Assembly: GCA_025362795.1 (NCBI GenBank)
Contig: JANYFE010000062.1
Coordinates: forward strand, 52,797-116,796
Reading direction: 5' to 3'
Source: Rhodobacterales bacterium
Lineage (GTDB): Bacteria > Pseudomonadota > Alphaproteobacteria > Rhodobacterales > Rhodobacteraceae
DNA: 64,000 nucleotides
Position 1 is the first letter of the stretch. Every line of letters begins with the position of its first letter. Shown here piece by piece: positions 1-64,000 of this stretch. The notes under the pieces are model-generated. The model was not told the DNA's origin, did not search any database, and worked only from the letters and a program-made list of their open reading frames with translations. The position numbers and the translations under genes were made by a program.

Positions 1-1
1 T

Positions 2-889
2 CAGGTGTTCACCGAAAAGCCGGTTGTCGTCAGCATCGAGGAAACCCTGGAACTCGCCCGTCTGCTGTCCCTGCATGGTGGTGTCAACCGCTGCATGGTC
101 GGGCTGGTCTTGCGCTATTCGCAGCACATGGTGGACCTGCGCACCGCACTGAATGCGGGTCTATTAGGCCAGATAGTCTCGTTAGAAGCCAACGAGCACA
201 TCGCCCCCTACCACGGTGCCTTCTTCATGCGCGACTGGCGGCGGATGACCGATCTGTCGGGCGGCTTCATGCTGGAAAAATGCTGCCACGACATCGACAT
301 TTACAATATGGTCACCGGGTCGCGGCCCAACCGTGTCGCCAGCTTTGGCGGGCGCAAGTCGTTCATCCCGGTCAACGCCCCTGCCTCCAATGCCGAAGCC
401 GAGATTTTCCATGTCAAGAAATCAGTCTGGAACTCTGTCGATGACCCGTTTCATTCCGATGGCGACATCATCGACTACCAGACCGCGATCCTGCATTACG
501 AGACCGGCGCCAGCCTCGCCTTTCACACCAACCTGAACACCCCCGACGAACACCGCCGCTTTTGCATCATGGGCACCCATGGCATGGCCGAGGGCGACTT
601 CGTGCGCGGCTATCTGCGCGTCACCGCCCGTGACGGCACGCGGCTTGTCGATCACGACTACACCAGCGGCGCGGCGGCCAAAGGGGCGCATTACGGGGCA
701 GACGACATGATGTGCGCCGACATCGCCAAATACCTGCGCGGTCAGTCAACCAGCCTGCCCGTGTCGATTCTCGACGCGATGGAGGCTGGCATTGCCGCCA
801 TCGCTCTGGATCAGGCCCGCGCTGCCGGGCAGGTGGTTGATCTCACCGACATCTGGGCCAAACTCGACAGCTTCGGATTGCGCACATGA
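2..889 (+). CDS. Gfo/Idh/MocA family oxidoreductase (5' truncated by window edge)
   Basis: ORF begins inside the fold at 'EKPVVVSIEETLEL', typical of the segment after the N-terminal NAD(P)-binding domain; the frame is open to the window edge. Confidence 0.85.
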   Translation, partial: QVFTEKPVVVSIEETLELARLLSLHGGVNRCMVGLVLRYSQHMVDLRTALNAGLLGQIVSLEANEHIAPYHGAFFMRDWRRMTDLSGGFMLEKCCHDIDIYNMVTGSRPNRVASFGGRKSFIPVNAPASNAEAEIFHVKKSVWNSVDDPFHSDGDIIDYQTAILHYETGASLAFHTNLNTPDEHRRFCIMGTHGMAEGDFVRGYLRVTARDGTRLVDHDYTSGAAAKGAHYGADDMMCADIAKYLRGQSTSLPVSILDAMEAGIAAIALDQARAAGQVVDLTDIWAKLDSFGLRT

Positions 890-1905
890 CCGAACCCGGC
901 GCGCTCATGCGGACAGAGATTGCCGAAGCGCTGGGTGTTTTCGCCCGGACTGTGGCAAATGGCGTGTCTCCCGCGGCCCGCAAAATCCTCGCCAGCCTTC
1001 TCCCCGGACAGACCCGCGCCTTTTACACCATCGCCCGCGGCTCCTCCGATGCAGCCGCCAACATCCTGTCCTATGAATTCATGCGCGAACTGGGCAAACC
1101 GATGACCAGCCTGCCGCCCTCCATCTTTTCGCTGGGTCAGGGCGTCGACATGTCCGGCTCAATCTCGATTGTCGTCTCGCAATCCGGTGCAAGCGAGGAT
1201 CTGGTGCGCTCTGCCAAGGGAGCTCGCGCCAGCGGCGGCACTGTCATCGGCCTGATCAACCAACCCGGATCACCCATCGCTGTCACCGCCCATCTGACCC
1301 TGCCGATCGGCGCCGGCCCGGAACTCGCCGTGCCTGCCACAAAGTCAGTTATCGGCTCTATTGCTGCCGGAATGGCGCTTCTGTCTGAACTGCGCCCGGC
1401 CTACGCCACCCGCGCCGCCACCTCTGCCCGCGAGCTTTCCGAACTGGACGGCACCCCGCATCCTGACGCCAAAGCCATCACCTCCGCCCTGCTGCGCGCC
1501 GATCATGTCTACATCATCGGTCGTGATACCGGCTTTGGCGCGGCGCAGGAACTGGCGCTGAAGCTGAAGGAAACCTGCGCCCTGCATGCCGAGGCTTATT
1601 CCAGCAGCGAAGTGCTGCACGGCCCGTTGCAACTGGCCACCAACCCCCTGCTGATCCTGATCCTTGACACCGGTCAGGCCGATTTGCAGGCTTCTCTGGA
1701 TACCGCCGAGTCCCGCTTCCGCGCCAACGGGGCCACCGTTCACCGTTTGCGTCCCGCCGATGTCGGTGCGAAAGACCTGACCCCCGCCGCTGCCGCCGCC
1801 CTGCTGTTGTATCTGGCCTATCCGCTGGTGCTGAATACCGCGCTGGCGCTTGGCCTTGACCCGGACCGCCCGGCAACCCTGTCCAAGGTGACACAAACAA
1901 CATGA
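886..1905 (+). CDS. SIS-domain sugar-phosphate isomerase/deaminase (GlmS C-terminal-like / NagB-II type)
   Basis: SIS motifs 'FYTIARGSSDAAANILSYEF', 'VSQSGASEDLVRS' and 'ALKLKETCALHAEAYSSSEVLHGP'; ATGA overlap with the upstream gene. Confidence 0.85.
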   Translation: MTEPGALMRTEIAEALGVFARTVANGVSPAARKILASLLPGQTRAFYTIARGSSDAAANILSYEFMRELGKPMTSLPPSIFSLGQGVDMSGSISIVVSQSGASEDLVRSAKGARASGGTVIGLINQPGSPIAVTAHLTLPIGAGPELAVPATKSVIGSIAAGMALLSELRPAYATRAATSARELSELDGTPHPDAKAITSALLRADHVYIIGRDTGFGAAQELALKLKETCALHAEAYSSSEVLHGPLQLATNPLLILILDTGQADLQASLDTAESRFRANGATVHRLRPADVGAKDLTPAAAAALLLYLAYPLVLNTALALGLDPDRPATLSKVTQTT

Positions 1906-2813
1906 TCGCGGCTGGCATCGACCTTGGCGGCACGAAGATCGAGGCGCAAGTCTTCGATTCGGGCTGGAACAGGGTCGATTATCACCGCATCGCCACCCCG
2001 AAAACCTATCCCGATCTGGTTGCCGCCGTTGCGGATCAAATCGCCTGGGTTGCCGCGCGGGCACCCGACCTGCCGATCGGCATCGCCGCCGCAGGTCTGG
2101 TCAACCCCGCCACCGGATTGACACTGACCGCCAATTTGCCGGCCACCGGCAAAGCCTTTCCCGCCGATATCGCCGCCCGCGCCGGTCGTCCGATCACCTA
2201 TGTCAACGACTGCCGCGCCCAAGCCCTGTCAGAGGCGATGTTCGGGGCGGCCTGTGGTTACAAATCCGCCCTGTCGATCAATCTGGGCACTGGCCTTGCG
2301 GGCGGTATCGTGGTCGGTGGCCACCTGCTGCCCGGCCCCACAGGACTTGGCGGCGAGTTTGGCCATTTTGCGCTTGCCGCCCATGTCATCACTGCACACA
2401 ACTTGCCGATCCTGCGCTGCGGTTGTGGTCGTTTAGGCTGCACAGAGACGCTTATTGCCGGTCCCGGTCTGACCCGCATCGTGACGCATCTGACCGGCCG
2501 GACCCACACACCAGAGACCATTGTTGCCCTGCGCCTGACTGATCACGCCATCGCCAGTGCCTGGCAAGTCTGGTGCGATTTGACCGCAGAGATGATCCAT
2601 ACCCTGCGCTTGACCGTCGATCCTGAATGTGTCGTCCTCGCGGGGGGCCTGTCACGGGCACCCGGACTGATCGCCGACCTGACCGCCGCTCTGCAACGCG
2701 CCCAATTGCCCGGTTATGGCACTCCGCTGATCAAACTGGCGGAAGGTGGTGACACCACCGGCGCACGCGGTGCCGCCTATGCTGCCTATAGCGCCGGGGC
2801 TGGCCATGTCTGA
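1902..2813 (+). CDS. ROK family sugar kinase (probable N-acetylglucosamine kinase)
   Basis: 'GIDLGGTKIEAQVFD' phosphate loop; ROK zinc motif 'CGCGRLGCTETLIAGPGL'; ATGA overlap with the SIS gene. Confidence 0.85.
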   Translation: MIAAGIDLGGTKIEAQVFDSGWNRVDYHRIATPKTYPDLVAAVADQIAWVAARAPDLPIGIAAAGLVNPATGLTLTANLPATGKAFPADIAARAGRPITYVNDCRAQALSEAMFGAACGYKSALSINLGTGLAGGIVVGGHLLPGPTGLGGEFGHFALAAHVITAHNLPILRCGCGRLGCTETLIAGPGLTRIVTHLTGRTHTPETIVALRLTDHAIASAWQVWCDLTAEMIHTLRLTVDPECVVLAGGLSRAPGLIADLTAALQRAQLPGYGTPLIKLAEGGDTTGARGAAYAAYSAGAGHV

Positions 2814-2885
2814 CCCAAAACCGCTGGCGCAACGCCCGATTTTCGCCGATACCCCGCTCTCCACCAGCCACAGGAGCCCCACGGC

Positions 2886-4028
2886 ATGACCGCCCGCATC
2901 TCCGGCTGGTTGCAGCCCGACCAGATCTTTGACGGTCAGTCGCTGTTGCGGGACCATGCGATTGGCATCACTGCCGACCATGTCACCGAACTGCGTCACC
3001 TGTCGGACTTGCCGCCGGGTGCCAATCCCCGCCGGATCCATGGCACTCTCAGCCCCGGCTTTCTGGATCTGCAGGTCAATGGCGGCGGCGATGCCTTTCT
3101 GAACACCATGCCCACGCCTGCCGCCATGGCAATCATGGCCGCCGCCCATCGCCGCTTTGGCACGGTTGGCATCATGCCCACCCTGATCACTGATGCGGCC
3201 GAACTGTTGGATCATGCGGCGGATGCGGTCCTTGCAGCGCGGGATCAGCAGGGCATCCTCGGCCTGCATATTGAAGGCCCCCATATCAGCGTCGCCCGGC
3301 GAGGCACCCACGCCACCCGCTTCATCCGCCCCCTGGATGACCGGACGATTGCGGTGGTCAAACGGCTCCGTACGGCCGGAATCGCGGTGATGATCACCGT
3401 CGCCCCCGAGGCAGCCCGCCCCGGTCAGATTGCCGAACTTGCCGCTACTGGTGCTGTCGTTTCCATTGGCCACAGCGATACCACCGCCGAACAGGTCCGC
3501 CGCGCACTGGCCGAAGGGGCCAATTGCTTCACCCATCTGTTCAACGCCATGTCGCCGATGCTGAACCGTGCGCCGGGTGTGACTGGGTCTTGCATCAACT
3601 CGACCGCCCATGCCGGGATCATTTGCGACGGCATTCATGTCGCGGATGAAATGGTCGCCCTTGCCATCCGCGCCAGACCGCTGCCCGACACCACGTTCCT
3701 CGTCTCGGATGCCATGCCCACCGTTGGCGGTTCCGATCATTTCAACCTGTATGGTGATCAAATCCGGCTGCAAGATGGTCGGCTGGTCAATAGTGAAGGC
3801 TCATTGGCCGGTGCGCATGTGACGATGGCCGAAAGCATGGCGCGGCTGATCAATCTGGTGGGCATTGCCCCCGATGCAGCCCTGCGCATGGCGGTCACAA
3901 TTCCCGCCCGGGTGATCGGCATGCCACATCTGGCCCAGATCACCGGGCGGCGGTTGCAGGATGTTCTGGTGCTGAACGCCGATTGGCAGGTGCTCTCCAC
4001 CTGTGCCACCGCCGCACACGCCGCCTAG
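2886..4028 (+). CDS. nagA: N-acetylglucosamine-6-phosphate deacetylase
   Basis: 'PGFLDLQVNGGGDAF', 'GLHIEGPHIS', 'GHSDTTAEQV', 'THLFNAMSPMLNRAPG' and 'VSDAMPTVG' motifs. Confidence 0.92.
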   Translation: MTARISGWLQPDQIFDGQSLLRDHAIGITADHVTELRHLSDLPPGANPRRIHGTLSPGFLDLQVNGGGDAFLNTMPTPAAMAIMAAAHRRFGTVGIMPTLITDAAELLDHAADAVLAARDQQGILGLHIEGPHISVARRGTHATRFIRPLDDRTIAVVKRLRTAGIAVMITVAPEAARPGQIAELAATGAVVSIGHSDTTAEQVRRALAEGANCFTHLFNAMSPMLNRAPGVTGSCINSTAHAGIICDGIHVADEMVALAIRARPLPDTTFLVSDAMPTVGGSDHFNLYGDQIRLQDGRLVNSEGSLAGAHVTMAESMARLINLVGIAPDAALRMAVTIPARVIGMPHLAQITGRRLQDVLVLNADWQVLSTCATAAHAA

Positions 4029-4044
4029 CCACCAAAAGCCTCCC

Positions 4045-4518
4045 ATGACCCCCGCTGTCCTCCCCCCCGGTCTGCACGATTTCGATCAGCTCCAGATCGG
4101 CGACCGCATTGCCACCGGCAGCATCATGGTGACGGCCGACGCGATTGCCGCCTTTGCAACGCTGACCGGCGACCAGTTCGAAATTCACCTGTCAGACGCC
4201 GGTGCCCAGCGGCACGGCTTTCCGCATCAGGTCGCGCATGGCCTTTTGGTGCTGGCACTGGTTGACGGGCTGAAAAATCAAAGTGCCGCGCGGTTCCATG
4301 CGCTGGCCTCGCTCGGCTGGGAATGGTCGTTTCGCAAGCCGGTTTTCGCGGGCGACACGATCAGCGCCGTCTTGGTGGTCGAAGGCAAACGCCCCACATC
4401 CAATCCGGCGCGTGGCGTGCTGACCATCGGGTTCGAGGTAAGAAATCAAAAGGGCAACGTGGTGCAGAAGGGCCGCAACCAGTTAATGGCGTATCGTGGC
4501 ACTTTAACGCCAAGCTGA
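4045..4518 (+). CDS. MaoC-like (R)-specific enoyl-CoA hydratase / dehydratase
   Basis: 'FATLTGDQFEIHLSDAGAQRHGFPHQVAHGLLVLALVDGL' hotdog/MaoC signature; start chosen at the internal Met. Confidence 0.85.
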   Translation: MTPAVLPPGLHDFDQLQIGDRIATGSIMVTADAIAAFATLTGDQFEIHLSDAGAQRHGFPHQVAHGLLVLALVDGLKNQSAARFHALASLGWEWSFRKPVFAGDTISAVLVVEGKRPTSNPARGVLTIGFEVRNQKGNVVQKGRNQLMAYRGTLTPS

Positions 4519-4579
4519 TCCTCGCAAACCAACCCATTGATTTAAAACAAATTTGTAAAGCGTCCAGAACCGGACAGCC

Positions 4580-5842
4580 TCACCTGACCAGAATCGCCCG
4601 AAAATCATTCACATTTGTCCCGGTCGGACCGGTCACGAACAGATCGCCCAAAAGGTCAAACGCCGTCCAGGCATCATTGCCCGACAGCAGGGCCGCCGGA
4701 TCCACCCCCTGCGCCCGCAGCCGCGCCATCGACCCACCATCGGCAAAGGCCCCCGCATTGTCCTGCGACCCGTCGATCCCGTCGGTATCCGCCGCCAAAC
4801 CCGCGAAACCAACCCCCTCGGCGGCCAAAGCCAGTGCCAGCAGAAACTCCGAATTCCGCCCACCCTTGCCACGCCCGCGCAATGTCACCGTCGTCTCCCC
4901 GCCCGACAGCATCACCACGGGCCGCGGAAACGGTCGCCCCCGCGCCGCGACCTCCCGGGCCAGCGCCGCATGCACTCGGCCCACCTCGCGCGCTTCACCC
5001 TCCATCGCGTCCGACAGGATCACCGCCGGAACCCCCATCGCAACCGCCCGCGCAGCCGCCGCCTCCAAAGACAAGCGGGCCGACGCGATGACCCGCACCT
5101 CGTGCCCCGCAAACACCCGATCGGTCGGCAATGGGGCCAGTCCCCGATCTCGCGCCAGCCAATCGGCCACCACGGACGGCAGTTCGATCCGCCAGGCCGC
5201 CACCATCGCCCGCGCCGCCTCCCGACTGACAGCATCCGGCACCGTTGGTCCCGAAGCCACCTGCGCCGGATCATCGCCCGGCACATCCGACACCACCAGA
5301 CTGACAACTTTTGCCGGAAAACACGCCGCCGCCAGCCGGCCGCCCTTGATCCCGCTGACCTGTTTGCGGATCGCGTTCATCACCGAAATCGGTGCGCCAG
5401 ATGCCAGCAGCGCCCGGTTCAGCCCCGCCTCATCCGCCAGCGTCAGCCCTGCCGGCGGGCAGGGCAGCAAAGCCGACCCGCCACCGCAGATCAACGCCAC
5501 CACCAGATCTTCCGCCGAAAGCCCGCGCACCGCCTGAAACAACGCGGCAGAGGCCGCCAGTCCTGCCAAATCCGGCACCGGATGCGCCGCCTCCATGACC
5601 CGAATTTGCCGATACGGGCTGCCGTAACCATAGCGTGTCACCACAACCCCGGTCAGCGGCCCGTCCCACAGATCCTCAAACGCCGCCGCCAGTTGTGCCG
5701 CACCTTTGCCCGCGCCGATCACAACGGTCCGCCCTTTGGGCTTGGTCGGCAAATTGCCGCGCAACGCCGCCACCGGGTCCGCGGCCGCCACCGCAGCCTG
5801 AAACAACTGTGTCAGAAAGGCCCGGTCGTCTGGGATCATCAA
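4580..5842 (-). CDS. Glycerate 2-kinase / MOFRL family (hydroxypyruvate reductase-annotated, TtuD/GckA type)
   Basis: 'VVIGAGKGAAQLAAAFE', 'LICGGGSALLPCPPAGLTL', 'LSGGETTVTLRGRGKGGRNSEFLLALAL', 'DTDGIDGSQDNAGAF'. Confidence 0.9.
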   Translation of the reverse strand: MMIPDDRAFLTQLFQAAVAAADPVAALRGNLPTKPKGRTVVIGAGKGAAQLAAAFEDLWDGPLTGVVVTRYGYGSPYRQIRVMEAAHPVPDLAGLAASAALFQAVRGLSAEDLVVALICGGGSALLPCPPAGLTLADEAGLNRALLASGAPISVMNAIRKQVSGIKGGRLAAACFPAKVVSLVVSDVPGDDPAQVASGPTVPDAVSREAARAMVAAWRIELPSVVADWLARDRGLAPLPTDRVFAGHEVRVIASARLSLEAAAARAVAMGVPAVILSDAMEGEAREVGRVHAALAREVAARGRPFPRPVVMLSGGETTVTLRGRGKGGRNSEFLLALALAAEGVGFAGLAADTDGIDGSQDNAGAFADGGSMARLRAQGVDPAALLSGNDAWTAFDLLGDLFVTGPTGTNVNDFRAILVR

Positions 5843-6150
5843 AGCTCCACGTCAAGCACCTGAATGCCCGCCGCGCCACCAACGGCAGCAGCGGCCAGTT
5901 GCCCGCCGATCAACTGGTGCTCTGCATCGGCCAGATAAGCATCCCGCGCTTCGGCATCGGTAAAATCGACCCAGAACAGGTCGCACATGCCGTGCACAAC
6001 CTGCTCTTCGGGCGAAACATTCACAAAGCTGCGAAATTCTTTCATCCCGGTCAAATGGCCCGACAACGCCGTAAGCGCGGCGTAAAACTCGGCCTTGTTG
6101 TCCTCTGTGATGTCATCCTTGAACCTGACAGCAACGATGTGGCGGATCAT
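5839..6150 (-). CDS. Dabb-domain (stress-responsive alpha/beta barrel) protein
   Basis: 'MIRHIVAVRFKDDITEDNKAEFYAALTAL...FVNVSPEEQVVHGMCDLFWVDFTDAEARDAYLADAEHQ'; ATGA overlap with the downstream kinase. Confidence 0.8.
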   Translation of the reverse strand: MIRHIVAVRFKDDITEDNKAEFYAALTALSGHLTGMKEFRSFVNVSPEEQVVHGMCDLFWVDFTDAEARDAYLADAEHQLIGGQLAAAAVGGAAGIQVLDVEL

Positions 6151-6152
6151 GG

Positions 6153-6929
6153 TTAGTCCTTTTCTGAAAACCGGGGTTTACGCTTTTCACGGAACGCCGC
6201 CAAGCCCTCTGCCAGATCAGGACTGCCCGCCACCAACGCCCCGGCCAAGGATTCCAGCACCCGTTCCCGGTCCTCCCCGTCCGCAGCGTTGATCAGCATT
6301 TTGGTCAACTCACTGGCCCGCGCACCGCGCTCCATCACACGCTCCGCCACGGTCTCAGCCGCCGCCAAACCGCCACCTGCGGCCACAACCTGATCCACAA
6401 TCCCCAGTGTCAGAGCCTGTTCTGCCGTGAAAACCTCACCAAACAGCGCCATCCGCCGGACCAGTTGCGCCCCGAACCGCCGCACCGCCCGCTGCGTCCC
6501 CGACCAACCCGGAATTATGCCCAGCCCGGCTTCCGGTTGGCCGATCCTGACATGCGCCTCTGCAATCCGCAGATCGGCGCAAGCGGCCAGTTCCAACCCC
6601 CCGCCCAGCGCATGACCATTCAGAACCGCTATCACCGGCTGCGACAGCCGCGCCAGCGCATCGAACGCGGCATGGCCATCACGCACCCAGTGGCGGCCAA
6701 AATCTTCCGCCGACCACCCGCTCCACGCGGCGATGTCCCCGCCGGCTGAAAAAGCCCGCCCCTCGCCGGTCAGGATGACAACTTGCGCCTGCGACCGCTC
6801 AATCTGGCGGCAAAGTGGTACCAGCGCATCGACCATCTCGGCGTCCAGTGCGTTCAACTTGTCTGCCCGCCGCAAGGTCAGCCGCGCAATCCCGCCGTCA
6901 ATCACCAGATCAAGCCGCGCATCGCTCAT
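6153..6929 (-). CDS. Enoyl-CoA hydratase/isomerase family protein
   Basis: 'GEGRAFSAGGDIAAWSG', 'VIAVLNGHALGGGLELAACADLRIAEAHVRIGQPEAGLGIIPGWSGTQR'; start trimmed to MSDARLDLVIDGG (ATGA overlap with the CoA-transferase). Confidence 0.88.
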   Translation of the reverse strand: MSDARLDLVIDGGIARLTLRRADKLNALDAEMVDALVPLCRQIERSQAQVVILTGEGRAFSAGGDIAAWSGWSAEDFGRHWVRDGHAAFDALARLSQPVIAVLNGHALGGGLELAACADLRIAEAHVRIGQPEAGLGIIPGWSGTQRAVRRFGAQLVRRMALFGEVFTAEQALTLGIVDQVVAAGGGLAAAETVAERVMERGARASELTKMLINAADGEDRERVLESLAGALVAGSPDLAEGLAAFREKRKPRFSEKD

Positions 6930-8497
6930 AGCGTCAATCCGATCAGTCCCGGCTGAAACAGAGCCGCATCCATCAACCGCAGCCGCGGCGACACCCCCAG
7001 TTTCGTGGTTGCCTGCGCCAGAATGTCCCGCTCCAGATCCACCCCCGGTGCGATCTCCGTCACCACCAGACCCGGCGGTTCCAGCCGGATCACGCAACGC
7101 TCGGTGACATAGGTGATGTCCTGTCCCTGCGCCCGCGCCCGCCGCCCCGAAAAGCTGATCTGATCGACTTTCGGCACGAATTTCGCGATCTTGCCTTCCT
7201 TGTCGATCACCAACTGCCCGTCCCGCAGGCTCATCTTGGCCCCGGCATTGAAATTGCCGGAAAACACGATCTTGCGTGCCCTTGCGGTGATATCGACAAA
7301 GCCGCCGGCCCCCGCCGTGCGATGGGGTGTGGCCGACAGCCGAGAGACGTTGACCGATCCTTCCGCATCAATCTCCAGAAACGACAGCAACGCGCAATCG
7401 AATCCACCACCCTGAAAATAGCTGAACTGATGCGGCGAGGCGACGAAAGCTTCGGCATTGGCCGCACAGCCGAATTTGAAATCCAGCAACGGAATGCCGC
7501 CCACCGCACCCTGCTCGATCACCCAGGTGACCGCGCCGTGCAGACCTTCCTCCAGCAAGATCCGCGGCACATTGGCCGAAATGCCGAACCCGATGTTCAC
7601 CGCCCAGCCGGGACGCAACTCTTGCGCCACCCGCCGCGCGATGACTTTGGACACACCGAACTCCGGCACCTCGAACGTGTGCAGCGGCCGGAAAACCTCG
7701 CCCGAAATCGCCGGATCATAGGGGGTTGCGGTGGTTTGCAACTGATCCGGCGCTTCGACAACCACATCAACCAATATCCCCGGCACCCGCACATCATGTG
7801 GTTTCAGACTGCCGTTCTGCACCACCCGCTTGACCTGCGCGATCACGACACCACCAGAGTTTCGCGCCGCCAGCGCCATCTCCATCGCGCCCAGCGTCGC
7901 GCCTTCGTGTTCGTAGGTCAGGTTGCCATTCTCATCCGCCGTCGTCGCCCGGATCACCGCAGCATCGGGTCTGATCGGCGGAAAGTGCAGCCATTCGTCG
8001 CCGTCAAAATTGACCCGGCGCACAAACGGCTGGGCGCGGGCCGTGGCGTTCATCGCGCAACCCTCTTGATTGGGGTCCACAAATGTCTCCATCCCGACCT
8101 TGGTCAGAACCCCCGGCCGCCGCCCCGCACCTTCGCGCAGCATGTCAAACAGGATACCTGACGGCACGTTCCACGCGGCAACCTGTTCGGTCAGGATCAT
8201 TGCCCAGATTTTCGGCGGTTCGGCATGGGTCGGTCCAGAGGGATAAGACCCGCCGATGATCCGGCTCAGCAACCCCGGCACCGCGATATGATCCACGCCC
8301 TTGGTGCCGAACATGTCCCCTGCGGCGATCGGATGCACCGAGGTCAGGCGGCGCGGATGACCCTCTGCGGCAAACCTTTCGCCGATGGCCTGCAGCACTG
8401 CGTCCGGGCAACACAGCCCGGACGACGACGACACGGCCATCGTTGCGCCATCCTTGATAAGCGCGGCGGCTTCTGCAGCGGTTTTGACCTTGCTCAT
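6926..8497 (-). CDS. Acyl-CoA:acetate / 3-ketoacid CoA-transferase (family I, fused subunits)
   Basis: 523 aa; 'MAVSSSSGLCCPDAVLQAIGERF' N-terminus and 'NIGFGISANVPRILLEEGL..WVIEQGAVGGIPL' second domain typical of single-chain CoA-transferases. Confidence 0.85.
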   Translation of the reverse strand: MSKVKTAAEAAALIKDGATMAVSSSSGLCCPDAVLQAIGERFAAEGHPRRLTSVHPIAAGDMFGTKGVDHIAVPGLLSRIIGGSYPSGPTHAEPPKIWAMILTEQVAAWNVPSGILFDMLREGAGRRPGVLTKVGMETFVDPNQEGCAMNATARAQPFVRRVNFDGDEWLHFPPIRPDAAVIRATTADENGNLTYEHEGATLGAMEMALAARNSGGVVIAQVKRVVQNGSLKPHDVRVPGILVDVVVEAPDQLQTTATPYDPAISGEVFRPLHTFEVPEFGVSKVIARRVAQELRPGWAVNIGFGISANVPRILLEEGLHGAVTWVIEQGAVGGIPLLDFKFGCAANAEAFVASPHQFSYFQGGGFDCALLSFLEIDAEGSVNVSRLSATPHRTAGAGGFVDITARARKIVFSGNFNAGAKMSLRDGQLVIDKEGKIAKFVPKVDQISFSGRRARAQGQDITYVTERCVIRLEPPGLVVTEIAPGVDLERDILAQATTKLGVSPRLRLMDAALFQPGLIGLTL

Positions 8498-8504
8498 CGC
8501 ATCC

Positions 8505-10100
8505 TCAGGAATTGCCTCGAATCAGATCGGCGGCCTTTTCGCCGATCATGATTGTGGGTGCATTGGTGTTTGATCCGATCAGACTTGGCATGATCGAACT
8601 GTCGCAAATCCGCAGGCCGTCAACGCCGCGCACCCGCAATTGTGGGTCTATGACGGCCATTTCATCACGCCCCATGCGACAGGTGCCGACCGGATGATAA
8701 GACGTGCGGCCATGTTGCCGGGCATAGGCCTCATAGTCACTTTGGGTTTTGACAGCGGCATCTGGAAAGCAGATGGCCCGGATGTATTTTTGCAAGGACG
8801 GCTGGCTGAACATGTCCCGGCTGATCCGGACACCTTCCACCCCGATCCGCAGATCGTCCGGTTCTGCCAGAAAATTCGGGTCTACCACGGGCAAATCCCG
8901 TGGATCGGCCGACCGTAACGTCACCGTCCCCCGGCTTTTCGGCCGCAGCGTATAGGAATTCAGCGTTACCCCCGATTTCCCTTTCGGCGCCGAAGGCACC
9001 CCCGCCTCGGCGCCCGCCCCCGCCAGAAAATGAAACTGCAAATCCGGGCTGGGCGCGGCCTTGTCGGCGTACCAGAACGCCCCGCCCTCCACGACATTCG
9101 AGGCGATCGGACCGGTTTTGAACAGCGCATATTCGATGCCCGCCCACAGCGCCCAATGCGGTTTGTTGTATTTGTCCAGCGACGCATGCGCCTTCAACTC
9201 CGCCACAATGTCGATGCCGAAATGGTCCGTAAGGTTCTGCCCGACCCCCGGCAGATCCTGTGCAACTTTGATCCCCATGCTGTTCAGATGCGCCGCTGGC
9301 CCAATTCCCGAAAGCAGCATCAGCTTGGGCGACCCCACGGCACCCGAGGTTACGATCACCTCGCTGCCCGCCCGCACGATCTGCACAGCACCGGACAGCG
9401 CATATTCAACGCCCGTCGCGCGGCCTTTTTCGATGACCACCCGCAGCACCAGCGCATCGGTGATCAGCGTCAGGTTGGGCCGCTTCAACGCAGGCCGCAG
9501 ATAGCCGACCGCTGCGGAACAGCGCCGGCTGTTCTTGGTCGTGGTTTGGTAAACTCCGGCCCCGGCTTGGGTTTCACCATTGAAATCCGGGTTGTAGGGA
9601 ATGCCAAATTCCTGGCAGCTTTGCACGAACGCCCGCGTGACCGGTTGCGGATCGGGCAGGTTCGACACGCCCAAGGGCCCGTCTGTGCCATGCCAGCCGC
9701 CCGACAGAATCGTGTTGCCCTCTGATCGCAGGAAATACTTCTGAATGTCGGCAAAGCCCCAGCCCTCGGCACCCTCTGTCACCCAGCGGTCATAGTCGCT
9801 GGGATGGCCGCGCGTGAAAACCTGCGCGTTGATCGAAGACCCGCCCCCCAGCACCCGCGCCTGCGCGTAAGGAATTTCTCGATTGTTGACATGGCGTTGC
9901 GGCGCGGTGGTCAACCCCCAGGTCAGCGGTCCGGTGGTCATCTTGGCAAAACCAACCGGCACATGAATCAACGGATTGGTGTCGCGCCCCCCCGCCTCGA
10001 TCAGACACACCCGCAGGTCGGCGTTCTCCGACAGCCGCGCTGCCAGCACGCATCCCGCCGATCCCCCACCGACGATGACATAGTCAAAACCCTGTTTCAT
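8505..10100 (-). CDS. GMC family oxidoreductase (choline/alcohol dehydrogenase-like)
   Basis: FAD motif 'FDYVIVGGGSAGCVLAARLSEN', 'VLGGGSSINAQVFTRGHPSDYD', C-terminal 'HPVGTCRMG...LRICDSSIMPSLIGSNTNAPTIMIGEKAADLIR'. Confidence 0.93.
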   Translation of the reverse strand: MKQGFDYVIVGGGSAGCVLAARLSENADLRVCLIEAGGRDTNPLIHVPVGFAKMTTGPLTWGLTTAPQRHVNNREIPYAQARVLGGGSSINAQVFTRGHPSDYDRWVTEGAEGWGFADIQKYFLRSEGNTILSGGWHGTDGPLGVSNLPDPQPVTRAFVQSCQEFGIPYNPDFNGETQAGAGVYQTTTKNSRRCSAAVGYLRPALKRPNLTLITDALVLRVVIEKGRATGVEYALSGAVQIVRAGSEVIVTSGAVGSPKLMLLSGIGPAAHLNSMGIKVAQDLPGVGQNLTDHFGIDIVAELKAHASLDKYNKPHWALWAGIEYALFKTGPIASNVVEGGAFWYADKAAPSPDLQFHFLAGAGAEAGVPSAPKGKSGVTLNSYTLRPKSRGTVTLRSADPRDLPVVDPNFLAEPDDLRIGVEGVRISRDMFSQPSLQKYIRAICFPDAAVKTQSDYEAYARQHGRTSYHPVGTCRMGRDEMAVIDPQLRVRGVDGLRICDSSIMPSLIGSNTNAPTIMIGEKAADLIRGNS

Positions 10101-10198
10101 CCACTCCCCCGCCTGCGGCCGCCAACTACAGGTGGGGGCAATCTACAAGTAACCATATAGTTAATTCAAGCCTCGACGTGACCGGTTTCAAGGGTGCT

Positions 10199-11215
10199 TC
10201 ACTTGATCGCGGCAATCGCCTTCATCGCGGCCACAAGCGTCTTTTCCGCGCTCGCGAAAGCTTCATCTATGAACTTGAATTGCTTATAGATTTCCTTGGC
10301 GTTCTTGGCTTTCTTGATAATGGCCGCATACTTTTTGCGCGCTCCGGCCTGCACCGAAAGCACCCGCTTCAGCGCAGCCAGTTTGGTGCTGGCGGCTTTC
10401 AGTTCCGGCTGCGCCAGACTTTTGTCCGTCTGCGCTTTTTCCAAAGCATATTTGCAATGCTTCTCGATCAGCTTGCCTTCCGCAACGGCCTTTTTGGCGG
10501 CAACCACCAGCACGCTTTCTTGCAGGATCGTCGGCAGACCGGCCTCGGTCGCACCCGATTTTGGCGCGAAATCAAGGATCTTTTCAATGATCTTTGCAAA
10601 CTTGGCGGCATAGGTGTCCATCTTGGTGTCCACCTCGGATTTATAGGCGTTGCCCGCTTCTGCCAGATTCTTGCTGTCGGCAGCGATCTGCTTTTTAAGC
10701 TTATCCAAGGCCGCGCCCTGCCTTTTGAAGTCTTTTTCCAGCGTATCAACCGCTTTGACGACCGAAGGCGTCAGCGTGCCCTTTCCCGCTTTGGCCTTGG
10801 CCTGATCCTTTTTCAACGCGTCCTGCGCGTCTTTCAGTTCGGTTTCATGCAGTTTCAGATCGGTATCTATATGTTCCAACAGGATTTTTAGATCGTTGAT
10901 CGTCTGCTTGGCTTCGTTCGTCATCTGGCGGCATTTGACCTGCTCTTTCCAAAGCGCATCAACGGCCTTGTCCAGCGCCTTGTAAGCGTCGTTGAATGGC
11001 TTGTTCTTGCGAAAATCCGCAAGACTTTCGCCCACAACCCCGTCCGCGCGGGCCTTGACCAATGCGGCGGGCAATTTTTCCTGAATAGCTTCAATACCTT
11101 GGTATTCCTTCAAAAACGCATCGACCTGCGCTTTCACGGCCTTGGCGGAATATTTCGAGATGGCAGATTCCAGCTCCTTATAACCCGCCTCGTGGTTGCC
11201 CCATTTTTCGGCCAT
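10199..11215 (-). CDS. Hypothetical Lys/Ala-rich coiled-coil protein
   Basis: Long ORF (start trimmed to MAEKWGNHEAGYKEL) of about 339 aa, almost entirely helical/coiled-coil in composition; no recognisable family or signal peptide. Confidence 0.7.
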   Translation of the reverse strand: MAEKWGNHEAGYKELESAISKYSAKAVKAQVDAFLKEYQGIEAIQEKLPAALVKARADGVVGESLADFRKNKPFNDAYKALDKAVDALWKEQVKCRQMTNEAKQTINDLKILLEHIDTDLKLHETELKDAQDALKKDQAKAKAGKGTLTPSVVKAVDTLEKDFKRQGAALDKLKKQIAADSKNLAEAGNAYKSEVDTKMDTYAAKFAKIIEKILDFAPKSGATEAGLPTILQESVLVVAAKKAVAEGKLIEKHCKYALEKAQTDKSLAQPELKAASTKLAALKRVLSVQAGARKKYAAIIKKAKNAKEIYKQFKFIDEAFASAEKTLVAAMKAIAAIK

Positions 11216-11374
11216 GCCCCAAACGCCTTTATCATTTCGTGCAGATGGCCAGTTTAGCGGCGAATGGCGTTGTGGCAAAACAAAAAGACAAGAATCGGCA
11301 TGTGCGGTGAAGCCCGGGCTGCCACATGATGCGCGGTATAACGTGCTCTTAAAAACCCTGCGCCCAATCTGTGG

Positions 11375-13048
11375 TCAGGCCAGGTCACGCCGCCGGTCGT
11401 TGCGGTCTTCGGCAAAAACCGTGGCCGGCAGCGGCGGCAGTCCGCGGATCATATCCGACGCCTTTTCACCCACCATGATCGCCGGCGCATTGGTGTTGGA
11501 TGACGGCACGTTCGGCATTACCGAAGCATCGGCAATCCGCAGCCCCGCCAGTCCCCGCACCCGCAAATCAGGCTCTACGACAGCCAAATCATCATAACCC
11601 ATCCGACAGGTGCCAACCGGATGATGATCAGTTTTGGCCATGCGGCAGGCATATTCGAACAACGCCGCGCGGCTGGTCACATCCGGGCCCGGCAGCACCT
11701 CTGCCCGCAGCCACGGCTTCAGGGCGGGTTGGCGCAGAATTTCCCGCGCCATCTCCAACCCTTTCAGCGACATCTCCAGATCGTAGGACTCCGCCCAGTA
11801 GTTCGGGTCAATCAACGGCGCGGCGGTCGGATCGCTGGTCGCCAACTGTACCGTGCCACGCGATTTGGGCCGCAACAAAGCCGAATTGAGCGTGATTCCC
11901 GATCCGTTGATCGTGGCAATCCCTTTCTCTATCCCCGAGCCCTGTCCGAAATGAAACTGGATGTCCGGCGATTGCGCCCGTGGGTCCGCATACCAGAACC
12001 CGCCTGTCTCAAACAACGAAGCGGCGACCGGGCCTGACTTGAACAGCATATACTGCAACCCCGCCAAAAGGGTCCGGTCCAGCCGCTTGACGCCGTCATA
12101 GGAATGCGGCCCGGTGCATTCTGCCAGCACGCACAGATCGACATGGTCCTGCAAATTCTGGCCAACGCCCGGCAGATCGTGCACGATCGGCACCCCCACC
12201 TGTCGCAGATGCTCCGCCGGCCCAATGCCCGACAGCAGCAGCAGTCGCGGCGAGCCGATGGCACCAGAGGTCAGGATCACCTCCTGATCCGCCGCCATAA
12301 CTTCCCCAGTGTTCAACTCGACCCCTGTCGCGCGACCCTTGGCCGTGAGGATACGCCGCACCGCGATGCCCGTGCGGACGATCAGATTGGGTCGAAGTTC
12401 CGCCTCGCGCAGATAGGCCACGGCGGTGGACGACCGTCGGACATCGCGTTGCGTTAGTTGATAATACCCAACCCCGGCCTGCCGCACCCCGTTGAAGTCG
12501 GCGTTATAGGGCAGACCATATTCCTGCCCGGCCCGAATGAACGCATCGCAGATCGGCAGGGTGGCACGCGGCATTGACACGCCCAACGGACCGTCTGCGC
12601 CGTGAAAATCGTCACTAAACCGCTCATTTCCCTCTGCGCGTTTGAAATACGGCAGGACGTCACGGTAGGCCCAGCCGTCACATCCCGCTGCGGCCCAGCC
12701 ATCATAGTCCCGCCGGTTGCCGCGGGTATAGATCTGCGCGTTGATGGTGGAACCGCCGCCAATCACCTTGGCCTGCGTATACCACAGGCTGCGCCCCTGC
12801 ATGTGACGTTGCGGCACCGTAGACCAGCCCCAAGACCCGATCCCTTTGGTCATCCGCGCAAAACCGGCGGGCCAGTGGTACAAAATTCTGCCGTCCCGAC
12901 CGCCTGCCTCCAGCAGCAGAACGCGGGCAGCAGGGTCTTCGCTTAACCGCGCCGCAAGAACGCACCCACAAGAGCCGCCGCCGACGATGATATAGTCAAA
13001 CCCGGCCAAATCATCCCCGCAAGTAACTGTCTGGTTCAGTGTTAGCAC
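11375..13048 (-). CDS. GMC family oxidoreductase (second copy)
   Basis: 'FDYIIVGGGSCGCVLAARLSED', 'KVIGGGSTINAQIYTRGNRRDYD', 'HHPVGTCRMGYDDLAVVEPDLRVRGLAGLRIADASVMP'; probable GTG start at 13048. Confidence 0.92.
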   Translation of the reverse strand: MLTLNQTVTCGDDLAGFDYIIVGGGSCGCVLAARLSEDPAARVLLLEAGGRDGRILYHWPAGFARMTKGIGSWGWSTVPQRHMQGRSLWYTQAKVIGGGSTINAQIYTRGNRRDYDGWAAAGCDGWAYRDVLPYFKRAEGNERFSDDFHGADGPLGVSMPRATLPICDAFIRAGQEYGLPYNADFNGVRQAGVGYYQLTQRDVRRSSTAVAYLREAELRPNLIVRTGIAVRRILTAKGRATGVELNTGEVMAADQEVILTSGAIGSPRLLLLSGIGPAEHLRQVGVPIVHDLPGVGQNLQDHVDLCVLAECTGPHSYDGVKRLDRTLLAGLQYMLFKSGPVAASLFETGGFWYADPRAQSPDIQFHFGQGSGIEKGIATINGSGITLNSALLRPKSRGTVQLATSDPTAAPLIDPNYWAESYDLEMSLKGLEMAREILRQPALKPWLRAEVLPGPDVTSRAALFEYACRMAKTDHHPVGTCRMGYDDLAVVEPDLRVRGLAGLRIADASVMPNVPSSNTNAPAIMVGEKASDMIRGLPPLPATVFAEDRNDRRRDLA

Positions 13049-13131
13049 GCGACCCTCCGCCGTCAAGCAGCGGCAATGGCAAATGCGGCGGAATGCCCCT
13101 AGATAGAAGGGGCGGCAACCAGGGGGCCCAG

Positions 13132-14043
13132 ATGATCGAATATGCCAGCAATCGGGTGCCCTTGAAGCTGCTGGCCGAACGGGGCGGCTGTCTGGCGGCC
13201 ATCGTCGCAATCGAAGGCACGTCCTATCGCAACCTCGGCACCATGATGGCCTTCGGGCCGGACGGGCAGCGGGTCGGGTCGTTGTCGTCCGGCTGCATCG
13301 AGGATGACATTGCCGATCACGCCAGGGCGGCCCTGATCAGCGGCAAGACTGTGTCGTTGCGCTATGGGGCCGGGTCGCCGTTTTTCGATCTGAAACTGCC
13401 CTGCGGGGGCGGGTTGCAGGTGCTGCTGGTGCCCAACCCGGACCGATCAATTTTGGCGGCGATCCTCGCGCGGGGCGACGCGCGGCAGGATGCCGTGATA
13501 AGTCTCGGGTTGGTCACGGGCGAGCTGTCGCTGTCTGAATGCCTTGACCCCGGCCATCTGCAAATCACGTTGCAACCCGAACTGCGGTTCTGGGTTTATG
13601 GTCACGGGATCGAGGCCATGGCCTTCGCATTGATGGCACAGGCTGCGGGGTATGATGTGACCCTATTCGGCCAACAGAGCCTACAATCCGACCTGTCCCG
13701 CATCGGTCCGCTGCCGATTGAAACCGTCACCAGCTTTCGCAGTCACATCTGCCCGACCCCGGACCGACGGACCGCGGTGACCCTGTTCTTTCATGACCAT
13801 GAAAACGAGGCGCGGATCTTGCAGCAGTTTTTGCCCACCGACGCCTTCTTCATCGGCGCACAAGGCAGCCTGCACGCCAGACACCGGCTGTTGGAGGAAC
13901 TGAGCATCGCCGGCGTCACAGCCGCGCATATCGCCCGTTTAAGCCCGACCTTCGGCCTGCTGCCGTCCTGCCGCGATCCGCGAACGCTGGCGGTGTCGGT
14001 GCTGGCCCATGTTCTGGCCGTTGCGGCCGAACCGCATCAGTAG
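13132..14043 (+). CDS. XdhC family protein (xanthine dehydrogenase accessory factor-like)
   Basis: 'GGCLAAIVAIEGTSYRNLGTMMAFGPDGQRVGSLSSGCIEDDIADHA' and C-terminal 'DAFFIGAQGSLHARHRLLEEL'. Confidence 0.85.
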   Translation: MIEYASNRVPLKLLAERGGCLAAIVAIEGTSYRNLGTMMAFGPDGQRVGSLSSGCIEDDIADHARAALISGKTVSLRYGAGSPFFDLKLPCGGGLQVLLVPNPDRSILAAILARGDARQDAVISLGLVTGELSLSECLDPGHLQITLQPELRFWVYGHGIEAMAFALMAQAAGYDVTLFGQQSLQSDLSRIGPLPIETVTSFRSHICPTPDRRTAVTLFFHDHENEARILQQFLPTDAFFIGAQGSLHARHRLLEELSIAGVTAAHIARLSPTFGLLPSCRDPRTLAVSVLAHVLAVAAEPHQ

Positions 14044-14133
14044 CGAAAATCGGGGCCCGCCGCTGGAATGGCCCAACGCAGGACGGCGTCATCGCACCAC
14101 GCTACAGAACATCCCCCTGCAGCCGGCTCTTAG

Positions 14134-15126
14134 TCAGGCCCGCACATCCACCACCACCCGCCCCTGCACCGCGCCCCGCAAGATCGCCGCCCCGAGTCCG
14201 GGCACCTCGGCCAATGTCGCGGGGCGGATCATCGCCTCCAGCTTGTCCATCGGCAAATCCCGCGCCAGACGGTGCCACGCCTGCTCGCGCCGCGCGAATG
14301 GCATCAGAACCGAATCGATCCCCAACAAATTCACGCCGCGCAGCAGGAACGGAATGACCGATCCGGGCAGCCCCGCTCCCCCTGCCAGGCCGACCGCAGC
14401 AACCGACGCACCATATTTCATCTGCCCCAGCACCCGCGCAAGCATCGCGCCACCGACCGCGTCAATGCACCCGCTCCAGGTCTCCACCTCCAGCGGCCGC
14501 TTCACTGTTTCCGCCAGCTCTGCCCGCGGAATGATCCGCTCCGCACCCAGCCCGCGCAGATAGTCCTCGGTCTCCGGCCTTCCGGTAACGGCGGCCACGG
14601 CATAGCCAAGCTGTGCAAGTATCGCCACCGCGACCGACCCGACACCCCCCGCCGCGCCCGTCACCAGTACCTCGCCGCCCTCAGGCCGCAGCCCATGTTC
14701 CTCCAGCGCCATGACCGCCAGCATTGCCGTCAGCCCCGCCGTTCCGATCGCCATCGCCGCCCGCGTCCTGATCCCCTCGGGCAGCGGGACCAGCCAATCC
14801 GCGCGGGCGCGGGCGCGGGTCGCATAGCCGCCCCAATGCAGCTCGCCCACCCGCCATCCGGTCAGCACCACAGTATCGCCGGGAAAATAGCGCGCGTCGC
14901 TGGAATGCTCGACCACCCCGGCAAAGTCGATCCCCGCCACATGCGGCCAAACCCGGACCAACCCACCGCCGCTGGGCGACAGACACAGCCCGTCCTTGTA
15001 GTTCACCGTCGAATATTCGACCGCCACCGTGACCTCGCCCGCAGGCAACCGGTCATCCTCCAGGTCCTGCACCGTCGCCTGCGCCAGACCTTCCTCGACT
15101 TTATCCAGCACCAAAGCGCGAAACAT
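14134..15126 (-). CDS. acuI: MDR/zinc-type alcohol dehydrogenase, acrylyl-CoA reductase (AcuI/YhdH) type
   Basis: 'MFRALVLDKVEEG...VAVEYSTVNYKDGLCLSPSGGGLVRVWPHVAGIDFAGVVE', 'VLVTGAAGGVGSVAVAILAQLGYAVAAVTGR'; start trimmed to MFRALV. Confidence 0.85.
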   Translation of the reverse strand: MFRALVLDKVEEGLAQATVQDLEDDRLPAGEVTVAVEYSTVNYKDGLCLSPSGGGLVRVWPHVAGIDFAGVVEHSSDARYFPGDTVVLTGWRVGELHWGGYATRARARADWLVPLPEGIRTRAAMAIGTAGLTAMLAVMALEEHGLRPEGGEVLVTGAAGGVGSVAVAILAQLGYAVAAVTGRPETEDYLRGLGAERIIPRAELAETVKRPLEVETWSGCIDAVGGAMLARVLGQMKYGASVAAVGLAGGAGLPGSVIPFLLRGVNLLGIDSVLMPFARREQAWHRLARDLPMDKLEAMIRPATLAEVPGLGAAILRGAVQGRVVVDVRA

Positions 15127-15255
15127 GACGACCCCCTTTTTCCTTGCCCCACAAGACCCAAACCGCCGCCCAAGGTCCATCGCAAAAGTGCCGCGTTGAC
15201 CGGGGGCCATCTCACCGCTAATTCCGGGGCATCCATATCCAGATCGGACCACATC

Positions 15256-15870
15256 TTGACCATCCATCTCTACCAGAACGACCTGCCCGCCGGCCTGAAC
15301 CTTGGCACCATCGTCGCCATTGATACCGAGACGATGGGCCTTGACCCGCGCCGCGACCGGCTGTGTCTGGTGCAATTGTCATCCGGCGATGGCAACGCGC
15401 ATTTGGTGCAAATTGCCAAGGGTCAGACTGCTGCCCCCAACTTGACCCGGATGCTGACCGATCCCAAAACGCTGAAACTGTTCCACTTCGGCCGGTTCGA
15501 CATTGCGATGATGCAGCAGGCCTTCGGTGTCGTCACCGCCCCGGTCTGGTGCACCAAGATCGCCGCCAAACTGGTGCGCACCTTCACCGACCGCCACGGG
15601 TTGAAATACCTGCTGCAGGAAATGGTCGGCGTCGATGTCTCCAAACAGCAGCAAACTTCGGACTGGGGGGCAACGACCCTGACCGACGCCCAAAAAGAAT
15701 ATGCCGCCTCTGACGTGCTTTACCTGCACAAGCTGAAAGACGCGCTCGAAGCCTGCCTGATCCGCGAAGACCGGCTCGACCTCGCCTTGCGCTGTTTCGC
15801 GTTTCTGCCGACCCGCTGCGAACTGGACCTGAAAGGTTGGGACGATCCGAATGACATCTTCCACCACTGA
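15256..15870 (+). CDS. rnd: Ribonuclease D (short, DEDDy exonuclease)
   Basis: 'VAIDTETMGLDPRRDRLCLVQLSSGDG', 'LKLFHFGRFDIAMMQQAFG', 'YAASDVLYLHKL'; probable TTG start at 15256, the supplied ORF extends spuriously upstream. Confidence 0.85.
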   Translation: MTIHLYQNDLPAGLNLGTIVAIDTETMGLDPRRDRLCLVQLSSGDGNAHLVQIAKGQTAAPNLTRMLTDPKTLKLFHFGRFDIAMMQQAFGVVTAPVWCTKIAAKLVRTFTDRHGLKYLLQEMVGVDVSKQQQTSDWGATTLTDAQKEYAASDVLYLHKLKDALEACLIREDRLDLALRCFAFLPTRCELDLKGWDDPNDIFHH

Positions 15871-16816
15871 TTTTCTGGCCACAGCCCGCCGCGTCATCAC
15901 CCGCGAGGCCGAGGCGCTGACCATCCTCGCCGGTACGCTGAACGGCGACTTTACCCAGGCCATCGACCTGATCATCGCCTGCAAAGGCCGCGTTATCGTA
16001 TCTGGCATGGGCAAATCGGGCCATATCGGCCGCAAAATCGCCGCGACCTTCGCCTCGACCGGCACCCCCGCAATGTTCATTCACCCGGCAGAGGCCAGCC
16101 ACGGCGACCTTGGCATGGTCATGTCGGGCGATGTGGTGCTGGCGTTGTCGAAATCCGGTGAAACCCCGGAACTGTCCGACATCGTCGCCCACACCCGCCG
16201 CTTTGATATTCCCTTGATCGGCATCACCGCCAAGGCCGACAGCACCCTTGCCCGCCAGTCCGATGTGACCCTGATCCTGCCCCCCGCGTCCGAGGCGTGC
16301 GACACCGGCATTGTTCCCACCACCTCCACCACCATGACCCTTGCCCTTGGCGACGCGATTGCCATCGCCCTGATGGAACACCGCCAGTTTACCCCCGACC
16401 ATTTCCGCATCTTCCACCCCGGTGGCCGTCTGGGGGCGAAACTGCTCAAGGTCCGCGACCTGATGCACAGCGACCTGCCGCTGACCGCTGCCACCAGCCC
16501 GATGAGCGAGGCGCTCCTTTCGATCAGCCGCTCCGGCTTTGGTGTCACCGGTGTCACGGACCACTCTGGTGCCCTGACCGGCATCATCACCGACGGCGAC
16601 CTGCGCCGCCATATGGACGGGCTGCTGACCCTGACGGCGGGTCAGGTGATGACAAGCAACCCGCGCACCATCCTGCCAGAGGCGTTGGCGGAAAAGGCCC
16701 TGGCCCTGATGAATGACCGCAAGATCACCACCCTGTTCGTGCTGGACCCCGCGACCGGGCCGCACGCGCTTGGCATCCTGCACATCCACGACCTCTTGCG
16801 CGCCGGGGTGGTGTGA
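15851..16816 (+). CDS. kdsD: Arabinose-5-phosphate isomerase, KpsF/GutQ family (SIS + CBS)
   Basis: 'GRVIVSGMGKSGHIGRKIAATFASTGTPAMFIHPAEASHGDLGMV', 'FHPGGRLGAKLLKVRDLMH', CBS pair; adjacent to lptC. Confidence 0.93.
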   Translation: MTSSTTDFLATARRVITREAEALTILAGTLNGDFTQAIDLIIACKGRVIVSGMGKSGHIGRKIAATFASTGTPAMFIHPAEASHGDLGMVMSGDVVLALSKSGETPELSDIVAHTRRFDIPLIGITAKADSTLARQSDVTLILPPASEACDTGIVPTTSTTMTLALGDAIAIALMEHRQFTPDHFRIFHPGGRLGAKLLKVRDLMHSDLPLTAATSPMSEALLSISRSGFGVTGVTDHSGALTGIITDGDLRRHMDGLLTLTAGQVMTSNPRTILPEALAEKALALMNDRKITTLFVLDPATGPHALGILHIHDLLRAGVV

Positions 16817-17445
16817 TGGACTGGACTCGCCGCGACAACTTTCACTCGCGGTTGGTGTTCTGGCTGAAAATCCTGTTGCCGCTGTCCGCCCTCGCCATCC
16901 TGTCCACCCTGTTCATGGTGTCGCGCAGCTTAAACCCCGAAGACGCGATCCCCTATGCCAATGTCGATATTGCCGACCGGGTCAGGGAACCCCGCGTGAC
17001 CGCTGCGGTGTTTGCCGGGATGACCGCCGATGGTGCCGCCCTGACCATCAAGGCCGCACAGGCGAAACCCGGCGTGTCCGGCACCGCCGATGCCGGCCAC
17101 GCCAGCGATCTCAGCGGCCTGCTGGAGACCCCGGACGGTGCCCGCACCGACCTTGCCGCCGAAGCCGCACAGTTGGATCAGGCGGCCCGGGTGATGAACC
17201 TGTCAGGCGGCGTGGTCGTCACCAACTCGGCAGGCTACCGGATCGCGATGCCGGGCATGGCCGTCCAACTGGATGACACCGGGCTGGATAGCACCGGTGC
17301 CGTCACGGCGACCGGACCGGTTGGCCAGATCACCGCGGACGCGATGCACCTTGGTCGCGCCGACCCGGATGCCAGTGCAAACAAGCCCGCCTATCTTCTG
17401 GTTTTCAAAGGCAACGTGCGGCTGCTATACCAGCCGGTGAATTAG
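16816..17445 (+). CDS. lptC: LPS export protein LptC
   Basis: Single N-terminal TM 'LVFWLKILLPLSALAILSTLFMVSR', LptC-type periplasmic domain, position directly before lptA-lptB. Confidence 0.85.
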   Translation: MDWTRRDNFHSRLVFWLKILLPLSALAILSTLFMVSRSLNPEDAIPYANVDIADRVREPRVTAAVFAGMTADGAALTIKAAQAKPGVSGTADAGHASDLSGLLETPDGARTDLAAEAAQLDQAARVMNLSGGVVVTNSAGYRIAMPGMAVQLDDTGLDSTGAVTATGPVGQITADAMHLGRADPDASANKPAYLLVFKGNVRLLYQPVN

Positions 17446-17455
17446 GGGTCTGACG

Positions 17456-17944
17456 ATGGTTTTGATGCGCATTCTTCTCACGGCAATTCTGGCCCTGATC
17501 CCTTTGGCGTCCGGGGCCGCGGGCACCAATGTCGCCTTTGCCGGCCTGAAAACCGACCCCAAGGCGCCGGTTCAGGTGCAAGCAGACCAGCTTGCTGTCA
17601 ATCAGGCCGATGGCACCGCGCTGTTCACCGGCAATGTCATCGTCACCCAGGGCGACATGAAGCTGCAAGCCGCCGAAGTGCGCGTTGAATATTCCGCCGA
17701 CAAAAAGGCAATCCAGACTCTGCATGCCTCGGGTGGCGTCACGCTGGCTGCAGGCACCGATGCCGCCAAAGCTGCCGAGGCCGACTATAAACCCGACACC
17801 GGCGATCTGGTGATGACCGGTGATGTTGTCCTGACCCAGGGCGCCGCCGCAATCTCTGGCCAGCAGCTGACGCTTGACCTGAAATCCGGCACCGGCACGA
17901 TGGATGGCCGCGTCACCACCACCTTTACCCCGGGCGGCAACTGA
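17456..17944 (+). CDS. lptA: LPS transport periplasmic protein LptA
   Basis: Signal peptide then OstA-type '[42 protein letters not shown]'. Confidence 0.9.
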
Positions 17945-18696
17945 TGCCAGACCTGACCGTCACCGAGGGCTCCGCCGGGCTGCACGTCCGCAACCTGCGC
18001 AAAAGCTACAAGAAACGCCTCGTCATCCGCGACGTGTCCCTGGACCTTGCCCGGGGCGAGGTTGTTGCCCTGCTTGGCCCCAACGGCAGCGGCAAAACCA
18101 CCTGCTTTTACGCCATCGCAGGCCTCGTGAACCCCGAGGCCGGCCAGGTCATCATCGACGGCCGCGATGTGACCGCCCTGCCGATGTATCGTCGGGCGCG
18201 CCTTGGCATCGGTTATCTGCCGCAGGAAGTGTCGATCTTTCGCGGTCTGACCGTGGAAGACAACATCCTCGCCGTCCTCGAAATCGCCGAACGCGACCGT
18301 TTCAAGCGCCGCGACCGCCTGGAGGAGCTGCTCTCCGAATTCTCCATCACCCATATCCGCCGCGCCCCCGCGATGGCCCTGTCCGGTGGTGAACGCCGCC
18401 GCGCCGAAATCGCCCGCTGTCTGGCCGCCAATCCGAAATACCTGCTGCTGGATGAACCCTTCGCCGGGGTGGACCCGATTGCCGTCGGCGAAATCCGGCA
18501 TCTGGTCCATGACCTGAAATCCCGTGGTATCGGCGTGCTGATCACCGACCACAACGTCCGCGAAACGCTGGAAATCGTCGATCGCGCCTATATCCTGCAC
18601 GACGGCAAGGTTCTGATGACCGGCACTACCGATGAAATCGTGCGCGATGAAACCGTGCGCCGCGTCTATCTGGGCGAGAATTTTCGCATCATCTGA
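17944..18696 (+). CDS. lptB: LPS export ABC transporter ATP-binding protein LptB
   Basis: Walker A '[11 protein letters not shown]', signature '[16 protein letters not shown]', Walker B '[16 protein letters not shown]', LptB C-terminal '[23 protein letters not shown]'. Confidence 0.95.
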
Positions 18697-18919
18697 CGCT
18701 TTGCAACAATGATGTGACAGGCTTGTTGACAAGTGGTCCCCACCATCCCCAAATGAAGGGGATGCGTGCGCAAACCGCCTTGTCCTTTCCGTCCGATGCG
18801 GCCCGACCCCGGCCCCGCGACATGACGAAGTTGTGCGCCGTAACCCTTTGGAAACCTGTACGATCCTACCCTGTCACCCATTAGTGGCAGGCCATAACAC
18901 TCTGCACAAAGGAGGCATC

Positions 18920-19495
18920 ATGCGTTACCAGATCAGCGGCAAACACATCGACATCGGCGAGGCGCTTCAGACCCATGTAAAGGCTGAACTGGGCGAGGTG
19001 GTTGAAAAATACGCCCAGCGCCCGACCGATGCCGTGATCGTCTTTTCCAAGGTCGCGCATGAACACAATTGCGAAGCCATCATCCATCTGTCCACCGGCC
19101 TGACCGCGCAGGCCAAGGGTCACGCCACGGATATCTATGCCGCCTTTGAATCCTGCCGCGAAAAGATGGACAAGCAGATGCGCCGCTACAAGCGTCGTCT
19201 GCGCAACCACCACCGCGACCGTCCGCAACCGGTTGAATTCGAAAGCAGTGCTGGCTATATCCTCGCACCAAGTGAAGGGGCCGAAGACAGCGACACTGAC
19301 ACGTTGCAACCCGTCGTCGTGGCCGAAATGGAATCCAAGATTCCGCTGGTCACAGTGGGCGAGGCTGTGATGCAACTGGAACTGGCAGCACAGCGGTTTT
19401 TGGTGTTTCGCAATCAAGGACATGGCGGGGTCAATGTGGTATATGTCCGGGACGATGGGAATATTGGCTGGATCGACCCCCGCAACAGCAATTAA
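18920..19495 (+). CDS. hpf: Long-form ribosome hibernation promoting factor
   Basis: 'MRYQISGKHIDIGEALQTHVKAELGEVVEKY' and C-terminal 'SKIPLVTVGEAVMQLELAAQRFLVFRNQGHGGVNVVYVRDDGNIGWIDP'; RBS-like ggagg at 18911. Confidence 0.93.
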   Translation: MRYQISGKHIDIGEALQTHVKAELGEVVEKYAQRPTDAVIVFSKVAHEHNCEAIIHLSTGLTAQAKGHATDIYAAFESCREKMDKQMRRYKRRLRNHHRDRPQPVEFESSAGYILAPSEGAEDSDTDTLQPVVVAEMESKIPLVTVGEAVMQLELAAQRFLVFRNQGHGGVNVVYVRDDGNIGWIDPRNSN

Positions 19496-19534
19496 TCATC
19501 CCGGAAAACCGGGCGAGCAGGACGTAAGCGACGC

Positions 19535-19999
19535 ATGGAACTTTCAAAACTGCTAAGTCCCGGGGCTGTTCGGGTTGTGGGGCAATTGACCGGCAAAAAG
19601 CGTCTCTTCCAGGAACTGGGAGAGATGGCTGCCCAAGTCTATGGCATGAACGCCTCTGTCGCGACCGATGGCTTGCAGGAACGCGAAAGCCTGGGGCCGA
19701 CCGGCGTCGGCCACGGCATCGCTTTGCCGCACGCCCGGCTGGATGATCTAGATCAGATCGTCGCGGTTTTCCTGCGCATGGAACGCTCGCTGGATTACGA
19801 TTCCGTCGATCGGCAGCCGGTCGATCTGGTGTTCGGCCTGTTCGCACCCAAGGAATCCGGCGTCGACCATCTCAAGGCGCTGGCGCTGGTGTCCCGAACC
19901 ATGCGCGATCCCGGCATCTGCGCCAAACTGCGCGCCAACACCGACCCGGCCAAACTGCACGCCATCCTGACCGAGTCGCGCGCCATTCAGGCCGCCTGA
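19535..19999 (+). CDS. ptsN: PTS IIA-like nitrogen regulatory protein PtsN
   Basis: 'LQERESLGPTGVGHGIALPHARLDDLDQIVAVFLRM' EIIA-Ntr active-site region; follows hpf. Confidence 0.93.
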   Translation: MELSKLLSPGAVRVVGQLTGKKRLFQELGEMAAQVYGMNASVATDGLQERESLGPTGVGHGIALPHARLDDLDQIVAVFLRMERSLDYDSVDRQPVDLVFGLFAPKESGVDHLKALALVSRTMRDPGICAKLRANTDPAKLHAILTESRAIQAA

Positions 20000-20002
20000 C
20001 CC

Positions 20003-20044
20003 AAATTTCTTCATAGAAATTTGCAAAATCCTTCAAAGGATTTT
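20003..20044. repeat. Double-palindrome intergenic element, copy 1 (bidirectional terminator-like)
   Basis: AAATTTCT-TCAT-AGAAATTT followed by AAAATCCTT-CA-AAGGATTTT between convergent ptsN and the sulfotransferase gene; second copy at 34188-34229. Confidence 0.8.
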
Positions 20045-20048
20045 GGAC

Positions 20049-21455
20049 TCACGCCCGCCAGTCGCCAAACCCATACGCCACATAGTCCCGCGCATAGGTC
20101 TCCCGCGCGGCAGCTTCGATATCCGCCCCATAAATCGCGGCCAATTCAAACGGATAGACCTCATCCCCTGCGGGCAACGGCTTCATCGCAACCCCCGCTT
20201 CGGCGCACACAAACCCCAGTCCCTCCGCCAGCCGATCCTCGCGCAACAGCAGATCCGGCGCTTGCAACTGGCCGAACCCAGCCAATGTGGCGAACTGCGT
20301 GGCAAACTGCGCCGGCGTTTTCAACTCGGTCCGCCCGGCGAGGATATGCTTGATCAGCTCCAGAAATACCAGGAACCCGGCGCGGTGTTCCGCCACCGTC
20401 GCAAACCCCGGCTTGGCCTTGGGCGGCAGTTCGAACTTGTGGACCCGCTTCAGATAAGGCCGCAGTTCCGGCATCCATTCCCGGTCCAGAAAGTCGCAAT
20501 ACCCGGCATAGGCCCGCGCAACCGGATGGCGCAGCACCGTGAAACTGCGCTGCCCCGGATGTCCCTCGCGCCATTTGCGCAGGCCCGGCCGGTCAAAGCT
20601 GGTCAATACCCCGCCATACCCCTGCAACCATTTGCGAATCCGCTGATCCGGTGCCGATTTGATCGGCTGAAACAGCAGACCCACCATCTCCGACGCCACA
20701 TACGTCCCGATCGCCCCCTGCCGTCGCGGTTCGAAATTCGGCGTATGCGTCAGGTTGAACCAGTCGATCTTGGCCAGCCCCTGCTCCATCTCGCGCGGGT
20801 TCGACACTTTGCTGACGATCGGCTCCGGGTTCTGCTTCTTGAACCGGAAGACCAGATCCTCCAACCGCGCCTCGACGCCCAGAAACGCCGCCAACCCGTT
20901 GATCACCTTCAGGTCCAGCACGTCATCATAGTCGATGTAATAAGCGGCCTGCCCCGTCACCTGCAACCGATTGACCAGCGCCTTCTGAAACGCCTGCAAT
21001 GCATCCAGCCGCGCCTGAAACTCGTCCAGTTCAAAGCGGGGGTGCACGGTTTTCAGATGCTTGGTATTGGCCAGCCACCACTGATCCGACTCTTTTGCGA
21101 TCTTCCAGCTGATATAACTTTCCAGCTGGTTGCGCGTCAGAATGATCTTGGCCACCCCCGGATCATCGACCACCAGATCAAACACCCGAGGGTCATGGTC
21201 GTGGAAATAGCGAAATCCAGACAACCCCTCAGTCTTTTGCCGCATGGCCTTCAGGAAACTCGCTGGGTCGGCATTGCGTTGCAAAATGCCAACACCCAGC
21301 AACTCGGTCTTGTTCTCGCCACCCATGAAGAACGGATTGAACGCCTCGCCATGACAGGTCACGCCCGCAATCGCATTCAGGTTCGATTCCAGGAAATTCG
21401 ACCCCGTGCGCATTTCGGCAAAAATGACGAAAGAGTGAAACCGTGCCTTGGCCAT
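20049..21455 (-). CDS. Sulfotransferase family protein (NodH/Stf0-like), with a second sulfotransferase-like region in the C-terminal half
   Basis: 5'-PSB-like 'FVIFAEMRTGSNFLESNLNAI', 'AKIILTRNQLESYISWKIAK', and C-terminal 3'-PB-like 'RSFTVLRHPVARAYAGYCDFLD'. Confidence 0.75.
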   Translation of the reverse strand: MAKARFHSFVIFAEMRTGSNFLESNLNAIAGVTCHGEAFNPFFMGGENKTELLGVGILQRNADPASFLKAMRQKTEGLSGFRYFHDHDPRVFDLVVDDPGVAKIILTRNQLESYISWKIAKESDQWWLANTKHLKTVHPRFELDEFQARLDALQAFQKALVNRLQVTGQAAYYIDYDDVLDLKVINGLAAFLGVEARLEDLVFRFKKQNPEPIVSKVSNPREMEQGLAKIDWFNLTHTPNFEPRRQGAIGTYVASEMVGLLFQPIKSAPDQRIRKWLQGYGGVLTSFDRPGLRKWREGHPGQRSFTVLRHPVARAYAGYCDFLDREWMPELRPYLKRVHKFELPPKAKPGFATVAEHRAGFLVFLELIKHILAGRTELKTPAQFATQFATLAGFGQLQAPDLLLREDRLAEGLGFVCAEAGVAMKPLPAGDEVYPFELAAIYGADIEAAARETYARDYVAYGFGDWRA

Positions 21456-21458
21456 TCG

Positions 21459-23156
21459 TCATTTCACCAGATAAGGCCGACCACGGCGCGAGGCCGCGGG
21501 CGTCGGATCTTCCCCGGTTGGAAAATCGCCCATCAGCACCGGTTGCATGCCCTGATTGCGCAGGTTTTGCAGGAACTGGCCAAAGCCTTTCAGATCGGCG
21601 AGCCGCGGCGCCTCGGTCAACCGCCGCATCGCACGCGGGCTGATCTCGTCGATGATGCTCTGCAACGGCTCCATCGGGTTCTCGACAAATTCCGCCAATG
21701 TCCAGATTCTGACCCGCGCCTTGGTCCAGGGCGTGCGCAACACCGCCAAATGCTCTGCTTCGATCTTCTGCAACCGCGCCGCCTCACGCCGGATGTCAGA
21801 GAAGTTCTGGTTGGAATGGAACAGCGGAATCGCCCAAGCCCCCGAGATCACTGAAACTTGGGCGTTGGGGTCGCCAGAGATGAACCAGCTGATCTCTTGC
21901 TGATCGCCCGGCCCGAATTGGAAACACTGACGTTCCCCCCGGGTGTTCCAGATCAGGCTGGACAGGAAACTTTTCGGCGCATAATCCCGCATCGCCGCCG
22001 AATCCGACAAAGCCCCGCTGAACACCACCTCGCCCCCGGCAAACTCGACCCGGTCCGGTGCGAACAGATGGCCATGCGCCCGCGTGCCCGCAACCTTGCC
22101 CAGCCAGGCCTCGAAATTCTCGAACAGTTCCGAAAACCCTTCAAACACCGAATAAGCCGCCGCCGTCCGGCCATTTTCCCAATTTTCATTGGGCATCCGG
22201 CTTTGCATATACAGCCCCGGCCGCCCCTTCACCCGCCGCTCCACCGCTTTGGCGAACAGCCGGTCAATCTTGCCGGGGTTCGGTTCTGCCGCCGCCTGCC
22301 CCGCGGCCTCGCCATGCAGGAAAGTCTGATACAGCTTACCCGCCTGCGGCCAGATCTTGCGCGCCACAAAACAATCCGACCGCCGCAACAGTTGCAGGTG
22401 ATCGTCATAGAAAATATGCGGTTTGCCCTGAAAGTCGAACTTCGACAGGGTCAGCGACCGGCTTTCGACATTGGTGGAAAACCGCCGCACCATCGTCTGG
22501 AAATAGCTTTCGTCCGGGATCCACACCCGGCGAAAGTAACGGTCCGTAGCGGCGCGGTCGGGATCTTCCAGGATCGCTGACAAGGTCTGGCGCGTCAGGC
22601 ACCACCATTGGCTGCCCAGATGCGGTGCCAGCCCCGGCGGCACCTTGCGGCGAAACCCGAAACGGCGCTGCAACTTCACATAGGCGTCGAACAATCCCCG
22701 CTGTTTGCGCCAGCTGAACGGAAACCGCAGCGTGAACCGCTCGACATCCAGCCCGCCAATCGTCCAGCCGACATCTTCCGTCGTCACACTTTCGATGAAA
22801 TCGACGCGCGGGCGGCTATCAAGATAGGCCTTCAACTCAGCCAGGGGCCGCAGCGGCAGGCATGACCCTGACGCCAGATAGACATGCCGCACCTTCGGGA
22901 AATCCCGCAGCATGACCGTCGCGGCGGTCTGCGTCGCCGCCACAATCCCCCAAGTGCCCCATTCGCAGGCATATCGCCCTGAAAACCGGACATTCCCCAA
23001 ATCGGCCAGCGTCGCAACCAAGCTGTCACAGGCCGGTCGCGTCACCCGTTTGTCGACATGAATGACCACCGGACAATCCCGTTCCGCCCAATGCCGCGCC
23101 ACTTCGGCGGCCCGGTCCAGTGCGGTGTGGCACAGCATGACGAACCCGATGCTCAC
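21459..23156 (-). CDS. Core-2/I-branching type beta-1,6-N-acetylglucosaminyltransferase-like glycosyltransferase (GT14) with C-terminal extension
   Basis: 'MSIGFVMLCHTALDRAAEVARHWAERDCPVVIHVDKRV', 'VRHVYLASGSCLPLRPLAELKAYLDSRPRVDFIE', 'GSQWWCLTRQTLSAIL', 'WIPDESYFQTMVRR'. Confidence 0.8.
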   Translation of the reverse strand: MSIGFVMLCHTALDRAAEVARHWAERDCPVVIHVDKRVTRPACDSLVATLADLGNVRFSGRYACEWGTWGIVAATQTAATVMLRDFPKVRHVYLASGSCLPLRPLAELKAYLDSRPRVDFIESVTTEDVGWTIGGLDVERFTLRFPFSWRKQRGLFDAYVKLQRRFGFRRKVPPGLAPHLGSQWWCLTRQTLSAILEDPDRAATDRYFRRVWIPDESYFQTMVRRFSTNVESRSLTLSKFDFQGKPHIFYDDHLQLLRRSDCFVARKIWPQAGKLYQTFLHGEAAGQAAAEPNPGKIDRLFAKAVERRVKGRPGLYMQSRMPNENWENGRTAAAYSVFEGFSELFENFEAWLGKVAGTRAHGHLFAPDRVEFAGGEVVFSGALSDSAAMRDYAPKSFLSSLIWNTRGERQCFQFGPGDQQEISWFISGDPNAQVSVISGAWAIPLFHSNQNFSDIRREAARLQKIEAEHLAVLRTPWTKARVRIWTLAEFVENPMEPLQSIIDEISPRAMRRLTEAPRLADLKGFGQFLQNLRNQGMQPVLMGDFPTGEDPTPAASRRGRPYLVK

Positions 23157-23166
23157 CGCCGCCCCC

Positions 23167-24177
23167 TCATGCCCAGTTGCCCTTCGACATCAGCCCCAAA
23201 ATCTCCAACTGGCGCCAATTGATATACTTTTCACTGAACTTGCACCACATATCCGGTTGAGTAGACAGCGCCGCCTGATACGCAATGTATTCCTGACTTT
23301 CGGCATAGTGCTGGCCCCGTGTCATCTCTTCTGCAGCCTTGACCGCGAATGTGTCCAGAAATTTGGCGTGGAGAAGGCAACCCGAGGTTTTTTCACCACC
23401 CCATTCGTCAAACACCAGGTTCAGCCCGCGCGGCAGCAGCATATGGGTCGAGCTGACATAGGCATAGCTGCGATGCCAGTTCACCAGCGGAATCTTGTTC
23501 AGGGCCGGGGCATTGAGCGGTTGATTGTGGAAAAACATCCGGGCCCGCGGCCCCCCCTGAATCCACAGGTTGCCGCTGCCGGGGTTGCGGTGGATCGTGT
23601 AATTGCCGCTGTCGAACCACTGCGCAATTTCGAACGGGTTCTGCCCCTCGTGATAGGGTCGCGCCTGCACCGGGCCTTTGGGATACATGTCCAGCAGCAT
23701 CGCAGAAAAGGATCGCACCGCAGAGGCGTCCAGCCAATCGGTCAGCGCCCGCAGCGGCCGGGTTTCGCAAAACGGATAGACCAGAAACTCGTCCACATCG
23801 ACGGTCAGGCACCAGTGGCCGTGGGCAAAGCGCCGCTGCAGATGGCTCAGCCAATCCACCCCGAAATGCGCCGCCTTGTAACTGGCCGGCGTCGTCCAGA
23901 TCGACACATCCGGCTGTTCCGCCAGATATTCGCGGGTGCCGTCATCCGAGGCATTGTCGACAAACAGAAAGTGATCGACCCCCAGATCGCGGTAATAGCG
24001 CATGAAATACGGCAGGCGGACCCGTTCGTTGCGCACGGTCGACAACAGCAAAATCGCCCCCGGCTTGATGGCTGCACTGCGGTCGGCCACCACTGCCATC
24101 TCTTTGCCATGCACATAGGCTCGCAGATGCCCGCGCCGTCGCTTGGCACGCAGTCTGATGGCCCCCGTCACGCTCAC
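23167..24177 (-). CDS. Glycosyltransferase family 2-like protein
   Basis: 'ILLLSTVRNERVRLPYFMRYYRDLGVDHFLFVDNASDDGTREYL', 'HWCLTVDVDEFLVYPF'. Confidence 0.82.
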   Translation of the reverse strand: MSVTGAIRLRAKRRRGHLRAYVHGKEMAVVADRSAAIKPGAILLLSTVRNERVRLPYFMRYYRDLGVDHFLFVDNASDDGTREYLAEQPDVSIWTTPASYKAAHFGVDWLSHLQRRFAHGHWCLTVDVDEFLVYPFCETRPLRALTDWLDASAVRSFSAMLLDMYPKGPVQARPYHEGQNPFEIAQWFDSGNYTIHRNPGSGNLWIQGGPRARMFFHNQPLNAPALNKIPLVNWHRSYAYVSSTHMLLPRGLNLVFDEWGGEKTSGCLLHAKFLDTFAVKAAEEMTRGQHYAESQEYIAYQAALSTQPDMWCKFSEKYINWRQLEILGLMSKGNWA

Positions 24178-24393
24178 CCTCTGCCCCCCGTCCTGCCCTG
24201 CAAGCTCCGCATTCCCCTAAAATACGGCCTAGACATTGACGAAGCCTTGATGCGTTCCAGCCCTAAGCTGCGAAAACCCTCGGATCGGCGGCCAATGTTT
24301 ACAAATTACCCCCTAACATACCGGCAATTCTAGTGATTACATCAGGTTAAGTAAACAATCAGGTGACTATACCTACAGGTAGCACCTTCACAT

Positions 24394-25503
24394 CTACACC
24401 CAACCTCCGCGCGACATCAGCCCCATCGCCTCCAGCTGACGCCAGCCGGTATAGCAGCTGGACCCGGCACACCACAGGTCCGGACTGGCGCTGACAGCGT
24501 CGTAATAGCCGTCATACAACGTCGAATTGGCAAAATGCTGCCGGCGCTTCTGCTCCTCGCGCGATTTTTCAACCACCACCGGCAGGAATTTGGTGTGCAG
24601 CAGCACGCCCGACAGCCATTCGCCGCCCTGTGCGTCAAACACCGCATTCAACCGCCGTGGCAGCAGCGCGTGGGTCGAGTTGACATAGGCATAGCTGCGA
24701 TCCCAGCGCACCAGCGGCACTTTGTTCAACGTCGGCGCCCGCCTTGGTTCACCCGCAAAGAATGCCCGCGCCCGCACACCACCCTGAATCCACAGGTTGC
24801 GCATCAGGGGCTGGACCTGAACCACGTAGTTCCCGCCATCAAACCACGGCAGTACCTGCATCGGATCTTGCCCCGCCGCATAGTCCTGACCCGCCAGCGG
24901 CCCCTTGGGATACATGTCCAGCATCATCGCGCCAAAGCTGCGCCGCCGCTCTGCCTCCAGCCGCCCGGTCAGCGCCTGCAGGTTGCGCGTCTCCCAATAG
25001 GGATAAATCAGGATTTCGTCCGCATCCAAGCTCAGGCACCAATGGCCGTCGCCATGCCGCCGTTGCAACCAGGTCATCCAATCCAGCCCAAAGCGCGATT
25101 GTTTGTAGCCCGCTTTCGTAACCCAAAGCGACACATCCGGCTGCGCCCTCAGCCACTCGCGCGAGCCGTCAGAAGACTGGTTGTCCACCACCAGAAAATG
25201 ATCGACACCCAGCTTGCGGTGATGGTCCATAAAATACGGCAGCCGCAGGCCTTCATTGCGCACTGTGACAAAAGCCAGAATGGCACCCTTGCCGATTGTC
25301 GAAGTCCGGTCCGCGACCGCCCGCAACTGCCGCCGCTTGCGATATGCCCGCAGCAGCAACTTCCGCCGCTTCCAACGCAAACGGTAGGCCCGCCAAGCCT
25401 CGCTCAGCGTCGCGCTCAGTGATGGCGCCACCGGGTCAGACCCGCCACGCGGCCCCAGTACGCGCCGCATCAGATCATGCAGGCGCGACCAGGATCCTGT
25501 CAA
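24394..25503 (-). CDS. Glycosyltransferase family 2-like protein (paralogue of 23167..24177)
   Basis: 'ILAFVTVRNEGLRLPYFMDHHRKLGVDHFLVVDNQSSDGSREWL', 'HWCLSLDADEILIYPYWETRNLQALT'; clear alignment to the neighbouring gene. Confidence 0.82.
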   Translation of the reverse strand: MTGSWSRLHDLMRRVLGPRGGSDPVAPSLSATLSEAWRAYRLRWKRRKLLLRAYRKRRQLRAVADRTSTIGKGAILAFVTVRNEGLRLPYFMDHHRKLGVDHFLVVDNQSSDGSREWLRAQPDVSLWVTKAGYKQSRFGLDWMTWLQRRHGDGHWCLSLDADEILIYPYWETRNLQALTGRLEAERRRSFGAMMLDMYPKGPLAGQDYAAGQDPMQVLPWFDGGNYVVQVQPLMRNLWIQGGVRARAFFAGEPRRAPTLNKVPLVRWDRSYAYVNSTHALLPRRLNAVFDAQGGEWLSGVLLHTKFLPVVVEKSREEQKRRQHFANSTLYDGYYDAVSASPDLWCAGSSCYTGWRQLEAMGLMSRGGWV

Positions 25504-25521
25504 AATCCTGCTGCCACGGAA

Positions 25522-26436
25522 TTACTGCGCCGCCTTCTGCAACGCCACCATGTCGTTCAGATAGGCCGAGAATTCTTCGCGCAAGTCAGGGCGCGACAAA
25601 CCGAACGCCACCGTTGCCTGCAGGAACCCGGCTTTGCTGCCACAATCATAACGCTGGCCCCGGAACCGGAATCCGAACACATTGCCCGGCGTCTTGCATT
25701 CCTCGGCAATGGCGTCGGTCAGCTGAATTTCGCCGCCTGCACCCTGCTTCATCCGGTTCAGGTTCATCATGACCTTGGGCGTCAGGATATAGCGCCCGAT
25801 CACCGCCAGATTTGATGGCGCATCCTCTACCTTGGGTTTTTCGACCATGCCTCTGACCTGCAGGATCGACCCCATATCGTCAGCCACGTCCAGAACCCCG
25901 TAACTCGAGGTTTTGTTCGGAGGCACCTCCATCGCGGCAACCATACAGCCGCCGGTCTGCTCATAGGCTTCGATCATCTGTTGCAGACAGGGCTTTTCGG
26001 CGGCAATCACGTCATCGGGCAGCAGAACCGCAAAAGGTTCGTTGCCGATCAGTCGCTTGGCACACCAGACCGCATGGCCCAGGCCCAGCGCCCGGTTCTG
26101 CCGGACATAGGCGATGGCCCCCGAGTCCATATTGGTATCGCGCAGGATTTCCAAAAGGTCTTCCTTGCCGGATCGCCGCAGCGCTGACTCCAGCTCTGGC
26201 GAATGGTCAAAGTAATCCTCCAGCGCCGATTTGCCGCGCGCGGTGACAAAGATGAACTCTTTGATCCCCGCGGCCCGCGCCTCGTCAATCGCATACTGGA
26301 TCAGCGGTCGGTCGACCAAGGTCATGATTTCCTTGGGAATCGACTTGGTCGCCGGCAGAAACCGCGTTCCCATGCCGGCGACCGGAAAGACCGCCTTGGT
26401 GACACGCTTGATCTTGGTTTTCAGAATATTCGGCAT
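25522..26436 (-). CDS. galU: UTP--glucose-1-phosphate uridylyltransferase
   Basis: 'KAVFPVAGMGTRFLPATKSIPKEIMTLVDRPLIQYAIDEARAAGIKEFIFVTARGKSALEDYFD', 'FAVLLPDDVI'. Confidence 0.95.
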   Translation of the reverse strand: MPNILKTKIKRVTKAVFPVAGMGTRFLPATKSIPKEIMTLVDRPLIQYAIDEARAAGIKEFIFVTARGKSALEDYFDHSPELESALRRSGKEDLLEILRDTNMDSGAIAYVRQNRALGLGHAVWCAKRLIGNEPFAVLLPDDVIAAEKPCLQQMIEAYEQTGGCMVAAMEVPPNKTSSYGVLDVADDMGSILQVRGMVEKPKVEDAPSNLAVIGRYILTPKVMMNLNRMKQGAGGEIQLTDAIAEECKTPGNVFGFRFRGQRYDCGSKAGFLQATVAFGLSRPDLREEFSAYLNDMVALQKAAQ

Positions 26437-26623
26437 TCGCACCACTCGGTTTTTTGAAAAACTTATACCCGGACGCTTAAAAGTTTGACACTTAAATCTG
26501 ACTACATCGTGACTTCCCGTGTTGCACAGGGATGCAACTGCTCATTTTTTCCTCCCCATGGTCAGGTATTTCCCCCCTTTGCGGCCTCGGTCAAGAAAAT
26601 TCGCGACCGGGGGACCAAGCGAC

Positions 26624-27412
26624 CTACCCCACCGCCGCCAACATGGCTTCGATGATTGCAACGTCCGAGGGGTTGTTTAGTTCCCAGAACTGTCGACCCT
26701 GCGCCGCAACTTCGACGCACAGCACCTGTCGGCCATTTTCCAGAAATCGCAGCTGCTCCAACCCTTCCAGCCCCTCCAGCGGCCCGATCGGCCACCCCGG
26801 ATAGGCCAGCAACGCCGCCGGACGATAGGCATAGACCCCGACATGGTGAAAGACCGGGCTCGGGTCGTCCTCGCCGTAAGTCTGCGCGGTGAAAGGAATA
26901 ACTTCCTTGCTGAAATACAGCCCCCGCATTCCGGCACCAAACACCGCCGTCGTGCCGCCAACCCGCCCGGCCCGCCGGTCCGCCAGCAGGCCCGCCAACA
27001 TCCTGCCATCACAGCGCAAAACCGGCGTTGCAATATCCGCCGCAGCATCGGCCAAGAGCCCCGCCATCAGGTCCTCAACAAACCACGCAGGCGTCAGCGG
27101 CGCATCGCCCTGCAGGTTCACCACCACGTCATAGCCCGGCAAATGCCGCGCCACCTCGGCACAGCGCTCGGTTCCGTTCCGCGCATCAGAGGATGTCATC
27201 ACAACTTCGGCACCAAACCCCTCGGCATGGCTGCGGATGCGGTCATCGTCGGTGGCCACCACCACCCGGTCGACCCCCTTGACCGCCATCGCCGCTTCCC
27301 AACTGCGCTGGATCAGCGTCTTGGCCCCGTCTTTTCCGTTCAGCACCACCAACGGCTTGCCCGGATACCGCGTGCTGGCATACCGCGCCGGTATGGCGAT
27401 CAGGACGCTCAT
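26624..27412 (-). CDS. kdsB: 3-deoxy-manno-octulosonate cytidylyltransferase
   Basis: 'IAIPARYASTRYPGKPLV', 'VVVNLQGDAPLTPAWFVEDL', 'HVGVYAYRPAALLAY'. Confidence 0.93.
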   Translation of the reverse strand: MSVLIAIPARYASTRYPGKPLVVLNGKDGAKTLIQRSWEAAMAVKGVDRVVVATDDDRIRSHAEGFGAEVVMTSSDARNGTERCAEVARHLPGYDVVVNLQGDAPLTPAWFVEDLMAGLLADAAADIATPVLRCDGRMLAGLLADRRAGRVGGTTAVFGAGMRGLYFSKEVIPFTAQTYGEDDPSPVFHHVGVYAYRPAALLAYPGWPIGPLEGLEGLEQLRFLENGRQVLCVEVAAQGRQFWELNNPSDVAIIEAMLAAVG

Positions 27413-28203
27413 GTCTGCAACACGACGCCCGGCGCAAAGGCGATGAAGAACGGGTTGTCCCAGCCCGGCTTGCCATAGGCCAAGGGCGTGTGGTCATCAA
27501 ACCGCACCACCTGCCCCCCCGCCCCGCGCAAAACCGCATCGCCCGCCGCCGTATCCCATTCCATCGTGCGGCCAAGGCGCGGATAAAGATCCGCCTCGCC
27601 GGTGGCCACCAGACAGAATTTCAGGCTCGACCCGGCGCTTTTCATGTCCTTCACCGCGTATTTGGCAATGTAGTCGTCCGTCGCCGCATCGCGGTGGCTC
27701 TTGCTCGCCACCACCATCAGCGCGGCATTGTCCGGCGTGGCGACTGCCATCACGGCCAACGGCCCCGCCACATCCTTGTCAAACGCGCCGGTTTCCTCCA
27801 CCGCCACCCCATCCGGCCGCGTGTAAAACAGCCGCCGCTGCGCCGGGGCATAGACCACCCCCCGCACTGGCACGCCATTCTCGACATAGGCGATGTTCAC
27901 CGTGAAATCGCCGCGCCGCTGCACGAATTCCTTGGTGCCATCCAGCGGATCCACGATCAGAAATGTCGAGGCCGTCAGCGCATGGCTCGCCGCCTGCTCC
28001 TCGGTGATCAGCACCAGATCCGGGAACGCCGCCCGCAACCCGGCCGAGATCAGCGCATCCGCGGCCTCGTCCGCTTCCGTCACCGGGCTCGCGTCACTTT
28101 TCGACTTCACCGCAAAATCGGGGCCGTCATAGACCTCCATGATACGGTCGCCCGCCTGCAAGGCCAGCCGGCGGATGATCGGGATCAATCGGTCAAAATC
28201 CAT
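27409..28203 (-). CDS. cysQ: 3'(2'),5'-bisphosphate nucleotidase (inositol monophosphatase superfamily)
   Basis: 'KSKSDASPVTEADEAADALI', 'LITEEQA', 'FLIVDPLDGTKEFVQRRGDFTVNIAYVENGVPVRGVVYAP', 'EWDTAAGDAVLRGAGG'; start trimmed to MDFDRL; 4-bp overlap with kdsB. Confidence 0.92.
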   Translation of the reverse strand: MDFDRLIPIIRRLALQAGDRIMEVYDGPDFAVKSKSDASPVTEADEAADALISAGLRAAFPDLVLITEEQAASHALTASTFLIVDPLDGTKEFVQRRGDFTVNIAYVENGVPVRGVVYAPAQRRLFYTRPDGVAVEETGAFDKDVAGPLAVMAVATPDNAALMVVASKSHRDAATDDYIAKYAVKDMKSAGSSLKFCLVATGEADLYPRLGRTMEWDTAAGDAVLRGAGGQVVRFDDHTPLAYGKPGWDNPFFIAFAPGVVLQT

Positions 28204-28343
28204 GTTCACTCCTTGACGCGGACGGCTTGCGCTTGGGCCAGTCGCGATCATTGAAATCATTTCGCTTTGGCCTTATCATCGCCACTAAGGGAACGGCAAG
28301 ATTTCCCGCGTAGAACGGGGCCAGTCCCCCAGAGGCGTTGCAG

Positions 28344-29165
28344 ATGTTTCAGTCCACCAGCCCCCGTTCCAACGTTGGCAGCCTGCTATCGACGCTGGAA
28401 CTCATCTTCCACGTCGCCGTGCGCGACATCCGCAAATCGCATGGCAATGCGATCATCGGCCTGCTGATCAGCATCGTGCAATCGCTGATTATGGTGCTGG
28501 TGTTCTGGTTCATGTTTACCGTCCTGAAAATGCGCGGGTCGGCAGTGCGCGGCGATTTCATGCTGTACACGATGTCCGGCATCTTCATGTACATGACCCA
28601 TATCCGCACCATCAAAGCCGTGTCCAAGGCCGAAGGGCCGACCTCCTCCATGATGAAACACGCGCCGATGAATACCATCGTCGCCATCGCCGGGCAGGCT
28701 CTGGCGGCGTTGTATCAACAAGTGCTGGCAATCGTGGTGATCCTGTTTTTCTACAACACGATGTTCAACCGTGTGGTGATCGAACAGCCGATCCCGGCCT
28801 TTGGCATGCTGCTGCTGGCCTGGGGGTCGGGGGTCGGTGTCGGCATGGTGTTCAAGGCTGCAACGCCCTGGGCCCCTGACTTCTTCGGCATCCTGACCTC
28901 TGTCTACACCCGCGCCAACATGATCGCATCCGGCAAGATGTTTCTGGCCAATGGCATGCGCACGTCACTGCTCGCCTGGTTCACCTGGAACCCGCTGTTC
29001 CACATCATCGACCAGTCGCGCGGCTACGTCTTTCTGAACTACCATCCGCATTATTCCAACCTGACTTACCCGATTGTCGCCACCTTCGTGCTGATCATCA
29101 TCGGCCTGATGGGCGACACTTTCACCCGCCACTACGCTTCCGCCAGCTGGAGCGCGGGGAAATAG
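28344..29165 (+). CDS. ABC-2 type polysaccharide export permease (KpsM-like)
   Basis: Six-TM pattern, 'IFHVAVRDIRKSHGNAIIGLLISIVQSLIMVLVFWFMF', 'WNPLFHIIDQSRGYVFLNYHPHYSNLTYPI' typical of capsule/LPS ABC-2 permeases; start at MFQSTSP. Confidence 0.82.
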   Translation: MFQSTSPRSNVGSLLSTLELIFHVAVRDIRKSHGNAIIGLLISIVQSLIMVLVFWFMFTVLKMRGSAVRGDFMLYTMSGIFMYMTHIRTIKAVSKAEGPTSSMMKHAPMNTIVAIAGQALAALYQQVLAIVVILFFYNTMFNRVVIEQPIPAFGMLLLAWGSGVGVGMVFKAATPWAPDFFGILTSVYTRANMIASGKMFLANGMRTSLLAWFTWNPLFHIIDQSRGYVFLNYHPHYSNLTYPIVATFVLIIIGLMGDTFTRHYASASWSAGK

Positions 29166-29193
29166 CCGCACTTCAGCCCGTCCGCTACGCCGG

Positions 29194-29832
29194 TCAAATC
29201 CCCTCCACCACCCGCAGCGTCAGGTTGATCCGCCCGCCCTGCGGCAGCAGCGTTGATGACCCATGCCGCACCCGGTCGATCCCGTGAAACGCCAGCCGTG
29301 CCGCCCCACCCATCACCACCACATCGCCCGACTTCAGCCAAACCGATTCCGTCCCCTCCGCCTTTTCCACCCCACCCATCCGAAACAGCGCTTCGTCCCC
29401 CAGTGAAATCGACACCACCGGAAAACTGAAATCGCCTTCGTCGCGGTCCTGATGCAGACCCATCCGCGCGTCCGCGCCATAGAAGTTGACCAGACAGCAA
29501 TCCGGGCCCCGCTCGGTGCCCGACACGCTGCGCCACACCGCCATCACCTCCTCCGGGATCGCGGGCCAAGCCACCCCCGATGGATGCAGCGGCTCGTACC
29601 GATACCCCCGCCGGTCGGTGACCCACCCGAGCCGCCCCGCAGCGGTCATCCGCACCGACATCTGCCGCCCGCCGGGGGTAACAGGCTGGTACAGCGGAGC
29701 AGAGGCCACGACGCCCCGCAAGGCAGCAACCATAGCAACCTGCGCATCACGGTTAATCAGGCCTGCAAACAGCCGAAACCCGCGGATATCGCGGCTTATT
29801 GCCGTCATTTGCGGATCCCCGCCACTTTTCAT
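29194..29832 (-). CDS. alkB: AlkB family alpha-ketoglutarate-dependent dioxygenase
   Basis: 'CCLVNFYGADARMGLHQDRDEGDFSFPVVSISLGDEALFRMGG', 'SGDVVVMGGAARLAFHGIDRV'; HxD...H residues present. Start codon uncertain (29874, 29832 or 29808). Confidence 0.88.
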   Translation of the reverse strand: MKSGGDPQMTAISRDIRGFRLFAGLINRDAQVAMVAALRGVVASAPLYQPVTPGGRQMSVRMTAAGRLGWVTDRRGYRYEPLHPSGVAWPAIPEEVMAVWRSVSGTERGPDCCLVNFYGADARMGLHQDRDEGDFSFPVVSISLGDEALFRMGGVEKAEGTESVWLKSGDVVVMGGAARLAFHGIDRVRHGSSTLLPQGGRINLTLRVVEGI

Positions 29833-29864
29833 CAACTTCCCCCGCCATTCCGCTGCCTCTGACG

Positions 29865-29893
29865 CTTGCAGCACCTCGCACCCCCCCCTATAT
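29865..29893 (+). promoter_or_regulatory. Putative RpoH (sigma-32) promoter of dnaK
   Basis: CTTG (29865-29868), 18-nt spacer, CCTATAT (29887-29893), matching the alphaproteobacterial heat-shock consensus CTTG-N17/18-CYTATNT, about 125 bp upstream of dnaK. Confidence 0.65.
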
Positions 29894-30016
29894 ACGCCCG
29901 GAAGCCGAATACGGGTGTCCCATTTGGCGGCATCCTACGCGGTTCTCACTGGGATCGGGGTCGGATGCCGCGCTTGGGTCCGCTCCATAACATCGCCTAA
30001 GAAGAGGTAGCACAGC

Positions 30017-31924
30017 ATGGCTAAAATCATCGGGATTGACCTGGGGACCACCAACTCCTGCGTCGCCATCATGGATGGCGCAGCCCCGCGCATCATTGAA
30101 AACTCCGAAGGCGCACGTACGACGCCCTCGATCGTGGCTTTCACGGAAAATGAACGTCTGGTTGGACAAGCCGCCAAACGGCAGGCCGTCACCAACGCGT
30201 CGAACACCATCTTCGCGGTAAAGCGTCTGATCGGCCGTCGATATGACGATCCGATGATCGTAAAGGATCAGAAACACCTGTCCTACAAAGTCGTCAACGG
30301 CGGCAACGGCGACGCCTGGGTCGAAGCCCGCAACGACAAATATTCCCCCGCTCAGGTTTCGGCCATCGTCCTGCAAAAGATGAAGGAAACCGCCGAGAGC
30401 TATCTGGGTGAAACCGTCACCCAGGCCGTCATCACGGTCCCCGCCTATTTCAACGACGCTCAGCGTCAGGCCACCAAGGATGCGGGCAAGATCGCCGGTC
30501 TGGAAGTGCTGCGGATCATCAACGAACCGACCGCTGCGGCTTTGGCCTATGGTCTGGACAAGAAAGAAGCCCGCACCATCGCCGTCTATGACCTTGGCGG
30601 CGGCACGTTCGACATCACCATTCTGGAAATCGACGACGGCCTGTTTGAAGTCAAATCCACCAACGGCGACACCTTCCTCGGTGGGGAAGACTTCGATATG
30701 CGCATCGTCACCTATCTGGCCGACGAGTTCAAAAAGGAACACGGCGTCGACCTGACGCTGGACAAGATGGCGCTGCAACGCCTCAAGGAAGCGGCGGAAA
30801 AGGCCAAGATCGAACTGTCGAACTCGACCCAGACCGAAATCAACCAGCCGTTCATCTCGATGGACCGCAACACCGGCCAACCGCTGCACTTGGTCGTGAA
30901 ACTGACCCGAGCAAAGCTGGAGAGCTTGGTCGAAGACCTGATCAAACGCTCGATCAAACCCTGCACCGCTGCGCTGAAAGATGCGGGCCTGTCCATCACC
31001 GACATCGACGAAGTCGTGCTTGTCGGCGGCATGACCCGCATGCCCCGCGTCATCGAAGAAGTGACCAAACTGTTCGGCAAAGACCCCCACAAAGGCGTCA
31101 ACCCCGATGAAGTCGTGGCCGCCGGTGCCGCCATTCAGGCCGGCGTTCTGCAAGGCGACGTCAAGGATGTGGTCCTTCTGGACGTGACTCCGCTGTCCTT
31201 GGGCATCGAAACCCTTGGCGGCGTGTTCACCCGCCTGATCGACCGCAACACCACGATCCCGACCAAAAAGTCGCAAATCTTCTCGACCGCCGAAGACAAC
31301 CAGAACGCCGTGACCCTGCGCGTGTTCCAGGGCGAGCGTGAGATGGCCGCCGACAACAAGATGCTGGGCCAGTTCAACCTTGAACATATCCCGCCGTCAC
31401 CGCGTGGCATGCCGCAGATCGAAGTCACCTTTGACATCGACGCCAACGGCATCGTCACCGTCAAAGCCAAGGACAAAGGCACGTCCAAGGAACAGGCAAT
31501 CACCATTCAGGCCTCTGGCGGCCTGTCTGATGAGGATATCGAAAAAATGGTCAAGGACGCAGAGGCCAACGCCGACGCCGACAAGGCCCGCCGCGAACTG
31601 GTGGAAACCAAGAATCAGGCCGAAAGCCTGCTGCATTCCACCAAGAAGTCCCTGGCAGAACATTCCGACAAGGTGGACCCCTCCACGGTCGAGATGATCG
31701 AACTGGCGATGTCCGCGCTGGAAGATACCGTCAAGTCCGAAGACGCCGGCAAGATCAAGGGCGGCATCCAGAACCTGACCGACGCCGCGATGAAACTGGG
31801 CGAGGCGATCTACAAGGCTCAGGCTTCTGCCGACGAAGGCAAAGACCCCGATGGCCCGCGCGATGTCGATGAAGACATCGTCGACGCCGACTTCGAAGAC
31901 TTGGGCAACAACAAGCGCAAGTAA
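30017..31924 (+). CDS. dnaK: Chaperone DnaK
   Basis: '[21 protein letters not shown]', '[14 protein letters not shown]', '[16 protein letters not shown]', '[11 protein letters not shown]'. Confidence 0.99.
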
Positions 31925-31943
31925 CCGTCCCGGAACGGCAATT

Positions 31944-31968
31944 GGGCGACCCCGGGATGGGGTCGCCC
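31944..31968 (+). terminator. dnaK-dnaJ intergenic hairpin
   Basis: GGGCGACCCC-GGGAT-GGGGTCGCCC, perfect 10-bp stem, 5-nt loop; no strong U-tract, so an attenuator or processing/stability hairpin is also possible. Confidence 0.6.
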
Positions 31969-31996
31969 TGATACGTTCCAGATCAAGGGTCCAAAG

Positions 31997-33142
31997 ATGG
32001 CGAAACGCGATTTTTATGATGTTCTGGGGGTTCCGAAAGGCACCTCTGCGGAAGACCTGAAAAAGGCTTACCGGGCAAAGGCCAAAGAACTGCACCCCGA
32101 CCGCAATTCCGACAATCCCAACGCCGAAAACCAGTTCAAAGAGGTGAATGAGGCCTATGACGTTCTGAAGGACGCCGACAAAAAGGCCGCTTATGACCGC
32201 TATGGCCATGCCGCGTTTGAAGGTGGCATGGGCGGTGCGCGGGGCGGCGGCGGTGGCGGCAACGGTGATTTCGGCAGCGCCTTTTCCGACGTGTTCGAAG
32301 ACCTGTTCGGCGACTTCATGGGGCGTGGCGGCAATGGTGGCGGCCGCAACCGGGCCCAGCGCGGCTCTGACCTGCGCTACAACTTGCGTGTCTCGCTGGA
32401 GGAAAGCTTCAAGGGCGTCCAGAAAACCATCAACGTGCCGTCCTCCATCACCTGCGACACCTGCCGCGGCTCCGGGGCCGAAGGCGGCTCTGAACCTGTC
32501 ACCTGCCCGACCTGTTCCGGCATGGGCAAGGTCCGCGCCCAACAGGGCTTTTTCACCGTCGAACGCACCTGCCCGACCTGTTCTGGCGCGGGTCAGATCG
32601 TCAAGAACCCGTGCAAATCCTGCGGCGGTGCGGGCCGCATCGAACGCGACCGTGCGCTGTCCGTCAACATCCCGGCGGGCGTTGAAACCGGCACCCGCAT
32701 CCGTCTGGCGGGCGAGGGCGAGGCTGGCATGCGCGGCGGCCCCTCGGGCGATCTTTACATCTTCATCGAGCTTAAAGAGCACCCGATCTTTCAACGCGAC
32801 GGCATCAATCTGTTTTGCCGCGTCCCGGTGTCAATCACCACCGCCGCCCTCGGGGGCGAGGTCGAGGTGCCGACGATCGACGGCGGCAAGTCCCGTGTCA
32901 AAGTGCCGCAAGGCGCCCAGACCGGCAAACAGATGCGGCTTCGCGCCAAAGGCATGCCCGCCCTGCGCGGCGGTGGCACCGGCGACATGCTGATTGAACT
33001 GGCGGTGGAAACGCCGGTAAACCTGACCGCGCGGCAAAAAGAACTGCTGCACGAATTCGAGGCGCTCAGTGCCGAAAACAATCCCGAAGGCACCAGCTTT
33101 TTCGCCAAGGTCAAAGGCTTCTGGGACGGCATGAAGGGCTGA
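31997..33142 (+). CDS. dnaJ: Chaperone DnaJ
   Basis: J-domain with HPD, G-rich linker, four CxxCxGxG zinc repeats ([32 protein letters not shown]). Confidence 0.99.
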
Positions 33143-33267
33143 TACCCGTTCCTCCGCCCTGACAGACCTCCTCGCTCCCCCGGCAACAAGGGCCCGCAAG
33201 CGAGCGCGGCGCCTTTGCCTGCCGTCCCACCGCACGCCCTGTTAATCCCGGCCCGCCTTCCCCGTGT

Positions 33268-33386
33268 AGAGACGCGGGCAAGACGCTTTCAAGACGCCGT
33301 CAAGACAGTAAAAAACCCAACATTTGCTGCCGTTAACCATGATTTTCCCGCTGATTCGCTGCGGGTTTCACAAAGCGGTTAACCAT
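33268..33386. promoter_or_regulatory. Composite element A: 11-bp-phased CAAGAC/GTCTTG array plus two TTAACCAT boxes upstream of radC
   Basis: agagac 33268, CAAGAC at 33279, 33290 and 33301 (11-bp spacing); TTAACCAT at 33333-33340 and 33379-33386. Paralogous architecture at 50034-50165. Confidence 0.6.
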
Positions 33387-33417
33387 TCCTTCACCACAGT
33401 CATGCAAGCCTGCCCGC

Positions 33418-34185
33418 ATGGCAAAGCCCGGTTTCCACGAATCTTCCCTGCCGCTTTTCGCCCCCGACCAGGACGAGGACGAGGCTGCCTTTGCGCTCCT
33501 GCCCGAAAAACTGCCGTCCTATATCGCAGACCACCGCAAACGCCTGCGATCGCGTTTCACCGAAGGCGGCGCAACCGCGATGCCCGACTACGAACTCCTT
33601 GAACTGGTCCTGTTTCGGGCGATTCCGCGCCAGGACGTCAAACCTCTGGCGCGTCTCTTGCTCGACACATTCGGCGATTTCAACCGCGTGATTTCTGCCG
33701 TCCCTGCCAGGTTGCTGATGGTCAAGGGCGTCGGCGAAGCCGTTGTTCTGGAACTGAAAATTATCGAGGCTTCGGCCCAACGCCTGATGCGAGCCAAGGT
33801 GCTGCACCGGCCGATCCTGACCTCCTGGGACGCGCTGGTCGACTACTGTCACACCGCGATGGCCCACCGCGAAACCGAACAATTCCGCATCCTGTTTCTC
33901 GACCGCAAAAACGTCCTGATCGCCGATGAAGAACAGGCCAAAGGCACCGTAGACCACGTCCCGGTCTACCCGCGCGAAGTCGTGAAACGCGCCTTGGAAC
34001 TGAACGCCAGCGCGTTGATTCTGGTGCACAATCATCCCTCCGGCGACCCCACACCGTCCGATGCCGACATCGCAATGACCACGCAGGTGCAGGATGCCGC
34101 ACAAGTCCTCGGCATCACCCTGCACGACCACCTGATCATCGGAAAATCCCGCGAACTCAGCTTTCGCGCACAGGGGTATTTGTAG
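33418..34185 (+). CDS. radC: RadC family JAB/MPN-domain protein
   Basis: 'LLELVLFRAIPRQDVKPLARLLL' HhH-like N-terminus and JAMM 'ALILVHNHPSGDPTPSDADIAMT'. Confidence 0.93.
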   Translation: MAKPGFHESSLPLFAPDQDEDEAAFALLPEKLPSYIADHRKRLRSRFTEGGATAMPDYELLELVLFRAIPRQDVKPLARLLLDTFGDFNRVISAVPARLLMVKGVGEAVVLELKIIEASAQRLMRAKVLHRPILTSWDALVDYCHTAMAHRETEQFRILFLDRKNVLIADEEQAKGTVDHVPVYPREVVKRALELNASALILVHNHPSGDPTPSDADIAMTTQVQDAAQVLGITLHDHLIIGKSRELSFRAQGYL

Positions 34186-34187
34186 CC

Positions 34188-34229
34188 AAATTTCTTCGAA
34201 GACATTTGCAAAATCCTTCGAAGGATTTT
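34188..34229. repeat. Double-palindrome intergenic element, copy 2
   Basis: AAATTTCTTCGAAGACATTT-GC-AAAATCCTTCGAAGGATTTT between convergent radC and the OmpA-fusion gene; second half is a perfect 20-bp palindrome that overlaps the minus-strand stop codon. Confidence 0.8.
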
Positions 34230-35724
34230 ACTTCTGCACGACAAACGCAGGCTTGGTCCACAACTCCACACGCCGATTCAACCGCCGTCCCGCCCCCGTC
34301 TCGTCACAGGCCATAGGCAGCGCCTCCCCAAACGCCTCGACCACAGGCAACTGATCCTGTGGCAGGCCCGGCACCAGGGCCTGCAAGGCGAGAAGAACAG
34401 CCTCCGCCCGGCTTTGCGACAGGTCAAGATTGGCCTTCGCCGCCCCGGAACCATCTGAAAAACCTGCCAAAAACAGCGTCTGGCCCTTGAACAACCCTGC
34501 TTCCAGCATCTGTGCCAGATCACTCAGATTACCCTGCGATGCGGCATCCAGTGTCGTCGTTCCGCCCTCGAACCTGAACGTCAGTGACAACCGATCCGCG
34601 CCATCCATCGCCGCCACCAACCGTTTCAGATCGTCCAAAGTCGTCTCCGACCCTGCCCCTTTGATCGCGTTGATCAACCGCAGCCCGTCCGCTGTCATCG
34701 GCTGCCGCTCCGCGCTGCGGTCCACGTACCCCGCCGCGGCCACCGCCATTTGCGCCTCCGGACTGGACAAAAACTCCAAAAATTCCCGCGCAAACAACGG
34801 CAAGCGATGGCGCGGCGTCAGGAAAAACACCGGCAGTGTCAAAGGGTAGTCCTGAGCCTTGACCGCCAACCGGGTCGGCAGCAGCGGAAAGCCGCAACTG
34901 TCCGTCAGCGGTAAAATCTTCGCCACCCCCACCGCCGCCCGCTCGGTCACCGCCAGCGCCCACGGGTCTTTCGCCACCGCCGCCGCCAGATCGACCAGCG
35001 TGTCATGCGTCACCGTCGCCGCAATATCATGCCCCAACCGCGCCGCCAGCGCCTTTTGCAAATCGCTGTCTGACGAAAGACTATGCAAAACCAACGGCAT
35101 ATCCGGTCCGCCAATCTGGTTCCAGTTGGTAGCCTCGCCCGCCAACGCCTTGGCCAGATCAGTGGTGGAGATTCTCGGCAATGGGTTGTCCGGCGCCATG
35201 ATCGGCACCAAAGCATCCAGCGCCACCGCCCGTGACCCAAGATCGGGCTCCGTCGCCGATGCGACCATCATCAGCGCCGCCCCCGACAAAACCGCCGCCC
35301 GCGCCGCCTCGGGACCGGCCGCCGCAAACGACACTTCGGCCAGAATTTCACCCGAGGCCGGATCTGAAATCACTGAAGGTCCAACGGTCGACGGGGCATA
35401 GTCCAACCCCCTGGACCTTGAAAATACTGCAAGAAGTTTCGGCAACAGCGCCAAGCCAGCATCCGCGGCGCCCACAAATCGGATCACGGCCTTGGGTGCC
35501 GTCAGATCGGGGCAAGCCGGGCCTTCACAGATTACGCCCTGCCCATCGACCGTCAAAGGCCCATAGTTTGTGCTGATCCGAAAGTATTCGCCGTCATAGC
35601 CTTGCAGCGTGCCCATCAAAGAAAGTGAGCCATCGCGCGAAGTCAGCGTGACATCTTGCGCCGCTGCCATCTGTGAAAACATCAACGCGGCGAAAACCGC
35701 CGCGCGCCACGCCGTCAGTTGCAT
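34228..35724 (-). CDS. PstS-like periplasmic substrate-binding domain fused to C-terminal OmpA domain
   Basis: Signal peptide; phosphate-binding-type segment ('STTDLAKALAGEATNWNQIGGPDMPLVLH', 'PLTLPVFFLTPRHRLPLFAREFLEFLSSPEAQ'); OmpA C-terminus ('LFLAGFSDGSGAAKANLDLSQSRAEAVLLAL...VEAFGEALPMACDETGAGRRLNRRVELW'). Confidence 0.82.
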   Translation of the reverse strand: MQLTAWRAAVFAALMFSQMAAAQDVTLTSRDGSLSLMGTLQGYDGEYFRISTNYGPLTVDGQGVICEGPACPDLTAPKAVIRFVGAADAGLALLPKLLAVFSRSRGLDYAPSTVGPSVISDPASGEILAEVSFAAAGPEAARAAVLSGAALMMVASATEPDLGSRAVALDALVPIMAPDNPLPRISTTDLAKALAGEATNWNQIGGPDMPLVLHSLSSDSDLQKALAARLGHDIAATVTHDTLVDLAAAVAKDPWALAVTERAAVGVAKILPLTDSCGFPLLPTRLAVKAQDYPLTLPVFFLTPRHRLPLFAREFLEFLSSPEAQMAVAAAGYVDRSAERQPMTADGLRLINAIKGAGSETTLDDLKRLVAAMDGADRLSLTFRFEGGTTTLDAASQGNLSDLAQMLEAGLFKGQTLFLAGFSDGSGAAKANLDLSQSRAEAVLLALQALVPGLPQDQLPVVEAFGEALPMACDETGAGRRLNRRVELWTKPAFVVQK

Positions 35725-35736
35725 GTAAACCGCCCC

Positions 35737-36666
35737 TTAGTTGGCGGCGATCTTCATATCTGTGGCAAGATTCTTCAACACCAGAAAGTCACCGATCCCG
35801 CCACAATCGGGCATTGCCAGCGTCAAGTCGTTGGCAGAGGCCACGCCGCGCAGGCTCATCAGCGTCTCTCCCAAAAGGTCGTGGCCGCAGGTCGCGCCTG
35901 TGACCGCAGCTTCTACGACCACATCGGCCGAGGCCGTAAGGTCCGTCGGGTAAGTATAGACCTGCGCCATCAAGGGGTTGGCGACACTGGCGTCCCCCAC
36001 AAGGCTAAGGAACCCCCCCGCCGTGGTCAGAGCCTCCCCTAGGTTTTCTGGTGAGATGTCGCCCGGCTGGCCATAATCTGCCCCATTCTGGAAGCTGTGC
36101 AGGACAAAAGCATCAGGTCCCTGCCACTGAACGCCAAAGCGGTGCAAAAGCTGCACTTCTGGCACCGCGATGTTGCCACTTGCTATGCTGCCATCCGCAA
36201 ATAAGACATCGACGGTGCCATCGATCGAAAGCGCCGGAACGGCGGTAGTCAATTTACCGTCGACGTCGGTCTTTGCCGTCACGGCCAACCCCGCATGGCG
36301 CAAAACGACGCGCTCTCCGTCATGGCAGGGCGCCTTCAACGTCACGCCAATCAATGCCCCCGGCTTTTGCAGCAGGTCTAGTGTTGTCGTACAAATTGGC
36401 GCTGCCGGGGCGGCGGTAGGTCGCGCAGCCAAGGGCCGGGCGGGAGGTTGCACCGGCCGCGCCGCAGCCAAACCCGCGTCGTCCGAACCAGCGGAAAGTT
36501 GGACGATCTTGACCGGCGTCTTCGCTGCCGCCTGCACCTGATGCACCGGTTTTCGGGCTGCCAGCGTCTGCACCAAATGTCCAGCTGCAAGGGCAATCGC
36601 CAGAACGGCGAGCACCCGGGCTATCCGGCGCAACGGTAATGACGGCAATTTTCCACTGGGTGTCAT
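35737..36666 (-). CDS. Hypothetical exported/membrane-anchored protein
   Basis: N-terminal TM 'RIARVLAVLAIALAAGHLVQTLA', Pro/Ala linker, conserved-looking C-terminal domain; 12 bp upstream of the OmpA-fusion gene on the same strand. Confidence 0.65.
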   Translation of the reverse strand: MTPSGKLPSLPLRRIARVLAVLAIALAAGHLVQTLAARKPVHQVQAAAKTPVKIVQLSAGSDDAGLAAARPVQPPARPLAARPTAAPAAPICTTTLDLLQKPGALIGVTLKAPCHDGERVVLRHAGLAVTAKTDVDGKLTTAVPALSIDGTVDVLFADGSIASGNIAVPEVQLLHRFGVQWQGPDAFVLHSFQNGADYGQPGDISPENLGEALTTAGGFLSLVGDASVANPLMAQVYTYPTDLTASADVVVEAAVTGATCGHDLLGETLMSLRGVASANDLTLAMPDCGGIGDFLVLKNLATDMKIAAN

Positions 36667-36815
36667 CGGAAGCTCCACCAGAACGAATCTGACGAAGCTT
36701 GCGCCGCAATGCGGGCATAGACGTGACCCCAATAAGGAATGTTAACCACATGAACGGCGCTGAAGTGTCAAGGCAGTCGATACTCCGCCGCCTTTTGGCC
36801 ACATTCAGCGCTGTT

Positions 36816-39542
36816 TCACACCAGTTTGCCGTGGCAATGCTTGAACTTTTCACCCGAACCACAGGGACACAGGTCGTTGCGCGACGGACTGCCCCAAGTA
36901 GTCTGGTCCGATTCGACAAAACCGGCTTTCGCCACATTCGCTGAAGCGATGCCAGCCGTCGCAGGCGCTGCCACCGGTGCGTCGGGAAGCGGTTCAGCAG
37001 CCCTCGCCTCCACTTGCGATGCGGCCATTTGAGCAATCATATTTTGCTGTTCTTCCTGGCTCAACGGACGAACCATCGAGAGTTTTTGCGTCACTTCCTG
37101 ACGCAATGAATTAAGCATGCTCTCAAAAAGCGCGAAGGACTCGGTTTTGTATTCGTTCAAGGGGTCACGCTGGGCATAGCCCCGAAAGCCAACCACCGTG
37201 CGCAGATGCTCCAGCGTCACCAAATGTTCCCGCCATTTGGCGTCGATGGTTTGCAACAACAACTGCTTTTCGATCGACCGCATGGTGTCCGGTCCAAATG
37301 CCTCCAGCTTTTGCGCCATCAACTTGTCGCTCTCGGCAACCAGCCTATCGCGCATCACGCCTTGATCGACACCTTCTTCCGCCGCCCATTTGATGATGGG
37401 CAGGTCCATGTTCATCTTCTCGATCACCCCGGCATACAGACCGTGTGCATCCCATTTATCGGCATAGGTTTTTGGCGGCAGATAGAAGTCCACAAGATCC
37501 TCGGCAACCTGATGACGCATGTCCTGGACGATTTCGCCTAAGTCTTCGGCCTCCATGATATCCAGCCGCTGACCAAAGATCGCCTTGCGCTGATCATTCA
37601 TCACGTCGTCGAACTTCAGCAGTTGCTTGCGGATATCAAAGTTCCGGCCTTCGACCTTTGCCTGTGCCCGTTCCAGCGATTTGTTAACCCAGGGGTGAAC
37701 GATCGACTCTCCTTCTTTCAAACCCAAGGTCGACAGCATCTTATCCAGCCGCTCTGATCCGAAAATCCGCATAAGGTCGTCTTCAAGGCTCAGGAAAAAC
37801 GCTGACCGCCCAGGGTCGCCCTGACGGCCAGAACGACCGCGCAGCTGATTGTCGATCCGGCGGCTTTCATGGCGTTCGGTGCCCAGAACGAACAGGCCGC
37901 CGGCGGCAATCACCGCTGCCTTTTCGTCGGCATGTTCGGCCTCGATCCGGGCACGGACTTCATCCGGATGCACCGTGGGATCTGCGGCAATCGCCTCCAT
38001 CACCAGCATTTCAACGTTGCCACCCAGTTGAATGTCCGTCCCGCGACCGGCCATGTTGGTGGCGATGGTCACAGAGTTGAGCTTGCCCGCATCGGCGACA
38101 ATCTTCGCCTCCAATTCGTGCTGGCGTGCGTTCAAAACCGAATGCGTGACGCCTTCCTGCTTCAACCGCTCTGACAGGAATTCCGACTTTTCGATCGACG
38201 TCGTGCCAACCAGCATGGGCTGACCCTTAGCATGGGCTTCTTTGATCGTCTTGACTATTCCGTCAATTTTCTCCCGTGCGGTCCGATAGACCGCATCATG
38301 GTTGTCGACACGCGAAACCGGACGGTTGGTTGGAACCTCGACGACCCCCAGCTTGTAAATCTCCATGAATTCATCAGCTTCGGTCGCGGCTGTGCCAGTC
38401 ATTCCTGCCAATTTGCCATACAGCCGGAAATAGTTCTGAAATGTGACAGACGCCAGCGTGACGTTTTCCGGCTGGACCTTAACATGTTCCTTGGCCTCGA
38501 TCGCCTGATGCAAGCCCTCCGACAGGCGCCGACCACGCATCATGCGTCCCGTAAACTCGTCGATCAGCATCACCTCGTCATCCTTGACGATATATTGTTG
38601 GTCGCGGTGGAACAACTTGTGCGCCTTCAACGCTTGGGTGACGTGATGCACCAGCGTCGTGCTTTCCGGGTCGTACAAAGATTGGCCATCCGGCAACAGA
38701 CCCGCCGCCGACAGCCGTTGTTCGATAAACTCGTTGCCCTCGTCGGTGTAAGTGACATTGCGGGTCTTTTCGTCCAGCTTGTAATGTGCGTCCGTCACGT
38801 CCGGGATCAGGGCATCCACCTTCTGATACAGATCACTGCGGTCGGTTGATGGGCCAGATATGATTAGCGGCGTCCGCGCCTCGTCCACCAGGATGGAGTC
38901 GACCTCGTCTACAATGGCAAAGTTATGCCCGCGCTGCGACATCTCCTCAATCGAACCCTTCATATTGTCACGAAGGTAGTCGAAGCCCAGTTCGTTATTC
39001 GTCGCATAGGTGATGTCGGCCCGATAGGACGCACGTTTCTCATCGTCCGCCTGAAACGGCACTACCACGCCGGTGGTAAGCCCCAAGGCACCATAGACCT
39101 TGCCCATCCAGAGCGCGTCGCGCCTCACAAGATAGTCGTTGACGGTCACGACATGCACACCCCTGCCGCTCAATGCATTCAGATAGGCCGGAAAGGTTGC
39201 AACCAGCGTCTTGCCTTCGCCCGTGCGCATTTCGGCGATGTTGCCCTGATGCAGGAAAATCCCACCCATCAACTGCACATCAAACGCGCGCAGCCCCAAG
39301 GCGCGCTTGGCCGCCTCGCGGCAGTTGGCAAAGGCCTCGCAAAGCACCGCGTCCAGACTTTCGCCACCCTCCTGCACGCGCTTTTTCAGCTCGGCAGTCT
39401 TGGCAATGATGCCCTCGTCGCTCAGCGCGGCATATTCCGGCTCCAGCGCATTAATCTGCGCGACCAGTGGCCGTATCGTTTTGACCATACGGTCGTTCGG
39501 CGTACCAAAGACCTTGCGTGCAAGCGTACCCAGACCCAGCAT
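36816..39542 (-). CDS. secA: Preprotein translocase subunit SecA
   Basis: '[20 protein letters not shown]', '[20 protein letters not shown]', '[17 protein letters not shown]', C-terminal zinc motif '[14 protein letters not shown]'. Confidence 0.99.
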
Positions 39543-39743
39543 ATTTTCTCCGCTTGGCCAAAATCCAACTGACAGGACGTCCTGACAGGATCGTGTGAAG
39601 CCCGGTCTTGCCCGATCCCGCAGCCTTCCTTAGAAGGGCGCAGCAGGCTGGCCGAACCATTGCACGCGACCTGTGCGATTTAAGGGACGGACCAGCCATA
39701 GTCAACGCCACGCAGGGTCGTGGCACGATCAGGAGCGTGTGAG

Positions 39744-40589
39744 ATGACGAAGTTTTCCGGGTTTTTCGCAGGTCTGACGCTATCGGTGTCGTTAGCGCTA
39801 CCCGCATTCGCAAATGATCCGACCGCCGACGCGGTTCTTGCCACCGTCAATGGCGTGAACATCACTCTTGGCGACGTCATCATCACCCGCGACGGATTGC
39901 CGGATCAATACAAGGCGCTGCCGGATGAACAGTTGTTCAAAGGCATTTTGGACCAGTTGGTGCAGCAAGAAGCGCTGATGCAATCGCTTGGCGCAACCCT
40001 CACCAAGAAAGACACGATGGCCTTGGCGGATCAGCGCCGCAACTACCTGTCCAACGTCGCATTGATGGCAGGCATTGCCAGCGCCGTGACCGATGAGGCC
40101 GTGCAAAAGGCTTATGACGCGAAATACAAAGACGCAGCGCCCAAGCTGGAATACCATGCTTCACACATTTTGGTCGACAGCGAGGACAGGGCAAAAGAAC
40201 TGCTGAAGCAGATTGAGGGGGGCGCCGCGTTCGCGGATGTCGCAAAGGCGAACTCCAGCGATGGATCGGCCGCCGCGGGCGGGGATCTTGGGTGGTTCGG
40301 TACCGGGGCGATGGTAAAACCGTTCGAGGATGCGGTGGTCTCCGCTCCGGTAGGCAAGGTTGTCGGGCCGATCAAGACCGACTTTGGTTGGCATCTTATC
40401 CTGGTCTCTGAAACCCGCAATGCCGCCGCTCCAGCGTTGGCAGTTGTCCACGACGAACTGGCAGCACAAATTCAGAAAGACGCCGTCGCCGCTTTCATCA
40501 AAACGACGACCGAGAAAGCTACGATCACCCGCACCGATACGGTCGTTGACCCGGCGCTGATCAAAAACGTCGGATTGCTGGACAAATAG
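39744..40589 (+). CDS. Periplasmic parvulin-type peptidylprolyl isomerase
   Basis: Signal peptide 'MTKFSGFFAGLTLSVSLALPAFA', 'YHASHILVDSEDRAKELLKQIEGGAAFADVAKANSSDGSAAAGGDLGWFG..MVKPFEDAV' PpiC domain. Confidence 0.93.
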   Translation: MTKFSGFFAGLTLSVSLALPAFANDPTADAVLATVNGVNITLGDVIITRDGLPDQYKALPDEQLFKGILDQLVQQEALMQSLGATLTKKDTMALADQRRNYLSNVALMAGIASAVTDEAVQKAYDAKYKDAAPKLEYHASHILVDSEDRAKELLKQIEGGAAFADVAKANSSDGSAAAGGDLGWFGTGAMVKPFEDAVVSAPVGKVVGPIKTDFGWHLILVSETRNAAAPALAVVHDELAAQIQKDAVAAFIKTTTEKATITRTDTVVDPALIKNVGLLDK

Positions 40590-40609
40590 GCGACAATGGG
40601 GGCGGGACC

Positions 40610-41938
40610 ATGGCAAAGACTGATTGGAAAGCCGAAGCAAAGGCGATGAAGAAACAGCTGAAACTGCTGCGCACTGCTGCCATACCAGCCAGACCTGCGA
40701 AAAAGCCAAAATCTCTCTCGCCCCTAGCACCCCGTCGTTTCCCAGACATGCCCCGCATCGCCGGGGTGGAGTTTGCGGCGGTCGAAGCTGGCGTGCGCTA
40801 TCAAAACCGCCGCGATGTGATGCTGGTGCGCCTTGCCCCCGGAACCGCAATGGCCGGGGCGTTCACCCGGTCCAGCACCCGCTCTGCTTGCGTGCGCGAT
40901 TGTCAGGCCAAGCTGGCGTTGAAAGTGGTTGATGGGGCGGGGGCGGCAATCATTGTCAATTCGGGAAATTCCAATGCTTTCACCGGCAAGGTCGGCGACA
41001 TTTCTGTTGAAGAAATCACGCAGGCTGTGGCCGCAGCCGTGAACATTCCCGCGTCCCGCGTCTTTTCCTCCTCCACTGGCGTGATCGGAGAACCACTCGC
41101 ACACCACCGCATCACCGCAGTTATCCCGGCACTGACTTCTTCGTTGCAAGAGGATGCAATTGCGATGGCCGCTATGGCCATGATGACGACCGACACATTC
41201 CCCAAGGGTGCGTCTGCGACCATCGAAGGCGAAGGCGGCCCTATCCATATCGCCGGCATAGCCAAAGGGTCTGGCATGATCGCCCCCGACATGGCGACGA
41301 TGCTGGTTTACATATTCACCGACGCCAAAATTCCCGCCACCACATTGCAAAAGCTGCTGTCCCGCAATATTGACGCCACCTTCAATTCGATCACCGTCGA
41401 CAGTGACACCTCTACGTCTGACACGCTTCTGCTGGCAGCCACCGGCCAAACCGAGGCGGCCCCGTTAAAGGGAGCCTTCCTCAAGGCCTTCGAGGTTGCG
41501 TTGCAAACCGTCATGCTTGACCTCGCCCACCAGGTGGTTCGCGATGGCGAAGGTGCCACCAAGTTCGTCGAGGTTCGCGTGACTGGGGCCGCCTCTAACA
41601 CCGACGCCCATAAAGTAGCCCTTGCAATTGCAAACTCGCCATTAGTCAAAACCGCCATCGCCGGACAAGATCCCAACTGGGGCCGCATCGTAGCCGCGGT
41701 CGGCAAATCCGGGGCCGAGGCGGACCGTGACAAGCTGACAATCAAATTCGGCGACATTACCGTGGCCAAAAATGGCTGGCGCGACCCCGACTACCGCGAG
41801 GAAGCCGGGGCCATTTACATGCTGAATCCAGAACTGGTAATTGCCGTCGACATGGGCCTTGGCAAAGGCGCACGGTCAGTCTGGACCTGCGATCTCACCG
41901 CTCGCTACATCGAAATCAACGCCGACTATCGCTCTTGA
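40610..41938 (+). CDS. argJ: Bifunctional glutamate N-acetyltransferase / amino-acid acetyltransferase
   Basis: 'VNSGNSNAFTG', 'FSSSTGVIGEPL', 'MATMLVYIFTDA', 'DGEGATKFVEV', 'DPNWGRIVAAVGKSG'; the N-terminal extension may indicate a later start at MPRIAGVEFAAVEAGVRY. Confidence 0.95.
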   Translation: MAKTDWKAEAKAMKKQLKLLRTAAIPARPAKKPKSLSPLAPRRFPDMPRIAGVEFAAVEAGVRYQNRRDVMLVRLAPGTAMAGAFTRSSTRSACVRDCQAKLALKVVDGAGAAIIVNSGNSNAFTGKVGDISVEEITQAVAAAVNIPASRVFSSSTGVIGEPLAHHRITAVIPALTSSLQEDAIAMAAMAMMTTDTFPKGASATIEGEGGPIHIAGIAKGSGMIAPDMATMLVYIFTDAKIPATTLQKLLSRNIDATFNSITVDSDTSTSDTLLLAATGQTEAAPLKGAFLKAFEVALQTVMLDLAHQVVRDGEGATKFVEVRVTGAASNTDAHKVALAIANSPLVKTAIAGQDPNWGRIVAAVGKSGAEADRDKLTIKFGDITVAKNGWRDPDYREEAGAIYMLNPELVIAVDMGLGKGARSVWTCDLTARYIEINADYRS

Positions 41939-42017
41939 TCCCGTTCACATTGGTCCAAACGCTCCGCAGGGGGTCCGGGGGATGTGAAATGCCCCGGCGA
42001 CCGGCCAAAGGCTTCCC

Positions 42018-42416
42018 ATGAAAGTCCTGCTCGTCTCAGCCGTAGCCCTGATAGACAAAGATGGTCGAGTGCTACTGGCTCAACGCCCGCCCGGCAAATC
42101 CCTCGCGGGCCTGTGGGAGTTTCCCGGCGGCAAAGTTGAACCCGGCGAGACCCCCGAAGCTGCCCTGATCCGCGAGTTGAAAGAGGAACTCGCCATCGAC
42201 ACTTGGCAGTCGTGCCTCGCTCCGCTTACCTTCGCCAGCCATAGCTACGACGACTTTCACCTGCTTATGCCGCTATTTGCCTGCCGCCGCTGGGAAGGAA
42301 TCCCGACACCGCAAGAGGGCCAGACACTCGCCTGGGTTCGTCCGCAAAATTTGCGCGATTACTCCATGCCGCCTGCCGATTTGCCGCTGATCCCGATTCT
42401 GCGGGACTGGCTCTGA
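42018..42416 (+). CDS. mutT: 8-oxo-dGTP diphosphatase (Nudix, MutT)
   Basis: Nudix box 'GKVEPGETPEAALIRELKEEL'; 'LLAQRPPGKSLAGLWEFPGG'. Confidence 0.93.
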   Translation: MKVLLVSAVALIDKDGRVLLAQRPPGKSLAGLWEFPGGKVEPGETPEAALIRELKEELAIDTWQSCLAPLTFASHSYDDFHLLMPLFACRRWEGIPTPQEGQTLAWVRPQNLRDYSMPPADLPLIPILRDWL

Positions 42417-42475
42417 CCAAACCACTCCTCAACCGTGTCAGGTTTCCTCGCTGGCGAAGAGCGATGGCTCAACGC

Positions 42476-42503
42476 AAAAAGGCCCGAGCATCACTCGAGC
42501 CTT
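42476..42503 (-). terminator. Rho-independent terminator of infB operon
   Basis: On the minus strand AAGGCTCGAG-tgatg-CTCGGGCCTT followed by T-run (AAAAA at 42476-42480 on plus). Confidence 0.8.
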
Positions 42504-42523
42504 CCCAATTCATGCCGTAAAGA

Positions 42524-45070
42524 TCACGCCAAGCGGCGCTGAATCTCTTCCCGCTCGAAAATCTCGATGACATCGCCAGCGCGAATGTCTTCATACCGCT
42601 CGAACGCCATGCCGCATTCCTGACCCGAGATCACTTCCTTCACTTCATCCTTGAAGCGTTTCAGTGTCTTCAACGTCCCTTCATGGATCACAACGTTATC
42701 CCGCAGCAAGCGCACACCAGCCGACCGCCGCGCTACGCCTTCGGTGACAAGGCAACCCGCAACCATACCGATCCCGGAAACTTTGAATACTTCCTTGATC
42801 GTCGCATAACCAATGAAAGTCTCGCGGATTTCCGCCTTCAGCAGGCCCGAAGCCGCAGCCTTGATGTCATCAACCAAGTCGTAGATCACCGAATAATAGC
42901 GAATCTCCACACCCTTTTGATGTGCCGATTGCCGCGCACTGGCATTGGCCCGCACGTTGAAGCCGATGATCGGTGCCCCCGACGCTTCCGCCAGGCCCAC
43001 ATCGGTATCGGTGATTGCGCCAACACCATAACTAAGGACGCGGACACGCACCTCGTCGTTGCCCACCTTTTCCAAGGCTTGCACGATCGCTTCGGCGGAA
43101 CCCTGCACGTCGGCCTTGACCAAGACGGGCAATTCGGCAACCGACTGATCCGCCTTGGCTTTCGCCATAAGCTGCTCCAGCGTGGTCGCGGCACCCAAAG
43201 CTGCGCGTTTGTCTTTGGTGGTTTTTTCGCGATATTCGGCGATTTCCTTGGCTTGCGCCTCGGTTTCAACCACATTCAACACGTCACCAGCTTGCGGTGT
43301 GCCAGAAAGACCCAAAACTTCGACTGGAACCGAGGGGCCGGCTTCCGCCACCGTCTCACCCTTGTCGTTGATCAGAGCGCGAACTTTGCCCCATTGTTCG
43401 CCGACGACAAAGATATCGCCTTTTCGCAGGGTGCCATTGCGGACCAGCACGGTCGCAATTGGTCCACGGCCCACGTCGAGCTTGGCTTCAATCACTGCCC
43501 CTTGCGCCGCACGATTCGGGTTGGCACGCAGTTCCAGAATTTCCGCCTGCAATGCGATGGCTTCAAGCAGCTTGTCCAAACCCAGGCCCGTTTTGGCCGA
43601 CACCTCGACGTCCTGCACTTCGCCGGACATCGCTTCGACCACGACATCATGTTGCAGCAGGTCCGTCCGCACTTTTTGCGGATTGGCTTCGTACTTGTCG
43701 ATCTTGTTGATAGCCACAATCATCGGAACTTTCGCCGCTTTCGCGTGGGCAATCGCCTCGATCGTCTGTGGCATCACAGCGTCATCCGCTGCCACAACCA
43801 ACACGACAATATCGGTGACATTGGCACCACGGGCGCGCATCGACGTAAACGCCGCGTGACCGGGCGTATCAAGGAAAGTCAGCACGGCGCCAGTGTCCGT
43901 CTTGACCTGATAGGCGCCTATATGTTGGGTGATGCCGCCTGCTTCGCCCGAAACGACGTTGGCATGACGGATGGCATCCAGCAGCGAGGTTTTGCCGTGG
44001 TCGACGTGGCCCATGATCGTCACAATTGGCGGCCGGATGATGCGACTTTCGTCAGTATCAACAACCGTGTCGATGACCTGTTCCACATCGGCGTCGGACA
44101 CGCGTACGGCGCGGTGGCCAAATTCTTCGATCACCAATTCCGCGGTGTCAGCATCGATGGCCTGATTCATCGTTACCATCATGCCCATTTTCATGAGACT
44201 TTTGACCACGTCGGCCGCGCGTTCGGCCATCCGGTTGGCAAGTTCGGACACCACGATGGTTTCCGGCAGCTGCACATCGCGCACCTGCTTTTCCGGCTTG
44301 CTGCCGAAGCCAAGTGCCTTTTGACGCGCCTTTTCCTGCTTGCGCTTCATCGCGGCCAAAGAACGGGTCCTCCCGCCTTCGCCAGCTAGTGCCTCGTTGA
44401 GTGTCAGTTTGCCGGCGCGGCGCGCGTCGTCAGGCTTGGCCTTGGCGGCGCGCTCACGGTCTTCGCGTTCGCGGTCGGTCTTGCGCGGAGCCAAACCGGG
44501 TTTGGCGCCGGCTGGGCCACGCGGATCGGCTTCGGTCGAGGAAGACACAGGTTTTGCGGCGGCGGAACGTGATGTCGAGGCAGGTGCGGCAGTCGCCCTC
44601 TTGGCGTCTTCAGCTCGCTGCGTCTTGATCTCGGCTTCCTTTGCTGCGCGCGCCTCTTCATCGGCCTTCAGCTTGGCAGCAGCTTCACGGGCCTTTTCTT
44701 CACGCTCTTTTGCGTCGATCTCTTCACGCTTGCGAGCACGTTCTTCTTCGCGCGACCGATCTTCCTCGGCGCGGCGGGCATTGTCTTCGACTTCACGCGA
44801 CTTTGCCGCACGTAGCGCTGACAAGCGACGCTCCATCTCGGCGTCGGAAATACCTGCGGGACGTTTGGACGGATCGCCCAGATGTGGCGCACTGGTCACA
44901 CCGGCAACAGAGCCAGGGGCGCCGGGCTTGCCCGGAACCACCACACGCTTTCGCTTGGTCTCGACCAGCACGCTTTTCGTCCGACCGTGGCTGAAGCTTT
45001 GCTTCACCTGACCAGAACGGGGTGCGCTGCCACCCAAGCCGAGGGGTTTCTTGCCGTCAGTATCAGTCAT
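42524..45070 (-). CDS. infB: Translation initiation factor IF-2
   Basis: '[27 protein letters not shown]', '[20 protein letters not shown]', 'VAINKIDK', charged N-terminal region. Confidence 0.98.
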
Positions 45071-45075
45071 GCGTC

Positions 45076-45711
45076 CTACGTATCCTTCAAGGCGATCTCG
45101 TCGCCATCCTGCTTGGTGGATTGCACCCGCAATCCTTCAAGCCTTGCCGCTTCCTCTACAACACGCGTCGTGAGTCCACCAGCCGCAAGCGCGGCGTGTA
45201 TCGCACGTTCGCGCCCGAATGCCAAACCCAATTCCGCAGCGGTCAAACAACCGATATAACGGCCATTTTCCACGGGCATCCGCAGTTTAGTCTTACCACG
45301 TTCCGACCCATCCGACGATTGCAACAGCACCACGGCTTTGCCGTTTTGCAACCAATCCTTGACCTTCTCATAACCCATCACCGCCGCGTTTGCCTTGCGG
45401 GTCAGCGAGATGAATTCCAGCACACGGCGCAGCACGAACGCCTCGACCTGTTCTGTCAGATCAGGCGGCACCGTGACGGACTGCTTGGCGGCGCGGGCAA
45501 ACAAGCCTTTCTTGGCCGCCTTGTCGATCATCGCCCGGTCGGCGGTCACGTAAAACCCTCGGCCCGACAATTTGTTCATGACGTCGGCGACGACCTCACC
45601 ATTTGGACCTACGCAAAAGCGGATCAGTCCCGCCTGCGGCCGAACTTCACCGGACACAATGCACTTGCGTTCGGGATCTTCTGCTTGGTTGATACGGCCC
45701 CCGCGTGTCAC
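45076..45711 (-). CDS. YlxR-type RNA-binding protein (DUF448) with L7Ae-like domain
   Basis: '[57 protein letters not shown]' between nusA and infB. Confidence 0.9.
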
Positions 45712-45730
45712 GGATACCCGAAGCCTGAGA

Positions 45731-47326
45731 TCAGGCCTCGGCCTCCTGTTCTTCTTTGGGCTCTATCTCGGTCGGATCAACCCAACCCAGCATCACCCGG
45801 GCGGTCATCACTAGCGTTTGCGCTTCCTCCAGCGACATATCGAATTTTTCCAGCACGCCTTCATCCTTGTGACGTGCGCCATTCACGGTCGTCCAGCCGC
45901 CCGCCAGCTCCCAGTCGGCACAGGTCGCAAAGTCTTCCAGTGTCTTGATACCGTCCTGCGCCAGAGCCTCCAGCATTTGCGGCGTCAGGCCCTCGAACTC
46001 AATCAGACTGTCCTCGACACCCAAAGCTTTGGCGTTTTCCATCGCCTTTATATTGGCCGCTTCGAGGTAATCCTTGGCCCGCGCCTGCAATTCGCCCGCC
46101 GTGCCTTCGTCGAACCCATCAATCGACAACAGTTCTTCTGCATCGACATAGGCCACTTCTTCCAGATTCGTGAAGCCTTCCGAAACCAGCAACTGCGCCA
46201 TCATCTCATCGATATCAAGCGTGTCCATGAACAACTTGGTGCGCTCTGCAAACTCTGCCTGGCGCCGCGCCGATTCGTCGGATTCGGTCATGATGTCGAT
46301 GTCGAGGCCCGTCAACTGGCTCGCAAGCCGCACGTTCTGGCCACGGCGGCCAATCGCCAGCGACAACTGCTCATCCGGCACCACGACCACGATCTTGCCG
46401 ACTTCTTCGTCGATCACGACCTTGCTGACTTCCGCAGGTTGCAAGGCGTTCACCAGGAACGTCGCCTGATCCTGATTCCACGGAATGATGTCAATCTTTT
46501 CGCCTTGCAACTCGTTCACCACGGCCTGCACACGGGAGCCGCGCATACCGACGCAGGCACCCACCGGGTCAATGGAGTTGTCATAGCTGATCACGGCAAT
46601 CTTCGCGCGCGAGCCCGGATCACGGGCAACTGCCTTGATCTCGATGATACCATCATAAATTTCAGGCACTTCCATCTTGAACAGTTCAGCCATGAACTGC
46701 GGATCTGTCCGGCTCAGGAACACCTGAGGCCCCCGCGCTTCACGCCGCACATCCTTGATATAGGCGCGGATGCGGTCGTTCGGGCGATACGATTCCCGCC
46801 CGATCTTTTCGTTGCGGCGCAGGATGGCTTCGCCGCGACCGATATCGACGATGATGTTGCCATATTCCTCGCGCTTGACCTGACCGTTGATGATCGTGCC
46901 TTTGCGGTCCTTGAATTCTTCGTACTGACGGTCGCGTTCCGCCTCGCGGACCTTTTGCAGGATCACTTGCTTGGCCGATTGCGCAGCGATGCGACCCAGA
47001 TCAACCGGCGGCACCTCGTCGATGATCTCGTCGCCAACCTTCGGCTCTGCCAGAAACGACTTCGCTTCTTTCACAGTGATCTGGGCGTGGTGATTCTCGA
47101 CCAGATCATCTTCCACCACGGTGCGGATGCGGGCAAAGGTGGCCCGTCCGGTCTTGCGGTCGATGTTCACCCGGATGTCCATTTCCGCGCCGTACCGCGA
47201 CTTAGCAGCCCGCGCCAGGCTGTCCTCCATCGCCTGGATCACCAGATCCGGGTCGATCATTTTTTCCCGCGCAACCGCCTCGGCGGTCTGCAAAAGTTCA
47301 AGCTGGTTGGCAGAGGTGATCGCCAT
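45731..47326 (-). CDS. nusA: Transcription termination/antitermination factor NusA
   Basis: 'LELLQTAEAVAREKMIDPDLVIQAMEDSLARAAKSRYG', S1/KH segments 'DPVGACVGMRGSRVQAVVNELQGEKIDIIPW'. Confidence 0.98.
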   Translation of the reverse strand: MAITSANQLELLQTAEAVAREKMIDPDLVIQAMEDSLARAAKSRYGAEMDIRVNIDRKTGRATFARIRTVVEDDLVENHHAQITVKEAKSFLAEPKVGDEIIDEVPPVDLGRIAAQSAKQVILQKVREAERDRQYEEFKDRKGTIINGQVKREEYGNIIVDIGRGEAILRRNEKIGRESYRPNDRIRAYIKDVRREARGPQVFLSRTDPQFMAELFKMEVPEIYDGIIEIKAVARDPGSRAKIAVISYDNSIDPVGACVGMRGSRVQAVVNELQGEKIDIIPWNQDQATFLVNALQPAEVSKVVIDEEVGKIVVVVPDEQLSLAIGRRGQNVRLASQLTGLDIDIMTESDESARRQAEFAERTKLFMDTLDIDEMMAQLLVSEGFTNLEEVAYVDAEELLSIDGFDEGTAGELQARAKDYLEAANIKAMENAKALGVEDSLIEFEGLTPQMLEALAQDGIKTLEDFATCADWELAGGWTTVNGARHKDEGVLEKFDMSLEEAQTLVMTARVMLGWVDPTEIEPKEEQEAEA

Positions 47327-47340
47327 GTTCGTCTCCCGGC

Positions 47341-47946
47341 TTAGTGTTTGGTTGCGTCAGCGGCGTCTTCTTCGTCCGCCTCAGAAGTTTCGACTTCATC
47401 AAACTGCGTTTCGTCAAAGACGCCGCTGGCTTTTTTCTGTTTCAGCATTTCGGCAATGAGTTCGTCGGTCAGGATCAGCTTGGCATCAGCCAGCCAGTCA
47501 AACTGCAAGCCGATCGTCACAGGTTCACCTGCTTCTTCGATGGTGATCAGGACTTCCTCGCCCTCGACCCCGCTCAATGTGCCCTTGAACCGACGGCGTC
47601 CATCGACCAGCTCTGTCGTCTCGATCCGCGACTCCCATCCCTTCCACATCTCAAAATCCTTGAGCCGGGTCAGCGGACGGTCGATGCCGGGGGAAGAGAC
47701 TTCAAGGATGAAGTTTTCCTCAATCGGGTCTTCGACGTCAAGAATAGCAGAGACGGCGATGGAAATCTCGCCGCAATCATCAACTTCGATGCCGCCATCA
47801 GGGCGGTCGGCCATGATCTGCAAAGTGCGGGTGTTGCCGCCCATCAGCCGTATGCGGACCAATTCGAAACCCATGCCTTCGATGACTGGGATAACAATAT
47901 CCGCCAAGCGGCGGTCCATAGCGGATTTGGCGATAAGATCGGACAT
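47341..47946 (-). CDS. rimP: Ribosome maturation factor RimP
   Basis: '[70 protein letters not shown]'. Confidence 0.95.
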
Positions 47947-48216
47947 GGACCCTCAAAAACGAAAAAGCGAGCCAACAGGCCCGCCGCGACTTTCGGTAGC
48001 TTCGAGTGTGGACCCCGAAGCAGCTGTTGAAAGCGGTATAGGCCGGAACGGCGGGCGACACAAGACTTCGCCCGGCGGTTGGCGCAGCGCTATTTCGGTC
48101 GTGGACTTTGCGGGATTCGTTGGCAGAGAGTGAACGTCAAGCGAAACTGCTGTTTGCATGTCAAGCGGATGGGATTCGTGCATCCCGAGGCCGCGGGAGA
48201 AGTGATAAACTTCAGG

Positions 48217-48249
48217 TAAGTTATTGATTTAATTAACTTATATCAATAA
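48217..48249. repeat. AT-rich overlapping inverted repeats at 3' end of pip
   Basis: TAAGTTA (48217-48223)/TAACTTA (48234-48240) interleaved with TTATTGAT (48221-48228)/ATCAATAA (48242-48249). Confidence 0.55.
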
Positions 48250-49229
48250 TCAGAACCCGGATCATTGCCAAGCCCGTCCATAACCTCCACCAGCGCTTCT
48301 GAAATTCCGGGCTCCGATAGGGCATGTCCCGCCAGCGGGATAAGCCGCAGGTCGGCTTTGGTCCAGCCCTGCGCCAGTGTCCAGGCCGAGACCGGGGGGC
48401 AGATCATGTCGTAGCGACCTTGAACGATCGTGGCCGGGATATGGGCGAGGCGGTGTTTTTCGCGCAGGATCCAGCCATCGCATTCCAGAAACCCGGCGTT
48501 TTGGAAGTAGTGATTCTCCAGCTTGGAAAATGCCCGGGCATAGTCTGAGGGACTTTCTCCCAGAATCCCCTCAAAAGACACCGAAGCCAGCGCATTCTCC
48601 CAGTTCGCCCATATCCGCCCCAGCCGGGATTCTTCCATCAGGTTTCCGCAAAACAGCCGCCGATGATATGCCACGATCAGGTCGCCCCGCTCTTCTTCCG
48701 GAATCGGTGCCACAAACCGCGCCCATAGATCGGGAAAGAACGCGCCTGCCCCACCTCCGTAAAACCATTTCAACTCGGCCTGAGTCATCAGGAAAACCCC
48801 CCGCAACACCAAATGCCGGGCGCGGGTCGGGTGGGTGATCGCATAAACCAGAGCAAGCGTGGCACCCCATGATCCACCGAACAGGATAAACGCATTGATT
48901 TCCAAAGCTTTTCGGATCGTCTCGATGTCGGCAACCAAGTCCCACGTCGTATTCGCCTCGACCGAAGCGTGCGGGCGAGAACGGCCACAGCCGCGCTGAT
49001 CGAACAGGATGATGCGGTAAACAGCGGGATCAAAATAGCGGCGCATCGCGGGAGAGCAGCCGCCGCCGGGGCCGCCGTGCAACACAAGAACGGGAATTCC
49101 GTTGGGATTGCCACATTGCTCGACGTAAATGCGATGGCCGTGGTCCACGTCAATCATGCGCTGGTCGAATGGGTCGACCGCTGGGTAAAGGTATTCAACT
49201 GCGCGTTTTTGACCTGATCTATGATCCAT
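48243..49229 (-). CDS. pip: Proline iminopeptidase (alpha/beta hydrolase)
   Basis: 'LVLHGGPGGGCSPAMRRYFDPAVYRIILFDQRGCGRSRPHA', 'FGGSWGATLALVYA', 'GRYDMICPPVSAW', 'GHALSEPG'. Confidence 0.95.
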   Translation of the reverse strand: MDHRSGQKRAVEYLYPAVDPFDQRMIDVDHGHRIYVEQCGNPNGIPVLVLHGGPGGGCSPAMRRYFDPAVYRIILFDQRGCGRSRPHASVEANTTWDLVADIETIRKALEINAFILFGGSWGATLALVYAITHPTRARHLVLRGVFLMTQAELKWFYGGGAGAFFPDLWARFVAPIPEEERGDLIVAYHRRLFCGNLMEESRLGRIWANWENALASVSFEGILGESPSDYARAFSKLENHYFQNAGFLECDGWILREKHRLAHIPATIVQGRYDMICPPVSAWTLAQGWTKADLRLIPLAGHALSEPGISEALVEVMDGLGNDPGSDY

Positions 49230-49285
49230 TCGGCTTATATACCGTGCCAGAGGTTATCTGACACTGAAATAGAAGGACGCTGGCC

Positions 49286-50023
49286 ATGCAAACCACGATT
49301 GACCCCGCCGAAGTGGCGAAGTTCGAGGCTATGGCGGCGGAGTGGTGGGATGTGAATGGCAAGTTCAAGCCGCTGCATCTGATGAATCCATGCCGTCTGG
49401 ACTACATCAACAGCCAGATTGCGGCGGAATACAATCGCGATCTGAAGCAGGCTAACCCGTTCAAAGGTTTGCGAATTCTGGACATTGGCTGCGGGGGCGG
49501 GCTGCTGAGCGAACCGATGGCGCGGCTGGGGGCGGAGGTTTTGGGGGCGGATGCGGCGGCGCGGAACATTCCGGTGGCCAAGTTGCATGCCGAGAGTTCC
49601 GGGCTGGTGATCGACTATCGCCACACCACGGCGGAGGATTTGGCGGCGGCGGGGGAGCAGTTCGATGTGGTGTTGAATATGGAGGTGGTGGAGCATGTTT
49701 CGGACCCGCTGGCCTATCTGACCGCCTGCCGGAATCTGCTAAAGCCGCAAGGAGTTATGATTTGCTCAACACTAAATCGGAACGCCAAAAGCTTCCTCAT
49801 GGCGATTATTGGCGCGGAATGGGTGATGCGGTGGCTGCCGAAGGGGACGCATGACTGGGCCAAGTTCATCACGCCTGACGAACTCTATGGGTTGATTGAA
49901 AAGGCGGGTTTAAGCCCGTTGGACCGCAAGGGAATGGTGTTCAACCCGGTCAGCTGGACCTGGTCGCTTTCGGCGCGGGATTTGTCTTGCAACTATGTGA
50001 CCACCTCGGTGCGCGCGGCCTGA
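49286..50023 (+). CDS. ubiG: 3-demethylubiquinone / polyprenyl-dihydroxybenzoate O-methyltransferase
   Basis: '[33 protein letters not shown]', SAM motif '[20 protein letters not shown]', '[15 protein letters not shown]'. Confidence 0.96.
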
Positions 50024-50033
50024 GTGCGCTGGA

Positions 50034-50165
50034 TTAACCATTGAAAATCATTGGATAATCTGGCGTTTCGGCAGAGGGCCGTTTGTCTTCTTTGCGTCTT
50101 GCCCGCGTCTTGAACGCGTCCCCACGCTTTATGGGCGATTTTTGCGGCGCCACGGCGTTAACCAT
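50034..50165. promoter_or_regulatory. Composite element B: 11-bp-phased GTCTTG array flanked by TTAACCAT boxes upstream of DUF4202-like gene
   Basis: TTAACCAT 50034-50041; GTCTTC 50085, GTCTTG 50096, GTCTTG 50107, GTCCCC 50118 (all 11-bp spacing); TTAACCAT 50158-50165. Shares the exact 17-mer GCGTCTTGCCCGCGTCT with element A (reverse complement). Confidence 0.6.
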
Positions 50166-50257
50166 TGGCCCCGAATCGCCGCCGTGCCGGTTGCGCAAGC
50201 CGCCGTCATCGGCAAAGCTGCGTCAGAGGTTTCCGGTCATCGGAAGGAGCGGCAGTC

Positions 50258-50824
50258 ATGGCAGCAGATGAGAACGCGCGGGCCGGTCTGGGGCAGGTTT
50301 TGGCCGCGATTGATGCCGCCAATGCCGCTGACCCGGCACAGGAAGCCGGGCTTTACGGCCAGAGGATGACGGAAGAATTGGCGCGGCTGGCGCCTGATGC
50401 GCCTGCGGTTTTGCAAATCGCCGCGCGGGGCCAGCATGTCGAGCGGTGGCTGTTGCCGCGCGAGGATTATCCGGCGGGCAAAGAAGGCTATCTCGCCTGG
50501 CGCATCGAACAGGGGCGGCGGCATGGGGCACGGGTTGCAGGTTTCATGGCCGGGGCCGGATTTCCGCAAGCCGATCAGGACCGGGTGGCGGCGATGTTGC
50601 GCAAAGAGGGGATCAAGCGTGACCCCGAGGTGCAACAGTTGGAGGACGTGGCCTGCTTTACCTTTCTGCGGTGGTATTTCCAGCCTTTTTCGCAAAAGCA
50701 TACGCCAGAGGCGTTGCTGAAAATCGTCAGCAAAACCGCCCGAAAAATGTCGGCTGTCGGGCGGGCGCGGGCCCTGGCAGAGTTTAACTTGCCAGAGCCA
50801 TTCGCAGCGGCATTTCAGAATTAG
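50258..50824 (+). CDS. DUF4202-like protein
   Basis: 'AARGQHVERWLLPREDYPAGKEGYLAWRIEQGRRHGARVAGFMAGAGF...DVACFTFLRWYFQPFSQKH'; start at MAADENARAG. Confidence 0.75.
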   Translation: MAADENARAGLGQVLAAIDAANAADPAQEAGLYGQRMTEELARLAPDAPAVLQIAARGQHVERWLLPREDYPAGKEGYLAWRIEQGRRHGARVAGFMAGAGFPQADQDRVAAMLRKEGIKRDPEVQQLEDVACFTFLRWYFQPFSQKHTPEALLKIVSKTARKMSAVGRARALAEFNLPEPFAAAFQN

Positions 50825-50859
50825 CGTTACCGCCCCCGGCGTTCATCAGGCCAGACCGA

Positions 50860-51852
50860 TCAGGCCAGACTGATCCGGTCGATCTGCGCCAGTTCTTCGG
50901 TGCTGAAGCCAAGGTTAGCAAGGGCACCGACGCAATCCGTGACCTGTTCCGGCTTTGACGCGCCGATCAGGGCGGTGGTGATGCCGCCGTTGCGCAAAAC
51001 CCAGGCCAGCGCCATTTGCGCCAGTGTCTGACCTCGGCCCGCGGCCATGTCGTTCAGGGCCCGCACCTTGGCAATATTCGCGTCCGAGATTGCGTCGGGG
51101 TTCAGGCTTTTGCCCTGGCTGGCGCGGCTGCCCTCGGGGATGCCCTTGAGGTATTTGTTGGTCAAAAGCCCCTGCGCCAATGGCAGAAAGGCGATGGAGC
51201 CGATGCCAAGTTCGTGCAGCGTGTCCTTGAGCCCGTCGCGTTCAACCCAGCGGTCAAACATGTTGTAGCTGGGCTGATGGATCACCATCGGCGTGCCAAG
51301 CTGTTTCAGGATGGCATTGGCGCGGCGGGTCTGGTCTGAGTTGTAGGAGGAGACGCCGGCATATTGGGCGCGGCCCGACCGCACGATGTAATCCAACGCG
51401 CCCATCGTTTCTTCCAATGGCGTATCCGGGTCGAAACGGTGCGAATAGAAAATGTCGAAATAGTCGAGGCCTGTGCGTTTCAGGCTTTGATCACAGGAGG
51501 CGACCAAATACTTGCGGGTGCCCCATTCGCCGTAAGGGCCATTCCACATCAGATAACCAGCCTTGGACGAGATGATCAGCTCGTCCCGAAAGTCGCGGAA
51601 GTCGGCGCGCATGATCTCGCCGAATGCAGTTTCGGCGGAACCCGGCGGCGGGCCGTAATTGTTGGCGATGTCGAAATGGGTGATGCCGGCGTCGAAGGCG
51701 GTTTGCAGGATGGCGCGTTTGGTCTGATGGGGGGTATCCTCGCCGAAATTGTGCCAGAGACCCAAAGAGATGGCGGGCAGTTGCAGGCCCGATTTGCCGC
51801 AGCGGTTGTAGGTCATGCGGTCATAGCGGGTGTCAGATGGGTGATAGGTCAT
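50860..51852 (-). CDS. Aldo/keto reductase (YghZ/MgrA-type)
   Basis: 'LPAISLGLWHNFGEDTPHQTKRAILQTAFDAGITHFDIANNYGPPPGSAETAFGEIM', 'LDYFDIFYSHRFDPDTPLEETMGALDYIVRSGRAQYAGVSSYN'; start at MTYHPSDTRYDRM. Confidence 0.92.
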   Translation of the reverse strand: MTYHPSDTRYDRMTYNRCGKSGLQLPAISLGLWHNFGEDTPHQTKRAILQTAFDAGITHFDIANNYGPPPGSAETAFGEIMRADFRDFRDELIISSKAGYLMWNGPYGEWGTRKYLVASCDQSLKRTGLDYFDIFYSHRFDPDTPLEETMGALDYIVRSGRAQYAGVSSYNSDQTRRANAILKQLGTPMVIHQPSYNMFDRWVERDGLKDTLHELGIGSIAFLPLAQGLLTNKYLKGIPEGSRASQGKSLNPDAISDANIAKVRALNDMAAGRGQTLAQMALAWVLRNGGITTALIGASKPEQVTDCVGALANLGFSTEELAQIDRISLA

Positions 51853-52015
51853 GGCGGCTTGCTCCGGCTTTTGCGATGCGCCAGCTTTTCCACTTACCCA
51901 AGGGGAATTCCAGCCCAATCACGATGTGGAACCAATCCGCCTTTGGCGCGTTCAACACATTGCCCTTGGGCGCGGGCTGGGCGATAGTTTTATCAGGTGC
52001 AGGAACAGGAACTTT

Positions 52016-53830
52016 ATGCCCGCATTCTTTCAACACACGCTGCTTTTGACGACATCGCTGGCTTTGACCCTGATCGGGGCAAGTGGCCGGGCGGTGGAGC
52101 AGCTTGATTTCAGTGTCGCGGGCGCAGATGCCGGGCTGGCGGCGGACCTGCGGGCGGCATCGGTGCTGCTGACCACGAAGAAGGCCAAGGATATCACGGC
52201 GCTGGACCTGTTTGCCGATGCGCGGGCGGAATACGGGCGGCTGATCGGGGCGCTGTATGCGCGGGGCTATTATGGGCCGGTGATCCATGTTCGGATCGAC
52301 GGCCGCGAGGCGGCGGATATCGCGCCACTGGACGCGCCGACGGTCATTCACCGGATCGAGGTGACGGTGGAACCGGGGCCGGTGTTCGCGTTTTCGCAGG
52401 CGTCGGTTGCGCCATTGGCCGCCAAGACCGAATTGCCAGAGGGATTTGCGCTGGGCAAGGTTGCGGGCAGCGGCGTGATCAAGGCGGCGGTGCAGGCGGG
52501 CGTCGATGGCTGGCGTGGGCAAGGCTATGCCAAGGTCGCGGTCAGCGGGCAGGAATTGCTAGCGGATCACGCCAAGGACAGATTGAGCGCGCGGGTTCAG
52601 TTGGCGCCGGGGCCCCGGCTGCGGTTCGGGCCGCTGGTGGTGCACGGCGCGGTGCGGATGCGCGAGGACCGGGTGCGCAAGATAGCGGGCCTGCCGGTTG
52701 GCACGCGGTTCGATCCGGCCGAGGAGGCACGGGCCACGGAACGGCTGCGGCGCACCGGCGTTTTCAGTTCGGTGACGCTGACCGAAGATGACAGGGTGAC
52801 ACCGCCCGACCTGCTGGGGATTACCGCAGATGTGGTCGAGGCCAAGACGCGGCGCTATACGTTTGGCGCCGAGATTGCCAGTTATGACGGGCTGCTGCTG
52901 ACCGGCAGCTGGCTGCATCGCAACCTGTTGGGCGGCGGCGAGCGGCTGGAGATCACCGGCGACGTCGCCAACATTCTGACGCAGGGCGGGGGCGGGATCG
53001 ACTATGCGCTGGGGGTCACGCTGGACCGTCCCGCGACGCCGGGGCCGGATACCACGCTGAACCTGGGACTAACGCTGGAGCACAAGGACGACGTGGATTA
53101 CCGCGCCAATATCTTTGGCACCACAGTTGGGTTTACGCATTACTTCTCGGACCAGCTGACGGCGCGGGCGGCGGTGGGGTTTGATTATTCAAGGGGGCAT
53201 GATGCGGCGGGAGAGTTTGCCTACCGCGCCCTGACGCTGCCGCTGGGCGTGACCTGGGACCGGCGTGACAGCAAGACCGATGCCACCAAATTTTTCTACA
53301 TCGACGCGGATGCCAAGCCGTTCTTTGGGTTTGGCAATACCGAGAATGGCATCAGACTGGCGTTTGACGCGAGAGGCTACAAGGCGCTGGGCGTGGGTCG
53401 CGGAGTGGTGCTGGCGGCGCGGTTGCAGGGCGGTGCGGTGTTGGGCGCATCCGTGTTGGGCACGCCGCGCGAGGATTTGTTCTATTCGGGCGGCGGCGGC
53501 ACGGTGCGCGGCCAGCCCTACCAGTCGCTGGGGGCGACGGTGGACGACCACGGCACGCCGGTTGATCTGGGCGGCAACGTATTCCTCGGCAGTTCGCTGG
53601 AGGCGCGGGTGAAGGTAAGCGACAAGATCGGCATCGTGGCCTTTGCCGATTTTGGGCTGATCGGGGTGGATGGCGCGTCAGCGGCGAAAAGCGATTGGCA
53701 GGCGGGGGCGGGGCTGGGGCTGCGCTATGCCACGGCGGTTGGGCCGGTGCGGCTGGATCTGGCGGTGCCGGTGCATGGCGGGACCGGCCAAGGCGTGCAG
53801 ATTTATGTGGGATTGGGGCAGGCGTTTTGA
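52016..53830 (+). CDS. tamA: Outer-membrane BamA/TamA family protein (translocation and assembly module TamA)
   Basis: Signal peptide, POTRA-like repeats, C-terminal beta-barrel ending in ...YVGLGQAF; adjacent to tamB. Confidence 0.88.
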   Translation: MPAFFQHTLLLTTSLALTLIGASGRAVEQLDFSVAGADAGLAADLRAASVLLTTKKAKDITALDLFADARAEYGRLIGALYARGYYGPVIHVRIDGREAADIAPLDAPTVIHRIEVTVEPGPVFAFSQASVAPLAAKTELPEGFALGKVAGSGVIKAAVQAGVDGWRGQGYAKVAVSGQELLADHAKDRLSARVQLAPGPRLRFGPLVVHGAVRMREDRVRKIAGLPVGTRFDPAEEARATERLRRTGVFSSVTLTEDDRVTPPDLLGITADVVEAKTRRYTFGAEIASYDGLLLTGSWLHRNLLGGGERLEITGDVANILTQGGGGIDYALGVTLDRPATPGPDTTLNLGLTLEHKDDVDYRANIFGTTVGFTHYFSDQLTARAAVGFDYSRGHDAAGEFAYRALTLPLGVTWDRRDSKTDATKFFYIDADAKPFFGFGNTENGIRLAFDARGYKALGVGRGVVLAARLQGGAVLGASVLGTPREDLFYSGGGGTVRGQPYQSLGATVDDHGTPVDLGGNVFLGSSLEARVKVSDKIGIVAFADFGLIGVDGASAAKSDWQAGAGLGLRYATAVGPVRLDLAVPVHGGTGQGVQIYVGLGQAF

Positions 53831-56800
53831 TGCGGTTCTGGCTGGCGCTGCTGTGGATCTTGCTGCCCGTGGCCGGGTTCGCCCAGCAATCGGACAAGGA
53901 TTTTCTGACCAGCTATTTGCAAAACACCCTGTCGGGTGCCGGGCGGGATGTGGCGATCACGGGCTTTGCCGGGGCGCTGTCGTCGCAGGCCACGATGGCC
54001 CAGATGACAATTGCCGACGATGCAGGCATCTGGCTGACCCTGAAGGATGTGACGCTGGATTGGGACCGGGCGGCGCTGTTGAACGGCCAGATCATTGTGA
54101 ACACGTTTGCGGTGGACGAGATTGATCTGGAGCGAATTCCGTCTTCGGGTCAATCGGCCACGCCCGCAGCTGAAGCCAAAGGCTTTGCGCTGCCCGATCT
54201 GCCGGTGTCAGTGCTGCTGAACGGGATTGAGGCCAGGCACATCAAGCTGGGTCCGGCCGTGCTGGGGCAGGCGGTTGAGGGCACCGTGACCGCCTCTGTG
54301 ATCCTGGCAGGCGGGCAGGGTTCGGCCAATGTGCAACTGAAGCGCAATGACGACGGGCCGGCGGGGGCGTTTTCGCTGATCACCGGCTATTCGCAGGCGA
54401 CCGGCATACTGTCGGTGGCGCTGACAGCCAAGGAAGCTGCGGGCGGGATTGCGGTGGGGTTGCTGGGCGTGCCCGGTGCGCCTTCGGCTGATCTGATCAT
54501 CGCGGGCACCGGACCGGTCAGTGATTTCAAGGCCAAGGTCGTGCTGAGCACCGATGGCGTGACGCGGCTGGCGGGCGATGTCACGCTGACGGGCGATGCT
54601 GCGGGGCAGGCATTTGCGGTGGATCTGGCCGGTGATCCGACCCCGGTTTTCCTGCCGCGCTATGCCGCATTTTTCGGACCCGCGCTGCATTTGCAAGCCA
54701 AGGGAACCCGGTTTGCCGACGGGCGGATGGCGTTGTCGCAACTGGCAGTTCAGGCGCAGGCGTTAAAGCTGGACGGCAGTGTCAGTCTGGATGCACAGGG
54801 GCTGCCAGAGGCATTCGCGCTGACCGGCACATTGGGGCTGGCCAGCGGGTCGGTCGTGCTGCCGATGGCGGGGGCGCGGGAAACCCGGCTGGACCATGCC
54901 GATCTGAGCCTGAACTATGACCGGGCCAAGGGGGATGGCTGGCAGGGCCGTGCGGTGGTGCAGGGGTTGGACCATGCCGCACTGAAGGCGCAGAAGCTGA
55001 CATTGACCGGGGATGGCCATATCGGGGCGGCAGGCGCGGCACCGTCGTTTGATGGCAAGATCACCTTTGCCGCCGACGGGCTGGCGATGACCGGTCCGGG
55101 GCTGGCGCAGGCTTTGGGCGACACGGTTCAGGGCCAGACCGATCTGGTATGGCAGGCCAGCGGGGCCGGGTTGCAGGTGCAGAACCTGTCCATTGCCGGG
55201 ACTGGATACCAGATTGCCACCACCGGGATGATTGGCGGTCTGGCCGAGGGCATTACGCTGAACGGCGCTGTGCAGGGGTCATATGACGACCTGTCGCGTC
55301 TGGCGTTGTTGGCGGGGCAGCCGCTGTCGGGCAAGGCGCAGTTTCAGGTGAAGGGCACGGGCAGCCTGCTGGGGGGCACGCTGGATTTGACCGGCGCGGT
55401 GAGCGGCCATGATCTGGGCACCGGGATTTCGCAACTGGACGGGTTGTTGCGCGGCGAAAGCAAGATTGCCGTTTCCGTCTTGCGCGACGAGACCGGGACC
55501 ACGTTGCGGGCGCTGAACCTTGCGGCGACGACGCTGGATCTGTCGGCACAGGGGCGGCTAACGTCAGAGGGTGCGAACCTGACGGGCGATGTGAATTTCC
55601 GCGATATTTCGGTGCTGGGCGCGGGGTATCACGGCACGGTGGCCGGCAAGGCGACGCTGGTGGGCAGTCTGGCGACCGGAACATTCGGGTTGGAGGCTGT
55701 CGGGACCGATCTGGGGCTTGGGCAGGATCAGGCGGACAGGCTGCTGGCGGGGCAAAGCAAGCTGTCGGTGGCGGTGACGCTGGATCAGGGCGTGGCGGTG
55801 ATCGACCGGGTGACAATCAGCAACCCGCAACTGACGCTGGATGCGGCGGGTAAGGTGACGCCGGCGGGTGCCGATGTGACGGCCAAGCTGGCGCTGCCGG
55901 ATCTGACAGTTTTGGGCAGCGGCTTTGGCGGCGCGGTGGCGGGCACGGCGCGGATGACGGGAACCTTGGCGGCTGGCGTGGTGGGGTTGGATCTGACCGG
56001 GACGGACTTGAGCGTCGGACAGGCGCTGGCCGACCGGGTGTTACGCGGGACCAGTCAGCTGACGCTGGACGTGAAGCTGGCGAAGGGCGAGGCGGTGATT
56101 GACCGGGCGGTGATCAGCAATCCGCAGGTCAGGCTGGAGGCCACGGGCACGATGGCGGTGGCGGGCAGTGATGTGACGGCCACCCTGTCCGTGCCGAACC
56201 TGAATGTGCTGGGCGCGGGGTTTGGCGGTTCGGTCAATGGCACGGCGAAAGTAACCGGCACGCTGACGCAGGCCGTGGCCAATCTGGACCTTTCTGGCAT
56301 CGATTTGACTGTCGGGCAGGCGCAGGCGAATCAGCTGTTGCGGGGGGTCAGTCAGGTTTCGGTCGGGTTGCGGATTGCGGACGGCGTCGCGCTGATTGAC
56401 CGGGCGGTGCTGGCAAACCCACAGTTGAAGCTGGATGCGACAGGCACAGTTGCCGCAGCGGGCAGCGACCTTACCGCCACGCTTGCGACCGATTTGTCAG
56501 GGTTGGGCGGTGGCTATCGTGGGACGCTGGACGGGCAGGTGCATTTCACCGGGACGCCTGCCGATGGCCATATCGTGGTGGGTGCCAAGGCCAGCAATCT
56601 GGCGGTGAACCTGACCGGGGCGGATGCGCTGCTGCGCGGGCAAAGCAGTCTGGAGCTGGATGCGGGGCTGACGGAAAAGGGTTTTGCGATCAACCGGGCC
56701 AGCTTTGCCAATCCGCAGTTTAACGCGATGGCCACCGGGACTGTAACCGGGGCGGAACGGCGGCTGGAGTTGAAGGCGAACCTCGGCAATCTGGCGCTGC

Positions 56801-58236
56801 TGTATCCGCAGTTTCCCGGTGCGGTGACGATCAGCGGTCTGGCGGTGCAAAGTGCCGCGGGCTACCGGCTGGACATTGCGGGCAAGGGACCGGCGCAGAT
56901 TGACGCACGGGTGACTGGCACTTTGGCCAATGATTTCGGCAGCGGCGCTCTGGCGATTTCTGGAACGGCGACGGCGGCTTTGGTCAATGTTCTGGCCGCG
57001 CCGCGCAGCCTGAGCGGGCCGGTGCGGTTTGATCTGCGGTTGAACGGGCCGCTGCGGTTGGCGTCTTTAAGCGGTCCGGTCAGCATTTCGGGCGGCAGTC
57101 TGGTGGATCCGGATCAGACCTTTTCCTTGCAGGGCATCAGCGGGCAGGCGGTGCTGGCCGGTGGCCGGGCGCGAGTCACCGCCACGGCAGCGGTATCAAC
57201 GGGGGGCACGATTGATCTGGCGGGCGCGGTGGGGCTGGCGGCGCCGTATTCCGGCGACCTGAATGCGATGTTGCACGCTGTCGTGTTGCGTGACCCGGAT
57301 CTGTATTCGACGGTGGTGAATGGGGCGGTGACGGTGACGGGCCCGGTGCTGGGCGGGGCGCTGGTGGCGGGGGCGGTCAACCTGGGCCGCACCGAACTGC
57401 GGATTCCGGCGACCGGGTTTGGCGCGGATGGCGGGTTGCCGGGGCTGCAACATGCCAACGAGCCGCCGCCCAGCCGGGCAACGCGGCTGCGGGCAGGGCT
57501 GCTGGACACTGCAGGGCCGGGCGGGGCCCGTGGGTCGGGCGGGTTTGCGTTGAACCTGCGGATTTCGGCGCCGAATCAGGTGTTTATCCGGGGTCGGGGA
57601 CTGGATGCCGAATTGGGGGGCAGTCTGGTCCTGCGCGGCACCACGCGCGCGATTGTGCCGTCGGGGTCGTTCAACCTGATCCGGGGCCGGTTGGATATTC
57701 TGGGCAAGCGGCTGGTTCTGTCAGAAGCGATGTTGCAGTTGCAGGGGGCCTTGGTGCCGTTCCTGCGGATGGTGGCATCGGTCGACAGCGACGGCATCAC
57801 AACATCGGTGGTCATCGAAGGCCCGGCTGATAATCCGAAGGTGACATTCACTTCCTCGCCCCAACTGCCGCAGGAAGAAGTTCTGGCGCGGCTGCTGTTT
57901 GACCATGGGCTGGACAAGTTGACGGCGTTTCAGGCGATTCAGCTTGCAACTGCGGTGGCCACGCTGGCCGGGCGCGGCGGCGAGGGTGTCATCGGCACCC
58001 TGCGCAGCAAGTTCGGGCTGGACAATCTGGACGTCAGAACCGATGCGGCCGGAAACGCCGAACTGACGGCAGGCAAATATCTGTCGGAAAAGGTCTATAC
58101 CGAAGTGACCGTGGATCAGGCCGGCACCAGTTCAATCTCGCTGAACCTGGATGTCGCCTCGCATGTCACGGTGAAGGGCCATTTGAGTTCGGATGGCCAG
58201 ACCGGGTTGGGGATCTATCTGCAAAAGGACTACTGA
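53830..58236 (+). CDS. tamB: Translocation and assembly module protein TamB
   Basis: 1468 aa, N-terminal signal-anchor 'MRFWLALLWILLPVAGFA', beta-helical repetitive body, C-terminal DUF490 'LNLIRGRLDILGKRLVLSEAMLQLQG...SSPQLPQEEVLARLLFDHGLDKLTAFQAIQLATAVATLAG'. 1-bp stop/start overlap with tamA. Confidence 0.92.
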   Translation: MRFWLALLWILLPVAGFAQQSDKDFLTSYLQNTLSGAGRDVAITGFAGALSSQATMAQMTIADDAGIWLTLKDVTLDWDRAALLNGQIIVNTFAVDEIDLERIPSSGQSATPAAEAKGFALPDLPVSVLLNGIEARHIKLGPAVLGQAVEGTVTASVILAGGQGSANVQLKRNDDGPAGAFSLITGYSQATGILSVALTAKEAAGGIAVGLLGVPGAPSADLIIAGTGPVSDFKAKVVLSTDGVTRLAGDVTLTGDAAGQAFAVDLAGDPTPVFLPRYAAFFGPALHLQAKGTRFADGRMALSQLAVQAQALKLDGSVSLDAQGLPEAFALTGTLGLASGSVVLPMAGARETRLDHADLSLNYDRAKGDGWQGRAVVQGLDHAALKAQKLTLTGDGHIGAAGAAPSFDGKITFAADGLAMTGPGLAQALGDTVQGQTDLVWQASGAGLQVQNLSIAGTGYQIATTGMIGGLAEGITLNGAVQGSYDDLSRLALLAGQPLSGKAQFQVKGTGSLLGGTLDLTGAVSGHDLGTGISQLDGLLRGESKIAVSVLRDETGTTLRALNLAATTLDLSAQGRLTSEGANLTGDVNFRDISVLGAGYHGTVAGKATLVGSLATGTFGLEAVGTDLGLGQDQADRLLAGQSKLSVAVTLDQGVAVIDRVTISNPQLTLDAAGKVTPAGADVTAKLALPDLTVLGSGFGGAVAGTARMTGTLAAGVVGLDLTGTDLSVGQALADRVLRGTSQLTLDVKLAKGEAVIDRAVISNPQVRLEATGTMAVAGSDVTATLSVPNLNVLGAGFGGSVNGTAKVTGTLTQAVANLDLSGIDLTVGQAQANQLLRGVSQVSVGLRIADGVALIDRAVLANPQLKLDATGTVAAAGSDLTATLATDLSGLGGGYRGTLDGQVHFTGTPADGHIVVGAKASNLAVNLTGADALLRGQSSLELDAGLTEKGFAINRASFANPQFNAMATGTVTGAERRLELKANLGNLALLYPQFPGAVTISGLAVQSAAGYRLDIAGKGPAQIDARVTGTLANDFGSGALAISGTATAALVNVLAAPRSLSGPVRFDLRLNGPLRLASLSGPVSISGGSLVDPDQTFSLQGISGQAVLAGGRARVTATAAVSTGGTIDLAGAVGLAAPYSGDLNAMLHAVVLRDPDLYSTVVNGAVTVTGPVLGGALVAGAVNLGRTELRIPATGFGADGGLPGLQHANEPPPSRATRLRAGLLDTAGPGGARGSGGFALNLRISAPNQVFIRGRGLDAELGGSLVLRGTTRAIVPSGSFNLIRGRLDILGKRLVLSEAMLQLQGALVPFLRMVASVDSDGITTSVVIEGPADNPKVTFTSSPQLPQEEVLARLLFDHGLDKLTAFQAIQLATAVATLAGRGGEGVIGTLRSKFGLDNLDVRTDAAGNAELTAGKYLSEKVYTEVTVDQAGTSSISLNLDVASHVTVKGHLSSDGQTGLGIYLQKDY
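55444..56628 (+). repeat. Intragenic tandem repeat in tamB (about 99-aa / 297-nt unit, 4 units plus a partial fifth)
   Basis: The LL(R/A)G-x-S motif recurs at nt 55444, 55741, 56038, 56335 and 56629 (steps 297, 297, 297, 294). Confidence 0.85.
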
Positions 58237-59066
58237 CGCCAGCGCCGCCGTTCCGCGTCCACCGCAGCGCCCAGCAAAACGGCATAGGCGCTGACATACA
58301 GCCAGATCAGCAGCACGACGACCGCCCCGATCGAGCCATAGACCTGATTGTAGGACGGGAAATTGACCAGATACAACATGAAGCCCCGCGCCGCGCCCGC
58401 CCAAAGCACGACGGCAACCAGCAGGCCCCAACTGAAAAACGGCGGGCGGGTTGTGGTGTGGTTCGGGCCGTAGCGGTAGGCAATACCAATGGCCAGAACG
58501 ATGATCAGCAGCCCAAGGGCCAGATTGGCGCGGTGCAGCAGCATGACATCATCCAGATCAATTGGCAGAAACGCCATGGCCAGCGGCACCACGATTGCCA
58601 GAACCATCGCGGCGAACACCAGCCCCAACAAAATCAGCGTCAGCAGCAACGCCCGCAACTGATGATGGCCGCCGGGCCGGTTCGGCAACTGGTAGATGGC
58701 GTTCAAACCCCGGATCAGCGCCGCCACCCCGGCGCGCGCGGACCACAGCGCCAGCACGGTGGACAACGCGGTGGTCCAGCCGAGTTGCGGGCCACGCACG
58801 GCCAGCAGCCCTTCGACCTGCGCAATCACCAGACCAAAGGCATCGGGCGGCAGGAAGCCTTTCAGCAATTCAACCTGGGTGCGGATGGCCGTGGGGTCAA
58901 AGGCGGTGCCCCAGATCGCAATGATCGCGGCGACGGCGGGGAAAATCGCCAGAAAGCCAAAAAATGCGACACCGGCCGCAATCAACCCAAGCTCTGCCTG
59001 TTCGGTACGCCGATACAGATGGAGCGACGCCGCGATAAATCTGGGGTTAAAGGGAAGGCGTTTCAC
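58230..59066 (-). CDS. YihY/virulence factor BrkB family membrane protein
   Basis: 'AELGLIAAGVAFFGFLAIFPAVAAIIAIWG', 'YNQVYGSIGAVVVLLIWLYVSAYAVLLGAAVDAE'. Confidence 0.92.
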   Translation of the reverse strand: MKRLPFNPRFIAASLHLYRRTEQAELGLIAAGVAFFGFLAIFPAVAAIIAIWGTAFDPTAIRTQVELLKGFLPPDAFGLVIAQVEGLLAVRGPQLGWTTALSTVLALWSARAGVAALIRGLNAIYQLPNRPGGHHQLRALLLTLILLGLVFAAMVLAIVVPLAMAFLPIDLDDVMLLHRANLALGLLIIVLAIGIAYRYGPNHTTTRPPFFSWGLLVAVVLWAGAARGFMLYLVNFPSYNQVYGSIGAVVVLLIWLYVSAYAVLLGAAVDAERRRWRQ

Positions 59067-59085
59067 CAGAAAATCCGACCTCTGA

Positions 59086-59122
59086 AATTAAAAACGACAA
59101 CGGGCGCACCAGAGTGCGCCCG
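59086..59122 (-). terminator. Rho-independent terminator of yjbE-like gene/operon
   Basis: CGGGCGCAC-CAGA-GTGCGCCCG (59101-59122), perfect 9-bp stem; T-rich tract downstream on the minus strand (59086-59096). Confidence 0.75.
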
Positions 59123-59159
59123 AGTCAACTTGTGACTCAATCCTAGATCTGACGGCAGA

Positions 59160-59387
59160 TCAGTGCGTGGTGTGCGTCGAAGACCCGGACAGCAGTGCCA
59201 GCAGAAGCAGCGGCACCAGTGCCAGCGCAATCCCGCCGCCAGCAAGGCCACCGGCGACAACAACGGTCGGCGCAGCAGACGGGGCGAGAAACGCACCCCC
59301 AGTCGGACTACCCGACGGCGCGGCCTGTGCAAAAGCAGCCGACGACAGGACGGAAAGGCTTAGGGCAATGGCAATAATCTTTTTCAT
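59160..59387 (-). CDS. Small exported YjbE/GfcA-like protein
   Basis: 75 aa: signal peptide 'MKKIIAIALSLSVLSSAAFAQ', Gly/Ala/Leu hydrophobic segment, short Ser/Thr/His tail; downstream of yjbF/yjbH-like genes. Confidence 0.65.
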   Translation of the reverse strand: MKKIIAIALSLSVLSSAAFAQAAPSGSPTGGAFLAPSAAPTVVVAGGLAGGGIALALVPLLLLALLSGSSTHTTH

Positions 59388-59466
59388 GGTCAGGCTCCTA
59401 GAGGTAGATCGATTGGGTTAGCGAATAGCATGAATCGTCAAATCGCGTAAGCGACAATTCATTAGA

Positions 59467-60156
59467 CTAGTCAATAACCCTTTGTAGTAGCAGATCGTCC
59501 ACACCGGGCACCAAAAACTGCGTGGATTGTCGCAAAATATGGCGGCTGTCGAACCAATACTGATTCTTGAAGCTGCCGCTTGGCCCGCTGCATGATTCGC
59601 CGATCCGGTTGGCAACATATGCTTTTCCCAGAATCGCAATCGTTTCACTGCCTTCTGGCGCAATCGTACAGGCAAAGGCAAAGACCTGGGTCTGATCCGC
59701 GCCGTCAAGATAGTAATAACGCCGTTGAACCGTGCCATGGCCGGCAGCAATTTGCGCCAGGCTTGGTGCGATCGCGGACATCATGTCCGGGCCAAAGCCC
59801 CGGGTTGCGACGACGATGTCATCCCTTGTGGACAGGGTGACATATTGTTCGGTCGCCCAGGTGCGCACCCCGCCATTGACGCCATAGGGTGCCATCAGCC
59901 CCGCGTAATTCAGCGTCTTGCTCAGGACCATCAGAATGGGTTGCCCGGCTTTTTCCAGCGCAGCGCGCAGTTGCGCAACCATCGCCGGGTCAGGCGCATC
60001 TGACGCCCCGGCCGCTTTGCCAATGCGGGCCTTGACCGCTGCGGCGGCCAGTTTTACCGGATCGCTGAGATCGCCCGCCGCGGGATCATTGCCGCAGCCG
60101 GCCAAAGCGAGGACTGCAAACAGCGCCAGACAAGTCAGTTTGCGTGCAGGTGTCAT
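59467..60156 (-). CDS. YjbF/GfcB family lipoprotein
   Basis: Lipobox 'LFAVLALAGCGNDP'; YjbF-like body 'ATRGFGPDMMSA', 'TVQRRYYYLDGADQTQVFAFACTI'; start trimmed to MTPARKL, 4-bp overlap with the yjbH-like gene. Confidence 0.8.
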   Translation of the reverse strand: MTPARKLTCLALFAVLALAGCGNDPAAGDLSDPVKLAAAAVKARIGKAAGASDAPDPAMVAQLRAALEKAGQPILMVLSKTLNYAGLMAPYGVNGGVRTWATEQYVTLSTRDDIVVATRGFGPDMMSAIAPSLAQIAAGHGTVQRRYYYLDGADQTQVFAFACTIAPEGSETIAILGKAYVANRIGESCSGPSGSFKNQYWFDSRHILRQSTQFLVPGVDDLLLQRVID

Positions 60157-62318
60157 CTCCAGAACCGCCCCCATTGCGCGTCGAGTCCGGCCTTATCATA
60201 GCCATGCAGCGTGGTGTAAAGCCGGTCGGTCACGTCGAGACGCGCACCACCGTCGCGGCCAACCGGTCGCAGAACCAGGGGCCGGAGGGACCGGGTCGGC
60301 TGACCGGAAAACCAGGCAATCGGGACTTCCAGCTGGATCCCCTTGTCGAACGAACCTTCGCCAAAATCCTTGGCCGACACATTGGTCAGCGTGGCAAAGG
60401 CCCCGATTTTCCAGCCATTCTGAAACTCTCGCAGCAGGGTGACGGTGCCGCCGACATCGCCCGCCAGATAGCGCCCGACATCGACCTGCAGATGGTAGCC
60501 CTTGCCCAGATCAAAATAACCCGACACATGGCCGGTCGCCACGCGGTAGTCATAGGCGCTGAAGCCCAGACCGCCCGTCGGATCGCGCTGGGCGACATAG
60601 TTCAGTTCCGCGCCAAGCGCCCAATGCCGGGTCGCCGGTTTCCACAGAACCTCGGCGGAAATGCCGCCAAACATCCGCTCCAGATAACCGACCGTAACCC
60701 GGCCATAAAGATTGCGGCCCAGATTGCCATACCAGGCGGCGGTCAGGCTTTCGATGTCGGGATCGGCCTTGGCGTTGTAGGTGTCAGCGTTTCTGCGCAC
60801 GGGCGGCAGAGGTGACGCATCGGCCCCGCCGAATGCACCAGCATGGCCGATCACCTGTTTCGTCACCGCACCTGCCAGAATCAGACCGGGGCGAATTTCG
60901 TATTTCGCCGCAAACCGGACACCGGCGGTCGCCTTGAAGGGCTCGCTGGGGTCAAACAGCATGGTTTGCACATAGGGGCCGACCGACCAGGTGAACTTTG
61001 GGTACAGATCGGGATTACGGGCGAGATCGAAGGCTGGCGCATCGGCGTCGGTGATCGTGATGCGCGGACGCAGCGCAGCGCCGGCGTTTGGTGCAAATTC
61101 CAACGCTTCGACATCGGTGCGTTTGACGGTGACTTTAGCGGTCGGCAGGCCATTAACCACCGGGATCAGTTCGAAGGTTTCGACCGAGGCTGGCATGGTC
61201 TGGGTCAGTGCGCGGGCGACGCGGCCGACGGCCTGCGCTTCGGCATCGTATTTTGTGTTGCGAAAGCGGACCTGGGCGGTGTCGCCGGTCACACCCAGCG
61301 ATTCGACAAGAATGCCGCTGCGTTCCAGATTGCGGGTCAGGTTACCGATCAGGATGTCTTTGGCATCGGTCTGGGCCAGCCAGCCGGTCGAGTAGGCGGC
61401 GGGATCGGTGCCGCGCTCTGGCCGGGTCTTGACCGGCTCTGGCCCAGAGCCGCCGATGCCACCGCGGGGGCGTTGGGGCGCGTTCAGCGAGATGTTTACG
61501 TTGAACCCAAACTGGCTGCCATACAGCGAATAGGCCCCCAGCCGGATCATCGGGCTGTATTGATATTCCACGCCAAAGTTGAACGGGCTGTGCCGGTCGA
61601 AGGTTCCGCGCCGCGCGGACTCGTCCAGATAGGCGTCGGAGGAGTATTCGGCCTTCAGGCTCAGCTTTTCGTTGACCTGATATTCCACCCCGCCAAACAG
61701 GGCGGCAGTGCCGCGAAACCATTGTTTGTAATTGACCTTGCCGCCGCGACCGATATCCACCCGGGGACGGTCGCCCAGCGGCGCACCAAGCGAGCCGAAC
61801 GTGCCAAGCCGGCCGAATCCCAGACCGGCGGTTACCTTAAGCCGGGGTCCGATGGATTTGGTTGCGGCGACATACTCTGCCGCGGACAGGCCGGTTCCGA
61901 TAAAATCCTGCAAGCCAAGCGTGACGGCAGGTAGATATTTATGCTCTTTGAGCAGCTGATAGCGCAGATCAAAACTGCGGTCGTAATAGGTGGTAAAGCC
62001 GTTCGCATCCGCGCAATTGGGCGGGCAGACCTGCCGGTTCCACCGATGGATTCCCAGATAGCGAAAGCTGCCGGACAGCCGCGGCGAGATTTGAAACGTC
62101 AGCGTGTTGCGAAAGATCGGGCCGAACTCGCCGTGGTTCAACGCAAGAAACCCATCCGGTTGCTGTTCGCCGGACGGCATGTCGATCAAGCCTGTTGCGC
62201 CGGACAGGTTCATCGTCGGACGCATTTCGGCCTGTGCTGCGGGCGCGGCACATATCGCGGCCAAGGCTAAGGCAAGACCCACGCGGGTAAGGTGACGGAA
62301 CATCGGTGATTTTGTCAT
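60153..62318 (-). CDS. YjbH/GfcD domain outer-membrane exopolysaccharide-associated protein
   Basis: 'MNLSGATGLIDMPSGEQQPDGFLALNHGEFGPIFRNTLTFQISPRLSGSFRYLGIHRWN', C-terminal 'YFDLGKGYHLQVDVGRYLAGDVGGTVTLLREFQNGWKIGAFATLTNVSAKDFGEGSFDKGIQLEVPIAW'. Confidence 0.85.
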   Translation of the reverse strand: MTKSPMFRHLTRVGLALALAAICAAPAAQAEMRPTMNLSGATGLIDMPSGEQQPDGFLALNHGEFGPIFRNTLTFQISPRLSGSFRYLGIHRWNRQVCPPNCADANGFTTYYDRSFDLRYQLLKEHKYLPAVTLGLQDFIGTGLSAAEYVAATKSIGPRLKVTAGLGFGRLGTFGSLGAPLGDRPRVDIGRGGKVNYKQWFRGTAALFGGVEYQVNEKLSLKAEYSSDAYLDESARRGTFDRHSPFNFGVEYQYSPMIRLGAYSLYGSQFGFNVNISLNAPQRPRGGIGGSGPEPVKTRPERGTDPAAYSTGWLAQTDAKDILIGNLTRNLERSGILVESLGVTGDTAQVRFRNTKYDAEAQAVGRVARALTQTMPASVETFELIPVVNGLPTAKVTVKRTDVEALEFAPNAGAALRPRITITDADAPAFDLARNPDLYPKFTWSVGPYVQTMLFDPSEPFKATAGVRFAAKYEIRPGLILAGAVTKQVIGHAGAFGGADASPLPPVRRNADTYNAKADPDIESLTAAWYGNLGRNLYGRVTVGYLERMFGGISAEVLWKPATRHWALGAELNYVAQRDPTGGLGFSAYDYRVATGHVSGYFDLGKGYHLQVDVGRYLAGDVGGTVTLLREFQNGWKIGAFATLTNVSAKDFGEGSFDKGIQLEVPIAWFSGQPTRSLRPLVLRPVGRDGGARLDVTDRLYTTLHGYDKAGLDAQWGRFWR

Positions 62319-62412
62319 GGAGCCTCGCATATTCAGCGACACTCTAGGAGTTTGGTGGAACAGAAAAAATGAAAATCAACAGGGCGGCGCGGTTCGGTTC
62401 AAACCTGTTGCG

Positions 62413-64000
62413 CTAGACCTTCGGCAGAGCTTCGGGGTCAAAGCGCCGTTCGGAAGGATCGGAAGTATGGCCATAGCCTTCAACATAAGCGGCTGCGACA
62501 GCGCGGGCGGCCAGAGCGTCGCCGGTGGCCATCGCATTGCGCAGGCTTTGCAACGCCTTGGCCATGTCGAGTTCCGTCAAGCTGACTTCGCGGGCGCGAA
62601 GAATTTTGGAATGCGGCGTGGTCAGCAGGCCTTCACCGATCAGCAGTTCTTCATGCAATTTTTCGCCGGGGCGCAGGCCGATCATGGTGATTTCGATATC
62701 ACCCTCCGGGTTGGCGGCGTCCCGCACGGTATAGCCTGCCGCCTGCACCATCTGTTCGGCCAGATCGCGAATGCGCATCGGTTTGCCCATATCCAGCACG
62801 AACACATCGCCGCCCGATGGCGACCCGGTCTGGGAAAACGAGCCGGCCAGCAGCACCAGACGCACCGCCTCTGATATCGTCATGAAATAGCGGGTCACGT
62901 CTTCATGGGTCAGGGTGATTGGACCGCCCTTGGCGATCTGTTCCTTGAAAAGCGGCACGACGGATCCCGATGACCCCAGGACATTGCCGAACCGTACGGT
63001 CGAGAACACGGTCTTGCGCGACCGTTTGGCAAGATCCTGGATCACCAGTTCTGCCAGCCGCTTTGACGCGCCCATCACATTGGTCGGGCGCACGGCCTTG
63101 TCTGTCGAAATCAGGATGAACCGTTCAACCCCGGCCTCGTCCGCCGCATCGGCCAGAGTACGGGTGCCAAGGACGTTGTTGGACATGCCGGCGACCGGGT
63201 TCGCCTCGACCAAGGGGACATGTTTGTAGGCGGCGGCGTGTAAAACCACCTCTATCCCGTGATCCGACATCACGGACCGCGCGGCACGGGAATCGGTGAC
63301 GGTGCCCAGAACCGGCACAATCTCTGTAGGACCCAGGTCCGGCCGCACCCGCAATTCGCGGTCTATGTCGTAAAGTGCGACCTCGCTCAGGTCGAACAGC
63401 ACGATCTTGCGCGGCCCATAGCACAAAAGCTGACGACACAGCTCTGATCCGATGGTGCCGCCGGCACCGGTGACCAGGATCGTCCGGTTGCCATAAGCCG
63501 CCATGGCGTCAGGCGGCACTTCCTCAATCGGTTTGCGGCCCAGAAACTGGCCGGGCACCACGGGTGCCAGATTGTCAATCAGCGCCTCTGTCCCCACCAG
63601 CTGGGCGAAGGACGGCAGCGCCAGCACATCCAGCCCCAAGGATTGCAGCCGCCGGGCAATTTGCGCCAGTTTCGGGGCAGAGGTTGACGGCATTGCCAAC
63701 AGCACACGGTCAATCTCGCGGTCATGGACGATGGTTTCGATCTTGGTGGGTGACAGCACCCGCAAACCGGCAACCGTCATCGACTGCAACGCAATGTTGT
63801 CATCGAGGAACGCGACAACCGCGATGGACTCGTGGCTTTTCAGGGCAGCGGCCAGCTGAATTCCGGTGGTGCCCGCGCCGTAGATCAGCACCCGCCAGCG
63901 ACGGTGGCCCCAGCGCAAGACCCAAAGATACAGATTGAGCATCGCAAGCCGGATACCAACCGATGCCAGGAAGAAAATCAGACCAAACAGCGCAATGCCG
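62413..64000 (-). CDS. Nucleoside-diphosphate-sugar epimerase/dehydratase (CapD/WbpM/FlaA1 type), truncated by window edge
   Basis: 'ILVTGAGGTIGSELCRQLL', 'VVLHAAAYKHVPLVEANPVAGMSNNVLGTRTLADAA', 'STDKAVRPTNVMGASKRLAE'; the frame is open from 63942 to 64000 encoding a TM segment (GIALFGLIFFLASVGIRLAMLNLY). Confidence 0.92.
   Translation of the reverse strand, partial: GIALFGLIFFLASVGIRLAMLNLYLWVLRWGHRRWRVLIYGAGTTGIQLAAALKSHESIAVVAFLDDNIALQSMTVAGLRVLSPTKIETIVHDREIDRVLLAMPSTSAPKLAQIARRLQSLGLDVLALPSFAQLVGTEALIDNLAPVVPGQFLGRKPIEEVPPDAMAAYGNRTILVTGAGGTIGSELCRQLLCYGPRKIVLFDLSEVALYDIDRELRVRPDLGPTEIVPVLGTVTDSRAARSVMSDHGIEVVLHAAAYKHVPLVEANPVAGMSNNVLGTRTLADAADEAGVERFILISTDKAVRPTNVMGASKRLAELVIQDLAKRSRKTVFSTVRFGNVLGSSGSVVPLFKEQIAKGGPITLTHEDVTRYFMTISEAVRLVLLAGSFSQTGSPSGGDVFVLDMGKPMRIRDLAEQMVQAAGYTVRDAANPEGDIEITMIGLRPGEKLHEELLIGEGLLTTPHSKILRAREVSLTELDMAKALQSLRNAMATGDALAARAVAAAYVEGYGHTSDPSERRFDPEALPKV

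Follow-up and report, generated by a model that had tools for sequence, protein, structure and literature searches.

Known strand-polar sequences are mainly single short words (KOPS, Chi and AIMS), and direct repeats with an 11-bp period are typical of regulators of the OmpR/PhoB type, a family with tandem boxes in which CtrA itself binds TTAA-N7-TTAA. KOPS are described as 8-bp sequences (PMC2680272), and AIMS are octamers that are biased as single words and rise toward the terminus (PMC5993296). Among dispersed repeats, BIME-2 serves gyrase and provides a precedent for an architectural role (PMC2817692), and for CtrA both a full site, TTAA-N7-TTAAC, and a half-site, TTAACCAT, have been published (PMC3692519).

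Here we describe an element that touches on each of these systems, of which two copies, with arrays A and B, lie in the window, by which we mean the whole 64-kb stretch of DNA that was analysed. The repeat to which both arrays belong is intergenic, non-coding, lineage-specific and of the DNA level, and we found no description of it in the open-access literature searched.

Elements A and B and the box upstream of radC

An initial annotation of the dnaJ-radC gap had described GTCTTG repeats 11 bp apart and two TTAACCAT boxes as a single architecture upstream of radC, and had noted its recurrence at a second locus. All positions it gave are exact (CAAGAC at 33279, 33290 and 33301, agagac at 33268, TTAACCAT at 33333 and 33379), and the second locus, element B, is real, with GTCTT at 50085, 50096 and 50107 and TTAACCAT at 50034 and 50158. 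The repeated GTCTTG is equally real but reads on the - strand, and agagac, although present, is not a degenerate fourth unit but the normal terminal unit (CGTCTCTACAC) of most copies. Overlooked were TTAAT at 33242 and GATTC at 33353, which together with the TTAACCAT box at 33333 match the frame of other copies and complete it, as well as the species-specific rewording of the array and its link to GC skew. Of the two boxes, the one at 33333 does belong to the repeat frame, but the one at 33379 lies outside it. The features of the window are the following.

33226..33359, array polarity - strand: element A, the whole repeat (TTAA frame and array), in the dnaJ-radC gap
33242..33246, + strand: TTAAT box of the element A frame, at the same offset as in other copies
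33263..33273, - strand: terminal unit of array A, GTCTCTACACG, formerly the degenerate fourth unit
33274..33284, - strand: array A unit 3, GTCTTGCCCGC
33285..33295, - strand: array A unit 2, GTCTTGAAAGC
33296..33306, - strand: array A unit 1, GTCTTGACGGC
33333..33340, + strand: TTAACCAT box of the element A frame, the repeat's own and not that of radC
33353..33357, + strand: GATTC (GANTC) of the element A frame, at the GANTC offset that recurs in part of the copies
33379..33396, + strand: separate CtrA-type box of radC, TTAACCATTCCTTCACCA, TTAA-N7-TTCA, kept upstream of radC in relatives
33418..34185, + strand: radC coding sequence (open reading frame, 255 aa), with orthologues 76-91% identical at full-length matches
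48000..49500: GC-skew switch, cumulative minimum near 48.96 kb, separating array A from array B
50026..50178, array polarity + strand: element B, the whole repeat, directly behind the stop codon of a ubiG-like gene, with TTAACCAT at 50034 and 50158 and GAATC at 50173
50085..50128, + strand: array B, GTCTTCTTTGC GTCTTGCCCGC GTCTTGAACGC and terminal GTCCCCACGCT

Within the window, GTCTTG-N5-GTCTTG with up to two mismatches occurs 12 times, compared with 4.0 ± 1.8 in shuffled sequences, none of which reached 12, and TTAACCAT occurs four times compared with 0.55, a count reached by one shuffle in 100. Positions 28907-29060 of the window (- strand) match the Rfam family RF02645, Ruegeria cis2 sRNA, at 56.7 bits.

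In relatives it is the box, and not the array, that stays with radC. TTAAC stands shortly before radC in 13 of 13 relatives with a readable upstream region, array-free ones included, and the box there is TTAACnnTTnnTnnACCA or near it. Its counterpart at 33379 includes the CtrA half-site and differs from the full site by a single base; the CtrA-like box proposed upstream of radC holds up, array or none, and from its sequence we infer a putative CtrA site. The array was expected to be aligned upstream of orthologous radC genes and to be more frequent than in a control. The first expectation fails as far as radC is concerned, since even a degenerate array stands upstream of radC only in G002 and G008 among the 13 readable relatives, and a role of the array in radC control is not supported.

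The idea that the array and CtrA act together as an operator of radC, and of the gene at the second locus, has in its favour the 11-bp direct repeats, the published CtrA half-site TTAACCAT (PMC3692519) and the listing of radC in R. capsulatus with the competence genes that matter for the capability to act as a GTA recipient (PMC10218006). Against it, most relatives keep the box at 33379 but lack an array upstream of radC, and the genes next to the roughly 55 copies are unrelated and often convergent; the idea is already largely refuted and we regard it as highly improbable. In G012 (L079) the dnaJ-radC gap carries, where the window's own genome has element A, another short tandem array made of three to four 13-bp units (GCCTGACCGGAAG).

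The repeat family in its own genome and in relatives

The second expectation holds, with a frequency far above control. In the window's own 3.84-Mb assembly (G000), the pattern GTCTTGN5GTCTTGN5GTCTT with one mismatch allowed has 78 matches, and the reversed-pattern control has none, which supports a recurrent DNA element with several sites in helical phase. These matches collapse to 55 sites, about one per 70 kb, and mostly consist of three 11-bp CGTCTT-N5 units followed by a variable terminal unit, which reads GTCT[C/A]TACG or GTGAAGAC, with GTCTCTACG and GTCTCTACA types after most arrays. Most arrays lie within a frame of about 135-160 bp, with TTAA boxes at fixed offsets (-30 from the array start, then +61 or +72, in many copies) and often a GANTC, whose offset recurs in some of the copies. 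TTAA stands at the fixed offsets in 52, 60 and 47 of 63 copies; the frame is absent from about 20 copies, and it surrounds the array in either orientation. A de novo scan of 1.5 Mb for triple 6-mers gave 28 at period 11, 13 at period 8 and one at period 10.

All but one of the G000 arrays are intergenic. The 49 gaps with two readable neighbours comprise 21 convergent, 21 tandem and 7 divergent ones, and the corresponding figures in a second genome, G009, are 20:25:6, with convergent gaps above the window background in both (Fisher p 0.025 and 0.046, respectively). A common function was looked for among the neighbours in G000 and none was recognised. Within tandem gaps the array is sense to the genes in 8 cases and antisense in 13 (G000; 13 and 12 in G009), and this bears on an RNA-level signal, namely a terminator, a Rho-loading (rut) site or a small RNA. 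Several arrays do stand only a few bases behind stop codons, copies in G002 and G008 end in a hairpin, and the YC dinucleotides at 11-nt spacing are reminiscent of rut sites. However, a rut site lies on the same strand as the upstream transcript, while the arrays are about equally sense and antisense (8:13 and 13:12); fold z-scores are near 0 on both strands and no Rfam family was found at the arrays, so we give an RNA-level signal very little credence.

The cores are far more constant than the spacers. When GTCTT-N6-GTCTT-N6-GTCTT was searched in G000 with up to two mismatches allowed, 55 separate arrays were perfect at 15/15 core bases, only two more, independent ones had one mismatch, and two-mismatch matches (27 in all) were not above control. 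Each unit holds about 2 bits at positions 1-5 and 1.8 at position 11, compared with about 0.4 at positions 7-9. The spacers draw on about 11 frequent words that are strongly linked (mutual information 3.45, compared with 0.31 in shuffles) and form 53 different three-word combinations at 55 sites, so that the arrays are not copies of one master. Perfect cores beside varying spacers point to selection on the cores, since a fresh transposition burst would have copied the spacers as well and slow decay would have hit the cores. We take the cores to be held by selection, although units may instead have been copied from one locus to another; selection on cores in its simple form leaves the small set of spacer words unaccounted for.

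Only two of 60 relatives, the same-genus MAGs G002 and G008, have the GTCTTG array commonly, and G010 has one match. A cultured bacterium, Fuscovulum blasticum DSM 2131, also carries a GTCTTG array. In 12 of 15 other same-genus species there is at most one match of the GTCTTG type, and most of these have no CCTAC matches, so that the form, as far as these two words are concerned, is dispensable at the level of the genus. In G009 the array word is CCTACA (CCTACA-N5 x3), and CCTAC-N6-CCTAC-N6-CCTAC has 124 matches against 2 in the control; the repeat there is about 160 bp long, has sharp borders and 48 copies, and is laid out as CCAAGCCCTTGAGAACGC-n-GCGTTAAT..TTAACG..array..GCGTTAACCAT..GCGAATCGG. 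The G010 word is of the GTCTTC type (GTCTTCCTTCC), and other genera have a similar frame with GTCTGGCATCC, GTCGGACTTCC, AGGAACAGGCC or a 12-bp GTATG unit. In G321 (L272) the frame holds a 12-bp instead of an 11-bp array (GTATGTCTGAAC x3).

Some positions are shared under different words. At the ubiG junction, the place of element B, there are GTCTT arrays in G000, G002 and G008, a CCTAC array in G009 and a decayed CCTAC copy in G011. By tblastx of the flanks about 16 of the 55 G000 loci pair with G009 array loci, and at about ten of these the alignment shows that the arrays share a gap, where their polarity mostly agrees and their word differs. In four species, GTGAAGAC or ATGAAGAC closes the copy between gltD and gltB. 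Between G002 and G008 orthologues the cores, TTAAC and GAATC are kept while the intervening sequence changes, a comparison biased by pairs that were found via the core; many arrays of these two genomes (L057-L075) end in a long hairpin of the CCTTCCGTCTCTACGCGCGGAGAGACGGAAGG type that G000 and G009 copies lack. Other positions are empty. For some copies of G009 the corresponding gap in G007, G011 or G000 is empty and spans just 9-58 bp, compared with about 380 bp between the flanks in G009 at L133 and L147; the flanks of empty and filled gaps are too diverged to give the base-exact joints at which a target-site duplication would show. With gaps empty in some species and shared in others, copies have been gained and lost, yet some positions persist under a changed word.

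Phage and plasmid origins were considered and rejected, as the array with its terminal unit gives no matches in viral contigs, the six viral matches of the looser GTCTTG pattern turned out to be tandem repeats of an unrelated kind, and no plasmid matched a consensus made by hand from the G002/G008-type element. Phased arrays of other kinds were seen elsewhere. Viral contigs (L373-L492, e.g., L394, L417 and L468) carry CCTACA-N5 arrays with an 11-bp period, with at least 120 matches on many unrelated contigs, most of the matches listed coming from one phage family with CCTACACTATCCCTACAAAAACCCTACA; the GTCTTG pattern has only six matches there. The viral CCTACA-N5 arrays are possibly another type of phased operator. 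Dispersed 11-bp arrays of GTCTTGTGCCC and GTCTTGTAGCC occur at several loci per genome in Thermoflexus (L190, L196, L197 and L201), there inside a long inverted repeat, and in Bacteroidales (L198, L213, L219, L233 and L239).

Strand polarity and what the arrays may be for

When GC skew was taken from 1.4 kb on each side, leaving out the element itself, the array strand (GTCTTG or CCTAC) was the G-rich strand at 52/55 sites in G000 (p 2e-12), 62/67 in G009 (p 1e-13), 18/18 in G002 and G008 together and 7/7 in G010. In 395 kb of G010 examined later, 8/8 arrays, two of them new, lie on the G-rich strand, and most single copies in other genera agree. Within the window, array A is on the - strand where the + strand is C-rich and array B on the + strand where the + strand is G-rich; site A, to the left of the skew switch near 48.96 kb, points left and site B points right. 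From GC skew we infer that the G-rich strand is the leading strand. The contigs of these draft genomes change skew more frequently than a single origin and terminus would permit, so that inversions, the presence of several replicons or some other process must play a part.

This polarity is not an effect of transcription, because third-codon skew in 574 genes follows the surroundings (r 0.79) and not the gene strand (r 0.07), making skew a property of the domain, and the arrays are neutral to gene strand. Nor is it an artefact of composition, because CGTCTT alone, outside arrays, is strand-unbiased (94:109) and the CCTACA word opposes the composition of its strand. Where the frame is flipped in G000, polarity goes with the array. 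A KOPS-like word, GGGCAGGG (65:22), was considered as independent support for the strand and dropped, since a G-rich word follows GC skew trivially.

Of ten skew minima (-/+ switches) in 1.52 Mb, eight lie within about 3 kb of an array that points away from the minimum, and none of five maxima does, in a count that takes in the window minimum at about 48,960 and G000 contigs C86, C46, C39, C10, C76, C70 and C15 and is biased by contigs partly chosen for array pairs; a fair second set is small, with 3 of 10 arrays compared with 0.44 expected. One of two skew minima in G010 has an array at 3.5 kb.

With slightly more doubt than conviction, we lean toward a strand-polar docking array for a cooperative DNA-binding protein, reworded from species to species, whose direction relative to replication is selected and whose frame is tied to the cell cycle. 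A putative sequence-specific protein would bind one unit per helical turn, with three to four copies aligning cooperatively on one face of the DNA to form a directional complex. Sites would be kept as their direction relative to replication matters, be it for segregation, translocase guidance or the handling of forks or repair, and the cores of one species would change together because they follow their putative protein. The TTAA/GANTC frame may tie the site to the CtrA/CcrM cell-cycle machinery, and radC would be a mere neighbour of the array, with its own CtrA-type box at 33379.

The main rival, which we doubt but take seriously, is a non-autonomous mobile repeat, MITE-like or travelling as single-stranded DNA, with insertion biased to one strand of the fork and the array bound by a transposase, so that polarity would record the mode of insertion. 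IS200/IS605 elements insert into the lagging-strand template (PMC6006769), and a repeat of this kind would explain both the polarity and the patchiness in the family; the intergenic position of the copies, their sharp borders and their presence or absence at orthologous gaps (9-58 bp compared with about 380 bp at L133 and L147) are consistent with it. It is harder to reconcile with cores that are undecayed while spacers vary (53/55 word combinations differ) and with an array and frame found in either relative orientation. Moreover, the borders have no inverted terminal repeat of the MITE type, those in G009, CCAAGCCCTTGAGAACGC and TGCGAATCGG, not being inverted copies, a Y1 transposase (PF01797) is above cut-off in 0/16 same-genus genomes, and the number of positions common to G000 and G009 seems higher than expected by chance.

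An architectural site with no dedicated reader, where 11-bp phasing bends or wraps DNA for gyrase, IHF/HU or similar, would fit the phasing itself, the indifference to gene strand and the preference for convergent over divergent gaps (21:7 in G000, 20:6 in G009). We nevertheless consider it quite unlikely, since strong polarity is unexpected of a wrap site and a bending signal would not need cores that are constant throughout a species and differ as a whole block from one species to the next.

The docking array would have wider meaning as a new chromosome-orienting code, in which a phased directional array is linked to CtrA/CcrM and the word of a putative reader drifts between sister species and takes all 50-100 sites along, a claim that we hold to be rather unlikely. 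If true, this would be a bacterial 'dialect' system, each species having its own array word. A core that is perfect within a species, while a sister species has another word at some of these loci, would offer a natural experiment in the co-evolution of a protein and its set of sites, and the 44-bp array DNA would be a simple bait for the putative reader protein. The locus also cautions against local-operator readings, as a textbook-looking region beside a competence-related gene is mostly a genome-wide repeat.

Comparison with known systems

REP, BIME and REPIN sequences are, like the arrays, high-copy, extragenic and species-specific families, and the approximately 55 intergenic arrays are within their range of tens to hundreds of copies. 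However, the arrays have no GTAG-footed palindrome as a common unit and no RAYT-type transposase. Instead of a palindromic hairpin unit there are fold z-scores near 0, with a terminal hairpin only in G002/G008 copies, and a search for the RAYT transposase (Y1_Tnp, PF01797) gave nothing above cut-off in the 16 genomes and one sub-threshold match in G008.

Operator boxes of the OmpR/PhoB type share with the arrays direct repeats one helical turn (11 bp) apart and, as we would expect of the arrays, cooperative binding on one face. They differ in that the arrays are not a promoter-linked regulon and change words between sister species; rather than standing upstream of regulated promoters, the arrays are enriched in convergent gaps, with divergent gaps at 7/49. 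As for CtrA sites, the published sequence (PMC3692519) is matched by the boxes of the frame and by that of radC; the latter, at 33379, does so by way of the half-site TTAACCAT rather than TTAA-N7-TTAAC, and may be bound accordingly. Unlike CtrA sites, the frame boxes stand on either side of an array, some 30 bp ahead of it and 17-28 bp behind it, and are found also in gaps with no promoter-like gene arrangement.

In logic the arrays come closest to KOPS and AIMS. KOPS are short motifs along the leading strand of both arms that are read directionally, and the arrays follow what skew suggests is the leading strand at 52/55, 62/67, 18/18 and 8/8 sites. Where KOPS is an 8-bp G-rich motif (GGGNAGGG type), the arrays are CGTCTT-N5 x3 or CCTACA-N5 x3, with three to four units at an 11-bp phase inside a composite frame and with different words in sister species. 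AIMS share the preference for the leading strand, but their words are strand-biased wherever present, whereas CGTCTT alone is not (94:109). The array is KOPS/AIMS-like in its logic but is a member of neither class.

Follow-up and report, generated by a model that had tools for sequence, protein, structure and literature searches.

The window, as we call the whole 64,000-nucleotide stretch of DNA that was analysed, contains two copies of a short phased array, element A in the gap between dnaJ and radC and element B on the 3′ side of a ubiG-type methyltransferase gene (Table 1). The four hexamers of element B (GTCTTC, GTCTTG, GTCTTG and GTCCCC) start at 50085, 50096, 50107 and 50118 on the forward strand, and direct reading bears out the exact 11 bp steps that an earlier, sequence-only reading had reported for them. 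The 17-mer GCGTCTTGCCCGCGTCT joins the two elements, being present exactly at 50094 (+) and 33270 (−), and its reported sharing in reverse orientation therefore also stands; the elements had been called unlinked, although both lie on one contig, 17 kb apart.

Table 1. Features at elements A and B (positions are those of the window)
Feature	Position	Strand	Remark
Element A right TTAA box, GTTAAT on + (ATTAAC in array orientation)	33241..33246	−	Spacing as in other copies
Element A fourth unit GTCTCTACA	33265..33273	−	
Element A core GTCTTGACGGC / GTCTTGAAAGC / GTCTTGCCCGC	33274..33306	−	Array read on minus strand
Element A left outer box, GCGAATC...GGTTAAC (array orientation)	33332..33359	−	Sole such box in the window; recurrent in copies of the same genome
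ubiG-type methyltransferase gene	49286..50023	+	Pfam methyltransferase match; array is 3′ of its stop codon
TTAACCAT left of element B	50034..50041	+	Probable left box; 51 bp from array, usually about 30
Element B core, three 11 bp units GTCTTCTTTGC / GTCTTGCCCGC / GTCTTGAACGC	50085..50117	+	Direct reading; the genome has about 55 such arrays
Element B fourth, degenerate unit GTCCCCACG	50118..50126	+	Consensus GTCTCTACG, from 55-copy position profile
Element B right outer box GTTAACCATTGGCCCCGAATCG	50157..50178	+	Family consensus GTTAACCAT + short spacer + GCGAATC
DUF4202 gene	50258..50824	+	Pfam PF13875, E = 5e-60

The two boxes said to bracket element B fared unequally. The right box, at 50158, fits the spacing of the family, and an equivalent box lies 3′ of the ubiG array in two genomes of the same genus (G008 and G002), whereas TTAACCAT at 50034 stands farther from the array than is usual; in relatives, a TTAA-type box just past the ubiG stop codon matches its place. 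A search of 15 other same-genus genomes did not find the DUF4202 gene, of which element B had been taken to be an upstream element. Since the array after ubiG persists in two genomes in which that gene was not found (G002 and G008), element B goes with ubiG, and its partner is the 3′ side of this gene and not the DUF4202 gene. We note that the DUF4202 gene is an accessory gene with ubiG on one side and an aldo/keto reductase gene on the other, and that many relatives keep those two genes adjacent.

In G002 and G008 the dnaJ–radC gap holds a diverged array, which we read as 11 bp phased (GTCTGTTCTCC GTCGGGTTTGC GTCTGTTTTCC). The TTAACCAT at 33379, previously assigned to element A as a companion box, is radC's own upstream box and is separate from the element; the real second box is GTTAAT at 33241, which had been missed. 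The sequence TTAACC-N5-TTCACC upstream of radC (33379–33395) is kept in some form across the same-genus genomes, with or without the array, and looks like a CtrA-type promoter site for radC, which is how we predict it. No Rfam family matched at elements A or B. Elsewhere in the window, positions 28907–29060 (−) match Rfam RF02645 (Ruegeria Cis2_sRNA) at 56.7 bits, above the gathering score.

Both elements belong to a family that is dispersed through the source genome (3.84 Mb in 108 contigs), where GCGTCTTGNNNGCGTCT has 39 exact matches and the reversed control none; a three-unit search returned 60 matches, several of them overlapping, with 0 in the control. All per-copy counts given here refer to a set of 55 arrays collected from fetched loci of this genome. 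Nearly all of them consist of three units (GTCTTGAACGC, GTCTTGCCCGC, GTCTTGCCGGC or close variants) followed by a fourth that ends in CTCTAC, most commonly GTCTCTACG (22/55), with GTGAAGAC in 8/55; in the position profile of the 55 copies the last C of CTAC in this unit carries 1.9 bits. The tails differ by unit position, with preferences that recur across copies for AACGC in unit 1, CCCGC in unit 2 and TTTGC or CCGGC in unit 3. The core has a sharp edge, the mean information per base being 1.38 bits within it and 0.17 and 0.11 bits in the flanks. With no more than one mismatch allowed, the window has in-phase hexamer triplets at two places, at a period of 11 only and at none of the periods 7–10 and 12–20, and 453 kb of the source genome contain nine at period 11 and 0 at every other period.

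TTAA boxes are found about 30 bp to the left of the array start in 29/55 copies and about 60 bp to the right in 30/55, with both in 25/55; the control windows gave 0/55 on the left and 1/55 on the right. About half of the copies lie inside an element of roughly 120–165 bp that has GTTAA boxes and a GCGAATC motif at its borders, the others being naked arrays. The earlier notion of companion boxes was thus correct in that the TTAA boxes belong to the element, but TTAACCAT by itself is at chance level in the window (23 seen versus 19 expected, allowing one mismatch). Its suggestion of an undescribed class of repeated site is upheld, as the arrays are not confined to the two loci but number about 55 in this genome and are present in relatives, and literature searches found no published description of the family. 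Viral contigs had no match to the GTCTT-type array pattern, and blastn of plasmids with the element B region gave none.

The element is non-coding and favours convergent gaps and the 3′ flanks of genes, with no fixed orientation. When genes were called with a simple codon model, 52 of the 55 arrays were intergenic, and the 50 with both neighbours called are distributed over 21 convergent, 22 co-directional and 7 divergent gaps, the background ratio for gaps of at least 60 bp being 34 : 123 : 61. Convergent gaps therefore hold 21/50 arrays where 16 % is expected, an enrichment of about threefold (P = 7e-6 by gap count, 2e-7 by length), and divergent gaps are depleted (7/50, P = 0.016). Within co-directional gaps the median distance of an array is 49.5 bp from the preceding stop codon versus 113 bp from the next start (P = 0.04). 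Arrays take either orientation with respect to the genes (9 same, 13 opposite). Arrays on one contig can face opposite ways at a distance of a few kb (C86 23120 − and 27756 +; C46 44116 − and 51169 +), and a KOPS-like replication polarity was rejected.

Genes that start toward arrays include rpsD, serS, murB, purB, aroC, secG, lpdA and a YmdB-like gene (for the last five, only the two window proteins were domain-scanned). There is no common theme among the 30 scanned neighbours whose start faces an array, and the neighbours that were scanned showed no link to GTA, competence or flagellar functions. The array is not a promoter element. Most REP copies are described from gaps between convergent or co-directional genes and from positions 3′ of coding sequences (PMC3733652), and the distribution of the arrays resembles that description and is unlike that of a promoter site. 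The proposal that the arrays mark a regulon upstream of its genes fails, given the convergent enrichment, the divergent depletion, the free orientation and the unrelated neighbours.

The relatives are draft genomes that were compared by stretches. In three of the same genus (G002, G008 and G010) the unit of the element is GTCTTCCTTCC, a GAGAC dyad is often present, and the outer modules are easily recognized, the left like CAAGCCCTTGAGAACGCTGGGTTAA and the right like GTTAACCATGTTGCGGCGAATC; the outer-box pattern was found in 7 of 16 same-genus genomes, with 0 in the control. G009 carries arrays of another word, CCTACA (149 overlapping matches, control 0), with units like AACGACCTACA / AACCACCTACA / TTGCGCCTACA / ATGCCTCTACA and outer modules as in the GTCTT-type genomes, and a few CCTACA arrays are present in G011 and G007. 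There are 0 CCTACA arrays in the source genome, G002, G008 and G010 and 0 GTCTT-pattern arrays in G009, G011 and G007, and no genome examined has both unit types together. In G001, G003–G006 and G013–G015 no array was found. The CTCTAC end of the fourth unit is common to the two. Two-gene trees place the source genome with G009, G011 and G007 on one side and G002, G008 and G010 on the other.

Matches of the GTCTT type extend to Tabrizicola MAGs, Fuscovulum blasticum and other Rhodobacteraceae. G041, a member of another genus, has degenerate CTACA-type 11 bp arrays that mostly open with CNGTAGCTACA (L313–L333), and from this genome it appears that the class, in another grammar, may not be confined to the genus. 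Several dispersed 11 bp tandem arrays per genome were also seen in a Thermoflexus MAG (L070, L076, L077, L081) and in Bacteroidales MAGs (L078, L093, L099, L113, L119), their GTCTTG-containing units (GTCTTGTGCCC, GTCTTGTAGCC) being repeated within each genome; these are probably unrelated to the Rhodobacteraceae family, and cross-phylum matches to the GTCTTG pattern, which look like ordinary 11 bp tandem repeats or chance, were not accepted as members. A separate REP-like palindrome family, GATGGGCAATCTGCCCATCCTACC, is present on contig C5 of G010 (L256–L292) in 14 copies within 730 kb, adjoining GTAG/CTAC; none was found in 453 kb of the source genome.

The positions of the arrays are partly inherited at the same places in related species. 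Ten of 42 sampled arrays of relatives fall in a gap that holds an array in the source genome, against 1.25 expected (P = 3e-7, which is approximate because the 42 include arrays that are orthologues of each other). Directly 3′ of ubiG there are GTCTT arrays in the source genome, G008 and G002 and CCTACA arrays in G009 and G011; the same flank has no array in G007, G010 and others (ubiG was not called in G012). Further pairs recoded in place are L163/L324, L164/L338 and L157/L342 (source genome/G009) and L141/L316 (source genome/G011), and in such pairs naked arrays are naked, and boxed arrays boxed, in both species. Upstream of lpdA and murB, G010 carries its own word at the matching place. 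It lacks the arrays that lie next to rpsD and a TPP-enzyme gene, which indicates that loss, gain or movement also occurs. The unit word has changed in concert by lineage, with the period, the unit number, the CTCTAC end and the outer boxes kept.

We think it somewhat probable that element B is a copy of a REP- or BOX-like dispersed intergenic repeat, the phased core of which is rewritten in concert by a putative trans-acting factor. Vertical inheritance of positions combined with concerted replacement of the core units alone calls for a trans-acting agent. Such a factor would read the phased core at every turn of the helix and keep all the sites alike. Most likely it would be a REP/MITE-type enzyme that copies or converts arrays, and it may or may not also play a structural part in the nucleoid. 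An enzyme that copies or converts arrays is supported by the position-specific tails and the uniform copies of G009, and a binding protein that imposes its word by selection is supported by the core-only conservation and the single word per genome; the two processes could be combined. Two independent insertions into a preferred spot could also, in principle, account for a difference of word at one site. A bolder formulation, which we offer tentatively, is that these are phased DNA-binding platforms of the Rhodobacteraceae in which the recognition word is switched as a set between GTCTT and CCTACA, in step with a single chromosomal protein or rewriting enzyme that evolves fast, while the positions, the 11 bp period and the CTCTAC end are kept. 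A role in chromosome organisation, as the sequence-only reading had proposed, is possible.

Alternatively, the arrays could be platforms for an oligomeric sequence-specific DNA-binding protein that places a subunit on every 11 bp along the same helix face and helps to organize the chromosome or its topology, for instance where convergent genes meet; the recoding would then follow a change in protein specificity. The conserved core between free flanks, the spacing of about one helical turn, the shared positions with in-place recoding, the single unit type per genome, and the lack of strand polarity and of promoter bias all agree with this, but we regard it as rather doubtful: without copying, it is hard to see how about 50 sites would be rewritten to suit a new specificity, the unit-specific tails that recur across copies look like the copying of whole arrays, and no protein was identified. 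The position of arrays near 3′ ends and between convergent genes, and the GTCTC...GAGAC dyad 3′ of the array in G002, G008 and G010, would suit an RNA element of 3′ untranslated regions, a terminator or mRNA stabilizer like transcribed REPs. This is unlikely, since the arrays face either way, the dyad is missing from most copies in the source genome and shows no co-variation between copies (swapped partners are as good in 232/500), and no poly-T tail was seen, nor an Rfam match at A or B.

Still less credible is a transcription-factor regulon of the OmpR/PhoB type, linked to CtrA, although OmpR-family regulators (CenR, CtrA, PhoB) do bind direct repeats about one turn apart, as in the CenR motif TGA-N8-TGA (PMC9275681), and TTAACCAT is a CtrA half-site (PMC3692519). 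CenR sites are co-directional upstream of the −35 element, whereas the units here read GTCTT-N6, are unoriented, number three to four and differ in sequence; a CtrA site would be TTAA-N7-TTAA(C) or TTAACCAT at a promoter, and the TTAA boxes lie about 90 bp apart around an array that is often between convergent genes. The bias of the arrays away from divergent gaps, their unrelated neighbours and the retention of the ubiG array in genomes where the DUF4202 gene was not found also argue against a regulon. Chance, or local tandem duplication at each locus, can be set aside almost entirely: unrelated GTCTTG-containing 11 bp tandem repeats do exist in distant phyla, but here the period is 11 only, the controls are 0 and tails are common to unlinked loci, and nearly every array is built of just three units, whose tails depend on their position, with no slippage-type variation in copy number, unlike a minisatellite or VNTR.

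The usual explanation of bacterial dispersed repeats is REP palindromes with a RAYT transposase, and the array family has neither. It resembles the REP/BIME/REPIN elements (GTAG and CGTC families) in its many short intergenic copies and its convergent and downstream bias, and REP elements can persist for long times (PMC8049555). It differs in that the core has direct 11 bp phased units in place of a 20–40 bp palindrome, a terminal dyad without co-variation being present in some species only, and in that the unit word switches between related species at the same positions. Searches for the RAYT (Y1 HUH) domain PF01797, which goes with REPs of the GTAG type, gave 0 matches in the source genome and none over the cut-off in 16 genomes, with positive controls matched, and no candidate enzyme or binding protein for the arrays was found; we therefore do not place the family among REP elements of the GTAG/CGTC kind. 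By keeping many places yet swapping its inner word between related species, the family constitutes a natural experiment on what keeps dozens of non-coding sites uniform, and the two unrelated words provide a handle for finding the responsible protein or enzyme.

Pneumococcal BOX and other MITE-like families are dispersed and non-coding, with outer modules around a repeated inner module. The array family is likewise modular, but differs in an inner unit of 11 bp in a fixed number of three. As to the terminal inverted repeats and target-site duplication that characterize a MITE, GTTAA boxes are present at both ends, and the one filled/empty pair compared (rpsD, source genome versus G010) is too diverged to define the ends. 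Plasmid partition centromeres of the ParR/parC type consist of iterated 11 bp repeats, and the arrays resemble them in offering 11 bp direct repeats, which an oligomer could contact from a single side of the helix; they differ in being dozens of dispersed chromosomal sites of three to four units each, as against a single site.
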